The notes beneath the pieces were generated by a model, which saw only the letters and a program-made list of their open reading frames with translations, searched no databases and was not told where the DNA came from. Source: an uncultured Ruminococcus sp. (GTDB taxonomy: Bacteria > Bacillota > Clostridia > Oscillospirales > Acutalibacteraceae). From it: 54,035 bases of DNA. How positions within the stretch are numbered: position 1 is the stretch's first letter; each line of letters opens with the position of its first letter. Positions 1 through 54,035 of this stretch are shown here, one piece after another. A program made the translations under genes and the position numbers. The stretch is from contig CACYPH010000011.1 in NCBI GenBank assembly GCA_902776185.1, forward strand, positions 1-54,035. Direction: 5' to 3'.

Positions 1-19
1 TAGCTTCAGCTCCTGCGAT

Positions 20-87
20 ACCTCTTTAGAGGTGTGCTGGTAAAATGCCCTTTTAGGGCTGTTATAAAACCACCGGCTTTGCCGGTG
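20..87. repeat. three tandem short hairpins
   Basis: Three hairpins of the same design follow each other: ACCTC/GAGGT around TTTA (20-33), GCCCT/AGGGC around TTT (47-59) and CACCGGC/GCCGGTG around TTT (71-87). No gene is visible in the first 317 bases. The repeated geometry suggests a REP-like intergenic element or the 3' end of a structured RNA that starts outside the window. None is followed by a clear T-run, so they are not ordinary terminators. Confidence 0.5.
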
Positions 88-124
88 TGATATTTATTGA
101 TATGCGATTATCAGATGAAAGTTT

Positions 125-239
125 GTAGGGTACGGCATTTATGTCGTACCGAGCATGACTTGCGTTGATGTTATCGAAAGCGACAGACAGGATGCATGCG
201 TTTATGCCGTGCGGTACGTCGGCAAGCGCCGTACCCTAC
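125..239. repeat. 115-bp palindromic element, GTAGGGTACGG ends (copy 1)
   Basis: The element starts GTAGGGTACGGC and ends GCCGTACCCTAC, so the ends are a perfect 12-bp inverted repeat. A second inner match (CGTACCG near 145-151, CGGTACG near 212-218) extends the symmetry. A homologous copy lies at 6676-6800 in the opposite orientation and shares the central block around ATCGAAAGCG and CAGACAGG. It has no coding capacity, which fits a MITE-like non-autonomous element. No clear target-site duplication is visible. Confidence 0.75.
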
Positions 240-317
240 ATAAATTCCTGCCTTCCTTACTTTACATCTTTTTCTGTTTATGCTACAATACATTCATTAA
301 CCGAAGGGAGGGGTACT

Positions 318-1061
318 ATGCGCTTCGAACCGCTCGGACAGGGCGTGGAGGTCTGCGTCAGCGACCGTCATCATTTTTCCACCGATACGATTTTGCTCGC
401 GGATTTTGCGCGGGTCAAAAACGGCGAGAGCGTTGTCGAGCTGGGTACCGGCTGCGGTACGATCCCCCTCCTGATGATGCGAGATAATTCTCCAAAAGAA
501 ATATACGCAATCGAGATCCAGGACGACGCAGTCGATTTGCTGAGGCATAGCGTCGCGCATAATCTCAGCAACGGCATCGAGCGTGCGTCGCTGATCAAAC
601 CCGTTCACGGCGATATCTGCGACGTTAAAAACCTGCTCCTTGCGGGTTCTGCCGACCTTGTTGTCTGCAACCCGCCGTATAAGCTCTCCGGCTCGGGCAT
701 CGAGAATCCCGACAGTGGCAAAAAAACCGCCCGGCATGAGGTGGACTGCACCCTTGACGACGTCTGTGAGGCGGCGAAGTGGCTGCTGCGCTTTTCCGGC
801 AGATTTGTGATGTGCCAGCGACCCGAACGCCTGACCGACGTCCTCGAGACACTTCGGGCGTATGAACTGGAACCGAAGCGCCTGCGTATGGTGCAGGGGC
901 GCGCGGACAAAGCGCCGAAGCTCTTTTTGGTAGAGGCGAAGCGCGGTGCAAAGCAGGGCTATATGGACGTAGAACCCGCCCTGATCGTCGAGGATGAAAA
1001 CGGCTTCACCCCCGAGATGCGCGCGATCTACGGATGCTACAAGGATGGTTACGATGTGTAA
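318..1061 (+). CDS. trmN6: tRNA1(Val) A37 N6-methyltransferase-like protein
   Basis: A 247-aa Rossmann-fold SAM-dependent methyltransferase of the TrmN6/YfiC (YabB) type. The SAM loop is ELGTGCGTIP (residues 41-50) and the catalytic NPPY motif of N6-adenine methyltransferases is at 118-121. Known members methylate A37 of tRNA1(Val). The start ATG at 318 follows GGGAGGGG at a good distance. The reading frame stays open further upstream but runs through the palindromic repeat at 125-239, so the longer form is rejected. The stop overlaps the rsmI start, which matches the yabB-rsmI neighbourhood known in Firmicutes and supports a shared RNA-modification operon. The exact tRNA target is by homology. 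Confidence 0.88.
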   Translation: MRFEPLGQGVEVCVSDRHHFSTDTILLADFARVKNGESVVELGTGCGTIPLLMMRDNSPKEIYAIEIQDDAVDLLRHSVAHNLSNGIERASLIKPVHGDICDVKNLLLAGSADLVVCNPPYKLSGSGIENPDSGKKTARHEVDCTLDDVCEAAKWLLRFSGRFVMCQRPERLTDVLETLRAYELEPKRLRMVQGRADKAPKLFLVEAKRGAKQGYMDVEPALIVEDENGFTPEMRAIYGCYKDGYDV

Positions 1062-1881
1062 GAAACCGATATTATATGTGGTCGGCACGCCGATCGGCAA
1101 CATGGGCGATATGAGCCCGCGAGCGGTCGAAACCCTCAATGAGGTGGATTTTATCGCCGCCGAGGATACGCGCGTCACCGTGAAGCTGCTCAACCACTTC
1201 AACATCAAAAAGCCCATGGTCAGCTATTTTGAGCACAACAAGCATGACAAGGGCGAGAAGATCATCGACCGTATTTTAGCGGGCGAGAGCTGTGCGATCG
1301 TCACCGACGCGGGGATGCCGTGTATCTCCGACCCCGGCGAGGATCTAATCAGGCAGTGTGAAGCGGCGGGTATCCGAACCGTCGTCGTCCCCGGACCGAG
1401 CGCGGTGATCTCCGCCCTCGCGGTATCGGGACTGGAAACCGGCAGATTCACCTTTGAGGGATTTTTGTCTGTCAACAAAAAGAGCCGCTGTGAGCACCTT
1501 GAAAGCCTGCTCGATGAACGGCGCACGATGATCTTTTACGAAGCGCCGCATAAGCTGAATAATACCCTGCAGGATCTGTACGCGACCTTCGGCGACCGCA
1601 GGCTGACCATCGCGCGCGAGCTGACCAAGGTGTATGAGGAGATCATCCGTACCACCACCAAGGACGCCGCGACAGCCTATCAGCAAACGCCGCTCAAGGG
1701 AGAGATCGTGCTGATCCTCGAGGGCAAAAAGGCGCAGGATACGCCCGCGATGACCTTAGAGGAAGCCGTCGGCTATGCGCAGAAGCTGATCGACGGCGGG
1801 ATGCGCCCGACCGACGCGGCAAAGGAAGCCGCCGCGATGGCGGGACTGAAAAAGAACGAGATCTATAAGGAGCTGATGTAA
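1054..1881 (+). CDS. rsmI: 16S rRNA C1402 2'-O-methyltransferase RsmI
   Basis: A 275-aa tetrapyrrole-methylase-fold enzyme with the RsmI signature: GTPIGN near the N-terminus (residues 11-16), AAEDTR, and VTDAGMPCISDPG. RsmI methylates the 2'-hydroxyl of C1402 of 16S rRNA in the decoding centre. ATG 1054 is preferred because AAGG (1041-1044) is 9 bases upstream; an in-frame ATG at 1045 would sit directly against that site. The gene overlaps trmN6 by 8 bases and its TAA shares a base with the folC ATG (TAATG), so the three are almost certainly one transcript. The C-terminal helix-turn-helix-like segment is intact. Confidence 0.93.
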   Translation: MCKKPILYVVGTPIGNMGDMSPRAVETLNEVDFIAAEDTRVTVKLLNHFNIKKPMVSYFEHNKHDKGEKIIDRILAGESCAIVTDAGMPCISDPGEDLIRQCEAAGIRTVVVPGPSAVISALAVSGLETGRFTFEGFLSVNKKSRCEHLESLLDERRTMIFYEAPHKLNNTLQDLYATFGDRRLTIARELTKVYEEIIRTTTKDAATAYQQTPLKGEIVLILEGKKAQDTPAMTLEEAVGYAQKLIDGGMRPTDAAKEAAAMAGLKKNEIYKELM

Positions 1882-3152
1882 TGAATTATACTGACGCCTT
1901 ATCCTATATCCACGCATTGAGCCGCTTTGGCTCACACCCCGGGCTTGATCGGGTAGAGATGCTGTTCCGAAAATTTCCCGAAGCGCTGGAGCAGAAATTC
2001 ATCCATGTCGCAGGCACAAACGGAAAAGGCTCTGTTTCGGCGATGCTGTCGTATATTTTGCAGGAAGCAGGCTACAAGGTCGGCCTGTTCATCTCGCCGT
2101 ATATCGTCGATTTTCGCGAGCGCATCCAGATCAATAACCAAATGGTGTCCAAGCAGGACTTTGTCGACGCGATGAGCGAGATCAAGCCGTATGTCGACGA
2201 GCTTGCCGATGACGATATCATCATCACCGAATTTGAATTCCTTACCGTGGTGGGTTTTTACCTGTTCAAAAAGCTGGGCTGCGACGTTGTCGTCTGCGAG
2301 GTCGGCATGGGCGGTCTGCTGGATTCCACGAACGTCATCCGTGATCCGCTGTGCAGTGTGATCACGCGGATCGCGCTGGATCATACCGAGGTCCTCGGCA
2401 GCTCTTTGAAAGAGATCGCGTTCCAGAAGTGCGGCATCATCAAGCGCGGTGCGCCCGTAGCGATATCATCACAGTCGCTGTCCGCATTGAAGGTCATCCG
2501 CGAGGTCGCCGATGCGCTGGGTGATCCGGTCTACTACGGCGAGAACCTGACGGTTCACGACGTGCGAGCCGATTTAGACGGCATCCGATTCCGCTATATG
2601 GGTCAGGAGATGCAGACGTCCCTGATTGGCGAGCATCAGGTGGAGAACCTCAAGTGCGCTTTGGCGGCGACGGAAGCGCTGCGCGAACGCAGCCGCCTGG
2701 ATATCACCGCCGATGCGATTCGCATGGGACTGAGCAAGGTGCGTCATCCGGCGCGCTTTGAGCGATTGGGCAGGCATCCCAACGTCATCCTGGACGGCGC
2801 GCATAATCCGAACGGGCTCGCTGCCTTTGCAAATGCGGTCAAAGCCTACACGCCCGCGGGTAATCGAACCCTGATCATCGGGATGCTTTCCGATAAGGAC
2901 GTCAAGGGTGTTTATCAGCTGCAGGGCTTGTTCAACCGCGTGATCGCCACCAATATCAGCAATCCGCGCGCGATGGCAGCGGGGTATCTCGCCGAGCGGC
3001 TGAAAGAGATCTTCGACGACGTCGAGGTAGAGGCGCATCCGAAGGAAGCCTATCAAAAGGCGCTGTCCTACGGCGGCGACGTGTTTATCTGCGGCTCGCT
3101 GTACTTAGCAAGCGAGATCCGACCGATCATCCTCGGACAGCAGGAATTTTGA
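1881..3152 (+). CDS. folC: folylpolyglutamate synthase / dihydrofolate synthase
   Basis: A 423-aa Mur-ligase-family protein that adds glutamate to folates and may also make dihydrofolate from dihydropteroate. The ATP loop GTNGKGS is at residues 45-51, followed by the family motifs SPYIVDFRERI and, in the C-terminal Mur domain, DGAHNPNG. Length is normal for FolC. Translation is probably coupled to rsmI through the TAATG overlap. A strong terminator follows at 3176-3211. No other folate genes are in the window, so FolC alone does not show de novo folate synthesis. Confidence 0.93.
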   Translation: MNYTDALSYIHALSRFGSHPGLDRVEMLFRKFPEALEQKFIHVAGTNGKGSVSAMLSYILQEAGYKVGLFISPYIVDFRERIQINNQMVSKQDFVDAMSEIKPYVDELADDDIIITEFEFLTVVGFYLFKKLGCDVVVCEVGMGGLLDSTNVIRDPLCSVITRIALDHTEVLGSSLKEIAFQKCGIIKRGAPVAISSQSLSALKVIREVADALGDPVYYGENLTVHDVRADLDGIRFRYMGQEMQTSLIGEHQVENLKCALAATEALRERSRLDITADAIRMGLSKVRHPARFERLGRHPNVILDGAHNPNGLAAFANAVKAYTPAGNRTLIIGMLSDKDVKGVYQLQGLFNRVIATNISNPRAMAAGYLAERLKEIFDDVEVEAHPKEAYQKALSYGGDVFICGSLYLASEIRPIILGQQEF

Positions 3153-3175
3153 CAACAGGATAATACATAATTTTC

Positions 3176-3211
3176 ACGCCTATGCTAATACTATATTAGT
3201 GTAGGCGTTTT
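3176..3211 (+). terminator. rho-independent terminator after folC
   Basis: The stem ACGCCTA/TAGGCGT (3176-3182 with 3202-3208) continues through CTAATA/TATTAG (3185-3190 with 3194-3199) and ends in a run of six T. It closes the trmN6-rsmI-folC transcript just before heptad element A. Confidence 0.85.
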
Positions 3212-3213
3212 TT

Positions 3214-3370
3214 AGTTAGGAGTTAGGAGTGAGGTGTTAGGAGTTATCTCTTTGAAAAGGGGATAAAAAATGAGGCGCTGTCTTTTTTTGTCGTCAGCAC
3301 ATCTTTTGTGCCTTATGAAAGGTCAGTCGAAATTCAACTCCTCACTCCTAACCCCTAACTCCTCACTTCC
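3214..3370. repeat. inverted heptad-repeat element A
   Basis: The left arm is five heptanucleotides of the type AGTTAGG (3214-3248). The right arm is five complementary heptads of the type AACTCCT (3336-3370). The 87-base spacer contains CTTTGAAAAGG and ATGAGG, matching the spacers of elements B and C, but has only weak hairpins and no clear terminator. It fills the space between the folC terminator and the spoIIA operon. Confidence 0.85.
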
Positions 3371-3423
3371 ATCTCCATATTCCTAATCAGTCAATAATGC
3401 TTTTCATAGAAAGAAGGATATTA

Positions 3424-3726
3424 ATGGTAGACCTTACATACTCAAACGGCGCTTTGACGGCGCGGCTGTACGGTGAGATCGATCACCATATCGCGCCGCG
3501 CATCCGATCTGAGATCGATATGAAATGCGAGAGCCTGCGGCCGGCTGTGCTGATCCTCGACTTCAAGGCAGTCAGCTTCATGGATTCGTCCGGCATCGGG
3601 CTGATCATGGGGCGGTACCGCTGTATTACCCTGCTGGGCGGGCGGATGGAGGTCGTCAATATACCGCCGACGCTCGCGAAGATTTTCACCCTCTCGGGAA
3701 TCGAATCGCTGGGGGTGATGAAATGA
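3424..3726 (+). CDS. spoIIAA: anti-sigma F factor antagonist SpoIIAA
   Basis: A 100-aa STAS-domain protein. In forespore sigma-F control, unphosphorylated SpoIIAA binds SpoIIAB and releases SigF, and SpoIIAB inactivates it by phosphorylating a serine in the MDSSGIG loop (residues 53-59; S56 by alignment with B. subtilis S58). The start at 3424 follows AAGGA at normal spacing; an in-frame ATG at 3397 has no site. The gene overlaps spoIIAB by ATGA, giving the classical three-gene operon with coupled translation. In relatives the operon is driven by sigma-H and Spo0A; I could not find a convincing sigma-H promoter because heptad element A occupies most of the upstream space. Confidence 0.95.
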   Translation: MVDLTYSNGALTARLYGEIDHHIAPRIRSEIDMKCESLRPAVLILDFKAVSFMDSSGIGLIMGRYRCITLLGGRMEVVNIPPTLAKIFTLSGIESLGVMK

Positions 3727-4163
3727 ACATCAGCAATCACATGAAGCTCAGTTTCCCCTCGATCAGCACAAACGAGGGATTCTCCCGCGCGGCGATCTGC
3801 GCCTTTATCCTGCCCCTGAACCCGACGGTCGCAGAGGTTGCGGATATCAAGACCGCTGTGTCTGAGGCGGTCACCAACGCGATCGTCCACGCTTATCCCA
3901 AAGAGCCGGGGACGGTGTACATCGACGCGAAGATCACCGATGACCGCCGCGTCATCATCAAGATCCGCGACACGGGTATCGGCATCGAGGACGTACAGCA
4001 GGCGATGGAGCCGCTGTTCACCACCTCGACGGATGAGCGCGCGGGGCTGGGCTTTGCGGTCATGCAGAGCTTTTCGGACAGGGTGCGCGTGCGCTCCGCC
4101 GTCGGCAAGGGAACGACTGTGACCCTTGAGAAGATCATCCACAGCGCGTATGACGAGGAATGA
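3723..4163 (+). CDS. spoIIAB: anti-sigma F factor SpoIIAB
   Basis: A 146-aa GHKL-family serine kinase and anti-sigma factor. The ATP-binding N box is EAVTNAIVHAY (E48, N52), the G1 box is DTGIGIED (from D83), and GLGFAVM forms the later glycine-rich lid. It holds SigF inactive in the predivisional cell and phosphorylates SpoIIAA. Size and motif order are normal. It overlaps spoIIAA by 4 bases and sigF by 14 bases, so partner stoichiometry is probably set by coupled translation. Confidence 0.95.
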   Translation: MNISNHMKLSFPSISTNEGFSRAAICAFILPLNPTVAEVADIKTAVSEAVTNAIVHAYPKEPGTVYIDAKITDDRRVIIKIRDTGIGIEDVQQAMEPLFTTSTDERAGLGFAVMQSFSDRVRVRSAVGKGTTVTLEKIIHSAYDEE

Positions 4164-4800
4164 GCTGATCGAGCAGAACCTCGGGCTGGTACACGCCTGC
4201 GCCAAGCGATTCTCGGGCAAGGGCATCGACTACGATGATCTGTATTCTGCGGGCTGTCTGGGGCTCATAAAAGCCATCGACCGCTTTGACCCCGACCGCG
4301 GGTGGCAGTTATCGACCTACGCCGTGCCGGTCATCCTTGGCGAGATCAAACTGCTGTTTCGCGAGGGCGGCACGGTCAAGCTGTCACGCTCGTTAAAGGA
4401 ACGCAGTATGCGCGCGCGAAAGATTGCCGACGAATACCTGCGAGAAACCGGAAAGGACATCCGCATCGAAGAGCTTGCCCGACTGCTCGGCTGTGACGTT
4501 TATCAGGCGCAGGAAGCGCTGAATGCCGCTCAGGCGACGGTATCGCTGTCCTATACGGACGAGGACGGCGGGGGAGAACTCAGCATCCCCGTGCCCTCTC
4601 CCGAGGAAAATCTCACGGACAGGCTGTCGCTCAGAGAAGCGATGGGGGCGCTCAGCGACGATGACAGACGCCTGATCCTGCTTCGGTATTATCAGCACAA
4701 GACCCAGTCGGATACCGCTCGTCAGCTCGGCACGACCCAGGTGCAGATCTCGCGCAGGGAAAAGAAGATTCTGCTCAAAATGCGCGCGATGCTGTTGTAG
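4150..4800 (+). CDS. sigF: RNA polymerase sporulation sigma factor SigF
   Basis: A 216-aa sigma-70-family protein with region 2 (GIDYDDLYSAGCLGLIKAIDRFDP, within residues 25-50), a region 3 and a region 4 helix-turn-helix near the C-terminus (DTARQLGTTQVQISRREKKIL). SigF directs the first forespore-specific transcription after asymmetric division. ATG 4150 lies inside the end of spoIIAB. Presence of the complete operon indicates a genome with endosporulation genes. It converges on ricT, with a shared terminator between them. Confidence 0.93.
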   Translation: MTRNELIEQNLGLVHACAKRFSGKGIDYDDLYSAGCLGLIKAIDRFDPDRGWQLSTYAVPVILGEIKLLFREGGTVKLSRSLKERSMRARKIADEYLRETGKDIRIEELARLLGCDVYQAQEALNAAQATVSLSYTDEDGGGELSIPVPSPEENLTDRLSLREAMGALSDDDRRLILLRYYQHKTQSDTARQLGTTQVQISRREKKILLKMRAMLL

Positions 4801-4810
4801 CGGTAAAAAA

Positions 4811-4842
4811 ACCGCGGTGGAGAATTCCGTCGCGGTACTTTT
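4811..4842. terminator. terminator between sigF and ricT
   Basis: ACCGCG (4811-4816) pairs with CGCGGT (4831-4836), with inner GGA/TCC pairing, then TTTT. An A-run on the left side (4805-4811) lets it serve the opposite strand too, so it probably ends both convergent operons. Confidence 0.7.
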
Positions 4843-4855
4843 CTGCGTGATTTGA

Positions 4856-5722
4856 TTATTCCAAGCCCTTGAGATCGTCCATTTCCTTTTTGTTGAGCTT
4901 GATGTAGCCGTCCTTGACGATGCGCACCTGCCTGACCTTGAAGGTCTGGGGAGCGGCGTCGTCGGGGGTGTTGTCCATCTTGACCTTGAGTGTCTGACTG
5001 AGAAGATTGTTCTCGACAACCAGTCCTCTGCCTAAGGGGGTCTTGACGATCGCGCCGACCTTGGGGGTGCGTTTGAGGAGATCGGTGTAGGCGTCCTGCT
5101 CGTATTTGAGGCAGCACATCAGCCTCCCGCACGTGCCGGAGATCTTGGTCGGGGAGAGGGAGAGCCCCTGCTCCTTCGCCATCTTGATAGAAACAGGATG
5201 GAACTCGCCGAGGAAGCTCGAGCAGCAGAACGGTCTGCCGCAGACGCCTAAGCCCCCGAGCATCTTGCTCTCGTCGCGCACGCCGATCTGGCGAAGCTCG
5301 ATGCGGGTGCGGAAAACGGACGCGAGATCCTTGACCAGCGCGCGGAAATCCACTCTGCCGTCGGCGGTGAAGTAGAACAGGATCTTCGAGTTGTCAAAGG
5401 TGTATTCCACGTCGACCAGCTTCATCTCCAGCCCGTGGTCGGCGATCTTTTTCTCGCAGATCTTGAGCGCTTCCTTCTCCTTGCGCTGATTCTCCTCAAG
5501 GCGCTTGAAGTCCTCTTTGGTCGCCTTGCGGATGAGTTTTTTCAGCGGATGGACGATGTCGTCGTCGCCCACCTCTTTATTTTCCATGGCGATCTTGCCG
5601 CATTCGATCCCGCGGGCGGTCTCGACAATGACGGTGTCGCCGATATGTAGCTTCTGGTTGTCGGGATCAAAGTAGTAGACCTTGCCTACCTCCTTGAACC
5701 TTACGCCGATTACTTCTGCCAT
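4856..5722 (-). CDS. ricT: PSP1-domain protein RicT (YaaT)
   Basis: A 288-aa PSP1 C-terminal domain protein. The cysteine clusters CGRPFCC (C161, C166, C167) and CGRLMCC (C198, C203, C204) are the RicT hallmark; in B. subtilis RicT works with RicA and RicF as an Fe-S-containing complex that affects mRNA maturation and entry into sporulation, competence and biofilm. The start at 5722 has a textbook AGGAGG; the frame extends to 5752 without a site. It overlaps holB by 13 bases, as in the conserved holB-yaaT pair. RicA and RicF are not in the window. Confidence 0.9.
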   Translation of the reverse strand: MAEVIGVRFKEVGKVYYFDPDNQKLHIGDTVIVETARGIECGKIAMENKEVGDDDIVHPLKKLIRKATKEDFKRLEENQRKEKEALKICEKKIADHGLEMKLVDVEYTFDNSKILFYFTADGRVDFRALVKDLASVFRTRIELRQIGVRDESKMLGGLGVCGRPFCCSSFLGEFHPVSIKMAKEQGLSLSPTKISGTCGRLMCCLKYEQDAYTDLLKRTPKVGAIVKTPLGRGLVVENNLLSQTLKVKMDNTPDDAAPQTFKVRQVRIVKDGYIKLNKKEMDDLKGLE

Positions 5723-6594
5723 GTAATCCTCCTGTATTGTGTGCACAGCCACGTGTTGAGCAGCTGCAGATTAACGTTGGTTTTCAGCCTTGCGATCGCA
5801 TCCATCGTAACTTCGATCAGGGCGATGATGCGTGCGCGGTCGAGCTTGCGGGACAGCTTCTTTGCACAGCTGTCGTCGGTCATGACGCCGCTTTGGAACG
5901 CGAGCGCCAGCCGCAGTTTTTCGGTGAATGCCGCGAGCGCCGATTCCGCCTCATCCTTCTTTGTCAGCCCCGACAGCGTTACGAGCAGGTCGTATTCATA
6001 GAGATCCGCGATCCCGTCGGTAATCTGTTCGGCGATCGCCTCCGCATCCTCGTCGGGGACATAGGTGCGGCTCAGGGTGACGATGTGCGCGCGGGAGCGC
6101 ACGGTCGACAGCAGCGCCTTTGCCTTTTCGACGGTGAAGATGAACAGGATGTTCTGCGGCGGTTCCTCGATGATCTTGAGCAGCGTATTCTGGGAATCCT
6201 CGCGCAGCAGTCTGTCAGCATCGGTGAAGAGGTAGATCTTGGTGTCCGCCTCGTTAGGCTTGATGCTCGCCTGCGACAAAAACTCGTCGCGCAGCTCCCC
6301 GAGAGAGATGATGCCGGATTTCAGCCTTTTTGACGGCTGCGGGACAAGCATATCGGGATGCAGACCGTCGAGCACCTTTTTGCATTGGTTGCACCTAAGG
6401 CACGGCTTGTCCTCTGATGTACAGACGGCTGACGCCGCCAGCAGTAATGCCGCATTGTCGCGCTCTTCTTTGCTGTCGCCCTCGATGATGACGGTGTGGG
6501 GACGTCTGCCGGAGCGCACAAGGTCGAGGATGGTTTTTTTGTTCTCACTTTTCAGAGAAATTGCCACATCCTCACCGCCTTGCTGTTCAGTCAT
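5710..6594 (-). CDS. holB: DNA polymerase III subunit delta' (clamp loader)
   Basis: A 294-aa clamp-loader AAA+ protein. It carries the four-cysteine zinc module (C58, C65, C68, C71) and the sequence EDSQNTLLKIIEEPP, but the position of Walker A (VIIEGDSKEERDN) lacks GxxGxGKT, as expected for a delta' subunit that does not hydrolyse ATP. It loads the beta clamp together with delta and tau/gamma. The start is uncertain: ATG 6594 has no visible ribosome binding site and lies very near a TATAAT at 6611-6616 on this strand, while GTG 6567 has AAGG upstream and would still include the whole AAA+ domain. Confidence 0.88.
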   Translation of the reverse strand: MTEQQGGEDVAISLKSENKKTILDLVRSGRRPHTVIIEGDSKEERDNAALLLAASAVCTSEDKPCLRCNQCKKVLDGLHPDMLVPQPSKRLKSGIISLGELRDEFLSQASIKPNEADTKIYLFTDADRLLREDSQNTLLKIIEEPPQNILFIFTVEKAKALLSTVRSRAHIVTLSRTYVPDEDAEAIAEQITDGIADLYEYDLLVTLSGLTKKDEAESALAAFTEKLRLALAFQSGVMTDDSCAKKLSRKLDRARIIALIEVTMDAIARLKTNVNLQLLNTWLCTQYRRITWQK

Positions 6595-6650
6595 TCAGTC
6601 GTCAAATTTTATTATAACATAGTTCTGATCAAAAATCTACTGTTTTTTCT

Positions 6651-6678
6651 GGTTGGTAGTTGGTGGCGGTTGGTGGTA
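6651..6678 (+). repeat. GT-rich heptad array flanking palindromic element
   Basis: Four heptanucleotides (GGTTGGT, AGTTGGT, GGCGGTT, GGTGGTA) lead directly into the palindromic element at 6676. After that element, CACCGACTAACAACTA (6805-6820) is roughly the complement. The palindrome therefore appears nested inside an inverted heptad repeat with the same layout as elements A-D. Confidence 0.6.
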
Positions 6679-6800
6679 GGGTACGGCGCTCGACACGCGT
6701 GTCCGACGTACCGCATGGCAGGAATGCTTCATCCCTGTCTGACGCTTTCGATATCAACTGCGCCCGGCATGCTCGGTACGTCATAAATGCCGTACCCTAC
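6676..6800. repeat. 125-bp palindromic element, GTAGGGTACGG ends (copy 2)
   Basis: Homologue of 125-239 in reverse orientation. Its reverse complement starts GTAGGGTACGGCATTTATG, continues through CGTACCGAGCATG, ATCGAAAGCG and CAGACAGG, and ends GCCGTACCCTAC, matching copy 1 along most of its length with small indels in the centre and right arm. It lies between holB and the phosphoesterase gene and has no coding potential. Confidence 0.78.
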
Positions 6801-6817
6801 AAAACACCGACTAACAA

Positions 6818-7300
6818 CTATTTGAAAAACCCCTTTTTCAAACTCGCGATATTCGTCAGCATTTGACCGTCCTTGGTCTCGACGACGGCGAAGGTCGCGC
6901 CCATGCCGCCGCACGAGCCGGGATTAATCAGGCGGATGCCCTCGTAGGTTTCGTCGCAGGGGATGTGCGTATGACCGAAAAATACCGCGTCGACGCCCGC
7001 TTCCTCGGCGGCATAGCAGAGCTGTCCCAGCCCGAATTTGACGTTGTAGGCATGACCGTGTGTCGCCATGTATTTGAATCCGTCTAGCTCGAAGGTGACC
7101 GTGAGCGGCAGGCTTGAGCCCCAGTCGCAGTTGCCGCGCACCTCGTAGTAGGTGATGTTCGGGTACTTCATCTTGATCACTTCCATCTCGCCGCGGCTGT
7201 CGCCGCAATGCACGACGACATCGGCGTTGCTGTTGCGCTTGATGATCTCTTTGAGAGAGGCGGACGAACCGTGGCTGTCCGAAACGACGATGATTTTCAT
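6818..7300 (-). CDS. YfcE/MJ0936-type metallophosphoesterase
   Basis: A 160-aa calcineurin-like phosphoesterase of the short bacterial/archaeal type. The metal-binding motifs appear in order: DSHG (D8, H10), HCGDSRGE, GNCDWG (the GNxD form), HGHAYN and GHTH. Known relatives hydrolyse phosphodiesters with Mn or Ni ions; the natural substrate is usually unknown. ATG 7300 is preceded by a GGAAGGAG-like site on this strand. It is transcribed away from the three small genes at 7357, so the 56-bp gap probably holds divergent promoters. Confidence 0.85.
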   Translation of the reverse strand: MKIIVVSDSHGSSASLKEIIKRNSNADVVVHCGDSRGEMEVIKMKYPNITYYEVRGNCDWGSSLPLTVTFELDGFKYMATHGHAYNVKFGLGQLCYAAEEAGVDAVFFGHTHIPCDETYEGIRLINPGSCGGMGATFAVVETKDGQMLTNIASLKKGFFK

Positions 7301-7356
7301 ATTTTTCTCCTTCCTGCATATGATATAGTATCAGATAATCATAACGAGGTGATACG

Positions 7357-7590
7357 ATGGCGGATAAAGAACAGATAGATCAGCTGATCAAAAAGCTCAG
7401 CGAGCGCATGGGAACGCCCGAAAGCGAGATCAAAAGCGCCGTGCAGAACTCCAATTACAGCAAGCTGCTCGACAAGATGAACCCGGATCAGGCGGCGCAG
7501 ATCAACAGGATGCTCAGCGATGAACAGGCGGCAAAGCAGTTTTTGAGCAGCCCCCAGGCAAAGGCGATCATCAAGAGGCTGATGGGCTGA
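7357..7590 (+). CDS. uncharacterised 77-aa helical protein
   Basis: I do not recognise this protein. It is 77 aa, charged, predicted largely alpha-helical, and has no signal peptide or membrane segment. The middle (KLLDKMNPDQAAQINRMLSD) suggests short paired helices. It starts after a GAGGTGAT site and its stop shares one base with the next gene (TGATG), so both are translated together. It is first of three small genes that form a unit ending at 8269. Real coding is supported by the site, the overlap and neighbour-like codon usage. Confidence 0.7.
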   Translation: MADKEQIDQLIKKLSERMGTPESEIKSAVQNSNYSKLLDKMNPDQAAQINRMLSDEQAAKQFLSSPQAKAIIKRLMG

Positions 7591-7931
7591 TGGACGACCT
7601 CAGCGAGAAGCTCGGCTCGATCCTCAGCGATCCGTCGGCGATGAAAGAGATCGCACAGCTCGCGTCCCAGCTCGGCGTAGAATCGCCGGGCGTACATACC
7701 GCGCCCGAAGCGCCGAAAAAGCCCGAATCCGCAGATGCGCTGTCGATGATGAGCGGGCTGATGCCGCTGATGGGGACGCTCAATAAAGAGGATGATACCA
7801 CCCGACTTTTGGATGCGATCCGACCGTTTTTAAGCGACGAGCGCCGCGAGAAGCTCGACAAAGCCAAGAAAATGCTGAAAATGATGAAGCTCCTGCCGCT
7901 GCTGCGGGAAATGAATCTGTTTGATCTGTAG
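7590..7931 (+). CDS. uncharacterised 113-aa protein
   Basis: Not recognised. The 113-aa product begins with an acidic helical segment (MDDLSEKLGSILSDPSAMKE), passes through a Pro/Ala/Glu linker (about residues 33-48), and ends with a basic-hydrophobic helical region rich in Lys, Met and Leu that could be amphipathic. No cysteines or catalytic motif are visible. Coupled to the previous gene by TGATG, and 8 bases before the next gene. The SDP/SDE-rich helical style resembles the 77-aa protein, suggesting partners or diverged relatives. Confidence 0.7.
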   Translation: MDDLSEKLGSILSDPSAMKEIAQLASQLGVESPGVHTAPEAPKKPESADALSMMSGLMPLMGTLNKEDDTTRLLDAIRPFLSDERREKLDKAKKMLKMMKLLPLLREMNLFDL

Positions 7932-7939
7932 GTGAAGCC

Positions 7940-8269
7940 ATGCCGTCACAATCGCTTGAACAAGAGGCGCTCGACCGTGTTGCGCGGATGTACTCGTCCT
8001 TTGACCGTCGGTCGCGGTCACGTGTGCCGCAATCTCAGCCTGCCGCGGCAAATAACCGCGACAAAAGTGAACCGAAGCCTGCACCCGAACCTCAGCCGCC
8101 CGAACAGGAACTCCAGCTTAATAATTCTAATAAAGAAAAATCAACAGGATTGCTGGATGTACTGCTCAAGGATAAGGAGCAAAGCCTGATCCTGCTGTTG
8201 TTGGTCATCCTCATGAAGGACGGCGCGGATATGAGCACCGTGCTGGCGCTGATGTATCTTTTGATTTAG
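7940..8269 (+). CDS. uncharacterised 109-aa protein, hydrophobic C-terminus
   Basis: Not recognised. An N-terminal helix (to about residue 25) is followed by a Pro/Gln/Asn/Lys-rich linker (30-66) and a hydrophobic C-terminal region (SLILLLLVILMK and VLALMYLLI) that could be one or two membrane-inserting helices. It may be the membrane anchor of a small complex with the two proteins encoded upstream. AGGTGAAG in the gap serves as ribosome binding site. The stop codon abuts a direct heptad array at 8270. Confidence 0.7.
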   Translation: MPSQSLEQEALDRVARMYSSFDRRSRSRVPQSQPAAANNRDKSEPKPAPEPQPPEQELQLNNSNKEKSTGLLDVLLKDKEQSLILLLLVILMKDGADMSTVLALMYLLI

Positions 8270-8325
8270 ATCTCGGTTCTAAGATCTTAGTTCTTAGATC
8301 TTGCAACTTAAAACTTGCAACTTCC
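8270..8325 (+). repeat. direct heptad array of eight units
   Basis: Eight consecutive heptanucleotides (ATCTCGG, TTCTAAG, ATCTTAG, TTCTTAG, ATCTTGC, AACTTAA, AACTTGC, AACTTCC) begin exactly after the stop codon of the preceding gene. The period is 7 but the sequence differs from the GGAGTTA family and no inverted partner arm follows. Confidence 0.75.
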
Positions 8326-8392
8326 AAGAGAATGTGTATAATGATTATAACATATGCTTTTGAATTAATCTATACATATGACGGAGAATTTT

Positions 8393-9634
8393 ATGGAATA
8401 TACGATCACCGAACAAGAGCCGACCCGTGCGCTGCTGGTAGAAGCGGATACCGGCGACTATGACGCCGAGGCGTCGCTCGCGGAACTCTTTGAACTGACT
8501 GAATCCGCCGGCGCGATACCCGTTGCCGCGATCACGCAGAAGCTCCAGCACCTCGATCCAGCAACCTGCGTCGGCTCGGGCAAGCTGATCGAGATCAAGG
8601 AATACTGCGAGAACGAGGACATCGACCTGATCATCTTCGACCTGGAGCTGTCGCCCGTACAGATCCGCAATATCGAGAAAGAGACCGATGTGCGCGTCAT
8701 CGACCGCACGATGCTGATCCTCGATATCTTCGCCCTGCGCGCACGCTCCCGCGAGGGCAAGATACAAGTTGAATTGGCTCAGCTCAAATATATGATGCCG
8801 CGTCTGACCGGCAAGGGCGTGGAAATGTCCCGACTGGGCGGCGGTATTGGTACGCGCGGACCGGGTGAGACCAAGCTCGAGACCGACCGCCGTCACATCA
8901 AGCGCAGGATGGAGACCCTCAAAGCCCAGCTGAAAGACGTAGAGGAACACCGCAAGCAGCTCCGCGACCGCCGCGATAAGGACGGCGTGATCACCGTCGC
9001 GATCGTCGGCTATACCAACGCGGGAAAATCCACTTTGATGAACACCCTGACCGACGCGGGGGTGCTTTCTGAGGACAAGCTCTTTGCGACCCTCGACCCG
9101 ACCTCGCGCGCCTTAAAACTGCCGAACGGCGTGACGGTCATGCTGATCGATACCGTCGGACTGGTCAGAAGATTGCCCCACCACCTGGTGGATGCGTTCA
9201 AATCGACGCTCGAGGAAGCCGCTCAGGCGGATATCATCCTGAATGTCTGCGACGCGTCGAGCGAGGAAAGCCGCCTGCATCTGGACGTTACGCGGGAACT
9301 GCTTGCGTCGCTGTCGAGCCTTGACAAGCCCATCATCCCGGTGCTGAACAAGTGCGACCTGATCGCCGACAACATGAGCGGGATCTCCGGCGCAGTACGC
9401 ATCAGCGCAAAGTACGGACAGGGCATCGACGACCTGCTGAAAGCGGTCGAGGACAACCTGCCGAAGAAACTCAAGCGCGTCAGGATGCTGCTGCCGTTCG
9501 ACAAGGCTGGCATCGCCGCGAAGCTCAGAGAAAAAGCGATTCTCCATAGCGAGGAATACATCGCCGAGGGACTGTTGATCGAAGCTACCGTCGACGAGAT
9601 CGTGTATGGACGCGTGAAAGAGTATGTCGTTTAG
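8393..9634 (+). CDS. hflX: ribosome-associated GTPase HflX
   Basis: A 413-aa TRAFAC GTPase. The HflX-specific N-terminal domain ends with the conserved glycine-rich element GGIGTRGPGETKLE (149-162), followed by a coiled helical linker and the G domain with G1 GYTNAGKST (206-214), G3 DTVGLV and G4 NKCD. HflX splits or rescues stalled and stressed ribosomes. ATG 8393 has GGAG at correct spacing; an in-frame ATG at 8378 overlaps that site. The stop codon is followed within 3 bases by heptad element B, whose internal hairpin is the probable terminator. Confidence 0.93.
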   Translation: MEYTITEQEPTRALLVEADTGDYDAEASLAELFELTESAGAIPVAAITQKLQHLDPATCVGSGKLIEIKEYCENEDIDLIIFDLELSPVQIRNIEKETDVRVIDRTMLILDIFALRARSREGKIQVELAQLKYMMPRLTGKGVEMSRLGGGIGTRGPGETKLETDRRHIKRRMETLKAQLKDVEEHRKQLRDRRDKDGVITVAIVGYTNAGKSTLMNTLTDAGVLSEDKLFATLDPTSRALKLPNGVTVMLIDTVGLVRRLPHHLVDAFKSTLEEAAQADIILNVCDASSEESRLHLDVTRELLASLSSLDKPIIPVLNKCDLIADNMSGISGAVRISAKYGQGIDDLLKAVEDNLPKKLKRVRMLLPFDKAGIAAKLREKAILHSEEYIAEGLLIEATVDEIVYGRVKEYVV

Positions 9635-9637
9635 GGT

Positions 9638-9794
9638 GGAGTTAGGAGTTAGAAGTTAGGAGTTAGAAGTTTTCGCTTCTTGAAAAGTGAAACAAGAATG
9701 AGGGGTACTGGCATTTCGGTCAGTACCCCTTTTGTTTCTAATCACGCGATAGTCGGAGTTAACTCCTCACTCCTCATTCCTAACTCCTCACTGT
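9638..9794. repeat. inverted heptad-repeat element B
   Basis: Five left heptads GGAGTTA/GAAGTTA (9638-9672), an 87-base spacer, and five right heptads TAACTCC/TCACTCC (9760-9794). The spacer holds CTTGAAAA, a terminator hairpin and GTCGGAGTT, all shared with element C. The element fills the whole gap between the stop codons of two convergent genes (9634 and 9794). Confidence 0.88.
9701..9734. terminator. terminator inside heptad element B
   Basis: AGGGGTACTG (9701-9710) pairs with CAGTACCCCT (9721-9730), loop GCATTTCGGT, then TTTTG. It is the only terminator-like structure between hflX and the convergent gene, and the same core recurs in element C. Confidence 0.8.
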
Positions 9795-10408
9795 TACGCC
9801 GCGTGTCTGCGGGTGGGGCGTTTACAGAGCCCGTCGGTCGCCGATACTTCCTGAGAACGGGTCACAAAGATCGCCTCGACTTCGGTATCGTTGAGCAGCG
9901 CCTTTGCGCTGTCGACGTCCAGATGCGCGGCGGTATTGCACAGCGCGCTGAGCTTGACGGCGTTCTCACCGATGAGGGTCAGCCCCGCAAGCGCCTTGCC
10001 GCCGGAGCGATCTGCTCTGCTCTTCTGTTCAAAGCCCTGCTGATACAGCCCTGCCGAAACGACCGCCTTGTCCGCGATATCGACATAGGCAAAGTTCTCG
10101 CCTGCCGTGCCGAACGGATTCTGCAGCCCGATGCGGCGGGGAGAGCCGATATTGACCGCGGTCTCGCCGATGACGATCAGCGCCTCGCCGACGTTTTCAC
10201 GAACTAAGATCCGCCGTGCCTCTTCTGCGGCATACCCGCGGGTGATCAGATTGTCTGCGCCTGCGGGATCGGATTTGCGATGGATCTCCATGATGCGCTC
10301 CTTGGCGTGAGCTAATGCGCCGAGGCTGCCGCCGCCGAAAGCGGTCAGGGTGCAGACCGTGCCGAGTGCGAAGAAGATTTTCTGAGTGGTGTAGGCTTTT
10401 TTCGTCAT
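9794..10408 (-). CDS. uncharacterised 204-aa protein with N-terminal membrane segment
   Basis: Not recognised. The N-terminus is MTKKAYTTQK followed by a hydrophobic stretch (about residues 11-33), which fits an uncleaved signal anchor or a signal peptide. The rest is soluble, with glycine/alanine-rich strands (EALIVIGETAVNIGSP, GENFAYVDIADKAVVSAGLYQQG) but no catalytic motif I can name. AAGGAG stands 9 bases before the start. The stop lies exactly at the end of heptad element B. It is divergent from the FHA-SEDS gene, which raises the possibility of an envelope role; that is only context. Confidence 0.6.
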   Translation of the reverse strand: MTKKAYTTQKIFFALGTVCTLTAFGGGSLGALAHAKERIMEIHRKSDPAGADNLITRGYAAEEARRILVRENVGEALIVIGETAVNIGSPRRIGLQNPFGTAGENFAYVDIADKAVVSAGLYQQGFEQKSRADRSGGKALAGLTLIGENAVKLSALCNTAAHLDVDSAKALLNDTEVEAIFVTRSQEVSATDGLCKRPTRRHAA

Positions 10409-10521
10409 GGTGAACAGCTCCTTTGTTGTTATGCCTGTATTCTAAGCTGTCAATATGTTTTCTGCGTGAATCCTCTGTGAAAGTTCTGTGAAAACGTATT
10501 GTTTACAGTTTCGCTACACAT

Positions 10522-10555
10522 TTGACTTTTATCGGAGTATAATGTAAAATTATAC
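10522..10555 (+). promoter_or_regulatory. sigma-A-type promoter with overlapping palindrome
   Basis: TTGACT (10522-10527), a 17-base spacer and TAAAAT (10545-10550). An inverted repeat GTATAAT-gtaaa-ATTATAC (10537-10555) covers the -10 region and could be a repressor site. It precedes the FHA-SEDS/PBP operon. Confidence 0.6.
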
Positions 10556-10591
10556 TGTATATCTATGCAATACTTTCAGGAGGTGAGGCGT

Positions 10592-12406
10592 ATGAATTTT
10601 CAGGTCTTTCTGGACGTCGGCATCGTCGCGCTCAGGGCGATCCTGCCGATCTATGCGGTCGTGATCGTGTACCAGTGCTTTGCGTCGGCGCGCCGCCACA
10701 GACGACCCGAAAAACCGCTCGTTACCCTCGAGATCGAAGCGACGGGTCAGAAGGTGCCCGTGCTGTTCTGGGAGAATTCCATCGGCAGAAGCAAGGGCTC
10801 GGATATCTGCGTGGCGGATATGGCGGTCTCGCGCGATCACTGCGTCCTTCTGCGGCGTCAGGAGGGCTGGTTTGTCTCCGACATCGGCTCAAAGTTCGGC
10901 ACCTTTGTCAACGGAGAGCCCGCCAAGGGCAGGACAAAGGTCAATATCGACGACGAGATCACCGTCGGCAACACCACCTTTACCTTGAAGCGCGGCGACG
11001 AGTATCAGCGCAAGCTGCGCCCCTCGTGGTTCTTCTCCAAAGCGTCCGACAAGGGCTCGCTCCAGCCGTACAAGCTGATGCTGCTGATCACTTTCTTCCA
11101 GCTCTTCATGGCGGTAGAGGCGTGCTTTTCTAACGACCGTCAGGATTTCTTGCCGCTCGCGTTCTTCGGCGGCTTAGCGGTCATCGAATGGGCGTTCTTC
11201 TGTATCTCATCCTATGCCTTCAACCGCGTCAACTTCGAGATGGAGGCGCTCGCGCTGTTCCTCTCGGGCATCGGCGTGATGATAGGCGTGCGCCAGAATA
11301 CCGTCAGCGCTCCCGACGCGGGCTTCCGCATGGCGCTGGTACAGCTGATCTCCATGACCGTGGGTATCATCCTGTTCTCCTTCATCGTCAAGTTCATCGA
11401 AAAGCCCGACCGGGTCGACTCGCTGAGGATGTATATCATGATCGCGGCGGTCATCCTGCTGGGCATCAATATCGTGTTCGGTACCGTCACCAACGGCGCG
11501 GCGAACTGGATCCGCTTAGGCCCGATCACCGTCCAGCCGTCCGAATTCGTCAAGGTTGCGTTCATCTTTGTCGGCGCATCTGCGCTGGATCATTTGCAGA
11601 CCAAGCGCAACTTCATCGAGTTCATTGCGTTTTCTGCGATCTGTGTCGGCGCGCTGGCGTTCATGGGCGACTTTGGTACCGCGCTGATCTTTTTCCTCAC
11701 CTTCCTTTTGATCGCGTTCATGCGTTCGGGCGACTTCAAGACCATTATTCTGGCATTGGTTGCCGCGGTATTTGCGGTGATATTGGTGCTGAATATCAAG
11801 CCCTACGTCGCCGACCGATTCGCGACCTGGGGACACGCGTGGGAGTATGCCGATGACAACGGCTACCAGCAGGTCAACGCTATGATCTACACCGCCTCAG
11901 GCGGACTGATCGGCGTGGGACTGGGCAACGGTTATCTGAAATATCTTGCGGCGTCTGAGTCCGACCTCGTGTTCGGTATCGTATCGGAGGAGATGGGGCT
12001 GATCGTCGGCTTTACTATCGCGGCGGCGATCGTTGCGATGTGCTTCTATGCGCGCGCGATCACGACCCGCTCGCGTTCGACTTTCTATTCCATTACCGCC
12101 AACTGTGCCGCGGGTATGTTCGTGGTGCAGGCGGCGCTGAATATCCTCGGTGCGATGGACATCCTGCCGCTGACGGGCGTGACCCTGCCGTATATCTCGG
12201 CGGGCGGCTCGTCTATGATCGCCTGCTGGGGACTGATTGCATTTATCAAGGCTGCCGATGAGCGCACCTATGCCGCGAAGCGCAGACCTGTTGCCGAGAA
12301 AGCGGACGATACCCCCGACGAGGACGAGGAGATCTATCCCGGCACCGTGATGATCCGCGAACCGCTGACAAGAGAGGCGGCTGAGAAACGAGGTGGCAGA
12401 CGATGA
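10592..12406 (+). CDS. FHA-domain SEDS peptidoglycan polymerase (FtsW/RodA/SpoVE)
   Basis: A 604-aa fusion. One N-terminal membrane helix (about 10-30) precedes an FHA domain (about 44-135) with the phosphothreonine-reading residues GRSKGSD (65-71) and SRDH (80-83) and a GTFVNG turn. The remainder is a SEDS polytopic domain with VQPSEFVK, GDFGTALIF, GGLIGVGLGNG and LPYISAGGSSM, which are FtsW/RodA/SpoVE hallmarks. SEDS proteins polymerise glycan strands from lipid II together with a class B PBP, encoded here by the next gene with an ATGA overlap. The FHA domain implies control by a Ser/Thr kinase such as PrkC, not present in the window. AGGAGGTGAG precedes ATG 10592; the upstream in-frame ATG 10565 overlaps no site. 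Confidence 0.9.
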   Translation: MNFQVFLDVGIVALRAILPIYAVVIVYQCFASARRHRRPEKPLVTLEIEATGQKVPVLFWENSIGRSKGSDICVADMAVSRDHCVLLRRQEGWFVSDIGSKFGTFVNGEPAKGRTKVNIDDEITVGNTTFTLKRGDEYQRKLRPSWFFSKASDKGSLQPYKLMLLITFFQLFMAVEACFSNDRQDFLPLAFFGGLAVIEWAFFCISSYAFNRVNFEMEALALFLSGIGVMIGVRQNTVSAPDAGFRMALVQLISMTVGIILFSFIVKFIEKPDRVDSLRMYIMIAAVILLGINIVFGTVTNGAANWIRLGPITVQPSEFVKVAFIFVGASALDHLQTKRNFIEFIAFSAICVGALAFMGDFGTALIFFLTFLLIAFMRSGDFKTIILALVAAVFAVILVLNIKPYVADRFATWGHAWEYADDNGYQQVNAMIYTASGGLIGVGLGNGYLKYLAASESDLVFGIVSEEMGLIVGFTIAAAIVAMCFYARAITTRSRSTFYSITANCAAGMFVVQAALNILGAMDILPLTGVTLPYISAGGSSMIACWGLIAFIKAADERTYAAKRRPVAEKADDTPDEDEEIYPGTVMIREPLTREAAEKRGGRR

Positions 12407-13809
12407 AACGAATCATGCGACGTTCGTATCTGGTACTGTTTGTCGCGCTTGCATTTTTCGGCGGGATCTGCTTTTTGGCGTTCCGCGTCGTGACCCAAAG
12501 CTCGACATGGATCCAGCATCCGTACAACGGCCATGCGCTGGCGAGCGACGGGCTGGCTTCTGCGGGCGAGATCACCGACCGCAGCGGCACCAAGATCGCC
12601 TATAACGAGGACGGTCAGCGCCGTTACCACGACGACGAAGCGACCCGCAGGGCGCTGATGCACGTGGTGGGCGACAAGTCCATGCAGGTGACCACCTCGA
12701 TCCAGAATATGTACCGCGCCGAACTGACAGGCTATAACTTCCTCTTGGGTATGGGTCTGCCGAGCTCGTTAAAATCCAACCGCGACGTTCAGCTGACGGT
12801 GGATTCCGACGCGTGCAAGGCGGCGTATGAGGCGCTCGGCGATCACAAGGGCGCGTGCGTCGTCTATAACTACAAGACCGGCGAGGTGCTGGTATCGGTC
12901 AGCTCGCCGACCTATGACCCTGAGAACGCTCCCTCCTATGAGGAGATCGAGGACAGCGAGTGGTACGACGGCGTGTATCTGGATAACGTGCTCAGCTCGA
13001 CCTACACCCCCGGCTCGACCTTCAAGATCATCACCGCTGCGGCGGCGATCGAAAATATCCCCGATATCTTTGAGCGGGAATTCGAATGCGACGGCTCGAT
13101 CGAGATCGGCGGCAATCCCATCAACTGTACCGACGCGCATTCTAAGTACGGCAAGATCAGCTTTGAAGAGGCGTTCGCGCACTCCTGCAACGTTGTGTTC
13201 GCACAGCTCGCGATCGAGATCGGTCCTGAGAAGATGAAAGAAACTGCCGAGAAGATGGGCTTCAATTCCGACAAGGTCCGCATGAGCGGCATCCCGATCG
13301 CCAAGAGCTACTACAATGCCGACGGCGCTGACGAGAACACCCTCGCGTGGACGGGCATCGGTCAGGGCTTCGGCGATTATGAGGACCGTGCAAATCCCCT
13401 GCGCATGGCGATGATCGCCGGTGCGGTCGCCAACGGCGGCAGGGCGGTATCACCCTTTATCGTCGAGGATGACGGTTCGCTTGCGGATAAGCTGGGCATT
13501 GACAAGAACAAGGACGGCGATACAGATATGCTCAAGCCCTCTACCGCGACCCAGCTCCAAAAGCTGATGAAGGCGGCGGCGGTCTACTACGACAGCTCCT
13601 ACGGCATCAAGGTCGGCGATTTGCCGTTCTGTGCCAAGACCGGTACTGCCGAGCGCGGCGACGGCAAAGCGGAGACCGCGTGGTTCGTCGGATACTCTGA
13701 GGACGCAAATCACCCCTATGCCTTTGCAATCGTCGTCGAAGAAGGCGGCTCAGGCGCAACGGCTGCCGCTCCGGTAGCAGATGCGGCGGTAAGCGCTTTG
13801 GTTAGTTAG
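12403..13809 (+). CDS. class B penicillin-binding protein (transpeptidase)
   Basis: A 468-aa membrane-anchored DD-transpeptidase. One N-terminal helix (about 8-30), a short non-catalytic region, then the transpeptidase domain with all three motifs: STFK (S205 nucleophile, K208), SCN (261-263) and KTGT (412-415). It is short for a class B PBP, resembling the PbpA type paired with RodA-like proteins. It cross-links peptidoglycan made by the FHA-SEDS partner; the 4-base overlap supports a fixed pair. The final codons GTT AGT TAG merge into heptad element C, so the C-terminal Val-Ser and the stop codon come partly from the repeat. Confidence 0.9.
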   Translation: MKRIMRRSYLVLFVALAFFGGICFLAFRVVTQSSTWIQHPYNGHALASDGLASAGEITDRSGTKIAYNEDGQRRYHDDEATRRALMHVVGDKSMQVTTSIQNMYRAELTGYNFLLGMGLPSSLKSNRDVQLTVDSDACKAAYEALGDHKGACVVYNYKTGEVLVSVSSPTYDPENAPSYEEIEDSEWYDGVYLDNVLSSTYTPGSTFKIITAAAAIENIPDIFEREFECDGSIEIGGNPINCTDAHSKYGKISFEEAFAHSCNVVFAQLAIEIGPEKMKETAEKMGFNSDKVRMSGIPIAKSYYNADGADENTLAWTGIGQGFGDYEDRANPLRMAMIAGAVANGGRAVSPFIVEDDGSLADKLGIDKNKDGDTDMLKPSTATQLQKLMKAAAVYYDSSYGIKVGDLPFCAKTGTAERGDGKAETAWFVGYSEDANHPYAFAIVVEEGGSGATAAAPVADAAVSALVS

Positions 13810-13967
13810 GAATCAGGAGTGAGGAGTTAGGAGTTAGGGCTTCTCACTTCTTGAAAAATGCACAAAAAAATAAGAGGTACTGGACATTTCGGTCAGTACC
13901 TCTTTTGTTGTTACTATGGCTTTTGTCGGAGTTAACTCCTCACTCCTAACCCCTAACTCCTCACTTC
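13805..13967. repeat. inverted heptad-repeat element C
   Basis: Left arm of five heptads GTTAGGA-type (13805-13839), a 93-base spacer with CTTGAAAA, a terminator and GTCGGAGTT, and a right arm of five heptads TAACTCC/TCACTCC (13933-13967). The element overlaps the 3' ends of both flanking genes: the PBP stop TAG (13807-13809) and the glnS stop TGA (13961-13963 on the other strand) are made of its outermost heptads. Confidence 0.88.
13874..13906. terminator. bidirectional terminator inside heptad element C
   Basis: GAGGTACTG (13874-13882) pairs with CAGTACCTC (13894-13902), followed by TTTTG; A-runs on the left side serve the opposite strand. It lies between convergent pbp and glnS. The stem-loop is nearly identical to that in element B, with compensating changes (GGGG/CCCC versus GAGG/CCTC). 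Confidence 0.85.
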
Positions 13968-15649
13968 TTAAAGCCGTCCTTCAAACTCACGGAGCGGTTC
14001 AGGATGATGTTCTCTTTCGTGCTGTCCTTATCCAGACAGAAGTAGCCCGTGCGCATGAGCTGGAAGTGGGCGGGAGCGTCGTATTCGGCGATGGATTTTT
14101 CTGCGATACAGCCGCTTTGTACGCTCAGCGAATCGGGGTTCAGGCTGTCGAGGAAGTCAGCACCGTTTGCCTCAGGCTCGGCAACGCTGAACAGGTTGTC
14201 GTAGAGGTTCACGGTCACCGGTACGTAGTTCTGTGCGTCCACCCAGTGGATCGTGCCGCGCACCTTGCGGCCGTCGGGCGTATTGCCGCCGCGCGTCTCG
14301 GGATCATACTCGGCGTAGACCTCGGTGATATTGCCGTCGTCGTCCTTTTTGCAGCCGGTGCATTTGACGATGTAGGCGCTCTTTAAGCGCACCTCGTTGC
14401 CCGGATACAGGCGCTGGTACTTTTTGATCGGCTCTTCCATGAAGTCGCCGCGCTCGATGAAGCACTCGCGGGAGAAGGTGATCGCTCGATTGCCGTCCGC
14501 TTCATTGTTCGGGTTGTTCTCGACCTCAAAGGTCTCGGACTGTCCCTCGGGGTAGTTGGTGATGACGAGCTTGATCGGATCGAGCACGACCATCACTCTG
14601 CGTGCGGTCATGTTCAGATCTTCCCTCAGACAATGCTCGAGGAAGGCGTATTCCACGGTGGAGTTGACCTTGCTCACGCCGATGCGGTCGCAGAAAATGC
14701 GGATGGAGCGCGGGGTGTAGCCGCGTCTGCGCAGACCGCACAGGGTCGGCATTCTCGGGTCGTCCCAGCCGCTGACATATCCGCCCTCGACCAAGGCGCG
14801 CAGCTTGCGTTTACTCATCACGGTATGATTGATGCCGAGCCGTGCAAATTCGATCTGGCGGGGCTTTGCGGGCAGGGTGCAGTTGTCGATGACCCAGTCG
14901 TACAGCGGGCGATGCGCTTCGAACTCGAGGGTGCAGAGGGAATGGGTGATGCCCTCCATCGCGTCCTCGATCGGGTGGGCGAAGTCATACATCGGGTAGA
15001 TGCACCACTTGTCGCCGGTGCGGTGATGGTGAAGTCGGTTCATGCGGTAGATGACCGGATCGCGCATATTGAAGTTGCCCGATGCAAGGTCGATCTTCGC
15101 GCGCAGGGTCATTTTACCGTCCTCGATCTCGCCGTTTTTCATCTGCTCAAAGAGCCTGAGGCTTTCCTCGATCGGACGGTCGCGGTAGGGGGACTTTGCG
15201 GGAGTCGAGAGATCGCCGCGGTATTCGCGCATCTGATCGGGCGTCAGCTCGCAGACATAGGCGAGCCCTTTCTTGATCAGCTCGACCGCGCATTCATACA
15301 TCTTGTCAAAGTAGTCGGACGCATAGTAGAAGCGATCCTCCCAGTCGAATCCCAGCCAGTGGATGTCCTCCTTGATCGCGTCGACGTATTCGACGTCCTC
15401 CTTGGTGGGATTGGTGTCGTCCATCCGCAGGTTGCAGACGCCGCCGAATTTCAGCGCAGTGCCGAAATCGACGCAGATCGCCTTTGCGTGACCGATATGC
15501 AGATAGCCGTTGGGCTCGGGCGGAAAGCGGGTGTGTACCTTCTTTCCGCAGTAGTCGCCGCCCTCGGCGATATCCTTTTCGATAAAGGTGTGGATAAAGT
15601 TGGAGGACATCTCCGCGTTTTCCACAGGTGTTTTGAGTTCGTCAGCCAT
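13961..15649 (-). CDS. glnS: glutamine--tRNA ligase
   Basis: A 562-aa class I aminoacyl-tRNA synthetase. [14 protein letters not shown] (HIGH at 51-54) and the KMSKS-type loop VMSKR (277-281) are present, followed by the beta-barrel anticodon-binding domains. The length is near E. coli GlnRS. Most Firmicutes make Gln-tRNA by GluRS plus the GatCAB amidotransferase, so a stand-alone GlnRS next to gltX is less usual and suggests either direct glutaminylation or an acquired gene. It lies 32 bases after gltX in a secA-gltX-glnS run. The stop codon is within heptad element C. Confidence 0.93.
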
Positions 15650-15681
15650 TTTTCATATTCCTCATTTTTTGGTGTGTTGCT

Positions 15682-17130
15682 TTATTTGAGCATCTGAAGT
15701 CCGATCTCCATGCGGCGCAGGCTTTCCTCACGTCCGAGGATATCGAGGATCTCGATCGCGCCGCCGGGGGTGACGGTTTTGCCAGCGACAGAGATGCGCG
15801 CCGGCCACATGACCGTGCCGTTCTTGACCTCGAGCTTTTGTGCCAATCCGATCAGCGCGTCGTGGATCGCTGTGCTCTCCCACGCGGGCAGAGCAGACAG
15901 TTCGTCGTAGACCGCTTTCAGCATCACGGGTGCGTTCTCGAGGTTGGTCTTGCTCTTCTTGTTGATATATAAGTCCTTCTCATAGGCGGGCAGCGCCTTG
16001 AAGAAGTCGATCTTCTCTGGAATGTCGGTGAGCTTGGTGGTGCGCTGTTTCAGGATCGCGGCGAGCTTGATGTGATCGATCGGCATATCGCCCAGTGCCT
16101 GTTCAAAGTACGGCTCGGCGACCTGAGCAAACTGCTCGTCGGTCATCGCCTTGATGTACTCGCCGTTGAACCACTCCAGCTTGTCGTAGTCAAAGACAGC
16201 GGGGCTTTTGCTGATGCCGCTGATATCGAATGCTTTCACCAGTTCGTCGAGCGTGAAGATCTCCTGATTGTCCTTGGGACACCAGCCGAGCAGGGCGATA
16301 TAGTTGATGATCGCCTCGGGCAGGTAGCCTTCTTTGATCAGATCCTCAAAGCCCGTCGAGCCGTGGCGTTTAGAAAGCTTCGATACCGTGCCGTCGTCGT
16401 TCTTGCCGTTGATCAGCGGCAGGTGGATATAGGTCGGGATCTCCCATCCGAACGCCTCATACAGCAGGTTGTACTTCGGGGTCGAGCTGAGATACTCGCT
16501 GCCGCGCACGACATGGGTGATGCCCATCGTGTGGTCGTCGATGACGTTTGCAAAGTTGTAGGTCGGGTAACCGTCCTGTTTGATCAGGATCTGATCCTGC
16601 AATTCGGAATTATCCACGGTGATCTCGCCGAATACCGCGTCGGTGAAGGTGGTAGAGCCGTCGATCGGCATTTTCTGGCGGATGACATAGGGGATGCCCG
16701 CGTCCAATTTTTCCTGAATCTCCGCTTCCGACAAATCGCGGCAGTGGCGATCATAGCCGCCGCCCACGGTTTCGCTCTGGATTTTTTCGAGGCGCTCCTT
16801 GGTGCAGAAGCATCGGTACGCCTTGCCCTCTTTGATGAGCTGCTCGGCGTAGGGGAGATACATCTCCTTGCGCTGTGACTGGACATACGGACCGTAGTCG
16901 CCGCCGACGTCGGGACCTTCGTCATGCTTCAGTCCTGCGGTGGCAAGCGTCTTGTAGATCACGTCTACCGCACCCTCGACATAGCGCTCCTGGTCGGTGT
17001 CCTCGATACGCAGGACGAAGGTGCCGCCCTGAGATTTCGCTACCAGATATTCGTATAACGCCGTTCTCAGGTTGCCGACGTGCATAAAGCCGGTCGGTGA
17101 CGGCGCGAATCTTGTTCTTACCTTGCTCAT
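15682..17130 (-). CDS. gltX: glutamate--tRNA ligase
   Basis: A 482-aa Glu[15 protein letters not shown] contains the HIGH equivalent HVGN (17-20), IEDTDQERY follows, and KLSKR (251-255) is the KMSKS loop. The C-terminal helical domain fits a bacterial GluRS. The ATG overlaps the secA stop (ATGA). With a separate GlnRS next door this enzyme need only charge tRNA(Glu), though I cannot tell discriminating from non-discriminating from the sequence alone. Confidence 0.94.
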
Positions 17131-20009
17131 TGTGTGTAGCCCTCGTCTTTCAGCTTACAGCATTTCTTGTACTTTTTGCCCGAGCCGCACGGACAGGGAT
17201 CGTTCGGACCGACCTTCTTTTTCTTGACGGTGCGGTTGGTGGATACGGTGCGGTCGCCCGAGAATTCAACGGGCTTTGCAACCTGCTCGCGCTTGAGACC
17301 GAGTTCGATCGCAGAGGGCTTGGGTCGGTCGTCATCCGGGTTCTTGAGGATGACCTGATGCGCTGCCGCAGCCTTTTCCTCCATCTCGCGGCGCTGACGC
17401 TCGATCTCTTCTCTGCGCTTCTGGATCTCATAGACGCGCTTGGGAGCAAGCTCGATCAGCTTTGCGGTGTCCTGCTTGATGGACTCGATCATCTCGTCGA
17501 ACATATCGAAGCCCTCTAAGCGGTACTCGACGACCGGATCGCGCTGACCGTAGGCGCGCAGGCGGATGCCCTGCTTTAATTGATCCATGTTATCGATGTG
17601 ATCCATCCAGTAGGTATCGACGCTTTTGAGGAGATAGATGCGCTCCATCTCGCGCATGGTGTCGCTGCCGACCAGCTCTTCGTTTTCATCGTACAGCTTC
17701 ATCGCGCGGTCTTTCAGCTCGGCGATGATGTCGGCTTTGTCTTTATTCTCGGTGTTCTTGGTGGTGTATTTATTGCCCTCGTCGATCAGCCAGTCGCGGT
17801 ACAGCTCATTGAGAGAAGCAAGGTTCCAGTTTTCCTTGTCCATATCGTCTGCGCAGAAGAGGTTGACGTTGGTTTCGATGGTATCCTCGATCATCTTGAC
17901 GACGGTGTCGTGGATGTCCTCGCCGTCGAGTACCTGATTGCGCTGACCGTAGATGATCTCACGCTGACGGTTCATGACGTCGTCGTAGTCGAGAACGGAT
18001 TTACGGATCGCAAAGTTGCGGCTCTCGACCTTCTGCTGGGAGCTTTCAATGATGTTCGTCAGCATCTTGTTCTCGATGGGCTGGGTCTCCTCAACGCTCA
18101 TGCGGTCGAGGATCATCGCCATCCTGTCGCCGCCGAAGATACGCATCAGGTCATCCTCGCAGGAGAGGAAGAATTTGCTTTCGCCGGGGTCGCCCTGACG
18201 TCCGGAACGTCCGCGCAGCTGATTGTCGATACGGCGGCTTTCGTGGCGCTCCGTACCGATGATGTACAGTCCGCCCGCAGCGCGTACCGCGTCAGCTTCG
18301 CTGCTGATCTCGTCCTTATATTTATTGTAGTATTCCTGATATTTTGCGCGCGCGTCGTTGATCTCCTGATCGTCGGTGTCGGCGAAGCCGGTCGCCTCTG
18401 CGATCAGCTCGTCGTCCATGCCGTCCTTGCGCATCGCTGATTTTGCCATATATTCGGCGTTACCGCCCAGGACGATATCTGTACCGCGCCCTGCCATGTT
18501 GGTCGCGATGGTGACAGCGCCTAATTTACCTGCCTGCGCGACGATCTCCGCTTCCTTTTCATGGTGCTTTGCGTTGAGTACGTTATGCTGGATGCCCGTG
18601 CGCTTGAGCATTTTACTCAGCACCTCTGACTTTTCGATCGAGATAGTACCGACGAGGACGGGCTGACCCTTTTCGTGGGCGCGTTTGATCTCCTCGATGA
18701 TCGAGAGGAACTTGCCTTTTTCGGTGCGGAAGATCGCGTCGGGGTTGTCCTGGCGGATGACCTCTTTGTTGGTCGGAATCTCGATGACGTCGAGCTTGTA
18801 GATCTCCTGGAACTCCTGCTCCTCAGTCTTGGCGGTACCGGTCATGCCGGAGAGCTTGTCGTACAGACGGAAGAAGTTCTGGAAGGTGATGGTCGCGAGA
18901 GTTTTACTCTCACTCTCGACCTTGACGCCCTCTTTCGCCTCGATCGCCTGATGCAGACCCTCGTTGTAGCGTCTGCCGTACATCAGACGGCCGGTGAACT
19001 CGTCGACGATGATGACCTGACCGTCCTTGACGACGTAGTTGACCTCGTTTTTCATGCAGCCGTAGGCTTTGATCGCTTGGTTGACGTGGTGCTGGATGGT
19101 GATGTTGTCGGGATCGGTGAGGTTCTCGAGGTTGAAGAATTTCTCCGCCTTCTTGACGCCGAGCTGGGTCAGGGTCGCGGTGTTGGCTTTTTCATCGACA
19201 ACATAGTCGATGCCGTTATCCTGATAGAAGCCCTCGAGGTCTTCCTTAGAGTCGATCTCGGTGAAAACGTGCTTTTTCATCGTGCGGGCAAGCTGATCGG
19301 CGCGCTCGTAAAGGTCAGACGCCTTGTCGCCCTTGCCGGAGATGATCAGCGGAGTACGCGCTTCATCGATCAGGATGGAGTCGACCTCGTCGACGATGGC
19401 GAAGGCGTGCTCGCGCTGGACTTTATTCTCTTTGTAGACGACCATGTTGTCGCGCAGGTAGTCAAAGCCCAGCTCGTTGTTGGTGCCGTAGGTGATGTCG
19501 GCGTCGTAGGCTTTTCTGCGCTCGTCGTTCTTCATATCGTGGATGATCAGACCGACCGAGAGCCCGAGGAAGCGGTAGAGCTTGCCCATCCACTCGGAGT
19601 CGCGCTTTGCCAGATAGTCGTTGACCGTGACGATGTGGACGCCCTTGCCGGTCAAGCCGTTGAGGTAGGCGGGCAGGGTCGCGACGAGGGTCTTACCTTC
19701 ACCGGTTTTCATCTCGGCGATACGTCCCTGATGCAGGACGATGCCGCCGATGACCTGTACGGGGAAGTGCTTCATCCCAAGCACACGCCAAGACGCTTCG
19801 CGGCATACCGCAAATGCGTCGGGCAGGATGTCGTCGGTGGTCTCGCCGTTATTCAGTCTTTCCTTGAGAAGTGTTGTCTGTTCCTTGAGTTCGCTGTCGG
19901 ACATCTTCTCATATTTGCCCTCAAGCGCAAGCACCTTATCGCAGATGGGGCGGATCCTTTTGAGCTCTTTTGTGGAGTAATCTCCGAAGAGCGCTTTCAG
20001 TAAACCCAT
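17127..20009 (-). CDS. secA: preprotein translocase ATPase SecA
   Basis: A 960-aa SecA, the motor that drives unfolded preproteins through SecYEG. Walker A MKTGEGKT is at about 100-107, the DEAD-like box is IVDEVDS, and the protein ends in the zinc-binding motif [13 protein letters not shown], used for SecB or ribosome and lipid contact. ATG 20009 is chosen because AAAGGA is upstream at correct distance and the protein then begins [12 protein letters not shown]; in-frame ATGs at 20018 and 20063 are less well placed. It starts the secA-gltX-glnS run. Confidence 0.95.
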
Positions 20010-20284
20010 ATATATCATTCCTTTCGTATTTCTGCTTTTCGGGTGATCGGCAGGTGAAAACACGCCCGCCGACGCGGCTGATATGCTTTCGTCAGCCCAA
20101 AATAACCCATTCTACTGTATTATAACATATACAGCCGTAAAAATAAAGAAAAATATAACGCGATTCACGCGGTGTTTTTTAGTCAAAACGGCAGACTTTT
20201 TCCGCCCAAAATTCCGTATGATAATTATGCGTTATTTATGTAGAAAATGTATGAACATTTTAAAATTATATTTCTATTATGATA

Positions 20285-20313
20285 TTGAATTTTGATTTGG
20301 GTTGATGTAGAAT
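20285..20313 (+). promoter_or_regulatory. putative ktrB promoter
   Basis: TTGAAT (20285-20290), 17 bases, TAGAAT (20308-20313). It would start transcription near 20320 and give a leader of about 130 nt. Confidence 0.55.
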
Positions 20314-20325
20314 ATGATTGCTTAT

Positions 20326-20426
20326 GGGTAAAACAGGAAGTGTACGCCGAACGGCTGGATACACATCAAAACGGTACTGTTTATCCCGAAAAGACAATCT
20401 CAGCGATCATATACGGACGAGAGATT
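20326..20426 (+). promoter_or_regulatory. structured 5' leader of ktrB, class unknown
   Basis: GGGTAAAACAG (20326-20336) can pair with CTGTTTATCCC (20377-20387), with about two mismatches. Inside it GTGTA/TACAC (20340-20344 with 20360-20364) and GCCG-AA-CGGC (20346-20355) stack as a nested hairpin. A second stem AATCTC/GAGATT (20396-20401 with 20421-20426) follows, just before the GGGAG ribosome binding site. Potassium transporter genes are common targets of c-di-AMP riboswitches, but I do not see that family's conserved motifs here. Confidence 0.45.
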
Positions 20427-20448
20427 CCGCAAACGGCAGGGAGCGCGT

Positions 20449-21786
20449 ATGGGACAACAGATCAAAAAAAGAAAACGTCTGACCTCGTTTCAGATCATCC
20501 TCTTGGGATTTATCGGAGTGATTCTTTTGGGAGCGCTGCTCCTGATGCTCCCCATCTCCTCGAAAAGCGGCAGATTCACGCCCTTTAACCAGACGCTGTT
20601 TACCTCGACCTCGGCGGTCTGCGTCACCGGACTGATCGTACAGGATACCGCGTCCTACTGGTCCGGCTTCGGTCAGGCGATCATCCTGATCATGATCCAG
20701 ATCGGCGGCTTGGGCGTTGTCACGATGGCGGCGACCTTCGCGCTTCTGTCCGGAAAACGACTCTCACTGAGCCAGCGAAGCACGATGAAAAGCGCGATCT
20801 CCGCGCCGATGGTCGGCGGGGTCGTCCGGCTGACGAAGTTTGTGATCAAGGGTACTTTGATCATCGAGGCGGCGGGAGCCCTTCTGATGATGCCGGTGTT
20901 TATCACGGATCATGGGGTAAAAGGCATCTGGATGGCGGTGTTTCATTCTATTTCCGCTTTCTGCAACGCCGGCTTCGACGTAATGGGAACGCCGGATAAT
21001 CAATTTGTGTCCCTGACGTCCTACGCGGCGCATCCGCTGATCAACATCGTGGTGATGCTGTTGATCATCATCGGCGGTATCGGCTTCGTAACGTGGAAGG
21101 ACATCACGACGCACCGCTTTCGTTTCAAGCACTATTCCCTGCAAAGCAAGGTGATCCTTCTCACATCCGGACTTTTGATCATCGTTCCCGCGATCCTTTT
21201 CTTTATTACGGATTACGCGGATCTGCCGCTCGGGGAGCGGATCACCGGATCGCTGTTCCAGTCGGTCACTACGAGAACGGCGGGTTTTAATACCGAGGAT
21301 CTGACGCAATTGACAACTGTCAGCAAGGCGCTGTTTATCATGCTGATGCTGGTCGGCGGCTCTCCCGGATCGACCGCGGGCGGTATGAAGACAACCACCT
21401 TTGCCGTGCTGGTCTCCAATATCGTCGCTTCTTTCAAGCGAAAAGAGGATCCTGTCCTCTTCGGCAGACGTATTGCCGCGGACGCGGTAAAGACGGCTTC
21501 TACGATCATGATGATGTACGTCATCCTGTGTCTGTCAGGCGCGGCGATCATCAGCCTGGTCGAGGAACTGCCGCTGGGCGTGTGCGTGTTTGAGACCGCC
21601 TCCGCCGTCGGAACGGTCGGTCTGACGCTCGGCATCACCCCGCAGTTGGGTGTTGTCTCACAAATTATTTTGGTAACACTGATGTTTTTAGGCAGAGTCG
21701 GCGGACTCACCGTGGTTTATGCGGCTCTCTCGGGATCGGGCAAAAAGCTGTCTAAGTTACCGCAGGAAAACATCACGGTAGGATAA
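20449..21786 (+). CDS. ktrB: KtrB-type potassium channel subunit
   Basis: A 445-aa membrane protein of the Trk/Ktr/HKT superfamily. Four pore-loop repeats carry the selectivity-filter glycines: SAVCVTGL (G61), SAFCNAGFD, TRTAGFNT and AVGTVGLTL. GGSPGSTAGGMKT is the family's conserved segment after the third pore. KtrB forms the dimeric potassium-conducting pore gated by the cytosolic KtrA ring, encoded 12 bases downstream. The N-terminus is basic (KKRKR) as usual. GGGAG precedes the start; the leader may be regulatory. Confidence 0.92.
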   Translation: MGQQIKKRKRLTSFQIILLGFIGVILLGALLLMLPISSKSGRFTPFNQTLFTSTSAVCVTGLIVQDTASYWSGFGQAIILIMIQIGGLGVVTMAATFALLSGKRLSLSQRSTMKSAISAPMVGGVVRLTKFVIKGTLIIEAAGALLMMPVFITDHGVKGIWMAVFHSISAFCNAGFDVMGTPDNQFVSLTSYAAHPLINIVVMLLIIIGGIGFVTWKDITTHRFRFKHYSLQSKVILLTSGLLIIVPAILFFITDYADLPLGERITGSLFQSVTTRTAGFNTEDLTQLTTVSKALFIMLMLVGGSPGSTAGGMKTTTFAVLVSNIVASFKRKEDPVLFGRRIAADAVKTASTIMMMYVILCLSGAAIISLVEELPLGVCVFETASAVGTVGLTLGITPQLGVVSQIILVTLMFLGRVGGLTVVYAALSGSGKKLSKLPQENITVG

Positions 21787-21798
21787 AGGAGAATAGAT

Positions 21799-22446
21799 AT
21801 GAAATCAGTTTTGTTGATCGGACTCGGAAGATTCGGAAAACAACTTGCCATCCAACTCAATGAGCTCGGACACGACGTCATGGGTATCGATCATAACGAA
21901 GAAAGAGTCAACGAAGCGATCGATATCGTCACCGACGCGCAGATCGGCGACAGCACCAACGAAGATTTTTTGCGGTCTCTCGGCGTCCGCAGTTTTGATA
22001 TTTGCTACGTTACTATCAGCAACGACTTTCAAAGCTCTCTGGAGACCACCAGTCTGCTCAAGGAGATGGGTGCGAAATTCATTGTTTCCCGCGCGGAACG
22101 CGACGGTCAGGAAAAGTTCCTGCTCCGTAACGGCGCGGACAAGGTCGTTTACCCCGAGAAGCAGATCGCGAGATGGGCGGCGATCCGATACAGCTCTTTG
22201 CAGATCCTCGATTATATCGAGCTGGATGAGAAGCACTCTTTATACGAGGTTTCCGTCCCCGAGTCGTGGATCGGAAAGAGCGTGATCCAGCTTGACGTCA
22301 GAAGAAAATACGATCTGAGTATCATCGCTGTCAAAAAGGAAGGCGATATGAATTTCCTCGTCACACCCGACACCACGCTCACAGAGGGAAGCTCTCTGTT
22401 GATTCTGGGCGAATACAAGTCGATCCAAAAATGCTTTAAGATCTGA
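21799..22446 (+). CDS. ktrA: KtrA-type RCK gating protein
   Basis: A 215-aa cytosolic regulator with an RCK_N Rossmann domain (LIGLGRFGKQLA near the N-terminus, acidic D at the end of strand 2 in GIDHN) and a C-terminal RCK_C domain. KtrA octamers bind ATP/ADP and, in Firmicutes, c-di-AMP in RCK_C, to open or close KtrB. A clear AAGGAG precedes the start. A terminator at 22473 separates this pair from trkA. Confidence 0.92.
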   Translation: MKSVLLIGLGRFGKQLAIQLNELGHDVMGIDHNEERVNEAIDIVTDAQIGDSTNEDFLRSLGVRSFDICYVTISNDFQSSLETTSLLKEMGAKFIVSRAERDGQEKFLLRNGADKVVYPEKQIARWAAIRYSSLQILDYIELDEKHSLYEVSVPESWIGKSVIQLDVRRKYDLSIIAVKKEGDMNFLVTPDTTLTEGSSLLILGEYKSIQKCFKI

Positions 22447-22472
22447 CACGGTAGTTTTTTATTACTTTCTGT

Positions 22473-22503
22473 CCGGCGTATCACCCAAACGCGCCGGGGT
22501 TTT
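22473..22503 (+). terminator. terminator after ktrA
   Basis: CCGGCG (22473-22478) pairs with CGCCGG (22492-22497) followed by GGTTTT. It divides ktrBA from trkA-trkH. Confidence 0.65.
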
Positions 22504-22537
22504 ATGAACGATAAGACTATTTGATGAGGTAAGATAT

Positions 22538-23896
22538 ATGAATATTATTATCGTTGGCTGCGGCAGAGTCGGACGCTCTATCGCGGAACAGTTGAATACA
22601 GAAGGTCATTCCATCACGGTGATCGATACCAATCCGCAGGAACTCGACAAGATCTATGATACCGAGAATATCATGGCGATCCAGGGCAACGGCGCGACGC
22701 TCACTGTTTTGCGTGAGGCGGGTATCGAGGACTGCGATCTGCTGATCGCGGTGACCGCTACCGATGAGCTGAATCTGTACACCTGTCTGCTGGCGAAGAA
22801 CTCCGGCGTACAGTCTACGATCGCGCGCGTTCGTGATCCTCAGTATATCAGCGACGTCAATGTGATCAAGGATGACCTGAAGCTTACGTTGGCGATCAAC
22901 CCCGAGTTCACCTGTGCCGGCGAGATAGCCAGACTGGTCAAATATGTCGGCGTCAAGAGCATCCGCAGCTTTGCGGGCGGACAGATCGACCTTATCAAGA
23001 TCATTATCACAGAAAAATCAGCGCTGGCAGATAAGCGGATCGCCGATAATGCTTCGCTGTTAAAGGGCGGTATCCGTTTTTGTTTTGTCGAACGTGACGG
23101 AGAGCTGTATATCCCCGACGGCGATTTTGTATTGAAAGTCGGCGACGAGGTATCGTTTGTCGCGCCCGCTCAGGCGGCGTCAAAACTGCTCAAAACTTTG
23201 GGCGTTATCTCGGCTAAGGCGCGTTCCGCCATGATCCTCGGCGGCAGCAAGATCGGTTTTTATCTCGCGAAGATCCTGCGTGAGGCCGGCCTGAGCGTCA
23301 AGATATTTGAAAAAGAAGTGCGGCGATGTGAAGAACTCTCCGAGGATCTTCCCGGAGTGATGGTATTCAACGGCGACGCGATGGATGAAGATCTTTTGAT
23401 GAGCGAGGGTATCGACCGCGCCGACGTCGTCGTCTGTCTGATGGATACCGATGAGGAGAATATGCTTGCGTCTCTTTACGCAAAGCAGATGAATCCGAAA
23501 GCAAAGGTCGTCACGGAGCTGGGTAACCTGAAATTCCGCAGTGTAGTCGACAGCCTGCCGCTGGATTCGATCATCCGTCCCAAGTACCTGACGGGTCAGC
23601 ATATCATCCGCTATGTCCGCGGTATGCAGAATACGATCGGCAATAATGTTGAGACGATGTATAAGATATCGCATAACCGCGCTGAGGCGCTGGAATTCCG
23701 TGTGCGTGAAAAAAGCGCTGTCACAGGTGTTCCGCTCTCGCGGCTGAACTTCAAAAAGGATCTGCAGATCATCTGTATCATCCGCAAAGGCAAGATCATC
23801 ACCCCCGGCGGTAACGATACCATTGAAGAAGGTGACAGCGTTATCATTGTCACCAAGCACAAGGGGCTGACCGATCTTAAGTCGATTCTGAAATAA
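22538..23896 (+). CDS. trkA: TrkA peripheral potassium-uptake regulator
   Basis: A 452-aa protein made of two RCK_N-RCK_C units. The first unit starts IIVGCGRVGRSIAEQL with acidic D at VIDTNP; the second starts MILGGSKIGFYLAKIL with IFEKE. TrkA binds NAD(H) or ATP and gates TrkH. It lies 36 bases before trkH. This is a second, separate system after KtrBA; the two differ in that TrkA is a tandem RCK protein. Confidence 0.93.
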   Translation: MNIIIVGCGRVGRSIAEQLNTEGHSITVIDTNPQELDKIYDTENIMAIQGNGATLTVLREAGIEDCDLLIAVTATDELNLYTCLLAKNSGVQSTIARVRDPQYISDVNVIKDDLKLTLAINPEFTCAGEIARLVKYVGVKSIRSFAGGQIDLIKIIITEKSALADKRIADNASLLKGGIRFCFVERDGELYIPDGDFVLKVGDEVSFVAPAQAASKLLKTLGVISAKARSAMILGGSKIGFYLAKILREAGLSVKIFEKEVRRCEELSEDLPGVMVFNGDAMDEDLLMSEGIDRADVVVCLMDTDEENMLASLYAKQMNPKAKVVTELGNLKFRSVVDSLPLDSIIRPKYLTGQHIIRYVRGMQNTIGNNVETMYKISHNRAEALEFRVREKSAVTGVPLSRLNFKKDLQIICIIRKGKIITPGGNDTIEEGDSVIIVTKHKGLTDLKSILK

Positions 23897-23932
23897 TGCA
23901 CTTTTTTCCTGCGCGATACGGCGGTATATGAT

Positions 23933-25381
23933 ATGAATAAACACTTGATCGTTTATATACTGGGATGGGTTCTTCTGATCGAGGGCGCGGCGATGCAGCT
24001 CTCGACCGTTGTGGGACTCTACTATCATGATAAAGAATACCTGTATTTTTTGCTTGTCGGACTGGGCTGTATGCTGATCGGCGGCGCCCTGGTGATTAAA
24101 AAGCCGAAAAGCAACGTCATGCTGCTCAGAGACGGCTTTGCCGCGACGGCGCTGTCGTGGGTCATACTGTCGCTTGTGGGTTGTTTGCCGTTTTGTATCT
24201 CCGGGGCGATCCCGGGGTTTATCGACGCGCTGTTTGAGACCGCTTCGGGCTTTACCACGACCGGCGCGACTATCCTCAAAGAGATCGAGGGACTGCCCCA
24301 CAGCATCCTGTTCTGGCGCAGCTTTACGCATTTTCTAGGCGGTATGGGCGTTGTAGTCTTCCTGCTCGCGATCATCCCGCGACTGGGCGGCAACCAGAGC
24401 ATCAACCTGATGAAAGCGGAATCGACCGGTCCCGCTGTTTCTAAAAGCGTGCCGAAGCTGCGCAACTATGCCGCGATGCTTTACGGTATCTACGGCGGTT
24501 TGACCGCGCTTGAGGTCATCCTGCTGCTGTGCGGCGGTATGGGGTTCTTTGACTCTGTCACCACCTCGTTTTCGACAGCCGGCACAGGCGGATTTATGGT
24601 CTACAACGACTCGATGGGTCACTTCAATTCCAGCCATTATCTGCAGGCGGTCGTCGCGGTGTTTATGATGCTCTTCGGCGTCAACTTTTATGCGTATATC
24701 CTCATCCTTTCGCGCAAATTCAAGCTTGCGTTCAGGCATGAGGAGGTGCTGATCTATATTGGTTATATGCTGTTCGCGACGCTTTTGATCGCGATCGATA
24801 TTTACCATATTTACGGTTCGGTATACGAGAGCTTCCACCAGAGCTTCTTCTATGTCACCTCTGTCGGATCAACGACCGGTATGGCGCTGACGGACGTCAA
24901 CAAATGGCCGGAGTTCTCCAAAACGCTCCTTTTGCTCGTCACCTGTATCGGTGCGTGCGCGGGGTCGACCGGCGGCGGTTTCAAGGTGTCGCGTGTGCTG
25001 ATCCTGCTTAAAGGGATGCGTAAGGAATTCAACCTGATACTGCATCCGCGCGCGGTACGCACCGTCAAGATGGATAATAAACGTATTACCCACGAGGTCA
25101 CTCGCTCGGTCAGCGTTTTCTTTGTTGTTTATGTGCTGATCGTGATCATCACCACGATCCTGATCTCATTGAACGGTTTCGATTTTATGACAAGTATTTC
25201 CTCTGTACTGGCGACGCTCAACAACGTCGGTCCGGGCATGAGCATTGTCGGTTCGACCGGCAACTATGCCGACTTCAATATTCTTTCAAAACTCGTATTT
25301 ATCTTCAATATGCTCGCAGGTCGTCTGGAACTCTATCCGTTCCTGCTGATCTTCGTGCCCACGGCGTGGAGGAAAGCATAG
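23933..25381 (+). CDS. trkH: TrkH-type potassium uptake channel
   Basis: A 482-aa polytopic protein with the TrkH pore motifs ASGFTTTGATIL, STAGTGGFMVYN, SVGSTTGMALTD and NNVGPGMSIVG, and GACAGSTGGGFKV after the third pore. It has two more N-terminal helices than KtrB, which is the difference between TrkH and KtrB. It forms the potassium pore with TrkA. The stop codon is directly followed by the ATG of the SDR gene. Confidence 0.93.
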   Translation: MNKHLIVYILGWVLLIEGAAMQLSTVVGLYYHDKEYLYFLLVGLGCMLIGGALVIKKPKSNVMLLRDGFAATALSWVILSLVGCLPFCISGAIPGFIDALFETASGFTTTGATILKEIEGLPHSILFWRSFTHFLGGMGVVVFLLAIIPRLGGNQSINLMKAESTGPAVSKSVPKLRNYAAMLYGIYGGLTALEVILLLCGGMGFFDSVTTSFSTAGTGGFMVYNDSMGHFNSSHYLQAVVAVFMMLFGVNFYAYILILSRKFKLAFRHEEVLIYIGYMLFATLLIAIDIYHIYGSVYESFHQSFFYVTSVGSTTGMALTDVNKWPEFSKTLLLLVTCIGACAGSTGGGFKVSRVLILLKGMRKEFNLILHPRAVRTVKMDNKRITHEVTRSVSVFFVVYVLIVIITTILISLNGFDFMTSISSVLATLNNVGPGMSIVGSTGNYADFNILSKLVFIFNMLAGRLELYPFLLIFVPTAWRKA

Positions 25382-26113
25382 ATGCATACGGTACTGATTA
25401 CGGGCGCGTCACGCGGGATCGGCGCGGCGTGCGCCCGAGAATTTGCCTGCGAAGGCTATCGGGTCGCGATCCATTATCACAACAGCGAGGATAAGGCAAG
25501 AGCGCTTTGTGACGAGCTGACTGCCGCAGGACAGGAAGCGATGATCGTCAAAGCGGACGTCTGCGACAGCGCAGAAGTCCGACAGATGATCGCCGCTGTT
25601 GAGGAACGGTTCGGCTTTATCGACGTTCTGGTGAACAACGCCGGTATTGCGCTGCAGAAGCTCTTTACCGAAACGACCGATGACGAGTGGGAGAAGTTGA
25701 TCGCGACCGACCTCAGCTCGGTGTTCTATTGCTCAAAGGCAGTCGCTCCCATGATGATCCGCGAGCACCGCGGCTGTATCGTCAATGTCGCCTCGATGTG
25801 GGGCGAGGTCGGCGCATCGTGTGAGGTCGCCTATTCTGCCGCAAAAGCCGGCGTGATCGGGCTGACCAAGGCGCTCGCAAAGGAACTGGGTCCCTCCGGC
25901 ATCCGCGTCAATGCGGTATCTCCCGGCGTGACCATGACCGATATGATGGCGGGATTCTCGGATGAGGACGTCGCTGCTCTGCGTGAGGACACCCCTCTCT
26001 GTACCCTCGGCAAGCCCGAGGATATCGCGCGTGCGGTTGTGTTCCTCGCGTCCCAAAAAGCAAACTATATCACCGGACAGATTCTCGGTGTCAACGGCGG
26101 TATGGTGATATGA
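25382..26113 (+). CDS. SDR-family oxidoreductase (FabG/YmfI-like)
   Basis: A 243-aa classical short-chain dehydrogenase. Cofactor motif TGASRGIG (7-14), NNAG (85-88), catalytic S138, Y151 and K155 (YSAAK). It looks like FabG, 3-oxoacyl-ACP reductase, but there are no fatty-acid genes nearby; an alternative is the YmfI branch, 5-aminopentanone reductase for EF-P modification. The start is adjacent to the trkH stop with GGAGG inside the end of trkH, and the stop overlaps the next gene (ATGA). Substrate not determined. Confidence 0.85.
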   Translation: MHTVLITGASRGIGAACAREFACEGYRVAIHYHNSEDKARALCDELTAAGQEAMIVKADVCDSAEVRQMIAAVEERFGFIDVLVNNAGIALQKLFTETTDDEWEKLIATDLSSVFYCSKAVAPMMIREHRGCIVNVASMWGEVGASCEVAYSAAKAGVIGLTKALAKELGPSGIRVNAVSPGVTMTDMMAGFSDEDVAALREDTPLCTLGKPEDIARAVVFLASQKANYITGQILGVNGGMVI

Positions 26114-26949
26114 AAAAATTACTCTCAGCGTTGCTCATGATGATTATACTGGTGACGCTTTCTGCAACTGCGTCCGCTGAGGGTGAAATACTGTCGATGC
26201 AGTATGTCCCGCGCACGCAGCACGGGGCATTATTTTATCTTGATGTAACCTGTGATACGCCGATATCCGCGGCGGTATTTGAACTGCACTTTGATCCGTC
26301 GATCGCGGAATACCGCAGCGTTTACTGCGATGATGAGAACGCCGATGCGATGGGAAATGCCGACGGTGATACTGTCAAGATCGCCTACAGCCACCGCGCC
26401 TCTGTGTGCGGCAAGCTGTACCGACTGTCCTTTAAGGCGCTGAAAACCGGCACGGTGCAGTTCACCCTGCATATTGTGCAGGCGGTGGACAAGGATCTGA
26501 ACTACCTGACCGACATTCCCGACTTTGCGATAGAGGTAAAGCTCGGCAAGGATGACGTCGTTTCATCAGAAACCGTCACACAGAAAAAGTCCGCGGGAAA
26601 GTCCGAAAAAGCCTCAAAGTCAGATACAGCGCAAAAGAAATCCTACAGCGGGTCGAAGTCGGAGCTGATCGAAGAGGATGTCAATGACGGCGCAGTAACT
26701 GAGCCGACAGAAAAGAAACCGATCGACTACTCCGGCATGACCAAATGGAATTGGTTTACGCTCGGCGCCGCATCCGCACTCTTTATCGCACTGGCGATAA
26801 TTGCGGGATTCCTCATCGGCAGAAAGTGTAAGAAAAAGCCTGATCCTGCTGCGGACGACGGAGATGATCCCGACGGCAGGGAAGAAGACGGAACACTATC
26901 TGAGCCCGAGGAGAACGACCCGTTTGATGAGTTGGATAATTCTATATAA
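26110..26949 (+). CDS. membrane-anchored cohesin-like surface protein
   Basis: A 279-aa secreted protein. Signal peptide (1-23, cut near ASAEG), a beta-sandwich region (about 27-145) resembling cohesin and related carbohydrate-associated folds (YLDVTCDTPISAAVFELHFDP, LYRLSFKALKTGTVQFTL), a Lys/Ser-rich linker (155-205), one transmembrane helix (about 214-237), a basic stop-transfer (RKCKKK) and an acidic cytoplasmic tail. The domain call is by pattern, moderately sure; a generic extracellular Ig-like domain is the alternative. If cohesin, it could hold a dockerin-bearing partner at the cell surface. It overlaps the SDR stop by 4 bases. Confidence 0.65.
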   Translation: MKKLLSALLMMIILVTLSATASAEGEILSMQYVPRTQHGALFYLDVTCDTPISAAVFELHFDPSIAEYRSVYCDDENADAMGNADGDTVKIAYSHRASVCGKLYRLSFKALKTGTVQFTLHIVQAVDKDLNYLTDIPDFAIEVKLGKDDVVSSETVTQKKSAGKSEKASKSDTAQKKSYSGSKSELIEEDVNDGAVTEPTEKKPIDYSGMTKWNWFTLGAASALFIALAIIAGFLIGRKCKKKPDPAADDGDDPDGREEDGTLSEPEENDPFDELDNSI

Positions 26950-26985
26950 GAATTCTTTAAAAGAATAATATTAGCATAAAAAGAT

Positions 26986-27015
26986 GCCCTGTATCGTGTG
27001 ATACAGGGCGTTTTT
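26986..27015. terminator. terminator between cohesin-like gene and ECF S-component
   Basis: GCCCTGTATC (26986-26995) pairs with GATACAGGGC (27000-27009), then GTTTTT; A-rich on the left, so bidirectional for two convergent genes. Confidence 0.85.
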
Positions 27016-27023
27016 GTGCCGAT

Positions 27024-27617
27024 TTACTTTTTCTTGACCGCGTCCATGATCTTGAGGACAACGGGGCTGAGGATGATGTTGGTGGCGACCTCTACGAGGA
27101 AATTCACGCCGGTCAGACCGAAGATGATGTAGTAGAGGATATCCGAGCCGCCTGCCCATGCGTTGAGCGTATCCTTGAAGAAGATCATCATACCCAGTAC
27201 AAAGATGCCGGTGTTGACGATGGGCGATACGAGCGCCGCAACTACGGTCGCAACGATGCGGTTGCTCTTTTCCAGAGCGCGGTAGTGTACGCCTGCCTCA
27301 AAGCCCGCCAGCGAGCCTTTCAGGATGACCAGGATCGCGCACATCAGGGGATTGGCATTCCAAACCATCGCGCCGCCGATATCGCCGCCGAAGATGCACA
27401 TCAACAGTACAACTACGCCGAATACCGCGCCGAGATACGCGCCTGCCGCAACTCCGAACATCGCCGCACCGATGACGATCGGGATCAGCGCCAGTGTGAT
27501 GGAGAACGGACCGAACTTGACGAAGGTGGAAAATACCTGCAGCACGATGATGATGGCTGTCAGGATACCCAGCGCCGTCAAACGGTAGGTGTCGAACTTC
27601 TTGTTTGCTTTTGACAT
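27024..27617 (-). CDS. ECF transporter S-component, probably pantothenate
   Basis: A 197-aa integral membrane protein with about six helices and the N-terminal TALGILTAIIIVLQ helix typical of S-components of energy-coupling factor vitamin transporters. S-components bind the vitamin and share the EcfA-EcfA'-EcfT module, not in this window. It follows coaX (pantothenate kinase) on the same strand, so pantothenate (PanT-like) is the best guess; thiamine, folate or queuosine precursors are alternatives. AGGAGG sits 7 bases before the ATG. Confidence 0.78.
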   Translation of the reverse strand: MSKANKKFDTYRLTALGILTAIIIVLQVFSTFVKFGPFSITLALIPIVIGAAMFGVAAGAYLGAVFGVVVLLMCIFGGDIGGAMVWNANPLMCAILVILKGSLAGFEAGVHYRALEKSNRIVATVVAALVSPIVNTGIFVLGMMIFFKDTLNAWAGGSDILYYIIFGLTGVNFLVEVATNIILSPVVLKIMDAVKKK

Positions 27618-27650
27618 AATAAAACCTCCTGCTGCCTCCCCTTTAACATA

Positions 27651-27822
27651 GGGTGAAGCGCAATTTTAGTCACTCCACAACGTCAAAACAGCATCTCGGG
27701 GTCCCCGAAAAGCCCCTGCTTTTTGGGGAAAGGAGAAACAGCAGAGTGAGGCGGTGAGTGATCCGCAAGGATCGCTCATGCCAAACATAGCTTGTTTCGA
27801 CGCGATGAAGCGCAATTTTATA
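27651..27822. repeat. repeat-like block between coaX and ECF S-component
   Basis: The 256-bp gap contains a direct repeat, GTGAAGCGCAATTTTA (about 27653-27668) and GATGAAGCGCAATTTTA (about 27804-27820). Between them are a GGGGTCCCC palindrome, a CCCC..GGGG stem and the hairpin GATCC-GCAA-GGATC (27760-27773) with a GNRA loop extended by TGAG/CTCA. GTCAAAAC occurs in a similar setting in the terminal repeats after 53645, so it may be a distant relative. Confidence 0.45.
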
Positions 27823-27873
27823 TCTATCAAATCCACAAGGATTGATATTCAGTTTTGGTTAACGGTTAACTGC

Positions 27874-28641
27874 TCATTTTTGATTGCGGTCAAAAATGAG
27901 CTTCAAGCCCTGCATGATCAGATCATCCTGAATGGTGATCTCATGGGCGCAGTGCTTGATGATGGTTTTCGCCATGCCGCCGGTCGCGACGACGGTGCAT
28001 TTCTCGCCCAGCTCCTGCTCGATCTTATCGATCATGCCGTCGATCATACATACCGTGCCCCATACTAATCCTGAGCGGATGGAACGGTCGGTGTTGTTGC
28101 CGATGACGGACTTGGGAGCGTCCAGCGATACGGAGTAGAGCAGGGCGGCGTTGCCGGTCAGGGCGTTAAGCGAGACCATCACGCCGGGAGCGATCGGCCC
28201 GCCGAGCATCGCCTTATTCTTGTCGATAACGCACAGAACGGTCGCCGTTCCCATGCTGATGACGATACACGGAGCGGTATATTTTGCATTTGCCGCGACA
28301 CAGGCGACGACCAGATCAGCGCCTAATTGCGACGGATCCTCGATACGGATATTCAGTCCTGTCTTGACGCCCGGACCCACGATCAGCGAATCGACCCCCA
28401 GCATATCGGCGACGGCGACGCGGATGCGCGCCGTGACGACCGGTACGACCGAGCTGATGATACAGCCGTCAAAATCCGTGCGGTGGATGCCCATCACGCG
28501 GATCAGCGAGTAGATCTCGACCGCATATTCATCGGCAGTCTTGTTCTTATCACAGGAGATCGTCAGCGTCCTTTTCAGCTCGTCGCCGTCAAAGATGCCG
28601 AACTTGATATTGGTGTTTCCGATATCGACCGCAAGCAGCAT
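27874..28641 (-). CDS. coaX: type III pantothenate kinase
   Basis: A 255-aa ASKHA-fold kinase that phosphorylates pantothenate, the first step of CoA synthesis. VDIGNTNIKFG is the N-terminal phosphate loop, followed by VGPGVKTGLNIR, GADLVVA and MGTATVLCVID. Start choice: AAGGAG is 10 bases before ATG 28641 and only 4 before ATG 28647; 28641 gives the usual MLLAVDIGNTN. The end of the gene, including the stop codon, can form the hairpin CTCATTTTTGA/TCAAAAATGAG. It probably works with the downstream ECF S-component. Confidence 0.92.
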   Translation of the reverse strand: MLLAVDIGNTNIKFGIFDGDELKRTLTISCDKNKTADEYAVEIYSLIRVMGIHRTDFDGCIISSVVPVVTARIRVAVADMLGVDSLIVGPGVKTGLNIRIEDPSQLGADLVVACVAANAKYTAPCIVISMGTATVLCVIDKNKAMLGGPIAPGVMVSLNALTGNAALLYSVSLDAPKSVIGNNTDRSIRSGLVWGTVCMIDGMIDKIEQELGEKCTVVATGGMAKTIIKHCAHEITIQDDLIMQGLKLIFDRNQK

Positions 28642-28784
28642 ATACATTTCGCTCCTTTCCGCTGGCGATTGTATCATACTTTTTATTGATTTTCAATAGA
28701 TTTGAGCATTTTTCAGCTTTTTTCACATAATGAAAAATATATCCCTCTGTATGTGTTAGAATATCTGTGTACGCAAAGAAGCGT

Positions 28785-28803
28785 TCCGACTTTTTTCGTC
28801 GGA
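28785..28803 (+). other. hairpin in transketolase leader
   Basis: TCCGAC-ttttttc-GTCGGA lies about 50 bases before the transketolase start. The T-run is in the loop, so it is not an ordinary terminator; it may stabilise or regulate the leader. Confidence 0.3.
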
Positions 28804-28851
28804 TATTTCAATGATAACATTCGCATGATTGTTTCAGGGGGAGGCACATTG

Positions 28852-29691
28852 ATGACACAGGAAGAGAGAAGAAATCTCCAGATCCTTGCCTGCAAAGCGA
28901 GGATCGGCGCGATCATCGGTACATTTAACGCGAAATCCGGACATCCGGGCGGCTCTTTGTCGGCGGCGGATATGTTCACCTATTTATATTTTAAGGAAAT
29001 GAACGTAGACCCCGCGAATCCCGATTGGGAGGACAGAGACCGTTTTGTTCTGTCTAAGGGACATTGTTGTCCGAGCCTCTACGCCGTTCTGGCGCTCAAG
29101 GGCTATTTCGCTTGGGAAGAACTCAGCGTATTGCGTCATGTCGGCGCGATGCTTCAGGGACACCCCGATATGAAGGGTACTCCCGGAATCGATATGAGCT
29201 CCGGCTCGCTCGGTCAGGGTATTTCCGCCGCGTGCGGTATGGCACTGGCGGCAAAGATCGATCAGAAGGACTGGCGCGTCTACACCGTTCTCGGCGACGG
29301 CGAGTGCGAGGAAGGCGAGGTCTGGGAGGCGGCGATGTTCGCCGGCCATAAGGGCCTTGACAACCTGACCGTCATCGTAGACTGCAACGGATTGCAGATC
29401 GACGGTACGACCGCCGAGGTCGGCGGCGTTGAACCGCTGGATACAAAATTCGAGAGCTTCGGCTTTGAGACCGCCATCATCGACGGTCACAGCTTCGATG
29501 AGATCGAGGCGGCGCTTGCACAGGCGAAAGCCTCCGATAAGCCCTTTGCGATCATCATGAAGACCGTCAAGGGCAAGGGCGTTTCCTATATGGAGAACCA
29601 GGTCGGCTGGCACGGCAAGGCGCCCAACGCCGAGGAATACAAGATTGCGATCGACGAGCTGGAAGCCCAGCTTAAGGAACTGGAGGCGTAA
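28852..29691 (+). CDS. transketolase, N-terminal (TPP-binding) subunit
   Basis: A 279-aa subunit of a split transketolase. SGHPGGSLS, LSKGHCCPSLYAVL and the thiamine diphosphate motif GDGECEEGEVWEA...N are present. With the next gene it moves two-carbon units between sugar phosphates in the non-oxidative pentose phosphate pathway. GGGGGAGG stands before ATG 28852; the frame remains open to 28702 without a site. The split form is common in Clostridia and archaea. Confidence 0.92.
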   Translation: MTQEERRNLQILACKARIGAIIGTFNAKSGHPGGSLSAADMFTYLYFKEMNVDPANPDWEDRDRFVLSKGHCCPSLYAVLALKGYFAWEELSVLRHVGAMLQGHPDMKGTPGIDMSSGSLGQGISAACGMALAAKIDQKDWRVYTVLGDGECEEGEVWEAAMFAGHKGLDNLTVIVDCNGLQIDGTTAEVGGVEPLDTKFESFGFETAIIDGHSFDEIEAALAQAKASDKPFAIIMKTVKGKGVSYMENQVGWHGKAPNAEEYKIAIDELEAQLKELEA

Positions 29692-29693
29692 TC

Positions 29694-30638
29694 ATGGCTG
29701 AAATCATTACCAAAGCAACACGAGTGAGCTTCGGCGAGGCGCTGTGCGAGGCGGCTGCCTCCAATCCCGATCTTATCGTTCTGGACGCTGACCTTGCGGC
29801 GGCGACCAACACTTCGATTTTCCGCAACGCATATCCCGAGCGTTTCTTTGACTGCGGTATCGCCGAGGGCAATATGATCGGCGTAGCGGCAGGCTTAGCG
29901 GCTTCGGGCAAGCTCCCCGTAGCGGCGTCCTTTGCGATGTTCGCTACCGGCAGAGCCTTTGAGCAGATCCGCAACTCCGTCGCTTATCCCAACCTCAACG
30001 TCAAGATCGCCGGCTCGCACGCGGGCATCTCGACAGGTGAGGACGGCGCGACCCACCAGTGCCTCGAGGATATCGGTATCATGCGTACCATCCCCGGCAT
30101 GGTCGTTCTCAATCCTGCCGATCATTGGGAGATGAAAGCCGCTACCAAGGCGGCGCTCGAGTATGACGGTCCTGTTTATATCCGTTTGGGCAGACTGGCT
30201 GTCGACAGCTTCAACGATCCCGATACCTACAAGTTCGAGTGGGGCAAGGGCATCACGCTCGAAGAAGGCAGCGATATCACCGTTATCGCGACCGGTTTGT
30301 GCGTTCTCGAAAGCCTCAAGGCGGTCAGAGAGCTGAAAGCTGAGGGTAAGAGCGTGCGTTTGATCAACATCCACACCATCAAGCCCATCGACCGCGAGAT
30401 CATCATCAAGGCGGCTCAGGAAACCGGTAAGATCATCACCGTAGAAGAGCATAACGTCATCGGCGGACTTGCCGACGCGGTATGCGAGGTGACCTCTGCC
30501 GAGTGTCCCGTACCGGTTCGCAGGATCGGCGTGTATGACCGCTTCGGTTATTCCGGCCCGGCGAAGGAACTGCTGGACATCTTCGGTCTGACTGCTCCCA
30601 ACATCAAAAAGGTGATCGAGGAAGAGCTCGCAAAATAA
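29694..30638 (+). CDS. transketolase, C-terminal subunit
   Basis: A 314-aa pyrimidine-binding plus C-terminal domain subunit of transketolase. LDADLAAATN, GIAEGNMIGVAAGLA and FATGRAFEQIR belong to the PYR domain; the last 120 residues form the transketolase C domain (VEEHNVIGGLADAV). It starts 2 bases after the N subunit stop, so 1:1 synthesis is expected. A terminator follows at 30651. Confidence 0.93.
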   Translation: MAEIITKATRVSFGEALCEAAASNPDLIVLDADLAAATNTSIFRNAYPERFFDCGIAEGNMIGVAAGLAASGKLPVAASFAMFATGRAFEQIRNSVAYPNLNVKIAGSHAGISTGEDGATHQCLEDIGIMRTIPGMVVLNPADHWEMKAATKAALEYDGPVYIRLGRLAVDSFNDPDTYKFEWGKGITLEEGSDITVIATGLCVLESLKAVRELKAEGKSVRLINIHTIKPIDREIIIKAAQETGKIITVEEHNVIGGLADAVCEVTSAECPVPVRRIGVYDRFGYSGPAKELLDIFGLTAPNIKKVIEEELAK

Positions 30639-30650
30639 GATAAAATCCAC

Positions 30651-30677
30651 AGGGGAGGGCAGACGTCCTCCCCTTTT
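30651..30677 (+). terminator. terminator or attenuator before asparaginase gene
   Basis: GGGGAGG (30652-30658) pairs with CCTCCCC (30667-30673) followed by TTTT. It lies only 12 bases before the next start codon, so it may end the transketolase message or attenuate read-through. Confidence 0.7.
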
Positions 30678-30688
30678 AAGGTGATAAA

Positions 30689-31636
30689 ATGAAAGTACTG
30701 GTCATCGCTACAGGCGGTACTATCGGAAGCGTATTCAACGGCACGGCGATCGACGTCGACGCGTCGCAGTCCTGTGCTGTCGCTGAGATGTACAAAATAG
30801 AATATCCCGATTTTGACTATGACAGTATTGCCCCGCTGAACCTGCTCAGCGAGCAGCTTTCCGCCGCGGATCTGAATACGCTTGGTAAGGTATTGCTGAC
30901 TGTGGATATCGCGCTTTATGACGGCGTGATCCTCACCTGCGGGAGTGATAATCTCGGGTATCTTGCGGCGTTCGTCGGACTGCTGACCTGTCGGTGGGAG
31001 AAGCCCCTTGCGATCGTCGCAACAAATCTGATTTTGACCGATCCCGCCGCCAACGGCTACGCAAATTTCAGCGCGGCGGTGAAGCTGATCGCGCGCGGCG
31101 CGCGCGGCTGTTATGTGCCGTATCGCAATATGGACGGCGTCATGTATATCCACTCCGCGGTCGATCTCCGTCAGGCGGATCTGTCCGATGATTTTTTCAG
31201 CTTTGACGACGCGTACGCGGTGATGGAGAATTACGAAATAATTCCGAAAACGAATTATAAACAGCAGATGATCCCCGATGTGTTTGACGGCGAACACCTG
31301 CCGCAGATCAGCGATAATGTCATGCTGATCGCCCCGTATCCGCTGATCGACTATGATGCATTCGGTTTTAGCGGCAAGCGTGCTGTTCTGCATACGCTGT
31401 ATCACAGCGCGACCCTCGACAGCGCGGGCGCGATTAAAATGATGGAGCGCCTCGGAGATGTTCCGCTGTATCTCGCGTCGTTCAGAAGCGGCAGAAAGCG
31501 CTATCAAACCGCGGTCGACGCCATCAATGCGGGCGCGATCCCGCTGGTTGATATCTCGCCCGAGTGTGCTTATATGAAGCTGCTGCTCGCCTGTTCGCAG
31601 GATCGGATGACCGTTCGGGAATTTATGGAGGGGTAA
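30689..31636 (+). CDS. asparaginase-family protein with altered active-site motif
   Basis: A 315-aa type I/II asparaginase-fold protein. The first nucleophile motif is intact (TGGTIGS, T11). The second motif, usually TGTDT, here reads TCGSDNL (83-89): Ser replaces the second catalytic Thr and Asn replaces the next Thr, while Asp87 stays. Ser can sometimes replace Thr, so activity is possible but substrate and rate may differ. The C-terminal domain is shorter and divergent. The end of the gene carries GGAGGGG, which serves the following transporter. Could be an asparaginase, glutaminase-like or a non-catalytic relative. Confidence 0.75.
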   Translation: MKVLVIATGGTIGSVFNGTAIDVDASQSCAVAEMYKIEYPDFDYDSIAPLNLLSEQLSAADLNTLGKVLLTVDIALYDGVILTCGSDNLGYLAAFVGLLTCRWEKPLAIVATNLILTDPAANGYANFSAAVKLIARGARGCYVPYRNMDGVMYIHSAVDLRQADLSDDFFSFDDAYAVMENYEIIPKTNYKQQMIPDVFDGEHLPQISDNVMLIAPYPLIDYDAFGFSGKRAVLHTLYHSATLDSAGAIKMMERLGDVPLYLASFRSGRKRYQTAVDAINAGAIPLVDISPECAYMKLLLACSQDRMTVREFMEG

Positions 31637-31637
31637 T

Positions 31638-32522
31638 ATGAAAAAGAAGCTAGCAGTCCTCTCGGTACTGCTTGCGGGTACACTGTGGGGCTGTATCGGA
31701 TTCTTTGTGCGGCAGTATAACGCGGCGGGACTGGATTCAATGCAGACAGCCGCCCTGAGGATCACGATCGCGGTGGTGCTGTTCGCGGTGTTTGTGCTGA
31801 TCTACAAGCCCAAGCTCTTTCAAATCAGGCTGAAAGACATCTGGTGTTTTCTCGGCACGGGTATCGTCAGCGTCGGGATATTCACCTTCTGCTATTTCAA
31901 GTCGATCGAATTAAGTTCGTTGTCCGTTGCGGCGGTACTGCTCTATACCGCGCCTGCCTTTGTGATGATCTTCTCGCTGATCTTCTTTAAGGAGAAGATG
32001 ACGGTGATGAAGGGCGTGTCGGTGGTGTTGGCGGTGCTCGGATGCGCGATGACGACCGGCGTGATCGGCGGCGACGTGAATGTCACGCTCGCGGGCTTCC
32101 TGTTCGGTCTGGGCTCGGGCGTCTGCTATGCGCTGTATTCGATCTTCTCGCGCTTTGCGCTGAATCGCGGCTACGAGCCGTTCACCATCACGCTGTATAC
32201 ATTTTTCTTTGCGGCGGTGTTCTCGATCGTCGCGTGCGATGTGCGACCGGTGATCCGCGTGATGACGCAGGATATCGGCAGCTTCGGATTCGCGATCCTG
32301 TTCGCGCTGGTCAGCTGTGTCCTGCCGTACACGTTCTATACGCTGGGACTTAAGCATATCAACTCGGGCACGGCGTCGATCATCGCGACCGTTGAGCCTG
32401 TCGTCGCCACCATCATCGGCGCGTGGATCTTTGCGGAGCCGATCGGCGTACCATTCGGATATATCGGCGTCGGACTGGTGTTCCTGTCTGTTGTGCTGAT
32501 CAATGTTAAAATTCCAAAATAG
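31638..32522 (+). CDS. EamA/DMT-family transporter
   Basis: A 294-aa polytopic protein with ten helices in two EamA repeats (LLAGTLWGCIGFFVRQY opening the first, GFLFGLGSGVCYALYSIF opening the second, and PVVATIIGAWIFAEP near the end). This superfamily exports amino acids or other metabolites. It starts one base after the asparaginase stop, so the pair may be linked, for example amino-acid handling; that is inference. Confidence 0.87.
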   Translation: MKKKLAVLSVLLAGTLWGCIGFFVRQYNAAGLDSMQTAALRITIAVVLFAVFVLIYKPKLFQIRLKDIWCFLGTGIVSVGIFTFCYFKSIELSSLSVAAVLLYTAPAFVMIFSLIFFKEKMTVMKGVSVVLAVLGCAMTTGVIGGDVNVTLAGFLFGLGSGVCYALYSIFSRFALNRGYEPFTITLYTFFFAAVFSIVACDVRPVIRVMTQDIGSFGFAILFALVSCVLPYTFYTLGLKHINSGTASIIATVEPVVATIIGAWIFAEPIGVPFGYIGVGLVFLSVVLINVKIPK

Positions 32523-32541
32523 AATAATAAAACATAAAATA

Positions 32542-32576
32542 AGGAGCTGTATCGCCGTGATACAGCTCCTACTTTT
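32542..32576. terminator. terminator shared by EamA gene and xre
   Basis: AGGAGCTGTATC (32542-32553) pairs with GATACAGCTCCT (32559-32570) and is followed by ACTTTTT. The xre stop lies inside the right arm. The core CTGTATC...GATACAG is also in the terminator at 26986. Confidence 0.85.
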
Positions 32577-32784
32577 TGTACATCTTCGGATTGTCAGTTC
32601 TGCCTAATAAGTAGTCAATCGAAACATCAAAATAATCAGCAAGCTTTATAAGTGTTTTGTAATCAGCTTCCCGAACGCCGTTTTCATATCTGGAAATCGA
32701 ATTTTGGTTTAAATCTAAATCAATTGCCAGTTTAACTTGAGAAATACTTTTTGAAACACGAAGTTCTTTTAATCTGAAATGCAA
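32569..32784 (-). CDS. XRE/Cro-CI family transcriptional regulator
   Basis: A 71-aa protein that is almost entirely a HTH_3 domain: SISQVKLAIDLDLNQNSISRYENG carries both helices of the motif, and the C-terminus DYLLGRTDNP is typical of the SinR/Xre group. No ATG is available: the frame opens with TTG 32802, GTG 32793 and TTG 32784; TTG 32784 is preferred because AAGGGTGAT stands just upstream and the protein begins (M)HFRLKELR. It is visibly more AT-rich than its flanks. It is divergent from the two genes at 32877 and 33242, and the palindromes between are its likely operators. Confidence 0.85.
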   Translation of the reverse strand: MHFRLKELRVSKSISQVKLAIDLDLNQNSISRYENGVREADYKTLIKLADYFDVSIDYLLGRTDNPKMYKK

Positions 32785-32795
32785 TGTTATCACCC

Positions 32796-32824
32796 TTGAC
32801 AAAAGTATACCAAGTCGGTATAAT
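32796..32824 (+). promoter_or_regulatory. consensus sigma-A promoter of the AT-rich island
   Basis: TTGACA (32796-32801), exactly 17 bases, TATAAT (32819-32824). Both boxes are perfect. The -35 box lies within the 5' end of the xre reading frame if TTG 32802 is used. An inverted repeat TATACC-aagtc-GGTATA (32806-32822) fills the spacer. Confidence 0.88.
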
Positions 32825-32855
32825 ATAAATATCCCGAATCGGGATATTTATATTA
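32821..32855. promoter_or_regulatory. 35-bp perfect palindrome, likely operator
   Basis: Two 17-bp arms (32821-32837 and 32839-32855) are exact reverse complements around a single A at 32838; the core is ATCCCGA-A-TCGGGAT. It covers the -10 box and the expected transcription start. Only part would be in the RNA, so it acts most plausibly as DNA, a binding site for the XRE protein. Confidence 0.8.
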
Positions 32856-32876
32856 ATTTTTTATAAGGAGGAAAAA

Positions 32877-33224
32877 ATGAGCAATTCAAACTATGTTCAG
32901 ACATCTAACAACTCTCAGCTGTTATCCAAAGAGGATTATTTATCTTTATCAAATGAATACCTCACGGAGAAAAGAAAGGCAGAGAAAAAACAACATACCA
33001 GAGTAGCGATTGGGGTCATCATTATGGTGATCGGTTTTGTATCTGCCCCTTTTTTGCTGATCCCACTTAAAAGTGTTTTTGGTATATTAATTGGGTTTTC
33101 AATTGGAATTGTTGGAATAATATTCGCTATTACATCGTTCCAAAAAGGGAATAAAACCATTGAAAACTTAGGAAATCATTATTATCAAAAATACGTAAGT
33201 CAATATAACCGTACTAATGCATAA
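32877..33224 (+). CDS. uncharacterised two-TM protein
   Basis: Not recognised. A 115-aa protein with a polar Asn/Ser/Gln-rich N-terminus, a charged segment (EKRKAEKKQH, about 31-40) and two close hydrophobic helices (about 43-63 and 67-89), ending in a polar tail with several Tyr and Asn. Small two-helix membrane proteins of this kind occur next to XRE regulators in toxin, immunity or stress modules. AAGGAGG provides strong translation. It follows the consensus promoter, so it may be made at a high level when repression is lifted. Confidence 0.75.
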   Translation: MSNSNYVQTSNNSQLLSKEDYLSLSNEYLTEKRKAEKKQHTRVAIGVIIMVIGFVSAPFLLIPLKSVFGILIGFSIGIVGIIFAITSFQKGNKTIENLGNHYYQKYVSQYNRTNA

Positions 33225-33241
33225 AAGGATGGAATATAAAT

Positions 33242-33811
33242 ATGAGTAGAAAAAATAATATTATACTGTCAGTAATACTCTTTGCAGTAATAATGGCTTT
33301 TTCTGGTTGCACTAAATCTGAGCCATCGCAAGCAGAGCTGTTTGATACATCTTCAAATATAAGTAACAATAGTGTTGAAGACTTAAAAACTGTAAATGCT
33401 ACCTATAATGATATCGATGATAGTGAAGATGCTTCGTACATCATTACAAAAGAGGAAGCGATTTCTATTCTTACAAAAGAAGGAAGAATCTGGTATGAGA
33501 ATTCACCGGATCTTGATTATGAAGTTTTTGTTGATAAAGGCGATTATATAGAATGTGTATGGCATGATCGATTTTCAGAAGATTCAAAAGTAATGTATTC
33601 ACTAAAAACCAATCCTGTCGATATGACATTAGAGTATGACGATGGAGCCGGATATAGGAAAGCAAAATATGAATGGATAGATACGCAGAATAAAGTCGGC
33701 AGTCCAGATTACGATAAACGATGGTATTTAGATGATAATAATTTCGACTTTGATGAGAGTATGGGTACTTACCGACACTATAAAAGCGGGACTGTTAATG
33801 AGGTTGAATAA
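33242..33811 (+). CDS. uncharacterised lipoprotein
   Basis: A 189-aa secreted lipoprotein. A basic N-terminus and hydrophobic helix lead to the lipobox AFSGC (cysteine at about 22). The mature part has a Ser/Asn/Asp-rich linker and an acidic domain with many Tyr and Trp (from about 66: EEAISILTKEGRIWY...). I do not recognise the domain. It is 17 bases after the two-TM gene, with the same AT-rich composition. A perfect terminator follows. Confidence 0.75.
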   Translation: MSRKNNIILSVILFAVIMAFSGCTKSEPSQAELFDTSSNISNNSVEDLKTVNATYNDIDDSEDASYIITKEEAISILTKEGRIWYENSPDLDYEVFVDKGDYIECVWHDRFSEDSKVMYSLKTNPVDMTLEYDDGAGYRKAKYEWIDTQNKVGSPDYDKRWYLDDNNFDFDESMGTYRHYKSGTVNEVE

Positions 33812-33840
33812 AAAGGCTGTTCAATGAAGAACAGCCTTTT
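33811..33840. terminator. terminator closing the AT-rich island
   Basis: AAAAGGCTGTTC (33811-33822) pairs with GAACAGCCTTTT (33829-33840). A-run left and T-run right make it bidirectional for the convergent lipoprotein and FkbM genes; it overlaps the fkbM-family stop. Confidence 0.9.
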
Positions 33841-34882
33841 AGATCGCGTAAATGTTCAGATCCCAGCAGGGGATGTAGGGGTGCTTACGGAGATAGATCC
33901 GATAATCGGGGTTGATTGCGTGCAGCCGCAGGATCAGCTCGAAGAAATCGCCGGTGCGGTGATAGGCGGCGAGGTTGAGCTTGGGCTTTGATTGCAGGGT
34001 GTTCACCGCACCCGAGAGCATCTTGTCCTCCATGCCCTCGATGTCGACCTTGATGTAGGTCGGGTGACAGTCGATGGCGTCGACCGTGGTGACGGGGACT
34101 TCGACGCCGCCCTCTGCGTTCAGCGCCGCCATGCGTCCCGCACCTTTTGTGACATACATCACGCCTGCTTGATCGGCGATACCTGCGTTCAGCGCTTCGG
34201 CATCGTTGATGGTGGTTAGATGCTCACACAGCTTGCCGTAGTTTTTCGGGTTCGGCTCTACTGCGGTGATGTGTGTGTAAGCGTCGGTATAGTGCAGAAA
34301 TTCGTCGACCGTGTCGCCGCGGTACGCGCCGAGGTCAAGATAGCTTTCGTTATGCAGTTGCAGAATATCGCGGAATACTTCGCCTTTGCTGCATTCGATC
34401 AGATCGAGATAGGGGAGCCTGCCGGTGTAGAAAAAATCCAGTGCGCCCTTGAATACTATGCGCGACCGATCGTCCGCGAGCAGATCGTAAGCCTTTTCGA
34501 TATCAGTCTTGTGGTTTTTCAAATACGCGTCGTCGAGGAGCTCGCCGCCGATGACAGGCACGTTCGGGATGAGCAATTCATGCTCCGACGCGACCTTGCG
34601 GATATGCGCCATGACGTCGGGCAGGGAGCTTGCAAAGCACAGGGCGACGATAAAGTCGCCGAGCTCATTTTCAAGGTCGCTTTGCTTTTTGACCGTGAAT
34701 CCGCGGAAATCCTGATAACGGACAAAGTCATCGCTCGCCATCACGCCCGCGGCGGTGATCCCGCGCCGCTCAAATTCGTCCAGCACCTTGTCTGCGCCGT
34801 TGCCCATGCCATAGAGGACGATGGGCTTTTTTGTATTCTTTAATGCGTCCCATACATTGGGATAATCAAATTGAAACAGCAT
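33839..34882 (-). CDS. FkbM-family SAM-dependent methyltransferase
   Basis: A 347-aa two-domain protein. The N-terminal half has a nucleotide-binding-like loop (IVLYGMGNGADKVL, GMGNG at 25-29). The C-terminal half is the FkbM methyltransferase with DLGAYRGDT (183-191), VEPNP (208-212) and VDIEGMEDKML. Family members methylate hydroxyls on sugars, lipids or peptides; the substrate here is unknown. The start is 7 bases after the stop of the MBL lipoprotein gene, with TAGGTGA as ribosome binding site, so the two are one transcript. Confidence 0.82.
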   Translation of the reverse strand: MLFQFDYPNVWDALKNTKKPIVLYGMGNGADKVLDEFERRGITAAGVMASDDFVRYQDFRGFTVKKQSDLENELGDFIVALCFASSLPDVMAHIRKVASEHELLIPNVPVIGGELLDDAYLKNHKTDIEKAYDLLADDRSRIVFKGALDFFYTGRLPYLDLIECSKGEVFRDILQLHNESYLDLGAYRGDTVDEFLHYTDAYTHITAVEPNPKNYGKLCEHLTTINDAEALNAGIADQAGVMYVTKGAGRMAALNAEGGVEVPVTTVDAIDCHPTYIKVDIEGMEDKMLSGAVNTLQSKPKLNLAAYHRTGDFFELILRLHAINPDYRIYLRKHPYIPCWDLNIYAI

Positions 34883-34889
34883 CGGTCAC

Positions 34890-35954
34890 CTACGGATTGC
34901 ACTGGGAACAAGGGGTGTAGCCCGCCTCGACCGCTTCCTCACGGGTGGCGAACCTTACCTTGTTTTTTTCGTTCATGCTCTTGGCACCGGAGCACTCGGC
35001 GTAGTGGAAAACATGGCTGTTCTTGTTGCCGATGTATTCGAGCGCGATCTCGCCCGTCGGAGCGACACCTGCCGAGTAGGTCGCGATCTCCGACTTTCCT
35101 TTGTCGGTGGTAAAGCTCAGGTACTCGCCGTCGGTTGAGGCGACGATCGTACCGAGCGTATCGGTGCGCAGATAGGTGCATCCCATCAGCTTGAGCTTTT
35201 TGATGGTTTCCTGATGCGGGTGACCGTAGTCGTTGTTTTTGCCGCACGAGATGATCGCATAGGAGGGGCGCACGGCTTTCAGAAATGCCGCCGATGATGA
35301 GGTGGACGAGCCGTGATGACCGCATTTGAGTACGTCTGCGCGCAGATCTTCGCCCGCATCGATCATCTCTTTTTCGCTTTCTTTCTCAGCGTCGCCGGTC
35401 AACAGAAAGCGGATATCGCCGCACTGTACCATCGTCACGACCGAGTAGTTGTTGTAGCCGCTGTAGTGATTGCCTAAGGGCGCGAGGATCGTGAAGGTCG
35501 CATCGCCGAAGGTGTATTTGTCGCCGACGACAGCGTCGATGTAATTGACGTCGTTTTTATCGACCGCTTTGAGGACGTTCATCCATGTACTGGTGCTTTG
35601 GTCGGTCTCGACGGTGATGAAGTTCTCGGTGTCGATGCCGTTGATGACCTTGCTGAGCCCGCCGATATGGTCAGAATGAGGATGGGTGGCGATCACATAT
35701 TTCAGACTGTCGGCGCCGCGATCTTTGATATACTTTAGGACGGTCGACCCTTTATCCTTTTCGCCCGCGTCGATCAGCACGAATTCGCCGCGCGATTCCA
35801 GCAGGATGCCGTCGCCCTGACCGACGTCGATAAAATGGACGCGCAGCTTGACGTTTTCGTCGGCGATCTCCTGCTCCTTCGGAGAGAATAGATCACATCC
35901 CGTAACGGATAATAATATGATCAGTGTCAGCAGCAGACACAGCAGTTTTTTCAT
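34890..35954 (-). CDS. ComEC-type metallo-beta-lactamase lipoprotein
   Basis: A 354-aa lipoprotein: signal with lipobox LSVTGC (C20), then an MBL-fold domain of the ComEC/Rec2 C-terminal type (HFIDVGQGDGILLES, THPHSDHIGG, LTGDAE, CGHHGSSTS), then a short C-terminal module (about the last 50 residues) with HYAEC...CSQCNP. In ComEC the MBL domain is thought to act on incoming DNA; stand-alone secreted versions are common in Clostridia and may be extracellular nucleases or phosphodiesterases. The C-terminal Cys/His module resembles an Ada-type zinc-binding unit. ATG 35954 is chosen for spacing from AAGGA and for the signal peptide. Confidence 0.83.
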   Translation of the reverse strand: MKKLLCLLLTLIILLSVTGCDLFSPKEQEIADENVKLRVHFIDVGQGDGILLESRGEFVLIDAGEKDKGSTVLKYIKDRGADSLKYVIATHPHSDHIGGLSKVINGIDTENFITVETDQSTSTWMNVLKAVDKNDVNYIDAVVGDKYTFGDATFTILAPLGNHYSGYNNYSVVTMVQCGDIRFLLTGDAEKESEKEMIDAGEDLRADVLKCGHHGSSTSSSAAFLKAVRPSYAIISCGKNNDYGHPHQETIKKLKLMGCTYLRTDTLGTIVASTDGEYLSFTTDKGKSEIATYSAGVAPTGEIALEYIGNKNSHVFHYAECSGAKSMNEKNKVRFATREEAVEAGYTPCSQCNP

Positions 35955-36021
35955 GAGCATCATTCCTTCGTATCTAATATACAATATCCCGTCAGGTAAA
36001 GCAAGAAGAAGACAGCAAAAT

Positions 36022-36050
36022 TTGACTATTTTTTTGCTTTATGATATAAT
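36022..36050 (+). promoter_or_regulatory. sigma-A promoter of araC-family gene
   Basis: TTGACT (36022-36027), 17 bases, TATAAT (36045-36050). The roughly 120-nt leader includes the hairpin CGTGCA-GA-TGCACG (36138-36151). Confidence 0.75.
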
Positions 36051-36176
36051 AAAAATACACAGAAATTCGTTATTGATATGTGAAGAAAACCCGGTGATCT
36101 TTCCTCAGTACTCGCTGAGAATACGGAGAATCGATCGCGTGCAGATGCACGATTCTTTCGACATAAGGAGTAGCAT

Positions 36177-37058
36177 ATGGCGGCGAATTATAAAGGGAAA
36201 TATGAGATCGTCACGGCTGACGATAATCTGCCCGGAAAGGTAGTCTTGTACGCAAAGCCCGGCAAGGAGTGCTATACCAACAAGCACTGGCATAAAAACC
36301 TCGAGATCGACTACATCGTCAGAGGACGGATGTGGACGAATCTTTGCGGCGTGGACCGGGATCTGTACGACGGCGATTATATCCTGATCAATTCTGAGGC
36401 GGTGCATCAGACCTGCGGTAAAGAACCTGACGAGCCGGTAAAGTATCTGGTCGTGCTGTTCTCGTGCAGCTACATCAAGTCCTATTTTCCGGACTTTGAG
36501 AAATACACCTTTGACGTTGATCAGAACGAACAGGTGCGTGCGAGAATTCGCGATCTGCTCAAGGCGATCGTCTTTGAGGTAGAGAATCCCGGCGAGTTTT
36601 CACGGCTGAAGATTTCGCTTGCGATGAACCAGATCATGATGCATCTGTTCACCAAGTGCCGCTCTCTGCGCGAGGTCGATCCGGCGTCAGAGCCCCCCGC
36701 GGACGAGCCGGAATATATCACCAAGGCGATCGACTTTATCCGCGAGAATTACCGCGAGCGCATCTCGCTCGAGGACATCAGCTCGTTTGTCGGATTGACG
36801 CCGACGTACTTTTCGCGTTATTTCAAGGCGACGACGCAGAAAACCTTTAAGAATTATCTGAATATGATCCGGCTTGAGAATACCCTTGTTGATATCCAGC
36901 AAAACGGCATGAGCGAGACGCGCGCGTCGCTGGAGAACGGCTTCCCGAGCGTCAAGGCGTTTATCGCGGTATTCAAGAGCGTTTACGGATGTGCGCCGAG
37001 CGAGTACGTCAAGACGTACCAGGAGGAAGCGCCGATCTCCGAGATCCAAAAGTTATAA
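36177..37058 (+). CDS. AraC-family transcriptional regulator
   Basis: A 293-aa regulator. The N-terminal cupin has HWHKNLEIDYIVRG and GDYILINSEAVHQT, typical of sugar- or signal-sensing AraC proteins. The C-terminal pair of helix-turn-helix motifs is ISLEDISSFVGLTPTYFSRYFK and MSETRASLENGFPSVKAFIAVFKSVYGCAPSEY. Normally such a gene controls an adjacent transporter or hydrolase, but here the neighbours are unrelated, so the target is unknown. AAGGAG precedes the ATG. Confidence 0.88.
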   Translation: MAANYKGKYEIVTADDNLPGKVVLYAKPGKECYTNKHWHKNLEIDYIVRGRMWTNLCGVDRDLYDGDYILINSEAVHQTCGKEPDEPVKYLVVLFSCSYIKSYFPDFEKYTFDVDQNEQVRARIRDLLKAIVFEVENPGEFSRLKISLAMNQIMMHLFTKCRSLREVDPASEPPADEPEYITKAIDFIRENYRERISLEDISSFVGLTPTYFSRYFKATTQKTFKNYLNMIRLENTLVDIQQNGMSETRASLENGFPSVKAFIAVFKSVYGCAPSEYVKTYQEEAPISEIQKL

Positions 37059-37072
37059 TTGATTGTAAAAGC

Positions 37073-37100
37073 AAAGGCACCGATGATCGGTGCCTTTTTT
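37073..37100 (+). terminator. terminator after araC-family gene
   Basis: AAAGGCACCGA (37073-37083) pairs with TCGGTGCCTTT (37087-37097), ending in six T. Confidence 0.88.
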
Positions 37101-37101
37101 G

Positions 37102-37132
37102 CTGTATAAGAAACTGCTCGTTTCTTATACAG
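37102..37132. repeat. perfect 13-bp-stem hairpin
   Basis: CTGTATAAGAAAC (37102-37114) and GTTTCTTATACAG (37120-37132) around TGCTC. It is followed by A, not T, so it is not a terminator on this strand. Confidence 0.65.
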
Positions 37133-37170
37133 TAAAAAAACAATTTATAATCCCCGCTCAGTTGCACGCT

Positions 37171-37222
37171 GCGCGCGCACGAGCGATGGGTATACGAAAG
37201 CGGACGCGCCGGGTGCGCGCGC
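37171..37222. repeat. GC-only inverted repeat beyond ABC-F gene end
   Basis: GCGCGCGCAC (37171-37180) and GTGCGCGCGC (37213-37222) are a perfect 10-bp inverted repeat. A competing pairing, ATACGAAAGCG (37192-37202) with CGCTTTCTTGCGTAT (about 37219-37233), is also possible, so two exclusive folds exist. No T-run follows on either strand. Confidence 0.5.
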
Positions 37223-37235
37223 TTTCTTGCGTATA

Positions 37236-39137
37236 TCATTCCTGTAATTCCGCCCATAGTTCGTAGAGCTCTTCCGATTCTCGCTGCTTTTCCTCGAGAC
37301 TTTGCGTCAGGGTCATGAGCTGTTCGTAGTCGCTCTGGACCTCCTCTTTCGCAAGCTCAGATTGCAGTTCTTCGATTTCGCCATCGAGCTCCTCGATTCG
37401 CGCTTCGGTGCGGGTGATCTTCGTTTTGCGCTTGCGTTCCTCGCTCTGCTGTTGTTTACGCCGTTGATAATCGTTGAGCGGCTTTTCTTTTTTCTCGGCT
37501 TTCGGCGACAGATCGGTGCTGTCCGAATTCTGAGCCTGTTTCTCGAGATAGTAGTCGTAGTTGCCGAGATACTCGGTCATGCCGTCTTTGGTGAGGACTA
37601 AGATGCGGTTGGCGAGCTTGTTGATAAAATAGCGGTCGTGGCTGATGATCACGAGCGTGCCCTCAAAGCCGAGCAGGGTATCCTCGAGCGCTTCTCTGGA
37701 CGAAGCGTCAAGGTGGTTGGTCGGCTCGTCAAGAAGCAGAAGGTTATAGCCGCCGAGCATCAGCTTCAAGAGAGAGATCCGCGCGCGTTCGCCGCCGCTC
37801 ATCGCGGACAGCGGCTTGAATACCTCGTCGCCCTTGAAAAGGAATGCGGCTAAGGAGGAGCGCACCTTGGTATCAGTCAGGAAGGGGTAGGTGTTGTGGA
37901 TCTCGTCGATGGCGGTATTGTTGAGATTCAGGTTCTCCTGCATCTGGTCAAAATAGCCGCAGTCGACGTTCGCGCCGTAGATGTATTCGCCCTCGTCGGC
38001 GTATTGCTGACGGTTGAGGATGCGGAATAGGGTCGTTTTACCGCAGCCGTTTTCGCCGAGAATGAAAACGCGCTCGCCCTTTTTGATATGCATATCAACG
38101 TTTTTGAACAGCTTTTTATCGCCGAAGGCTTTGCGCAGATCATGCGCGATCAGCACATCGTTGCCGCTCTCGTGTCGCGGCTCAAAGCGCATCCGCATAT
38201 TCTCTAGCTCTCCGTCGGGTGTGATGAGCTGTTCCTTGATGCGGTCGACTTCCTTTTGCTTGCTTTCCGCCATGCGGATATTGCGCTCGCGGTTCCATCG
38301 GCGCTGCTGCTCGATGATGCCCTCGATGCGTTTGATCTCTTTGATGTCGTTGAGATATTTATTCTTCTGCGCGTCGAGCTGTGCCTGCTTTTTCTTCATG
38401 AATTCGGTGTAGGCGCCCTTGTATGTCATGCACTTGCCGTGTTCGATCTCGACGGTCTTGTTGGTGACGGCGTCGAGAAAATAACGGTCGTGGCTGACGA
38501 TGATCATCGCGCCGCGGAAATCGCGGAGAAATCCCTCGAGCCATCCGACGGAGCGAATATCGAGGTGGTTGGTCGGCTCGTCGAGGAGCAGCAGCTTGCT
38601 GTCGGAGAGCAGGAGCTTTAAAAGGCTGAGCTTCGATCGCTGACCGCCGCTGAGCGCAGAGGTCGGCATCGAGAATTCTTCCTCGCGAAAGCCCAGTCCG
38701 ATCAGCGCCGAGCGGGTGCGGCTTTTATAGGTCAGTCCGCCGTCCGCCTCGAATTGCTCGATCAGTGACGTCTGGCGGGCGATCAGCTCATCGAGGTGAT
38801 CCGAGCCGCGGTCGATCTGAGCGGTCAGGCGCTCGATCTCTCGCTCGGTTCCTTTCAGACAGTCGAATACCGATTCCAGCTCATCGTAGATGGTACGTTC
38901 GCCTCTCGAGCAGGCATGCTGTTCCATATAGCCGATGGTCAGCCCTCTTTCGGGGGCGATCACACCGGCGGTCGGCTCTAATTCACCGCAGATCATTTTG
39001 AAAAGGGTGGTTTTTCCGACGCCGTTGCGTCCGATCAGTCCGACCTTGTCCCGCGCATCCACTTCAAAGCTGAGGTCGCGGAATAACTCGCGCTCGCCGA
39101 ATGACATAGAGAGCTTGCTCAGTGACAGTATCGGCAT
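37236..39137 (-). CDS. ABC-F family ATPase
   Basis: A 633-aa protein with two ABC domains and no membrane segment. Walker A GRNGVGKTT and GENGCGKTT, signatures LSGGQ and MSGGE, and Walker B LLLLDEPTNHLD twice. The inter-domain linker is long and charged, and the C-terminus is a coiled coil rich in Lys and Glu (from about 560), as in the YdiF/Uup branch. ABC-F proteins bind the ribosomal E site and relieve stalled translation, and some protect against antibiotics; this branch is mostly housekeeping. AAGGAG precedes the start. Confidence 0.92.
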   Translation of the reverse strand: MPILSLSKLSMSFGERELFRDLSFEVDARDKVGLIGRNGVGKTTLFKMICGELEPTAGVIAPERGLTIGYMEQHACSRGERTIYDELESVFDCLKGTEREIERLTAQIDRGSDHLDELIARQTSLIEQFEADGGLTYKSRTRSALIGLGFREEEFSMPTSALSGGQRSKLSLLKLLLSDSKLLLLDEPTNHLDIRSVGWLEGFLRDFRGAMIIVSHDRYFLDAVTNKTVEIEHGKCMTYKGAYTEFMKKKQAQLDAQKNKYLNDIKEIKRIEGIIEQQRRWNRERNIRMAESKQKEVDRIKEQLITPDGELENMRMRFEPRHESGNDVLIAHDLRKAFGDKKLFKNVDMHIKKGERVFILGENGCGKTTLFRILNRQQYADEGEYIYGANVDCGYFDQMQENLNLNNTAIDEIHNTYPFLTDTKVRSSLAAFLFKGDEVFKPLSAMSGGERARISLLKLMLGGYNLLLLDEPTNHLDASSREALEDTLLGFEGTLVIISHDRYFINKLANRILVLTKDGMTEYLGNYDYYLEKQAQNSDSTDLSPKAEKKEKPLNDYQRRKQQQSEERKRKTKITRTEARIEELDGEIEELQSELAKEEVQSDYEQLMTLTQSLEEKQRESEELYELWAELQE

Positions 39138-39276
39138 CTAACCACTCCTTTCTCATGAATTCACAGACCCTATTTTACCCCATATTGTAAAAAAGAGCAA
39201 CACTTTTTTGAATCCTCTTGCTATTGTGCCGTATTGGTGTTAAGATGGTAGTATCATCCCGAAAGGAGCCGCAACG

Positions 39277-40392
39277 ATGAAGAACGAAATGAAGGTCATG
39301 CGTAAGAATAAGAAAAAGGGTAAAAAATGGTGGAAGATCCTGCTCGGTATCGTCGCGGGACTGCTCGCGATCGTGATCATCTACGTCGCCTATGTATTTA
39401 TCAGCTACAGCCGTATCGAGGATAATCAGGAGCTGGACGTCGAGGGCAAGGCGCAGACTGCCGCTGTCAAGGTCGATACGGAGTATACCGCGATGACCTA
39501 CAATATCGGCTTTGGCGCATATACGCCGGATTTCACGTTCTTTATGGACGGCGGCACACAGTCGTGGGCGAAATCCAAGGACAGCGTCATCGATTGTATC
39601 GACGGCGATATCGACCTCATCAAAGACCACAAGGTCGACTTTGCGCTGATTCAGGAGGTCGACTTTGATTCGACCCGCAGCTATCATGTGGATGAAGCGC
39701 AGATGATCCGCGACGCGTTCGACGGCTATTCCTCGACGCAGGCGGTCAATTATCACAGTGCGTTCCTATTTTATCCGTTCTACCAGCCGCACGGTGCATC
39801 CAACAGCTCGCTGCTGACCTTGTCCGACGCACAGATCACCTCAGCGCTCAGACGCAGTCTGCCGATCTCCGAGAGCTTCTCCAAGTTCCTCGATCTCGAC
39901 CGCTGTTACTCGATCAACCGGATCCCTGCTGAGAACGGCAAGGAGCTGGTCATCATCAATACGCATCTGTCAGCATACGGCACGGACGGCGACCTGCAGC
40001 AGCAACAGCTGAGTAAGCTGTTCGGCGATATGCAGGAGGAATATAAGAAGGGCAATTACGTCATCTGCGGCGGCGACTTCAACCACGATTTCCTCGGCAA
40101 CTCCAAGGAGGTCTTCAACGATGAAGTCCCCGAGCAGTACAGCTGGGCGGCGCCGTTCCCGGACGAGCTGATCCCCGATCATTTCAAAAAGGTCACGGAT
40201 TACAAGAGCGGCGTGACCGTGCCCTCGTGCCGCAACTGCGACAAGCCTGCGGGTCCCGACTGCTTCACCGTGACGGTCGACGGCTTTATCGTGTCCGATA
40301 ATGTTGAGACGACCTATGTCGACGTGGTGGATAATCAGTTCACCTACAGCGACCACAATCCCGTGGAGATGCGATTCAAACTGAAAAAGTAA
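39277..40392 (+). CDS. membrane-anchored endonuclease/exonuclease/phosphatase protein
   Basis: A 371-aa protein with a very basic N-terminus (KNKKKGKKWWK) and one membrane helix (about 21-45), then an extracellular EEP domain: MTYNIGFGAY, LIQEVDFDS, NTHLSAYG, GGDFNHDF and SDHNPV are the successive metal and catalytic motifs. The family includes DNases, sphingomyelinases and phosphoinositide phosphatases; relatives in Clostridia are annotated only generally. The probable topology places the catalytic domain outside the cell. AAAGGAG precedes the ATG. Confidence 0.85.
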   Translation: MKNEMKVMRKNKKKGKKWWKILLGIVAGLLAIVIIYVAYVFISYSRIEDNQELDVEGKAQTAAVKVDTEYTAMTYNIGFGAYTPDFTFFMDGGTQSWAKSKDSVIDCIDGDIDLIKDHKVDFALIQEVDFDSTRSYHVDEAQMIRDAFDGYSSTQAVNYHSAFLFYPFYQPHGASNSSLLTLSDAQITSALRRSLPISESFSKFLDLDRCYSINRIPAENGKELVIINTHLSAYGTDGDLQQQQLSKLFGDMQEEYKKGNYVICGGDFNHDFLGNSKEVFNDEVPEQYSWAAPFPDELIPDHFKKVTDYKSGVTVPSCRNCDKPAGPDCFTVTVDGFIVSDNVETTYVDVVDNQFTYSDHNPVEMRFKLKK

Positions 40393-40406
40393 ACGAATGA
40401 TATCAG

Positions 40407-40433
40407 GCGGAGCCCTCACCGGCTCCGCTTTTT
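40407..40433 (+). terminator. terminator after EEP gene
   Basis: GCGGAGCC (40407-40414) pairs with GGCTCCGC (40421-40428), then five T. Confidence 0.88.
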
Positions 40434-40478
40434 GAATAACTATTGCACAAAATGGGTAAACATTCTCTGCCTACAATC

Positions 40479-40507
40479 TTGCCTGAATGGGGCGAGTATG
40501 GTATAAT
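40479..40507 (+). promoter_or_regulatory. promoter of NSS transporter
   Basis: TTGCCT (40479-40484), 17 bases, TATAAT (40502-40507), 33 bases before the start codon. Confidence 0.72.
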
Positions 40508-40540
40508 CATAAGGCATTTACACAACAAATGAGGGATATA

Positions 40541-41915
40541 ATGGAAAAACAACGTAGTTCATTCTCCGGTTCGATCGGATTTGTACTCGCTGCTGCGGGC
40601 AGTGCGGTCGGACTGGGCAATATTTGGAGATTTCCGTATCTTGCCGCTGAGGGCGGCGGCGGACTGTTTCTGTTCATCTATATCGCGCTGGCGCTGACCT
40701 TCGGCTTTACGCTGTTGATGAGCGAGGTCGCGATCGGCAGGAAAACCAAGCAGAGCTGTCTGACCGCTTACAAGCATATGAATAAAAACTGGGGTTGGCT
40801 CGGCGGCTTTGCGAGCATCATCCCGTTCATCATCCTGCCGTATTACTGTGTCATCGGCGGCTGGGTCATGAAATACGCCTTTTCTTTCATCATCGGTCGA
40901 GGCGGCAGGCGACAACTTCTTTACCGGCTTTATCACCGGCAACAGCGAGCCGATCATCTACACGGTCGTATTCCTGCTTTTGACCGGATTTGTCGTATTT
41001 CGCGGCGTCAACAAGGGCATCGAGGCGATGTCAAAGGTCCTCATGCCGATCCTGTTTATCCTGATCATCGGTATCTCTGTCTACTCGCTGACCCTGAGCG
41101 GCGGCGAAGAGTACGACAACCGTACCGGTATGGACGGCTTGATGTACTATATCATCCCGAATATCGACGGGATGGGCGTCGGCGATATCCTCAAGGTCAT
41201 CATGAGCGCGATGGGTCAGCTGTTCTACAGCATTTCGGTCGCGATGGGTATCATGGTCACCTACGGCTCGTACTTCAAGGATAAGGATAACCTGGTCAAA
41301 TCTGTCAACCAGATCGAGCTTTTCGATACCATCGTCGCGTTCCTAGCAGGCGTTATGATCATTCCCGCGGTGTATGTTTTCTTAGGTCCCGAGAATATGG
41401 CGGCAGGCCCCGGACTGATGTTCGTCGCGATGCCGAAGATCTTCGCTCAGATGGGTACTGCCGGCACGGTGATGGGTATCATCTTCTTTTTGATGGTTCT
41501 CTTCGCCGCGCTGACCAGCTCGATCTCGCTCCTCGAGGCGGTCGTATCCGGCATGATCGATAAGGGTATTAGCCGCAAAAAATCCACCCTCATCGAGGGC
41601 GGTATTGCGATGGTGATCGCAGTGGTCGTGTGTCTGGGATACAATGTTCTGTACTTCGATTTCACCCTGCCGAACGGACAGGTCGGTCAGATCCTCGATA
41701 TCCTCGACTATGTGTCGAATAACATCCTGATGCCTGTGCTGGCGATCGGCACCTGTATCCTGATCGGCTGGATCACTAAACCCAAGGCGATCATCGACGA
41801 GGCGACCAAGAACGGCGAGCGATTCCTCAGAAAGGGGCTGTATACCGTGATGGTCAAGTTTATCGCCCCGGTACTGCTGTTCATCCTCTTGCTCGGTTCA
41901 TTCGGCGTTTATTAA
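40541..41915 (+). pseudogene. sodium:neurotransmitter symporter (NSS) family gene, frameshifted
   Basis: The first part (40541 to about 40897) encodes the NSS N-terminus: SGSIGFVLAAAGSAVGLGNIWRFPY is the family signature for the first helix with its sodium and substrate site. Near 40896-40899 the frame changes by one base: before it the protein reads AFSFIIG, after it the sense continues in the next frame as EAAGDNFFTGFITGNSEP and on to LLGSFGVY at 41915, with the remaining helices intact. Removing one base restores a protein of about 458 aa, the usual size of bacterial NSS (LeuT/TnaT/MhsT) sodium:amino-acid symporters. No slippery sequence is visible. Promoter, ribosome binding site and terminator remain, so this is either a very recent pseudogene or a sequencing error. 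Confidence 0.85.
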
Positions 41916-41926
41916 ACGAATCCTAC

Positions 41927-41955
41927 ACCCGCTTCTTCGGAGGCGGGTGTTTTTA
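41927..41955 (+). terminator. terminator after NSS gene
   Basis: CACCCGC (41927-41933) pairs with GCGGGTG (41944-41950), then TTTTT. Confidence 0.85.
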
Positions 41956-42000
41956 TGAGGGCTATAATTCTAAATTAGAATAATAAAAACACTAAAAAAG

Positions 42001-42053
42001 GTCACGTATGACCCTCTAAGTCCCGTTTATCGGACAAATGATCTTGTATCATA
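42001..42053 (+). other. three tandem hairpins upstream of 54-aa gene
   Basis: GGTCA-cgta-TGACC (42001-42014), GTCC-...-GGAC (42021-42036) and ATGAT-cttgt-ATCAT (42039-42053) follow one another in the 200-bp gap before the small gene at 42118. An AT palindrome ATTCTAAATTAGAAT lies just upstream. They could form a structured leader or binding sites. Confidence 0.4.
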
Positions 42054-42117
42054 TAAGTACAGCAAAGATATAGGCTGCAAAAACGCTTACTGTAAAAAGT
42101 TTTGATGAGGTGATGTT

Positions 42118-42282
42118 ATGTTTGATGATGCAAGATTCTATGGAAAATTAGCGGAGAATTCCCGCGTGTACGGCAAGCTCAGGTGCGATGATTGCGCGAT
42201 GTTTCTGCGGATCAGCGCGCTGGACACCGACGACGACCTGCTCGCCGCGATGGAGCGGTCGGAAGATTATTTGATCGATTGA
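42118..42282 (+). CDS. 54-aa CxxC small protein
   Basis: A short reading frame of 54 codons that is not recognised. The product has a single CDDC motif in the middle (after GKLR), then MFLRISALDTDDDLLAAMERSEDYLID. The start follows GAGGTG at 5 bases, an excellent site, and codon use is like that of neighbours. The CxxC plus acidic helical tail could bind zinc or form a disulfide, but no family can be named. A terminator follows at 42321, so it forms its own short transcript. Confidence 0.6.
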   Translation: MFDDARFYGKLAENSRVYGKLRCDDCAMFLRISALDTDDDLLAAMERSEDYLID

Positions 42283-42320
42283 TCCAAAAGCATTTTTGTT
42301 TTCCTTTGTTTCCCTGTGAG

Positions 42321-42346
42321 TCCTCCGCCGAAAGTGGAGGATTTTT
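42321..42346 (+). terminator. terminator after 54-aa gene
   Basis: TCCTCC (42321-42326) pairs with GGAGGA (42336-42341) over a GAAA-containing loop, then TTTTT. Confidence 0.75.
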
Positions 42347-42406
42347 CTTGCCAAAATTCCATTCATACAGTATAATGAGAATGAAAACAGGTTTGGAGGT
42401 GACACC

Positions 42407-42889
42407 ATGGGCAAAAAAGCGGAAAAAACCAACGTGATGCGGATCCTCGACCGCAGCAAGATTGCGTATAACAGCTACGATTACAGCTTCACCGCCGCGC
42501 TCAGCGGGACAGAGGTCGCCGATGCGCTCGGCAAAGATCCCGCCTGCACCTTCAAGACGCTGGTGACACAGGGTGCGTCAAAGGCGTACTATGTCTTTAT
42601 GGTACCGGTCGCCGACGAGCTGGATCTCAAGAAAGCGGCGCGTGCCGCGGGGGAGAAAAGCATCGCGATGATCAAGTCGAAAGAGCTGCTGCCCCTGACG
42701 GGCTATGTCCACGGCGGATGCTCGCCCATCGGAATGAAAAAACAGTTCAAAACCTTTATCCATCTGACAGCCGCCGACTTTGACCTTATTCTGTTTTCGG
42801 CGGGGAAGATCGGTTATCAGGTAGAGATGCCGCTGTCAGAATTGCAAAAGATCGTCGCTGTGACGCCTGCGGATATTACTGTATCCTAA
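42407..42889 (+). CDS. ybaK: Cys-tRNA(Pro)/Cys-tRNA(Cys) deacylase YbaK
   Basis: A 160-aa YbaK/ProX-domain protein that hydrolyses cysteine mischarged on tRNA(Pro). Family features: FKTLVTQG with the conserved Lys near the catalytic pocket, YYVFMVPVADELDLKKAA, and GYVHGGCSPIG with the conserved Gly-rich loop. Length is standard. GGAGGTG lies upstream of the ATG. It stands 24 bases before the next gene, on the same strand. Confidence 0.92.
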   Translation: MGKKAEKTNVMRILDRSKIAYNSYDYSFTAALSGTEVADALGKDPACTFKTLVTQGASKAYYVFMVPVADELDLKKAARAAGEKSIAMIKSKELLPLTGYVHGGCSPIGMKKQFKTFIHLTAADFDLILFSAGKIGYQVEMPLSELQKIVAVTPADITVS

Positions 42890-42913
42890 CGAATATAATT
42901 CTTTGGAGGAAAT

Positions 42914-43702
42914 ATGACTGCTGAAATGTTGAAAAAGAGAAAACGCAATCTGTTGCTCGGCGCGATCGCCGCAATTCTGATGATGCTCGGCGATCTGCTG
43001 TGGCAGGCACGCGGTGCGGGCGCGGTGAATACCACTCTCGGCGCATTCGCCGACAAGGCGTGGCTCGATATGAGCGTCTGGCGATTCGTGGTGAGCGATC
43101 TGCTGTTCGCCGCCGCAGTGCCGCTGTATTATATCGGCTTTACCGAGATGTACCATGTCATCCGTGACCACGCGCGGGATAAGACCGACCGCATTATGGC
43201 GAGACTGTTCCGTATCGGGATGCTGGCGGGAACAATGGCGTTCATCTTCATCCATACCCTGTGCGTGAATATGCCGCTGATCATGCAGGGAATCGCGCCT
43301 TATGTGACCGTTGAAAAGGCGGCAGAGATCACCAACAACATTATGATGCTGAATATCGTTCCTATGGTACTGTATTTCCTCGCCGCCGACGGTGTGCTGA
43401 CGGTCTCAGTGTTCGCACTGGTATGGCGCAAGAGCCTGCCGGTCAATAAGGTCGCGCTGCTGTGCAATCCGCTGTGTGCCGCGGTGATCGGCAATATCCT
43501 CGGGATGCTGCCGTGGCCGCTGAGCCAGCTAAGCTACATGGGCGAGGCGTGCGGTCATCTGCTGATTATGATCGTCGGACTGATCGTTGTCGCAAAGGAT
43601 GAGAAGCAGATGCCGAAGCTGAGAAGGAAGAAGAAAGTCGATGACGACCGCCCGATCATCAACCTCGATGATGAGCCGGATGCAGATATCACGGTGATCT
43701 AA
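42914..43702 (+). CDS. uncharacterised polytopic membrane protein
   Basis: A 262-aa protein with about seven hydrophobic helices, starting after a basic N-terminus (KKRKRN) and ending with a charged cytoplasmic tail (KLRRKKKVDDDRP to the acidic end). LLGAIAAILMMLGDLLWQARGAG and a repeated pattern of small residues are visible. I cannot name a substrate or function. Many Clostridia encode related proteins of unknown role. GGAGG precedes the ATG; a strong terminator follows. Confidence 0.72.
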   Translation: MTAEMLKKRKRNLLLGAIAAILMMLGDLLWQARGAGAVNTTLGAFADKAWLDMSVWRFVVSDLLFAAAVPLYYIGFTEMYHVIRDHARDKTDRIMARLFRIGMLAGTMAFIFIHTLCVNMPLIMQGIAPYVTVEKAAEITNNIMMLNIVPMVLYFLAADGVLTVSVFALVWRKSLPVNKVALLCNPLCAAVIGNILGMLPWPLSQLSYMGEACGHLLIMIVGLIVVAKDEKQMPKLRRKKKVDDDRPIINLDDEPDADITVI

Positions 43703-43723
43703 AATAATTCCGGAAAAGAAATA

Positions 43724-43766
43724 AACCGCTTGACTGAGTGTTTGTTCAGTCAAGCGGTTATTTTTT
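43724..43766. terminator. long bidirectional terminator
   Basis: AACCGCTTGACTGA (43724-43737) pairs perfectly with TCAGTCAAGCGGTT (43746-43759) and is followed by ATTTTTT; A-rich before. It serves the convergent membrane-protein and malic-enzyme genes. Confidence 0.92.
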
Positions 43767-43779
43767 GTGATTCGGCGGT

Positions 43780-44952
43780 TTAAATGCGTGCGACGCCGGT
43801 TTCACGCGCCGCCTTGATGACGGCTTCGGCGACGACGGGGGCGACCTGCTTGTTCAGTGCGGAGATGATGATGTTATCCGCGCTGAGCTGATCGTCGGGG
43901 ATCAGCGACGCGAGCGCATAGGAGGTCGCGACTTTCATTTCCTCGTTGATACAGGTCGCGCGGCAGTCCAGCGCGCCGCGGAAGATGCCGGGGAACGCCA
44001 GCACATTGTTGATCTGGTTGGGGAAATCCGAGCGTCCCGTGCCGACGATCGCCGCACCCGCTTTGATCGCTTCGTCGGGCATGATCTCGGGCGTAGGATT
44101 CGCCATCGGCAGGACGATCGCTTTATCCGCCATCGAGCCGACCATCTCGGGGCTGACGACGCCGGGCGCCGATACGCCGATGAAAACGTCCGCGCCCTTC
44201 ATCGCATCGGCAAGCGTGCCGGTGCGCTTTTCGCGATTGGTGACCTTGGCGATCTCCGCTTTTGCGGGGTTCAAGCGTGCGTCACCCTCGCAGAGGATGC
44301 CCGCGCTGTCGCACATCATGACGTTCTTGACGCCGATATTCATCAGGTGCTTACAGATTGCGATGCCCGCAGAGCCTGCGCCGTTGATGACGACGCTGAC
44401 GTTGTCCATCTTCTTGCCGACGACCTTGAGCGCATTGATCAGCGCCGCGGCAACGACGATCGCCGTGCCGTGCTGATCATCGTGGAAGATCGGGATGCCG
44501 CAGATCTCCTTGAGCTTTCGCTCGATCTCAAAGCATCTCGGCGCGCTGATATCCTCCAGGTTGATGCCGCCGAACGAGCCGGAGATCAGGTAGATCGTGC
44601 GGACGATCTCGTCAACGTCTTTGGAGCGAATGCACAGCGGGAACGCATCGACGTCCGCAAAGGTTTTAAACAGGGCACATTTGCCCTCCATGACCGGCAT
44701 ACCTGCCTCGGGACCGATATCGCCCAGCCCCAACACAGCGGTGCCGTCGGTGATGACAGCGACGAGGTTTGAGCGGCGGGTCAGCTCGTAGCTTTTGTCG
44801 ACGTCTTTGTTGATGACAAGGCAAGGCTCGGCGACGCCGGGGGTGTAGGCGAGGGACAGATCCTCGCGGGTCTCGATCGGACAGCGGGTGACGACCTCGA
44901 TCTTGCCCTGCCAGTCGTAATGCTTCTGTAATGATTGTTCTCTGATATCCAT
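43780..44952 (-). CDS. NAD(P)-dependent malic enzyme
   Basis: A 390-aa short-form malic enzyme, oxidative decarboxylation of malate to pyruvate. [12 protein letters not shown] and [13 protein letters not shown] carry catalytic Tyr and Lys, and [14 protein letters not shown] is the dinucleotide fold. The first in-frame codon is a TTG at 44964; ATG 44952 with GGAAGG upstream is the better start. With fumarase directly upstream it would link fumarate, malate and pyruvate. Cofactor preference cannot be told here. Confidence 0.92.
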
Positions 44953-44970
44953 AGTACCTTCCAATCTCCC

Positions 44971-46344
<1,374 letters not shown>

Positions 46345-46361
46345 TCTCTACCTCCCGAATG

Positions 46362-47120
46362 TTATCTATGTAAATCTGTTGCAATCAATTTGCGGACGAC
46401 CTCAAGGCAGAACTTCTGACAATACCTGCCGTAGCTTTCATCGAAGTCCTCGCCGGCGTAACGCTCGCTGTTGCTGATGACGCGGATATCCGCGCAGCTG
46501 ACGCCAAGCTGAGCGCATACCTGAGCGACCGCGAAGCCCTCCATTTCCTCACAATCCGAACCGAGCTTTTCTCTGAGCAGGTCGATCATATCCAGCTCGC
46601 GGTTCCAGATGTCCGCCGCGCCGATAGTACCGCGGATTACCTTGCCGTGAGGATAGGGGATAGAGGCGGCAAGATCGATGACGTCAGGATGGCTGTGGAG
46701 CACTGCGATCTCTTTCAGTTGTCCGCCGCTGACGATCTCCGTGCCGGGAAATGTCCAGCGGGTGTGATCGCTCCCCTCGCCGCTGTCACGGTGCGAGGTG
46801 AAGTATCTGCCGAGGTGGACGAGGTTTTCTCCAAGGACGATATCGCCTTGGTGCAGGTCGGGGTGATGCGCGCCGGAGGTGCCTTGGATGAGGATCAGGC
46901 TCGGGTGAAAATGCTCGATCGCAAGGGCTGTCGCCGTCGCGGCATTGACCATGCCGATATAAGTGCGCCCGACGATAACGGGATGATCGTCGACCAACCC
47001 CGATACAAATCGATATGCGCCGATTGGATGCTCTGTCGGATCGCTCAGTTTTTCGATCAAATATGCCGATTCGCTTTCCATCGGTCCGAGGATCACGATC
47101 GGTCGTTTACGCTCTTCCAT
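46362..47120 (-). CDS. MTA/SAH-nucleosidase-like nucleoside phosphorylase family protein
   Basis: A 252-aa PNP/UDP-family enzyme. LILIQGTSGAHHPDLHQGDIVLGE corresponds to the ribose and phosphate region, and EEMEGFAVAQVCAQLGV carries the Glu-Met-Glu of the purine/ribose site as in MTA/SAH nucleosidases. RVISNSERYAGEDFDESY includes a substitution of the usual Asp general acid region (SD to SN), which may change base specificity. It likely cleaves 5'-methylthioadenosine, SAH or a related nucleoside. First gene of a run with fumC and malic enzyme. Confidence 0.78.
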   Translation of the reverse strand: MEERKRPIVILGPMESESAYLIEKLSDPTEHPIGAYRFVSGLVDDHPVIVGRTYIGMVNAATATALAIEHFHPSLILIQGTSGAHHPDLHQGDIVLGENLVHLGRYFTSHRDSGEGSDHTRWTFPGTEIVSGGQLKEIAVLHSHPDVIDLAASIPYPHGKVIRGTIGAADIWNRELDMIDLLREKLGSDCEEMEGFAVAQVCAQLGVSCADIRVISNSERYAGEDFDESYGRYCQKFCLEVVRKLIATDLHR

Positions 47121-47176
47121 AATCTGCCTCCGTATTCCCGCTTATTCTACCACATTCACGCGCGCAGGTCAAATAA

Positions 47177-47292
47177 TTAGTTAGGAGTTAGGAATTAGGA
47201 GTTAGGAGTGGAGGGAAATGCTGAAGCGTTTTGGAATAATAAGACTTGATTGTGAAATAACTCCTCACTCCTAACTTCTCACTCCTAACTCA
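47177..47292. repeat. inverted heptad-repeat element D
   Basis: Five left heptads TTAGTTA/GGAGTTA/GGAATTA (47177-47211), a short 46-base spacer and five right heptads TAACTCC/TCACTCC (47258-47292). It has the same 35-bp arms as A-C but a reduced spacer without a terminator hairpin. It ends 4 bases from the stop codon of the ZIP gene. Confidence 0.85.
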
Positions 47293-47295
47293 ATA

Positions 47296-48072
47296 CTATC
47301 CAAGCGCAACGTCGAGCGCCATCATCAGCGTAAAGCCGACGCCAAAGGTCATCACGCCGACGAGGGAACGCTCTCCTGCGGAGGTTTCGGGGATCAGGTC
47401 ATCGACGACGACATACATCATCGCGCCCGCCGCAAAGGTGAGCAGATAGGGCATCGCCGGGGCGATCAGCCCCGCATACGCGACCGTCAGCAGCCCGAAC
47501 AGCGGTTCCACCGCGCCCGACAGCGTACCGTCGATGAATGCGCGTGTGCGGCTATGACCCTGTGCGTGCAGAGGCATCGAGATGATCGCGCCCTCGGGAA
47601 AATTTTGGATCGCGATCCCGGTCGCCAGCGCCAGCGCTCCGCCCGCTGTGATATCGCCGATACCGGCGATCAGTCCTGCGTAGACGACCCCGACCGCCAT
47701 CCCCTCGGGAATGTTGTGCAGTGTGACCGCGAGCGCCATCATCGTGGTGCGCATCCCGTTCGTCGATTTTTGCGCGCGCAGATACAGTCGACGGATCAGA
47801 CGGTCGAGCAGCACGAGAAAGAGGATCCCCGCCCAAAAGCCGATGACAGACGGCAGAAATGCCCAGAAGCCGAGCCCCTCGGATTGTTCGATCGCCGGGA
47901 GGATCAGGCTCCAGACCGACGCCGCGACCATCACTCCCGCCGCAAAGCCGGTCAGCGCTTTTGCTACCCTGTCGCTGAGCTGCTTTTTCATAAAATATAC
48001 AACCGCCGCGCCGAGCGTAGTGCCGATGAACGGTACCGTCAGCCCGAGCAGTACATCAGAATTCAGAAGCAT
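47296..48072 (-). CDS. ZIP-family metal transporter
   Basis: A 258-aa polytopic protein with eight helices. The metal pathway motifs HNIPEGMAVG (helix 4) and NFPEGAIISMPL (helix 5) are the ZIP signature; GVAxP style bacterial ZIPs import zinc, iron or manganese. The histidine-rich loop usual in eukaryotic ZIPs is absent. ATG 48072 is better spaced from AAAGGA than ATG 48078. Stop codon lies next to heptad element D. Confidence 0.88.
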   Translation of the reverse strand: MLLNSDVLLGLTVPFIGTTLGAAVVYFMKKQLSDRVAKALTGFAAGVMVAASVWSLILPAIEQSEGLGFWAFLPSVIGFWAGILFLVLLDRLIRRLYLRAQKSTNGMRTTMMALAVTLHNIPEGMAVGVVYAGLIAGIGDITAGGALALATGIAIQNFPEGAIISMPLHAQGHSRTRAFIDGTLSGAVEPLFGLLTVAYAGLIAPAMPYLLTFAAGAMMYVVVDDLIPETSAGERSLVGVMTFGVGFTLMMALDVALG

Positions 48073-48170
48073 ATCCATTTCCTTTATGTGTATTGCGTGT
48101 TACTTCCATGTATATTGAAACTACCACGATACATCATATGCAAAAAGTGAAAACACGTACCGCAAATCGG

Positions 48171-48200
48171 TTGACAATCGGATCGCATATACGATAGAAT
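48171..48200 (+). promoter_or_regulatory. putative galK promoter
   Basis: TTGACA (48171-48176), 18 bases, TAGAAT (48195-48200), 36 bases before the start codon. Confidence 0.65.
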
Positions 48201-48236
48201 AGAAGCAGAATCAGTTTGCAAACGGGGTTGACCGCG

Positions 48237-49541
48237 ATGAAAAAAGATGTGTTACTGCAAAAGCTGAAATCAGGCGATTTTGACGGGGAATTGAGCGCTT
48301 TGTACGGCGGCTCGGACGCGATCCTTACGCGGCATAAGGAACGTATCGTCCAAGCGATAGAACGGTTTGACGTTTATTTTCCGAACCGTGACGACATCAG
48401 GATCTTTTCCGCTCCCGGCAGAACCGAGATCGGCGGCAACCATACCGACCATCAGCACGGCTGTGCGCTGGCGGCGGCGGTGGATCTCGATGTGATCGCG
48501 ATCGTCGCTTTCCATGACGAGGGCGTTATCAGGCTGAAATCCAAGGGGCATGATATCGGTATCGTGGAGCTTTCGGATCTGACGATACGCGCAGAAGAAA
48601 AGGGAAGATCTGTTTCGATGATCCGCGGGATCGCGGCGCGCTTTGCTCAGATGGGCGTGAATGTCGGCGGGTTTGACGCGTATACGGTGTCGGACGTCCT
48701 CAGCGGCAGCGGGCTGTCGTCATCGGCGGCATTCGAAACGCTGGTCGGGACGATTATCAATATGAAATATAACGACGGTAAGACCGAACCGGTGGAGCTG
48801 GCGAAGATTGGTCAGTATACCGAGAATGTCTACTACGGCAAGGGCAGCGGTCTGCTTGATCAGACGGTTTGTTCCGTCGGCGGTTTGGTATTCCTCGATT
48901 TTCAGGATACGAAGAATCCGATCGTCAAAAAACAGCATTTCAGCTTTGCGAGCGCAGGATATCGTCTGTGCGTGACCGATACCAAGGGCAGTCACGGCGA
49001 TCTTGAGGACGAATACACCGCCGTTCCGAACGAGATGAAAGAGGTCGCGCACCAATTCGGCAAGGACGTCCTGCGCGAGGTTGACGAGGAAGAATTCTAT
49101 CGCTGTGTCCCGAAACTGCACGAAAAGTGCTCCGACCGCGCGATCCTGCGCGCCGCGCATTTTTTCGGCGAGAGCAGACGTGCTCAAGAGGAAGCGCAGG
49201 CTTTACAGAACGGTGATCTTGACGCGTTCTTTCGCCTGTATCGCGCGTCGGGCTTATCCTCGGCGACCTTGCTCCAAAATCTGTACTCCGCCAAAAAGCC
49301 GATCGAGCAGGGGATCACCCTTGGCATCATGCTCAGCCGCAGGATCCTCGGCGACGATGCGGCGGTCAGAGTCCACGGCGGCGGCTTTGCGGGGACAATC
49401 CAGGCGATCGTGCCGATCGACAGAGTTGATGAATACGTTCGCGCGATGGACGATCTGTTCGGCGAAAACAGCTGTAATGTGCTGCGCGTCCGCACCGTCG
49501 GCGGCTTGGAGCTTTTCGGTAATAATCATGACAGCAAATAA
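48237..49541 (+). CDS. galK: galactokinase
   Basis: A 434-aa GHMP kinase that phosphorylates galactose at C1. PGRTEIGGNHTDHQHG (60-75) is the galactokinase signature, SGSGLSSSAAFE is the ATP loop, and VRVHGGGFAGTIQA is motif 3. It is somewhat longer than usual because of an N-terminal extension of about 40 residues. ATG 48237 is preferred over an in-frame TTG at 48216. No galT, galE or transporter is adjacent, so it is expressed alone, with a good promoter. Confidence 0.93.
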   Translation: MKKDVLLQKLKSGDFDGELSALYGGSDAILTRHKERIVQAIERFDVYFPNRDDIRIFSAPGRTEIGGNHTDHQHGCALAAAVDLDVIAIVAFHDEGVIRLKSKGHDIGIVELSDLTIRAEEKGRSVSMIRGIAARFAQMGVNVGGFDAYTVSDVLSGSGLSSSAAFETLVGTIINMKYNDGKTEPVELAKIGQYTENVYYGKGSGLLDQTVCSVGGLVFLDFQDTKNPIVKKQHFSFASAGYRLCVTDTKGSHGDLEDEYTAVPNEMKEVAHQFGKDVLREVDEEEFYRCVPKLHEKCSDRAILRAAHFFGESRRAQEEAQALQNGDLDAFFRLYRASGLSSATLLQNLYSAKKPIEQGITLGIMLSRRILGDDAAVRVHGGGFAGTIQAIVPIDRVDEYVRAMDDLFGENSCNVLRVRTVGGLELFGNNHDSK

Positions 49542-49594
49542 AGAGCTGAGCGTCAGGCAATCGGAGCTGTTGATGGCGGCGATCGGGTAGGGAT

Positions 49595-49619
49595 ATGATA
49601 TCATCATTTACGTATACGT
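49595..49619 (+). promoter_or_regulatory. paired palindromes upstream of tetR-type gene
   Basis: ATGATATCAT (49595-49604) and ACGTATACGT (49610-49619), both perfect 10-bp palindromes, lie 15 bp apart, 29 bases before the regulator's start codon. A TetR autoregulation site is a reasonable guess. Confidence 0.35.
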
Positions 49620-49647
49620 TCATTAAGCTCCGGGAAAGAAAAATGAT

Positions 49648-50193
49648 ATGAAACGAAAAACAACAAAAGAGATTCTTGCGGAGTCATTCCGCGAGCTTGC
49701 AGAGAAAAAGAGTATCGACAAGATCACCGTCAGGGATATCACCGAGAACTGCGGTTATTCCTCGGCGACCTTTTACCGTCAATTCAAGGATAAATACGAT
49801 CTGATCGCTTGGGCATATACAAAGGATCTGGAAAAGATCATGATTCAGATCGCTTTTGATGAGAATTCCTGGAAAAAGACCCTGATCGACGCGGCGTATT
49901 ACTACCGCGATCACAAGGACTATCTTTCTAATCTGCTTCTGCATACGAGCGGTTATTTATCTTTTATCCGCTATATGTCGGAGATCAACTATCGCAGTCT
50001 GAAAAACACGATCGAAAAATCAGATCATTACATTCAGGATGAAAAGACAGATATGTACATCCGTCTGTACTGTCAGGGGACGGTCGCGCTGACCTGCGAC
50101 TGGATACTTGAAAAATATCACGCGACGCCCGAGGAGCTTGCCGAGATCTACGAGAAATCTCTGCCCGAACCACTGAGAGAATATCTGTATTGA
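49648..50193 (+). CDS. TetR/AcrR-family transcriptional regulator
   Basis: A 181-aa repressor. Its N-terminal HTH is ITVRDITENCGYSSATFYRQFKDKYDLIAWAY; the remaining helical region is poorly conserved and holds the ligand pocket. The sequence style is that of the DhaS-like branch of small TetR proteins. It lies 147 bp before the ferritin-like gene on the same strand and may regulate itself or neighbours. Ligand unknown. Confidence 0.86.
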   Translation: MKRKTTKEILAESFRELAEKKSIDKITVRDITENCGYSSATFYRQFKDKYDLIAWAYTKDLEKIMIQIAFDENSWKKTLIDAAYYYRDHKDYLSNLLLHTSGYLSFIRYMSEINYRSLKNTIEKSDHYIQDEKTDMYIRLYCQGTVALTCDWILEKYHATPEELAEIYEKSLPEPLREYLY

Positions 50194-50250
50194 TTACGAG
50201 AGAATCGATGCAATTTTTCTCATAATGAGAAAATATACAAATATTATGAA

Positions 50251-50288
50251 TTGAAAAACCCCCGATTTTCGGTACAATGATAATTGTA
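50251..50288 (+). promoter_or_regulatory. promoter with OhrR-box-like palindrome
   Basis: TTGAAA (50251-50256), 16 bases, TACAAT (50273-50278). The -10 box is itself the left half of the perfect palindrome TACAAT-gata-ATTGTA (50273-50288). B. subtilis OhrR is known to bind TACAATT-AATTGTA; this site differs by one base of spacing. An OhrR-type protein is encoded two genes on. Confidence 0.65.
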
Positions 50289-50291
50289 ATT

Positions 50292-50317
50292 GCGCACAAT
50301 AAGAGAGCGCACAATAA
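50292..50317 (+). repeat. short direct repeat in ferritin-like gene leader
   Basis: GCGCACAATAA occurs twice (50292-50302 and 50307-50317), separated by GAGA, between the palindrome and the ribosome binding site. The 15-bp period could be regulatory or leader RNA. Confidence 0.5.
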
Positions 50318-50340
50318 TGTACCAAAACGGAGGTTTTATT

Positions 50341-50796
50341 ATGGCAAACGCAAAAGTAATCGAAGGCTTACAGATCATCGTTACCGATCTCGCTCAGCAG
50401 GCGGACGGTCACGCACTCCAGTCCCGCATCTTCGCGGCAGAGGGCTTCACAAAGCTCGCTGAAAAATACGCTGAGCACGCGACAGAGGAACGCGGCTGGG
50501 TAGAGAAATGCACCGACAGACTGCTCGACCTCGGCGTCGACGTCAAGCTCGAAGCGAAAAAAGAAGGTCCTGTCTATAAGGATCCGGTAGACTGGGTCAA
50601 GTATGACCTCGAGGTCTCGAAAGCCGGTCTTGCATGGCTCAAGGAGATCACCGAGGAAGCACGCGAGGACTACACCACCTTCGACATCCTCAAGGAGTAT
50701 TATCAGGACGAGGAAGAGGATATGTACTGGGACGAGGCTCAGCTCGAGCTGATCGAGTGCATCGGCAAGCAGAACTGGCTCTTACAGCAGCTTTAA
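50341..50796 (+). CDS. ferritin-like protein with degenerate diiron ligands
   Basis: A 151-aa four-helix protein of the bacterioferritin size and pattern (YAEHATEERGWVEKCTDRLLDLGVD, YYQDEEEDMYWDEAQLELIECIG). When I align it from memory to E. coli Bfr, the ferroxidase ligands E18, E51, H54, E94, E127 and H130 correspond to D16, E49, G52, S93, E124 and D127, so both ExxH histidines and one Glu are lost; the haem Met52 position is E50. It may store iron differently, bind another cofactor or act only structurally. GGAGG precedes ATG 50341; earlier in-frame starts have no site. First gene of the apparent ferritin-ohrR-MBL/rubredoxin operon. Confidence 0.75.
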   Translation: MANAKVIEGLQIIVTDLAQQADGHALQSRIFAAEGFTKLAEKYAEHATEERGWVEKCTDRLLDLGVDVKLEAKKEGPVYKDPVDWVKYDLEVSKAGLAWLKEITEEAREDYTTFDILKEYYQDEEEDMYWDEAQLELIECIGKQNWLLQQL

Positions 50797-50805
50797 TAAC
50801 GAGAA

Positions 50806-50841
50806 AAAGAGGTTGACGTTAATAATCACGCCGACCTCTTT
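50806..50841 (+). other. hairpin between ferritin-like gene and ohrR-type gene
   Basis: AAAGAGGT (50806-50813) pairs with ACCTCTTT (50834-50841), extended inside by further pairs (TG/CG region), followed by a weak T stretch (TTGTAT). It could be a partial terminator that makes more of the first gene than of the downstream regulator. Confidence 0.5.
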
Positions 50842-50857
50842 GTATAAGGGGATCATA

Positions 50858-51289
50858 ATGCAGAATGACGAAACAATCAAGCTCGATAATCAGCTTTGCT
50901 TTCCGCTGTATGCCTGTGCCAAAGAGGTCGTCCGACAGTATCGCAAGCCCCTTGAGCCGCTGAATCTGACCTATACGCAGTACATCGTGATGATGGTGCT
51001 GTGGGAGTTCGGGAGCATGACAGAGGGCGAGCTGGGCAAGAAAGTTCGCCTCGATTCCGGCACGCTCGCGCCGCTGTTGAAACGGCTTGAAAAACAGGGG
51101 CTGATTAACCGTACCCGTCCCGAGAACAATGAACGCAAGCTGTATCTTTCACTCACCGATCAGGGCGAAGCGTTAAAGGAAAAGGCAGTATCCGTACCGC
51201 AAATGATGGACGGATGCATCCCGCTGACAAATGACGAATTGACTGTGTTGAAAAAACTACTGGACAAAGCGCTGATCAATATGTCATAA
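50858..51289 (+). CDS. MarR-family organic peroxide sensor, OhrR type
   Basis: A 143-aa winged-helix repressor with the one-cysteine OhrR layout: QLCFPLYACAKEVVRQY holds the reactive Cys14, and Y28 and Y39 (LTYTQY) match the two tyrosines that hydrogen-bond to it. A second Cys at 20 is extra. The winged helix is GELGKKVRLDSGTLAPLLKRLEKQGLINR. OhrR proteins release DNA when organic hydroperoxides oxidise the Cys. No ohrA peroxidase is present; the neighbours are the ferritin-like and MBL-rubredoxin genes. AAGGGG precedes the start. Confidence 0.88.
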   Translation: MQNDETIKLDNQLCFPLYACAKEVVRQYRKPLEPLNLTYTQYIVMMVLWEFGSMTEGELGKKVRLDSGTLAPLLKRLEKQGLINRTRPENNERKLYLSLTDQGEALKEKAVSVPQMMDGCIPLTNDELTVLKKLLDKALINMS

Positions 51290-51312
51290 TAAGAGAAAAG
51301 GAGGCATAGCTT

Positions 51313-52254
51313 ATGATCATCAAAGCAGTAAAATTCAGAAAAGACGGTTTTTATACCCAGCCGTTCGTTTTCGGCGGCGAGGAAGGCGCTGAAAAATTTG
51401 ACCCGACTGTCCGTTATCGCGGCAGCTTGCAGAATTACCTGATCGATACCGGCGACGAGGTGATCTTGGTCGATACAGGCTTGCCTGCGGGTACGCCCGA
51501 GGAAGTACCGGACGAAACCAGCATGGTATATACCGGCAAGGATATCAGCAGCTATATGGAAGCGCTTGCCGATCTCGGCTACAAGCCCGAGCAGGTGACG
51601 AAGATCCTGCTGACACATAAGCACAGCGACCATTCGGGGGAACTGAAATCCTTCCCGAACGCACAGATCTTTCTGAATGAAGAGGAAGTCAGCGCCGATG
51701 AATTACAGGGTATCCCGAATCTTGTCCCTGTCAAATTCACCGACGGCGCGTACTATAACTTCCCCGAGAGCCAGAAGATCACCGACGGTGTGTATCTGAT
51801 CAAGGCGAAGGGTCACACCAACGGCAACAGCCTTGTCATTGCCGAAAAAGACGATCTGTTCTATCTATTTGAGGCGGACATCACCTATGTTGACGAGGCG
51901 CTGTATGAGAATAAGCTCTCTATCGTATTCGACGATCTTCCCGCGGCGCGTGAAACACTCGACCGTGTGCGCGAATTCGTCCGCAATCATCCGACTGTCT
52001 ATATGGGTACTCATACGCCCCAGGGCTATGAGAATCTCGAGGCAAACCGTGTGATGGATTTGGATAACCCTGTCGAGACGGTATTTGCCGAGGTCGATTT
52101 CAGCGAGCAGAAAGCTACGGGCATCTACGTTTGCTCTATCTGCGGTTATGTTTACGATCCCGCTGAGCATGACGGCGTTGCATTTGAGGACCTTCCCGAC
52201 GACTGGCGCTGCCCGCGCTGCAAACAGCCGAAAGCGAAATTCAACAGAGCATAA
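51313..52254 (+). CDS. metallo-beta-lactamase fold / rubredoxin fusion
   Basis: A 313-aa fusion. The MBL domain (1-250) binds two metals: THKHSDH (H102, H104, D106, H107), H168, D189 and H234, resembling lactonases and glyoxalase II rather than flavodiiron proteins, which use HxExD. The C-terminal domain (271-313) is a full rubredoxin with C274-x2-C277 and C300-x2-C303 and the usual [12 protein letters not shown] and [13 protein letters not shown] rubredoxin attached to an MBL suggests electron transfer or redox gating of a hydrolase. AGGAGG precedes the start, 23 bases after the regulator. Function of such fusions is not established as far as I know. Confidence 0.88.
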
Positions 52255-52290
52255 TTCGATATTCACTTACCCATTTTTTATCATAAGAGA

Positions 52291-52316
52291 GGGCGGTTCA
52301 GCTGAACCGTCCTTTC
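52291..52316 (+). terminator. palindrome-type terminator after MBL-rubredoxin gene
   Basis: CGGTTCAG-CTGAACCG (52294-52309) is a perfect 16-bp palindrome with no spacer; GG/CC pairs flank it and TTTCC follows. It can end the operon or act as a binding site for a dimeric regulator before dinB. Confidence 0.5.
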
Positions 52317-52345
52317 CGCATACCACAGCTGCAGGAGGCGATTGA

Positions 52346-53560
52346 ATGAACCAAATCATCATCCATGTCGATATGGACGCATTCTACGCCTCTGTTGAAA
52401 TGCGCGATAATCCGGCGCTGCGCGGTAAGCCGTTGATCATCGGATCACTGCCGAACGAGCGCGGCGTGGTTGCTACCTGCAGTTATGAGGCGCGAAAATA
52501 CGGCGTCCACTCCGCTATGAATATCAAGGAGGCATATCGCCGCTGTCCGAACGGCGTCTACATGCATCCGAACTTTGACAAGTACAGAGCGGTGTCCGAA
52601 CAGCTCCATGAGATATGGAACACCTACGCCGAAGCCTCGGAGTATGTCGCGCTGGACGAAGCCTATCTCGACGTTACCAAGCATGCCGTGACCTTTGACG
52701 GAGCGCGTGAGATCGCCCGCACCATCAAGCGCAGGACGCTCGACGAACTCGGACTTTCCTGTTCTGTCGGCGTAGCGTATTCCAAGACGGCGGCGAAAAC
52801 CGCCAGCGAGGAGAAAAAGCCGAACGGCTATTTTGAGATTCCCGATGAAAAGACTTTTGTGGAGCTGATGATCGACCGCGATGTGCGCGCCCTCTATACG
52901 GTTGGAGCAAAAACCGCTGAGAAGCTTCACGCCTCAGGTATCCGCACCGTCCGCGATATTCAGGAAAAGCAGGATGAAGTCGTCCGACTGCTCGGCAAGC
53001 AGGGGCATTGGCTGACACAGCTCTCTTTCGGTATCGATCACCGAAAGGTAGAGCCGTATTTACCCCAGAATGCAAAGTCTATCAGCCGTGAGCTGACCTT
53101 TCAGGAGGACGTCACCAACGAAATTCTGTTAAGGAATGTGCTCTTTTTGCTCGCGCTGTGTGTGGAGCATCGGGCAAAGCGGTACGGGCTGTACGGAAAG
53201 GGCGTCACCCTCAAGATCACCTATGCGGATATGAAAAGCATTACCCGCTCCAAGGCGACAGCTTCGAGCAATTCTGCAATAGAGATCTACAAGGAAGCGG
53301 TACAGCTTTTTGAGCAGGTGGAGAAGCGTCCGATCCGTTTGATCGGCGCGGGGATTTATAACCTTTCGACAGAATATGAAAAGCAGTTGAGCTTTGATGA
53401 TCTTCTGCAGAATACAAGTTATACCAAAGCGGCTGAGCTGAAAGAACAGTTCGCTGCCATGCAGCGCAGATACGGTCTTGATTTTGAGGGACATCTGGAG
53501 CAGATCTACCGCTGGGATACGCTCCACAAAACGGCGGAGTATATGCGAAAGCATAGTTAA
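52346..53560 (+). CDS. dinB: DNA polymerase IV (Y-family)
   Basis: A 404-aa translesion polymerase. HVDMDAFYASVEMRD gives the first catalytic Asp and the steric gate region, and ALDEAYLDVT gives the second acidic pair; the finger, thumb (LGLSCSVGVAYSKTAAKTAS) and little-finger domains follow. A clamp-binding motif is probably in QLSFDDL near residue 350. It copies damaged templates with low fidelity. AGGAGG lies before the ATG. No LexA-type box (GAAC...GTTC) is visible upstream. Confidence 0.93.
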   Translation: MNQIIIHVDMDAFYASVEMRDNPALRGKPLIIGSLPNERGVVATCSYEARKYGVHSAMNIKEAYRRCPNGVYMHPNFDKYRAVSEQLHEIWNTYAEASEYVALDEAYLDVTKHAVTFDGAREIARTIKRRTLDELGLSCSVGVAYSKTAAKTASEEKKPNGYFEIPDEKTFVELMIDRDVRALYTVGAKTAEKLHASGIRTVRDIQEKQDEVVRLLGKQGHWLTQLSFGIDHRKVEPYLPQNAKSISRELTFQEDVTNEILLRNVLFLLALCVEHRAKRYGLYGKGVTLKITYADMKSITRSKATASSNSAIEIYKEAVQLFEQVEKRPIRLIGAGIYNLSTEYEKQLSFDDLLQNTSYTKAAELKEQFAAMQRRYGLDFEGHLEQIYRWDTLHKTAEYMRKHS

Positions 53561-53592
53561 AAAGTGACAAGGCTATTTTATCACACAACTAA

Positions 53593-53634
53593 AAACCGGC
53601 ATAGTCTTTTCAATGATGAGATCTATGCCGGTTT
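53593..53634 (+). terminator. terminator after dinB
   Basis: AAACCGGCATAG (53593-53604) pairs with CTATGCCGGTTT (53623-53634), 12 bp, 18-base loop. The right arm ends in TTT. Confidence 0.8.
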
Positions 53635-53644
53635 AATATTTGGT

Positions 53645-54035
53645 CGGAGTGAAGTACGCGTTACAATGTCAAAACTTCTGCCTCGTCTTGGGAGCGCCCT
53701 GCGGGCGACAGAGGTAGATCAACGCTCTCGCTAAAATTCTCCTACAGGTTAAATTGATAACCGACGGAGTGAAGTACGCGTTATGATGTCAAAACTTCTG
53801 CCTCGTCTTGGGAGCGCCCAGCGGGCGACAGAGGTAGATCAACGCTCTCCCTGAAAATGCCATACTATGGCATTTTCACCTACGAGATGCGCTAACGCTT
53901 ATCCCTCGGCACGGTCGCCTTCAAATCCCTTCACTCCTCCTACAGGTTAAATTGATAACCGACGGAGTGAAGTACGCGTTATGATGTCAAAACTTCTACC
54001 TCGTCTTGGGAGCGCCCAGCGGGCGACAGAAGTCT
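53645..54035. repeat. three long direct repeats at window edge
   Basis: No gene is visible after 53560. Three copies begin at 53645, 53765 and 53963 with CGGAGTGAAGTACGCGTTA, then ATGTCAAAACTTCT, CCTCGTCTTGGGAGCGCCC and GCGGGCGACAGA. Copy 3 is cut by the window end. Copies are joined by CTCCTACAGGTTAAATTG. Copy 2 is about 78 bp longer than copy 1; the extra piece includes the 25-bp palindrome at 53853-53877. Confidence 0.85.
53853..53877. repeat. 25-bp perfect palindrome inside second repeat copy
   Basis: GAAAATGCCATA (53853-53864) and TATGGCATTTTC (53866-53877) are exact complements around a single C at 53865. Confidence 0.8.

Follow-up and report, generated by a model that had tools for sequence, protein, structure and literature searches.

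Gene content, conserved promoter elements and recurrence of a candidate oxidant-inducible operon with an OhrR-type sensor in an uncultured Ruminococcus

The window analyzed here is a stretch of 54,035 nucleotides from an uncultured Ruminococcus sp. (contig CACYPH010000011.1). It carries three co-directional genes on the + strand, coding for a ferritin-like protein, an OhrR-type regulator and an MBL-fold hydrolase with a rubredoxin domain, separated by gaps of 61 nt (ferritin/ohrR) and 23 nt (ohrR/MBL-rubredoxin); this arrangement had been proposed in a preliminary description made from the letters alone, and the open reading frames agree with it. That description had missed a tetR gene, which is co-directional with the ferritin-like gene and lies 147 nt upstream of its start, as well as a 19-bp palindrome, an element at 50290-50314 (termed M2 here) and a hairpin. 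The features are as follows:

49648-50193, + strand: TetR-family regulator (TetR_C_8, DhaS-like; Pfam TetR_N 1e-8, TetR_C_8 2.7e-12)
50215-50233, unstranded: palindrome TTTTCTCATAATGAGAAAA, perfect over 19 bp and placed above the -35 box, putative TetR site
50251-50278, + strand: sigma-70-type promoter TTGAAA-16-TACAAT, 10 of 12 consensus bases, pattern match only
50273-50288, unstranded: M1, TACAATGATAATTGTA, palindrome overlapping the -10 box, earlier proposed as the OhrR site
50290-50314, unstranded: M2, TTGCGCACAA-N7-GCGCACAA, candidate operator directly after the -10 box
50341-50796, + strand: ferritin-like ORF (151 aa; Pfam Ferritin 8e-16), bacterioferritin fold, two of six diiron ligands kept
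50806-50841, + strand: terminator-like hairpin between ferritin and ohrR, attenuator candidate (-15.9 kcal/mol, z -2.46)
50858-51289, + strand: ohrR-type ORF, MarR-family Cys sensor (143 aa; MarR 5e-17)
51313-52254, + strand: MBL-rubredoxin ORF (313 aa; Lactamase_B 5.6e-14, Rubredoxin 2.3e-11), lactonase-type with a short C-terminal rubredoxin

The structural model of the ferritin-like protein (pLDDT 95) is a four-helix bundle with a fifth helix, and it matches BfrB of Pseudomonas aeruginosa with a TM score of 0.92 at 25% identity. Bacterioferritins hold their diiron centre by E18, E51, H54, E94, E127 and H130, and their haem by Met52. The aligned diiron positions in the window's protein are L17, E50, W53, S93, E124 and D127, so that two of the six ligands are kept, while the haem position is occupied by R51; the score against the NCBIfam bfr family (41.4 bits) is under the cut-off of 125.55. 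The alignment thus bears out the earlier claim of a ferritin with altered ligands. We also considered a decayed gene and rejected it: E50 and E124 are invariant across 30 aligned sequences (the window's and 29 others; L117, which has a stop, L082 and L093 were left out, and the partial L113 and L137 were never in), and we therefore regard the protein as a conserved variant. With a bacterioferritin fold that lacks the classical ferroxidase site, it would more likely bind or sequester metal than oxidize iron in the usual way. Three ferritin subtypes occupy this slot, the window's being one of them, and a ferritin matching it is present in 7 of 118 relatives. Since the promoter and the regulators are kept while the ferritin segment of the window is sharply different from that of its sister G035, the comparison suggests that selection acts on the ferritin-like slot and not on any given ferritin.

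The middle gene had been read as coding for an OhrR-type Cys sensor, and our analysis supports this assignment. Its best sequence match in the PDB is OhrR of Bacillus subtilis (1z91, 6.9e-35; also 2pfb, 9.5e-33), whose recognition helix it resembles, and C14, Y28 and Y39 are present in all 39 aligned rows, 37 of them distinct, as two loci appear twice (L158 = L071, L159 = L082). The score against the NCBIfam equivalog NF052638 (TransRegOhrRVib) is 163.8 bits, under the cut-off of 200. In OhrR proteins the N-terminal Cys is the reactive residue, and the C-terminal Cys and two Tyr have functional roles. The Ohr/OsmC family (PF02566) has no match in the window's genome, which is 86% complete, and matches in 3 of the 118 genomes searched, in agreement with the earlier remark that neither outer gene is a classical OhrR target.

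In the protein encoded by the third gene, Lactamase_B and Rubredoxin are the only domains above Pfam cut-offs, as expected for the rubredoxin-linked hydrolase that had been postulated. The MBL ligands H102, H104, D106, H107, H168, D189 and H234, as well as the rubredoxin cysteines C274, C277, C300 and C303, which form two CxxC motifs, are invariant in alignments of 11 and 21 sequences. By sequence as well as by fold, the top matches to the MBL part include AiiA-type lactonases and methyl parathion hydrolase, and the score against the AiiA family is 70.9 of 375 bits. Flavodiiron proteins also have the MBL fold, and some of them carry a rubredoxin; a flavodiiron oxygen reductase was nevertheless rejected, as the enzyme has no flavodoxin domain and reads HxHxDH in place of the flavodiiron motif HxExDH. 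The hydrolase is of the lactonase type and has the ligands of a complete AiiA-type dinuclear metal site, to which the rubredoxin domain probably feeds electrons or which it keeps reduced. The structural model is poor (pLDDT 72), and the placement of the rubredoxin against the metal site is not readable from it.

Recurrence was assessed at the best-scoring 80 of at least 511 confirmed MBL-Rbx relatives, chosen by the hydrolase gene; many of these 80 loci stop at contig ends, hence all neighbour counts are lower bounds. The order ferritin-like, ohrR-type, hydrolase gene on one strand is found in 15 of the best-scoring 80 and with the first two genes swapped in one more, so that ferritin and ohrR both lie upstream of MBL-Rbx on the same strand in 16; the gene order, which the preliminary description had proposed to look for in other genomes, thus recurs. 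Within the same best 80 of at least 511, an OhrR homologue occurs in 30 loci, a ferritin-like gene in 34, GPx in 16 and a tetR homologue in 22; at least one of the first three is present in 51, and none of them in the stretch around the locus in 29. Other orders are OhrR-MBL-ferritin (L067, L082) and MBL-ferritin-OhrR (L074). Both Clostridia and Bacteroidales have loci in which these genes lie together, and MBL-Rbx is present in 10 of 118 relatives. GPx or AhpC-type genes repeatedly adjoin ohrR and MBL-Rbx, and the neighbours include GPx, FMN reductase, PNPOx-like and ferredoxin-type genes, which fits the earlier suggestion of a redox module. A similar operon exists in other rumen and gut bacteria. 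Among cultured carriers, Bilifractor porci (L070) has ferritin, ohrR and MBL-Rbx, whereas Ruminococcus flavefaciens ATCC 19208 (L096) has ferritin and MBL-Rbx but shows neither ohrR nor M2 in the stretch around the locus.

The preliminary description placed all three genes under one shared promoter. The TTGAAA-16-TACAAT pattern is present, although the region holds 6 promoter-like matches versus a shuffle mean of 3.6, hardly above chance, and a single promoter may be too simple a picture, given the hairpin between ferritin and ohrR and the TetR protein as a predicted second regulator. Hairpins at the ferritin/ohrR gap also occur in nine relatives, chosen for that feature; a terminator scan of the + strand did not list the one at 50806-50841. 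The TetR protein matches NCBIfam DHAK_reg with 8.9e-18, under the family cut-off, and relatives have an inverted repeat at the place of the 19-bp palindrome, with letters that vary with the TetR subtype, as judged by eye only.

Concerning the operator, the -10 box was said to be half of a palindrome close to that of OhrR. The palindrome itself stands: M1 is the sole exact TACAATN4ATTGTA match within the window, and first-order shuffling of the 160-bp promoter did not reproduce it in 5000 trials. Its half-sites have the letters of the published OhrR box TACAATTNAATTGTA, for which the available part of the source gives a 3-nt spacer (PMC6034001); the spacer of M1 is 4 nt. A canonical box in the window promoter was rejected, since the best 15-mer has 5 mismatches. 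Of the 26 tetR-linked ferritin promoters, only two have an exact M1 (those of the window and L051), and L110 has it with one mismatch; it is also exact in the sister G035. Because of the longer spacer and the few relatives that share it, M1 is probably not the main OhrR operator.

M2 is by far more widely kept than M1. Allowing up to 3 mismatches, we found it in 17 of the 18 tetR-linked ferritin promoters that are followed by ohrR, as opposed to 2 of the 8 that are not (p = 8e-4 by Fisher's test), in a comparison of related loci that was not blind, as M2 was defined after inspecting these promoters. In two of the 18 loci ohrR is damaged (L053 is broken, and L071 has an internal deletion that removes part of the DNA-binding region); without them the counts are 15 of 16 versus 2 of 8 (p = 0.0013), and with both counted as lacking ohrR p is 0.005. 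The link is confounded with the ferritin subtype: five of the six loci that have neither ohrR nor M2 carry the window-type ferritin, and when promoters of this type are left out the counts become 16 of 17 versus 2 of 3 (p = 0.28). The window is an exception to the ferritin link, having the window-type ferritin together with ohrR and M2, while L160 has another ferritin type and neither ohrR nor M2. At L075 ohrR is present and M2 is weak, and L080 keeps an exact M2 despite a deletion in ohrR. The recognition helix, being like that of B. subtilis OhrR, would also lead one to expect the canonical box and not M2. Exact M2 occurs in 3 of 118 relatives, each time in this promoter, and in 5 of 394 genomes of the order, four times in this promoter and once inside a gene.

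From these data we propose, at about even chances, an oxidant-inducible operon under two regulators that is part of a redox-protection island moving between rumen and gut anaerobes. The OhrR-type repressor would occupy TTGYGCRCAA-N7-GCRCRCAA directly downstream of the -10 box. Oxidation of Cys14 by a peroxide, organic or other, would release the repressor from the DNA and allow transcription of the ferritin-like, ohrR and hydrolase-rubredoxin genes. The hairpin past the ferritin-like gene may stop some transcripts and let others through, so that the ferritin-like protein would be made in larger amounts than the repressor and the enzyme. DhaS, a relative of the TetR protein, is an activator, and TetR could act likewise from the palindrome above the -35 box. 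The operon would then represent an OhrR branch with changed targets and perhaps a changed operator. A stronger version, which we put forward as a doubtful and tentative proposal, is that this branch has changed both its operator (to the M2 consensus) and its regulon, and in Ohr-less anaerobes controls a rubredoxin-powered lactonase-fold enzyme together with ferritin-like cassettes that are exchangeable and not ferroxidases.

The regulatory part of this proposal has two competitors. It is possible, if somewhat unlikely, that M2 is bound by a different protein (TetR, a small winged-helix protein or yet another regulator) or is tied to the ferritin cassette, with the OhrR-type protein controlling something else or only itself. 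L061 and L062, which keep M2 with no ohrR nearby, agree with this, as does the loss of the OhrR link without the window-type ferritin promoters; M2 is also not among the published OhrR boxes compared. However, TetR is encoded at all 26 compared promoters, with or without M2, and a small winged-helix binder was rejected, as its gene occurs without M2 (L095, L096, L103) and was not found at M2 loci such as the window, L061, L069, L079, L090, L110 and L157. Near-uniqueness in the genome is unexpected for the site of a global regulator, and the window combines M2 with a ferritin type that elsewhere lacks it, against a tie to the ferritin. The preliminary description instead let the OhrR-type protein bind M1 across the -10 box and so control all three genes. 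The half-site letters, the placement over the -10 box, the occurrence in G035 and L110, the recognition helix and the near-canonical boxes of several GPx-ohrR operons of the paralogue speak for such a role; we consider it unlikely, in view of the spacer, the presence of the TACAAT-N4-ATTGTA pattern in 40 of 118 related genomes, and the 16 ferritin-ohrR promoters, hand-picked from the surveyed loci like the 10 GPx promoters of the same analysis, which give no canonical-box signal (82 summed mismatches versus 79 in shuffles).

Equally improbable in our opinion is a response of the regulator to a different thiol-reactive signal (sulfane sulfur, hypochlorite or a quinone), which the operon would handle in place of organic peroxide, with MBL-rubredoxin acting on persulfides or electrophile adducts. 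The MBL fold includes persulfide dioxygenases. Sulfane sulfur reportedly induces MarR of Escherichia coli (PMC8614764). Peroxides nevertheless fit better, because ohrR and MBL-Rbx repeatedly have GPx or AhpC-type genes as neighbours. A chance clustering of genes that share no function would be in line with the sparse spread of MBL-Rbx and of the window-like ferritin and with the 29 partnerless loci among the best 80 of at least 511; the neighbour counts at these 80 loci already argue against it, and the joint occurrence in Clostridia and Bacteroidales in several orders, together with the retention of the promoter beside a divergent ferritin segment, makes it highly improbable.

On the preferred reading of an oxidant-inducible operon, the gene set has the look of a mobile kit for defence against oxidants. 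In the open-licence PMC papers searched we found no account of this operon, nor, in the same open-licence papers, of the way in which strict anaerobes of gut and rumen with OhrR-type sensors but no Ohr treat organic peroxides. A horizontally shared operon with a sensor, a candidate operator and a metal enzyme with its own electron donor would offer a direct handle on this question, and, if the stronger version above is true, the lactonase-fold enzyme with its own rubredoxin would detoxify peroxides or oxylipins independently of oxygen, as a new kind of enzyme.

The ferritin-like protein shares the helical architecture of bacterioferritin but not most of its diiron ligands, and has Arg for the haem Met and a score under the bfr cut-off. 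The enzyme has the HxHxDH-H-D-H ligands of AiiA-type N-acyl homoserine lactonases and methyl parathion hydrolase, whereas its C-terminal rubredoxin and its score far under the AiiA cut-off set it apart; with flavodiiron proteins and flavorubredoxins it has in common the MBL fold and, for some members, the rubredoxin, but not the flavodoxin domain, and H104 stands for the Glu. Like OhrR of B. subtilis and Xanthomonas campestris, the regulator has a MarR fold, an N-terminal Cys and two Tyr, and its C120 is offset by a single position from the C-terminal Cys in the aligned X. campestris protein; unlike them, it was found with no ohr gene and no canonical box, and with ferritin-like and MBL-rubredoxin partners. 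A further parallel is EstR-EstC of Agrobacterium tumefaciens, where, according to the available part of the source, an OhrR-related Cys sensor controls a hydrolase and not Ohr, from the non-canonical operator GTTATCGCGATAAC (PMC5201249); EstC is an esterase, the operator differs from the elements found here, and that part of the source describes no ferritin-like partner.

The three open reading frames of the candidate peroxide-responsive operon were recovered at the coordinates of the preliminary description, and family scans agree on all three. The intergenic gaps measure 61 nt between the ferritin-like gene and ohrR and 23 nt between ohrR and the gene for the metallo-beta-lactamase (MBL)-fold protein with a rubredoxin domain.

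Features of the operon and its upstream region
49648-50193: TetR-family gene, directed into the operon
50215-50233: perfect 19-bp palindrome, TTTTCTCATAATGAGAAAA
start at 50251: consensus promoter match TTGAAA-16-TACAAT, a pattern match
50341-50796: ferritin-like protein, 151 residues
50806-50841: hairpin between ferritin and ohrR, -15.9 kcal/mol, z -2.46
50858-51289: MarR-family protein, 143 residues
51313-52254: metallo-beta-lactamase-fold protein with C-terminal rubredoxin (MBL-rubredoxin), 313 residues

Promoter-pattern matches in the region number 6, against a shuffle mean of 3.6. We read the hairpin as a possible attenuator. Hairpins also folded at the equivalent ferritin-ohrR position in nine relatives chosen for this hairpin, some with a U run following, and z-scores across the ten stretches (the window and these relatives) range from -0.9 to -3.6. 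A terminator scan of the + strand did not list the window's hairpin.

Among 118 related genomes, MBL-rubredoxin was found in 10 (E <= 1e-20), a match to the window's ferritin in 7 (E <= 0.001) and OhrR homologues in 48 (E <= 1e-12). The intact order tetR, ferritin-like gene, small winged-helix ORF, ohrR, MBL-rubredoxin is present in the sister genome G035 and in G102, and also in G019, but there with a broken ohrR. Our scan of public genome contigs confirmed at least 511 MBL-rubredoxin relatives, of which we surveyed the best 80; these are 79-86% identical over all 313 residues and, according to their titles, come from Clostridia and Bacteroidales, for the most part of rumen and gut. The flanking stretches of these best 80 loci contain a small winged-helix gene in 36 cases, a ferritin-like gene in 34, an OhrR homologue in 30, a tetR homologue in 22 and GPx in 16; at least one of OhrR, ferritin and GPx is present in 51 loci and none of the three in 29. 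Further recurrent neighbours include Pfam FMN_red, PNPOx_N, Fer4, Zip and AhpC-TSA. Ferritin and ohrR lie upstream on the same strand in 16 of the 80, and the gene order first noticed in the window recurs in 15 of these 16, while in L111 the two genes change places (in L113 the ferritin match is partial). Scaled from 57 OhrR matches over 118 genomes of ~1-5 Mb each, presence by chance within ~10 kb would lie well below 1%; as unlike genome sets are compared, this gives no more than the order of magnitude. The variant orders OhrR-MBL-ferritin (L067 and L082) and MBL-ferritin-OhrR (L074) suggest repeated assembly.

The window also has a ZIP-type metal transporter gene (47296-48078, minus strand; Pfam Zip 1.5e-16) upstream of a galactokinase-like gene on the opposite strand; the transporter gene may be left over from a larger island, and ZIP-type genes occur in nine of the best 80 loci, one member matching Pfam Zip. 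In L052 (genome G102), a separate small rubredoxin (4796-4939, minus strand; Pfam 2.4e-22) directly follows the MBL-rubredoxin gene. At the contig end (53608-54033) a 108-base block is present three times (53608-53715, 53728-53835, 53926-54033), with 70% and 94% identity to the middle copy.

The ferritin slot is occupied by three subtypes, members of the other two being 23-31% identical to the window's protein. The AlphaFold2 model of the latter (pLDDT 95) resembles bacterioferritin in its predicted fold, with TM 0.92 to P. aeruginosa BfrB at 25% identity. At the positions of the bacterioferritin ligands (E18, E51, H54, E94, E127, H130) the alignment places L17, E50, W53, S93, E124 and D127, and R51 takes the place of the haem Met. 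Across 30 aligned members, E50 and E124 do not vary. Compared with G035, the window diverges sharply over a stretch that begins with the ferritin gene and stops just short of ohrR, whereas ohrR and MBL-rubredoxin are still alike and the promoter regions share 50/60 (50190-50249) and 53/60 bases (50250-50309). We read the divergent segment as a probable swap, with which the small winged-helix gene would have been lost. In L063 (G061:C9, 5763-6635, minus strand) a ferritin gene ~90% identical to the window's is truncated, its reading frame continuing into unrelated sequence; for the resulting fusion ORF, Pfam gave no match at 0.001.

A candidate operator, TTGYGCRCAA-N(6-8)-GCRCRCAA (M2; N7 in the window, 50290-50314), lies just after the -10 box. 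With up to three mismatches it is found in 17 of 18 tetR-linked ferritin promoters with ohrR downstream versus 2 of the 8 that lack it (Fisher p = 8e-4; L156 excluded because its contig ends), in a test that is not blind, as the pattern was drawn up after inspecting these promoters. Genome scans gave hardly any match elsewhere: exact M2 occurs in 3/118 relatives, always in this promoter, and in 5/394 genomes of the order, four times in this promoter and once inside a gene, the reversed control pattern occurring in 2/118 and 3/394. Two of the 18 loci have a damaged ohrR and a 3-mismatch M2, namely L071, with an internal deletion, and L053 (G019:C337), where ohrR is broken (5096-5384, minus strand) with ferritin, winged-helix gene and MBL-rubredoxin still there; p is 0.0013 with both dropped and 0.005 with ohrR counted absent. 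L080, outside the 18, has exact M2 despite an ohrR deletion. Relative to homologous genes, the deletions within the ohrR genes of L071 (gene at 5616-5981) and L080 (gene at 5195-5560) are in frame, and that of L071 removes part of the DNA-binding region.

The link between M2 and ohrR has to be weighed against ferritin subtype and descent. Five of the six loci without both ohrR and M2 carry the window's subtype, and when window-type promoters are left out, M2 is present in 16/17 with ohrR versus 2/3 without (p = 0.28). Informative in favour of the link are the window, which combines that subtype with ohrR and M2, and L160, which has another subtype and neither; L061 and L062, which keep M2 without ohrR, speak against it. 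In L075 ohrR is present and M2 poor. In the TetR tree, the loci that lack both occupy four positions, of which three lie among loci having both; support is good only for the fork of L160 with L052, L156 and L157, and weak for those of L161 and L089.

By sequence, the regulator's best matches among solved structures are the OhrR proteins from B. subtilis and X. campestris, and its assignment as an OhrR-type Cys sensor is supported, C14, Y28 and Y39 being kept in 39/39 aligned rows (37 distinct) and C120 in 29. An OsmC/Ohr match was found in 3/118 genomes and not in the window's own (86% complete). GPx accompanies 14 of 30 OhrR loci (flanks up to 1.5 kb), mostly with OhrR paralogues ~50% identical to the window's; one such paralogue resides in the window's genome, where OhrR is followed by a cation efflux protein and then by GPx. 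Against the published OhrR box (PMC6034001), TACAATTNAATTGTA, ten GPx-ohrR promoters have 21 mismatches in total (shuffles: mean 46, minimum 40, n=300); singly, six are significant (p <= 0.01) and four are not (p 0.06-0.10). In L028, L037 and L049, GPx-ohrR operons with the OhrR paralogue have a near-canonical box with one mismatch, TACAATTAATTTGTA, upstream of GPx. OhrR may have been rewired to GPx in this genome group, where Ohr/OsmC is rare. The published box has no match upstream of the window genome's own paralogue (5 mismatches) and no signal over 16 ferritin-ohrR promoters (82 mismatches versus 79 in shuffles). The palindrome TACAAT-N4-ATTGTA over the -10 box (50273-50288), initially proposed as the OhrR site, has a spacer one base longer than that box; the exact pattern occurs in 40/118 genomes, and among 26 tetR-linked ferritin promoters only the window and L051 have it, L110 having one mismatch.

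In the aligned MBL-rubredoxins the metal ligands H102, H104, D106, H107, H168, D189 and H234 and the four rubredoxin cysteines are invariant. Searches by sequence and by fold place the MBL part with AiiA-type lactonases and methyl parathion hydrolase, the fold search starting from a weak model (pLDDT 72; TM 0.38-0.56 by query length, 50 matches listed); the rubredoxin domain matches short rubredoxins. With no flavodoxin domain, and with HxHxDH where HxExDH would be expected, the enzyme is not a flavodiiron protein.

This arrangement of known parts is real, recurring and mobile. It combines a branch of OhrR with new targets, and perhaps with a new operator, an exchangeable slot for a ferritin-like protein, and a lactonase-fold enzyme that carries a rubredoxin of its own, for all of which we infer the function. 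EstR of A. tumefaciens, described as an OhrR-related sensor that has an unrelated operator and controls a hydrolase (PMC5201249), is a precedent for both a changed operator and a hydrolase target.
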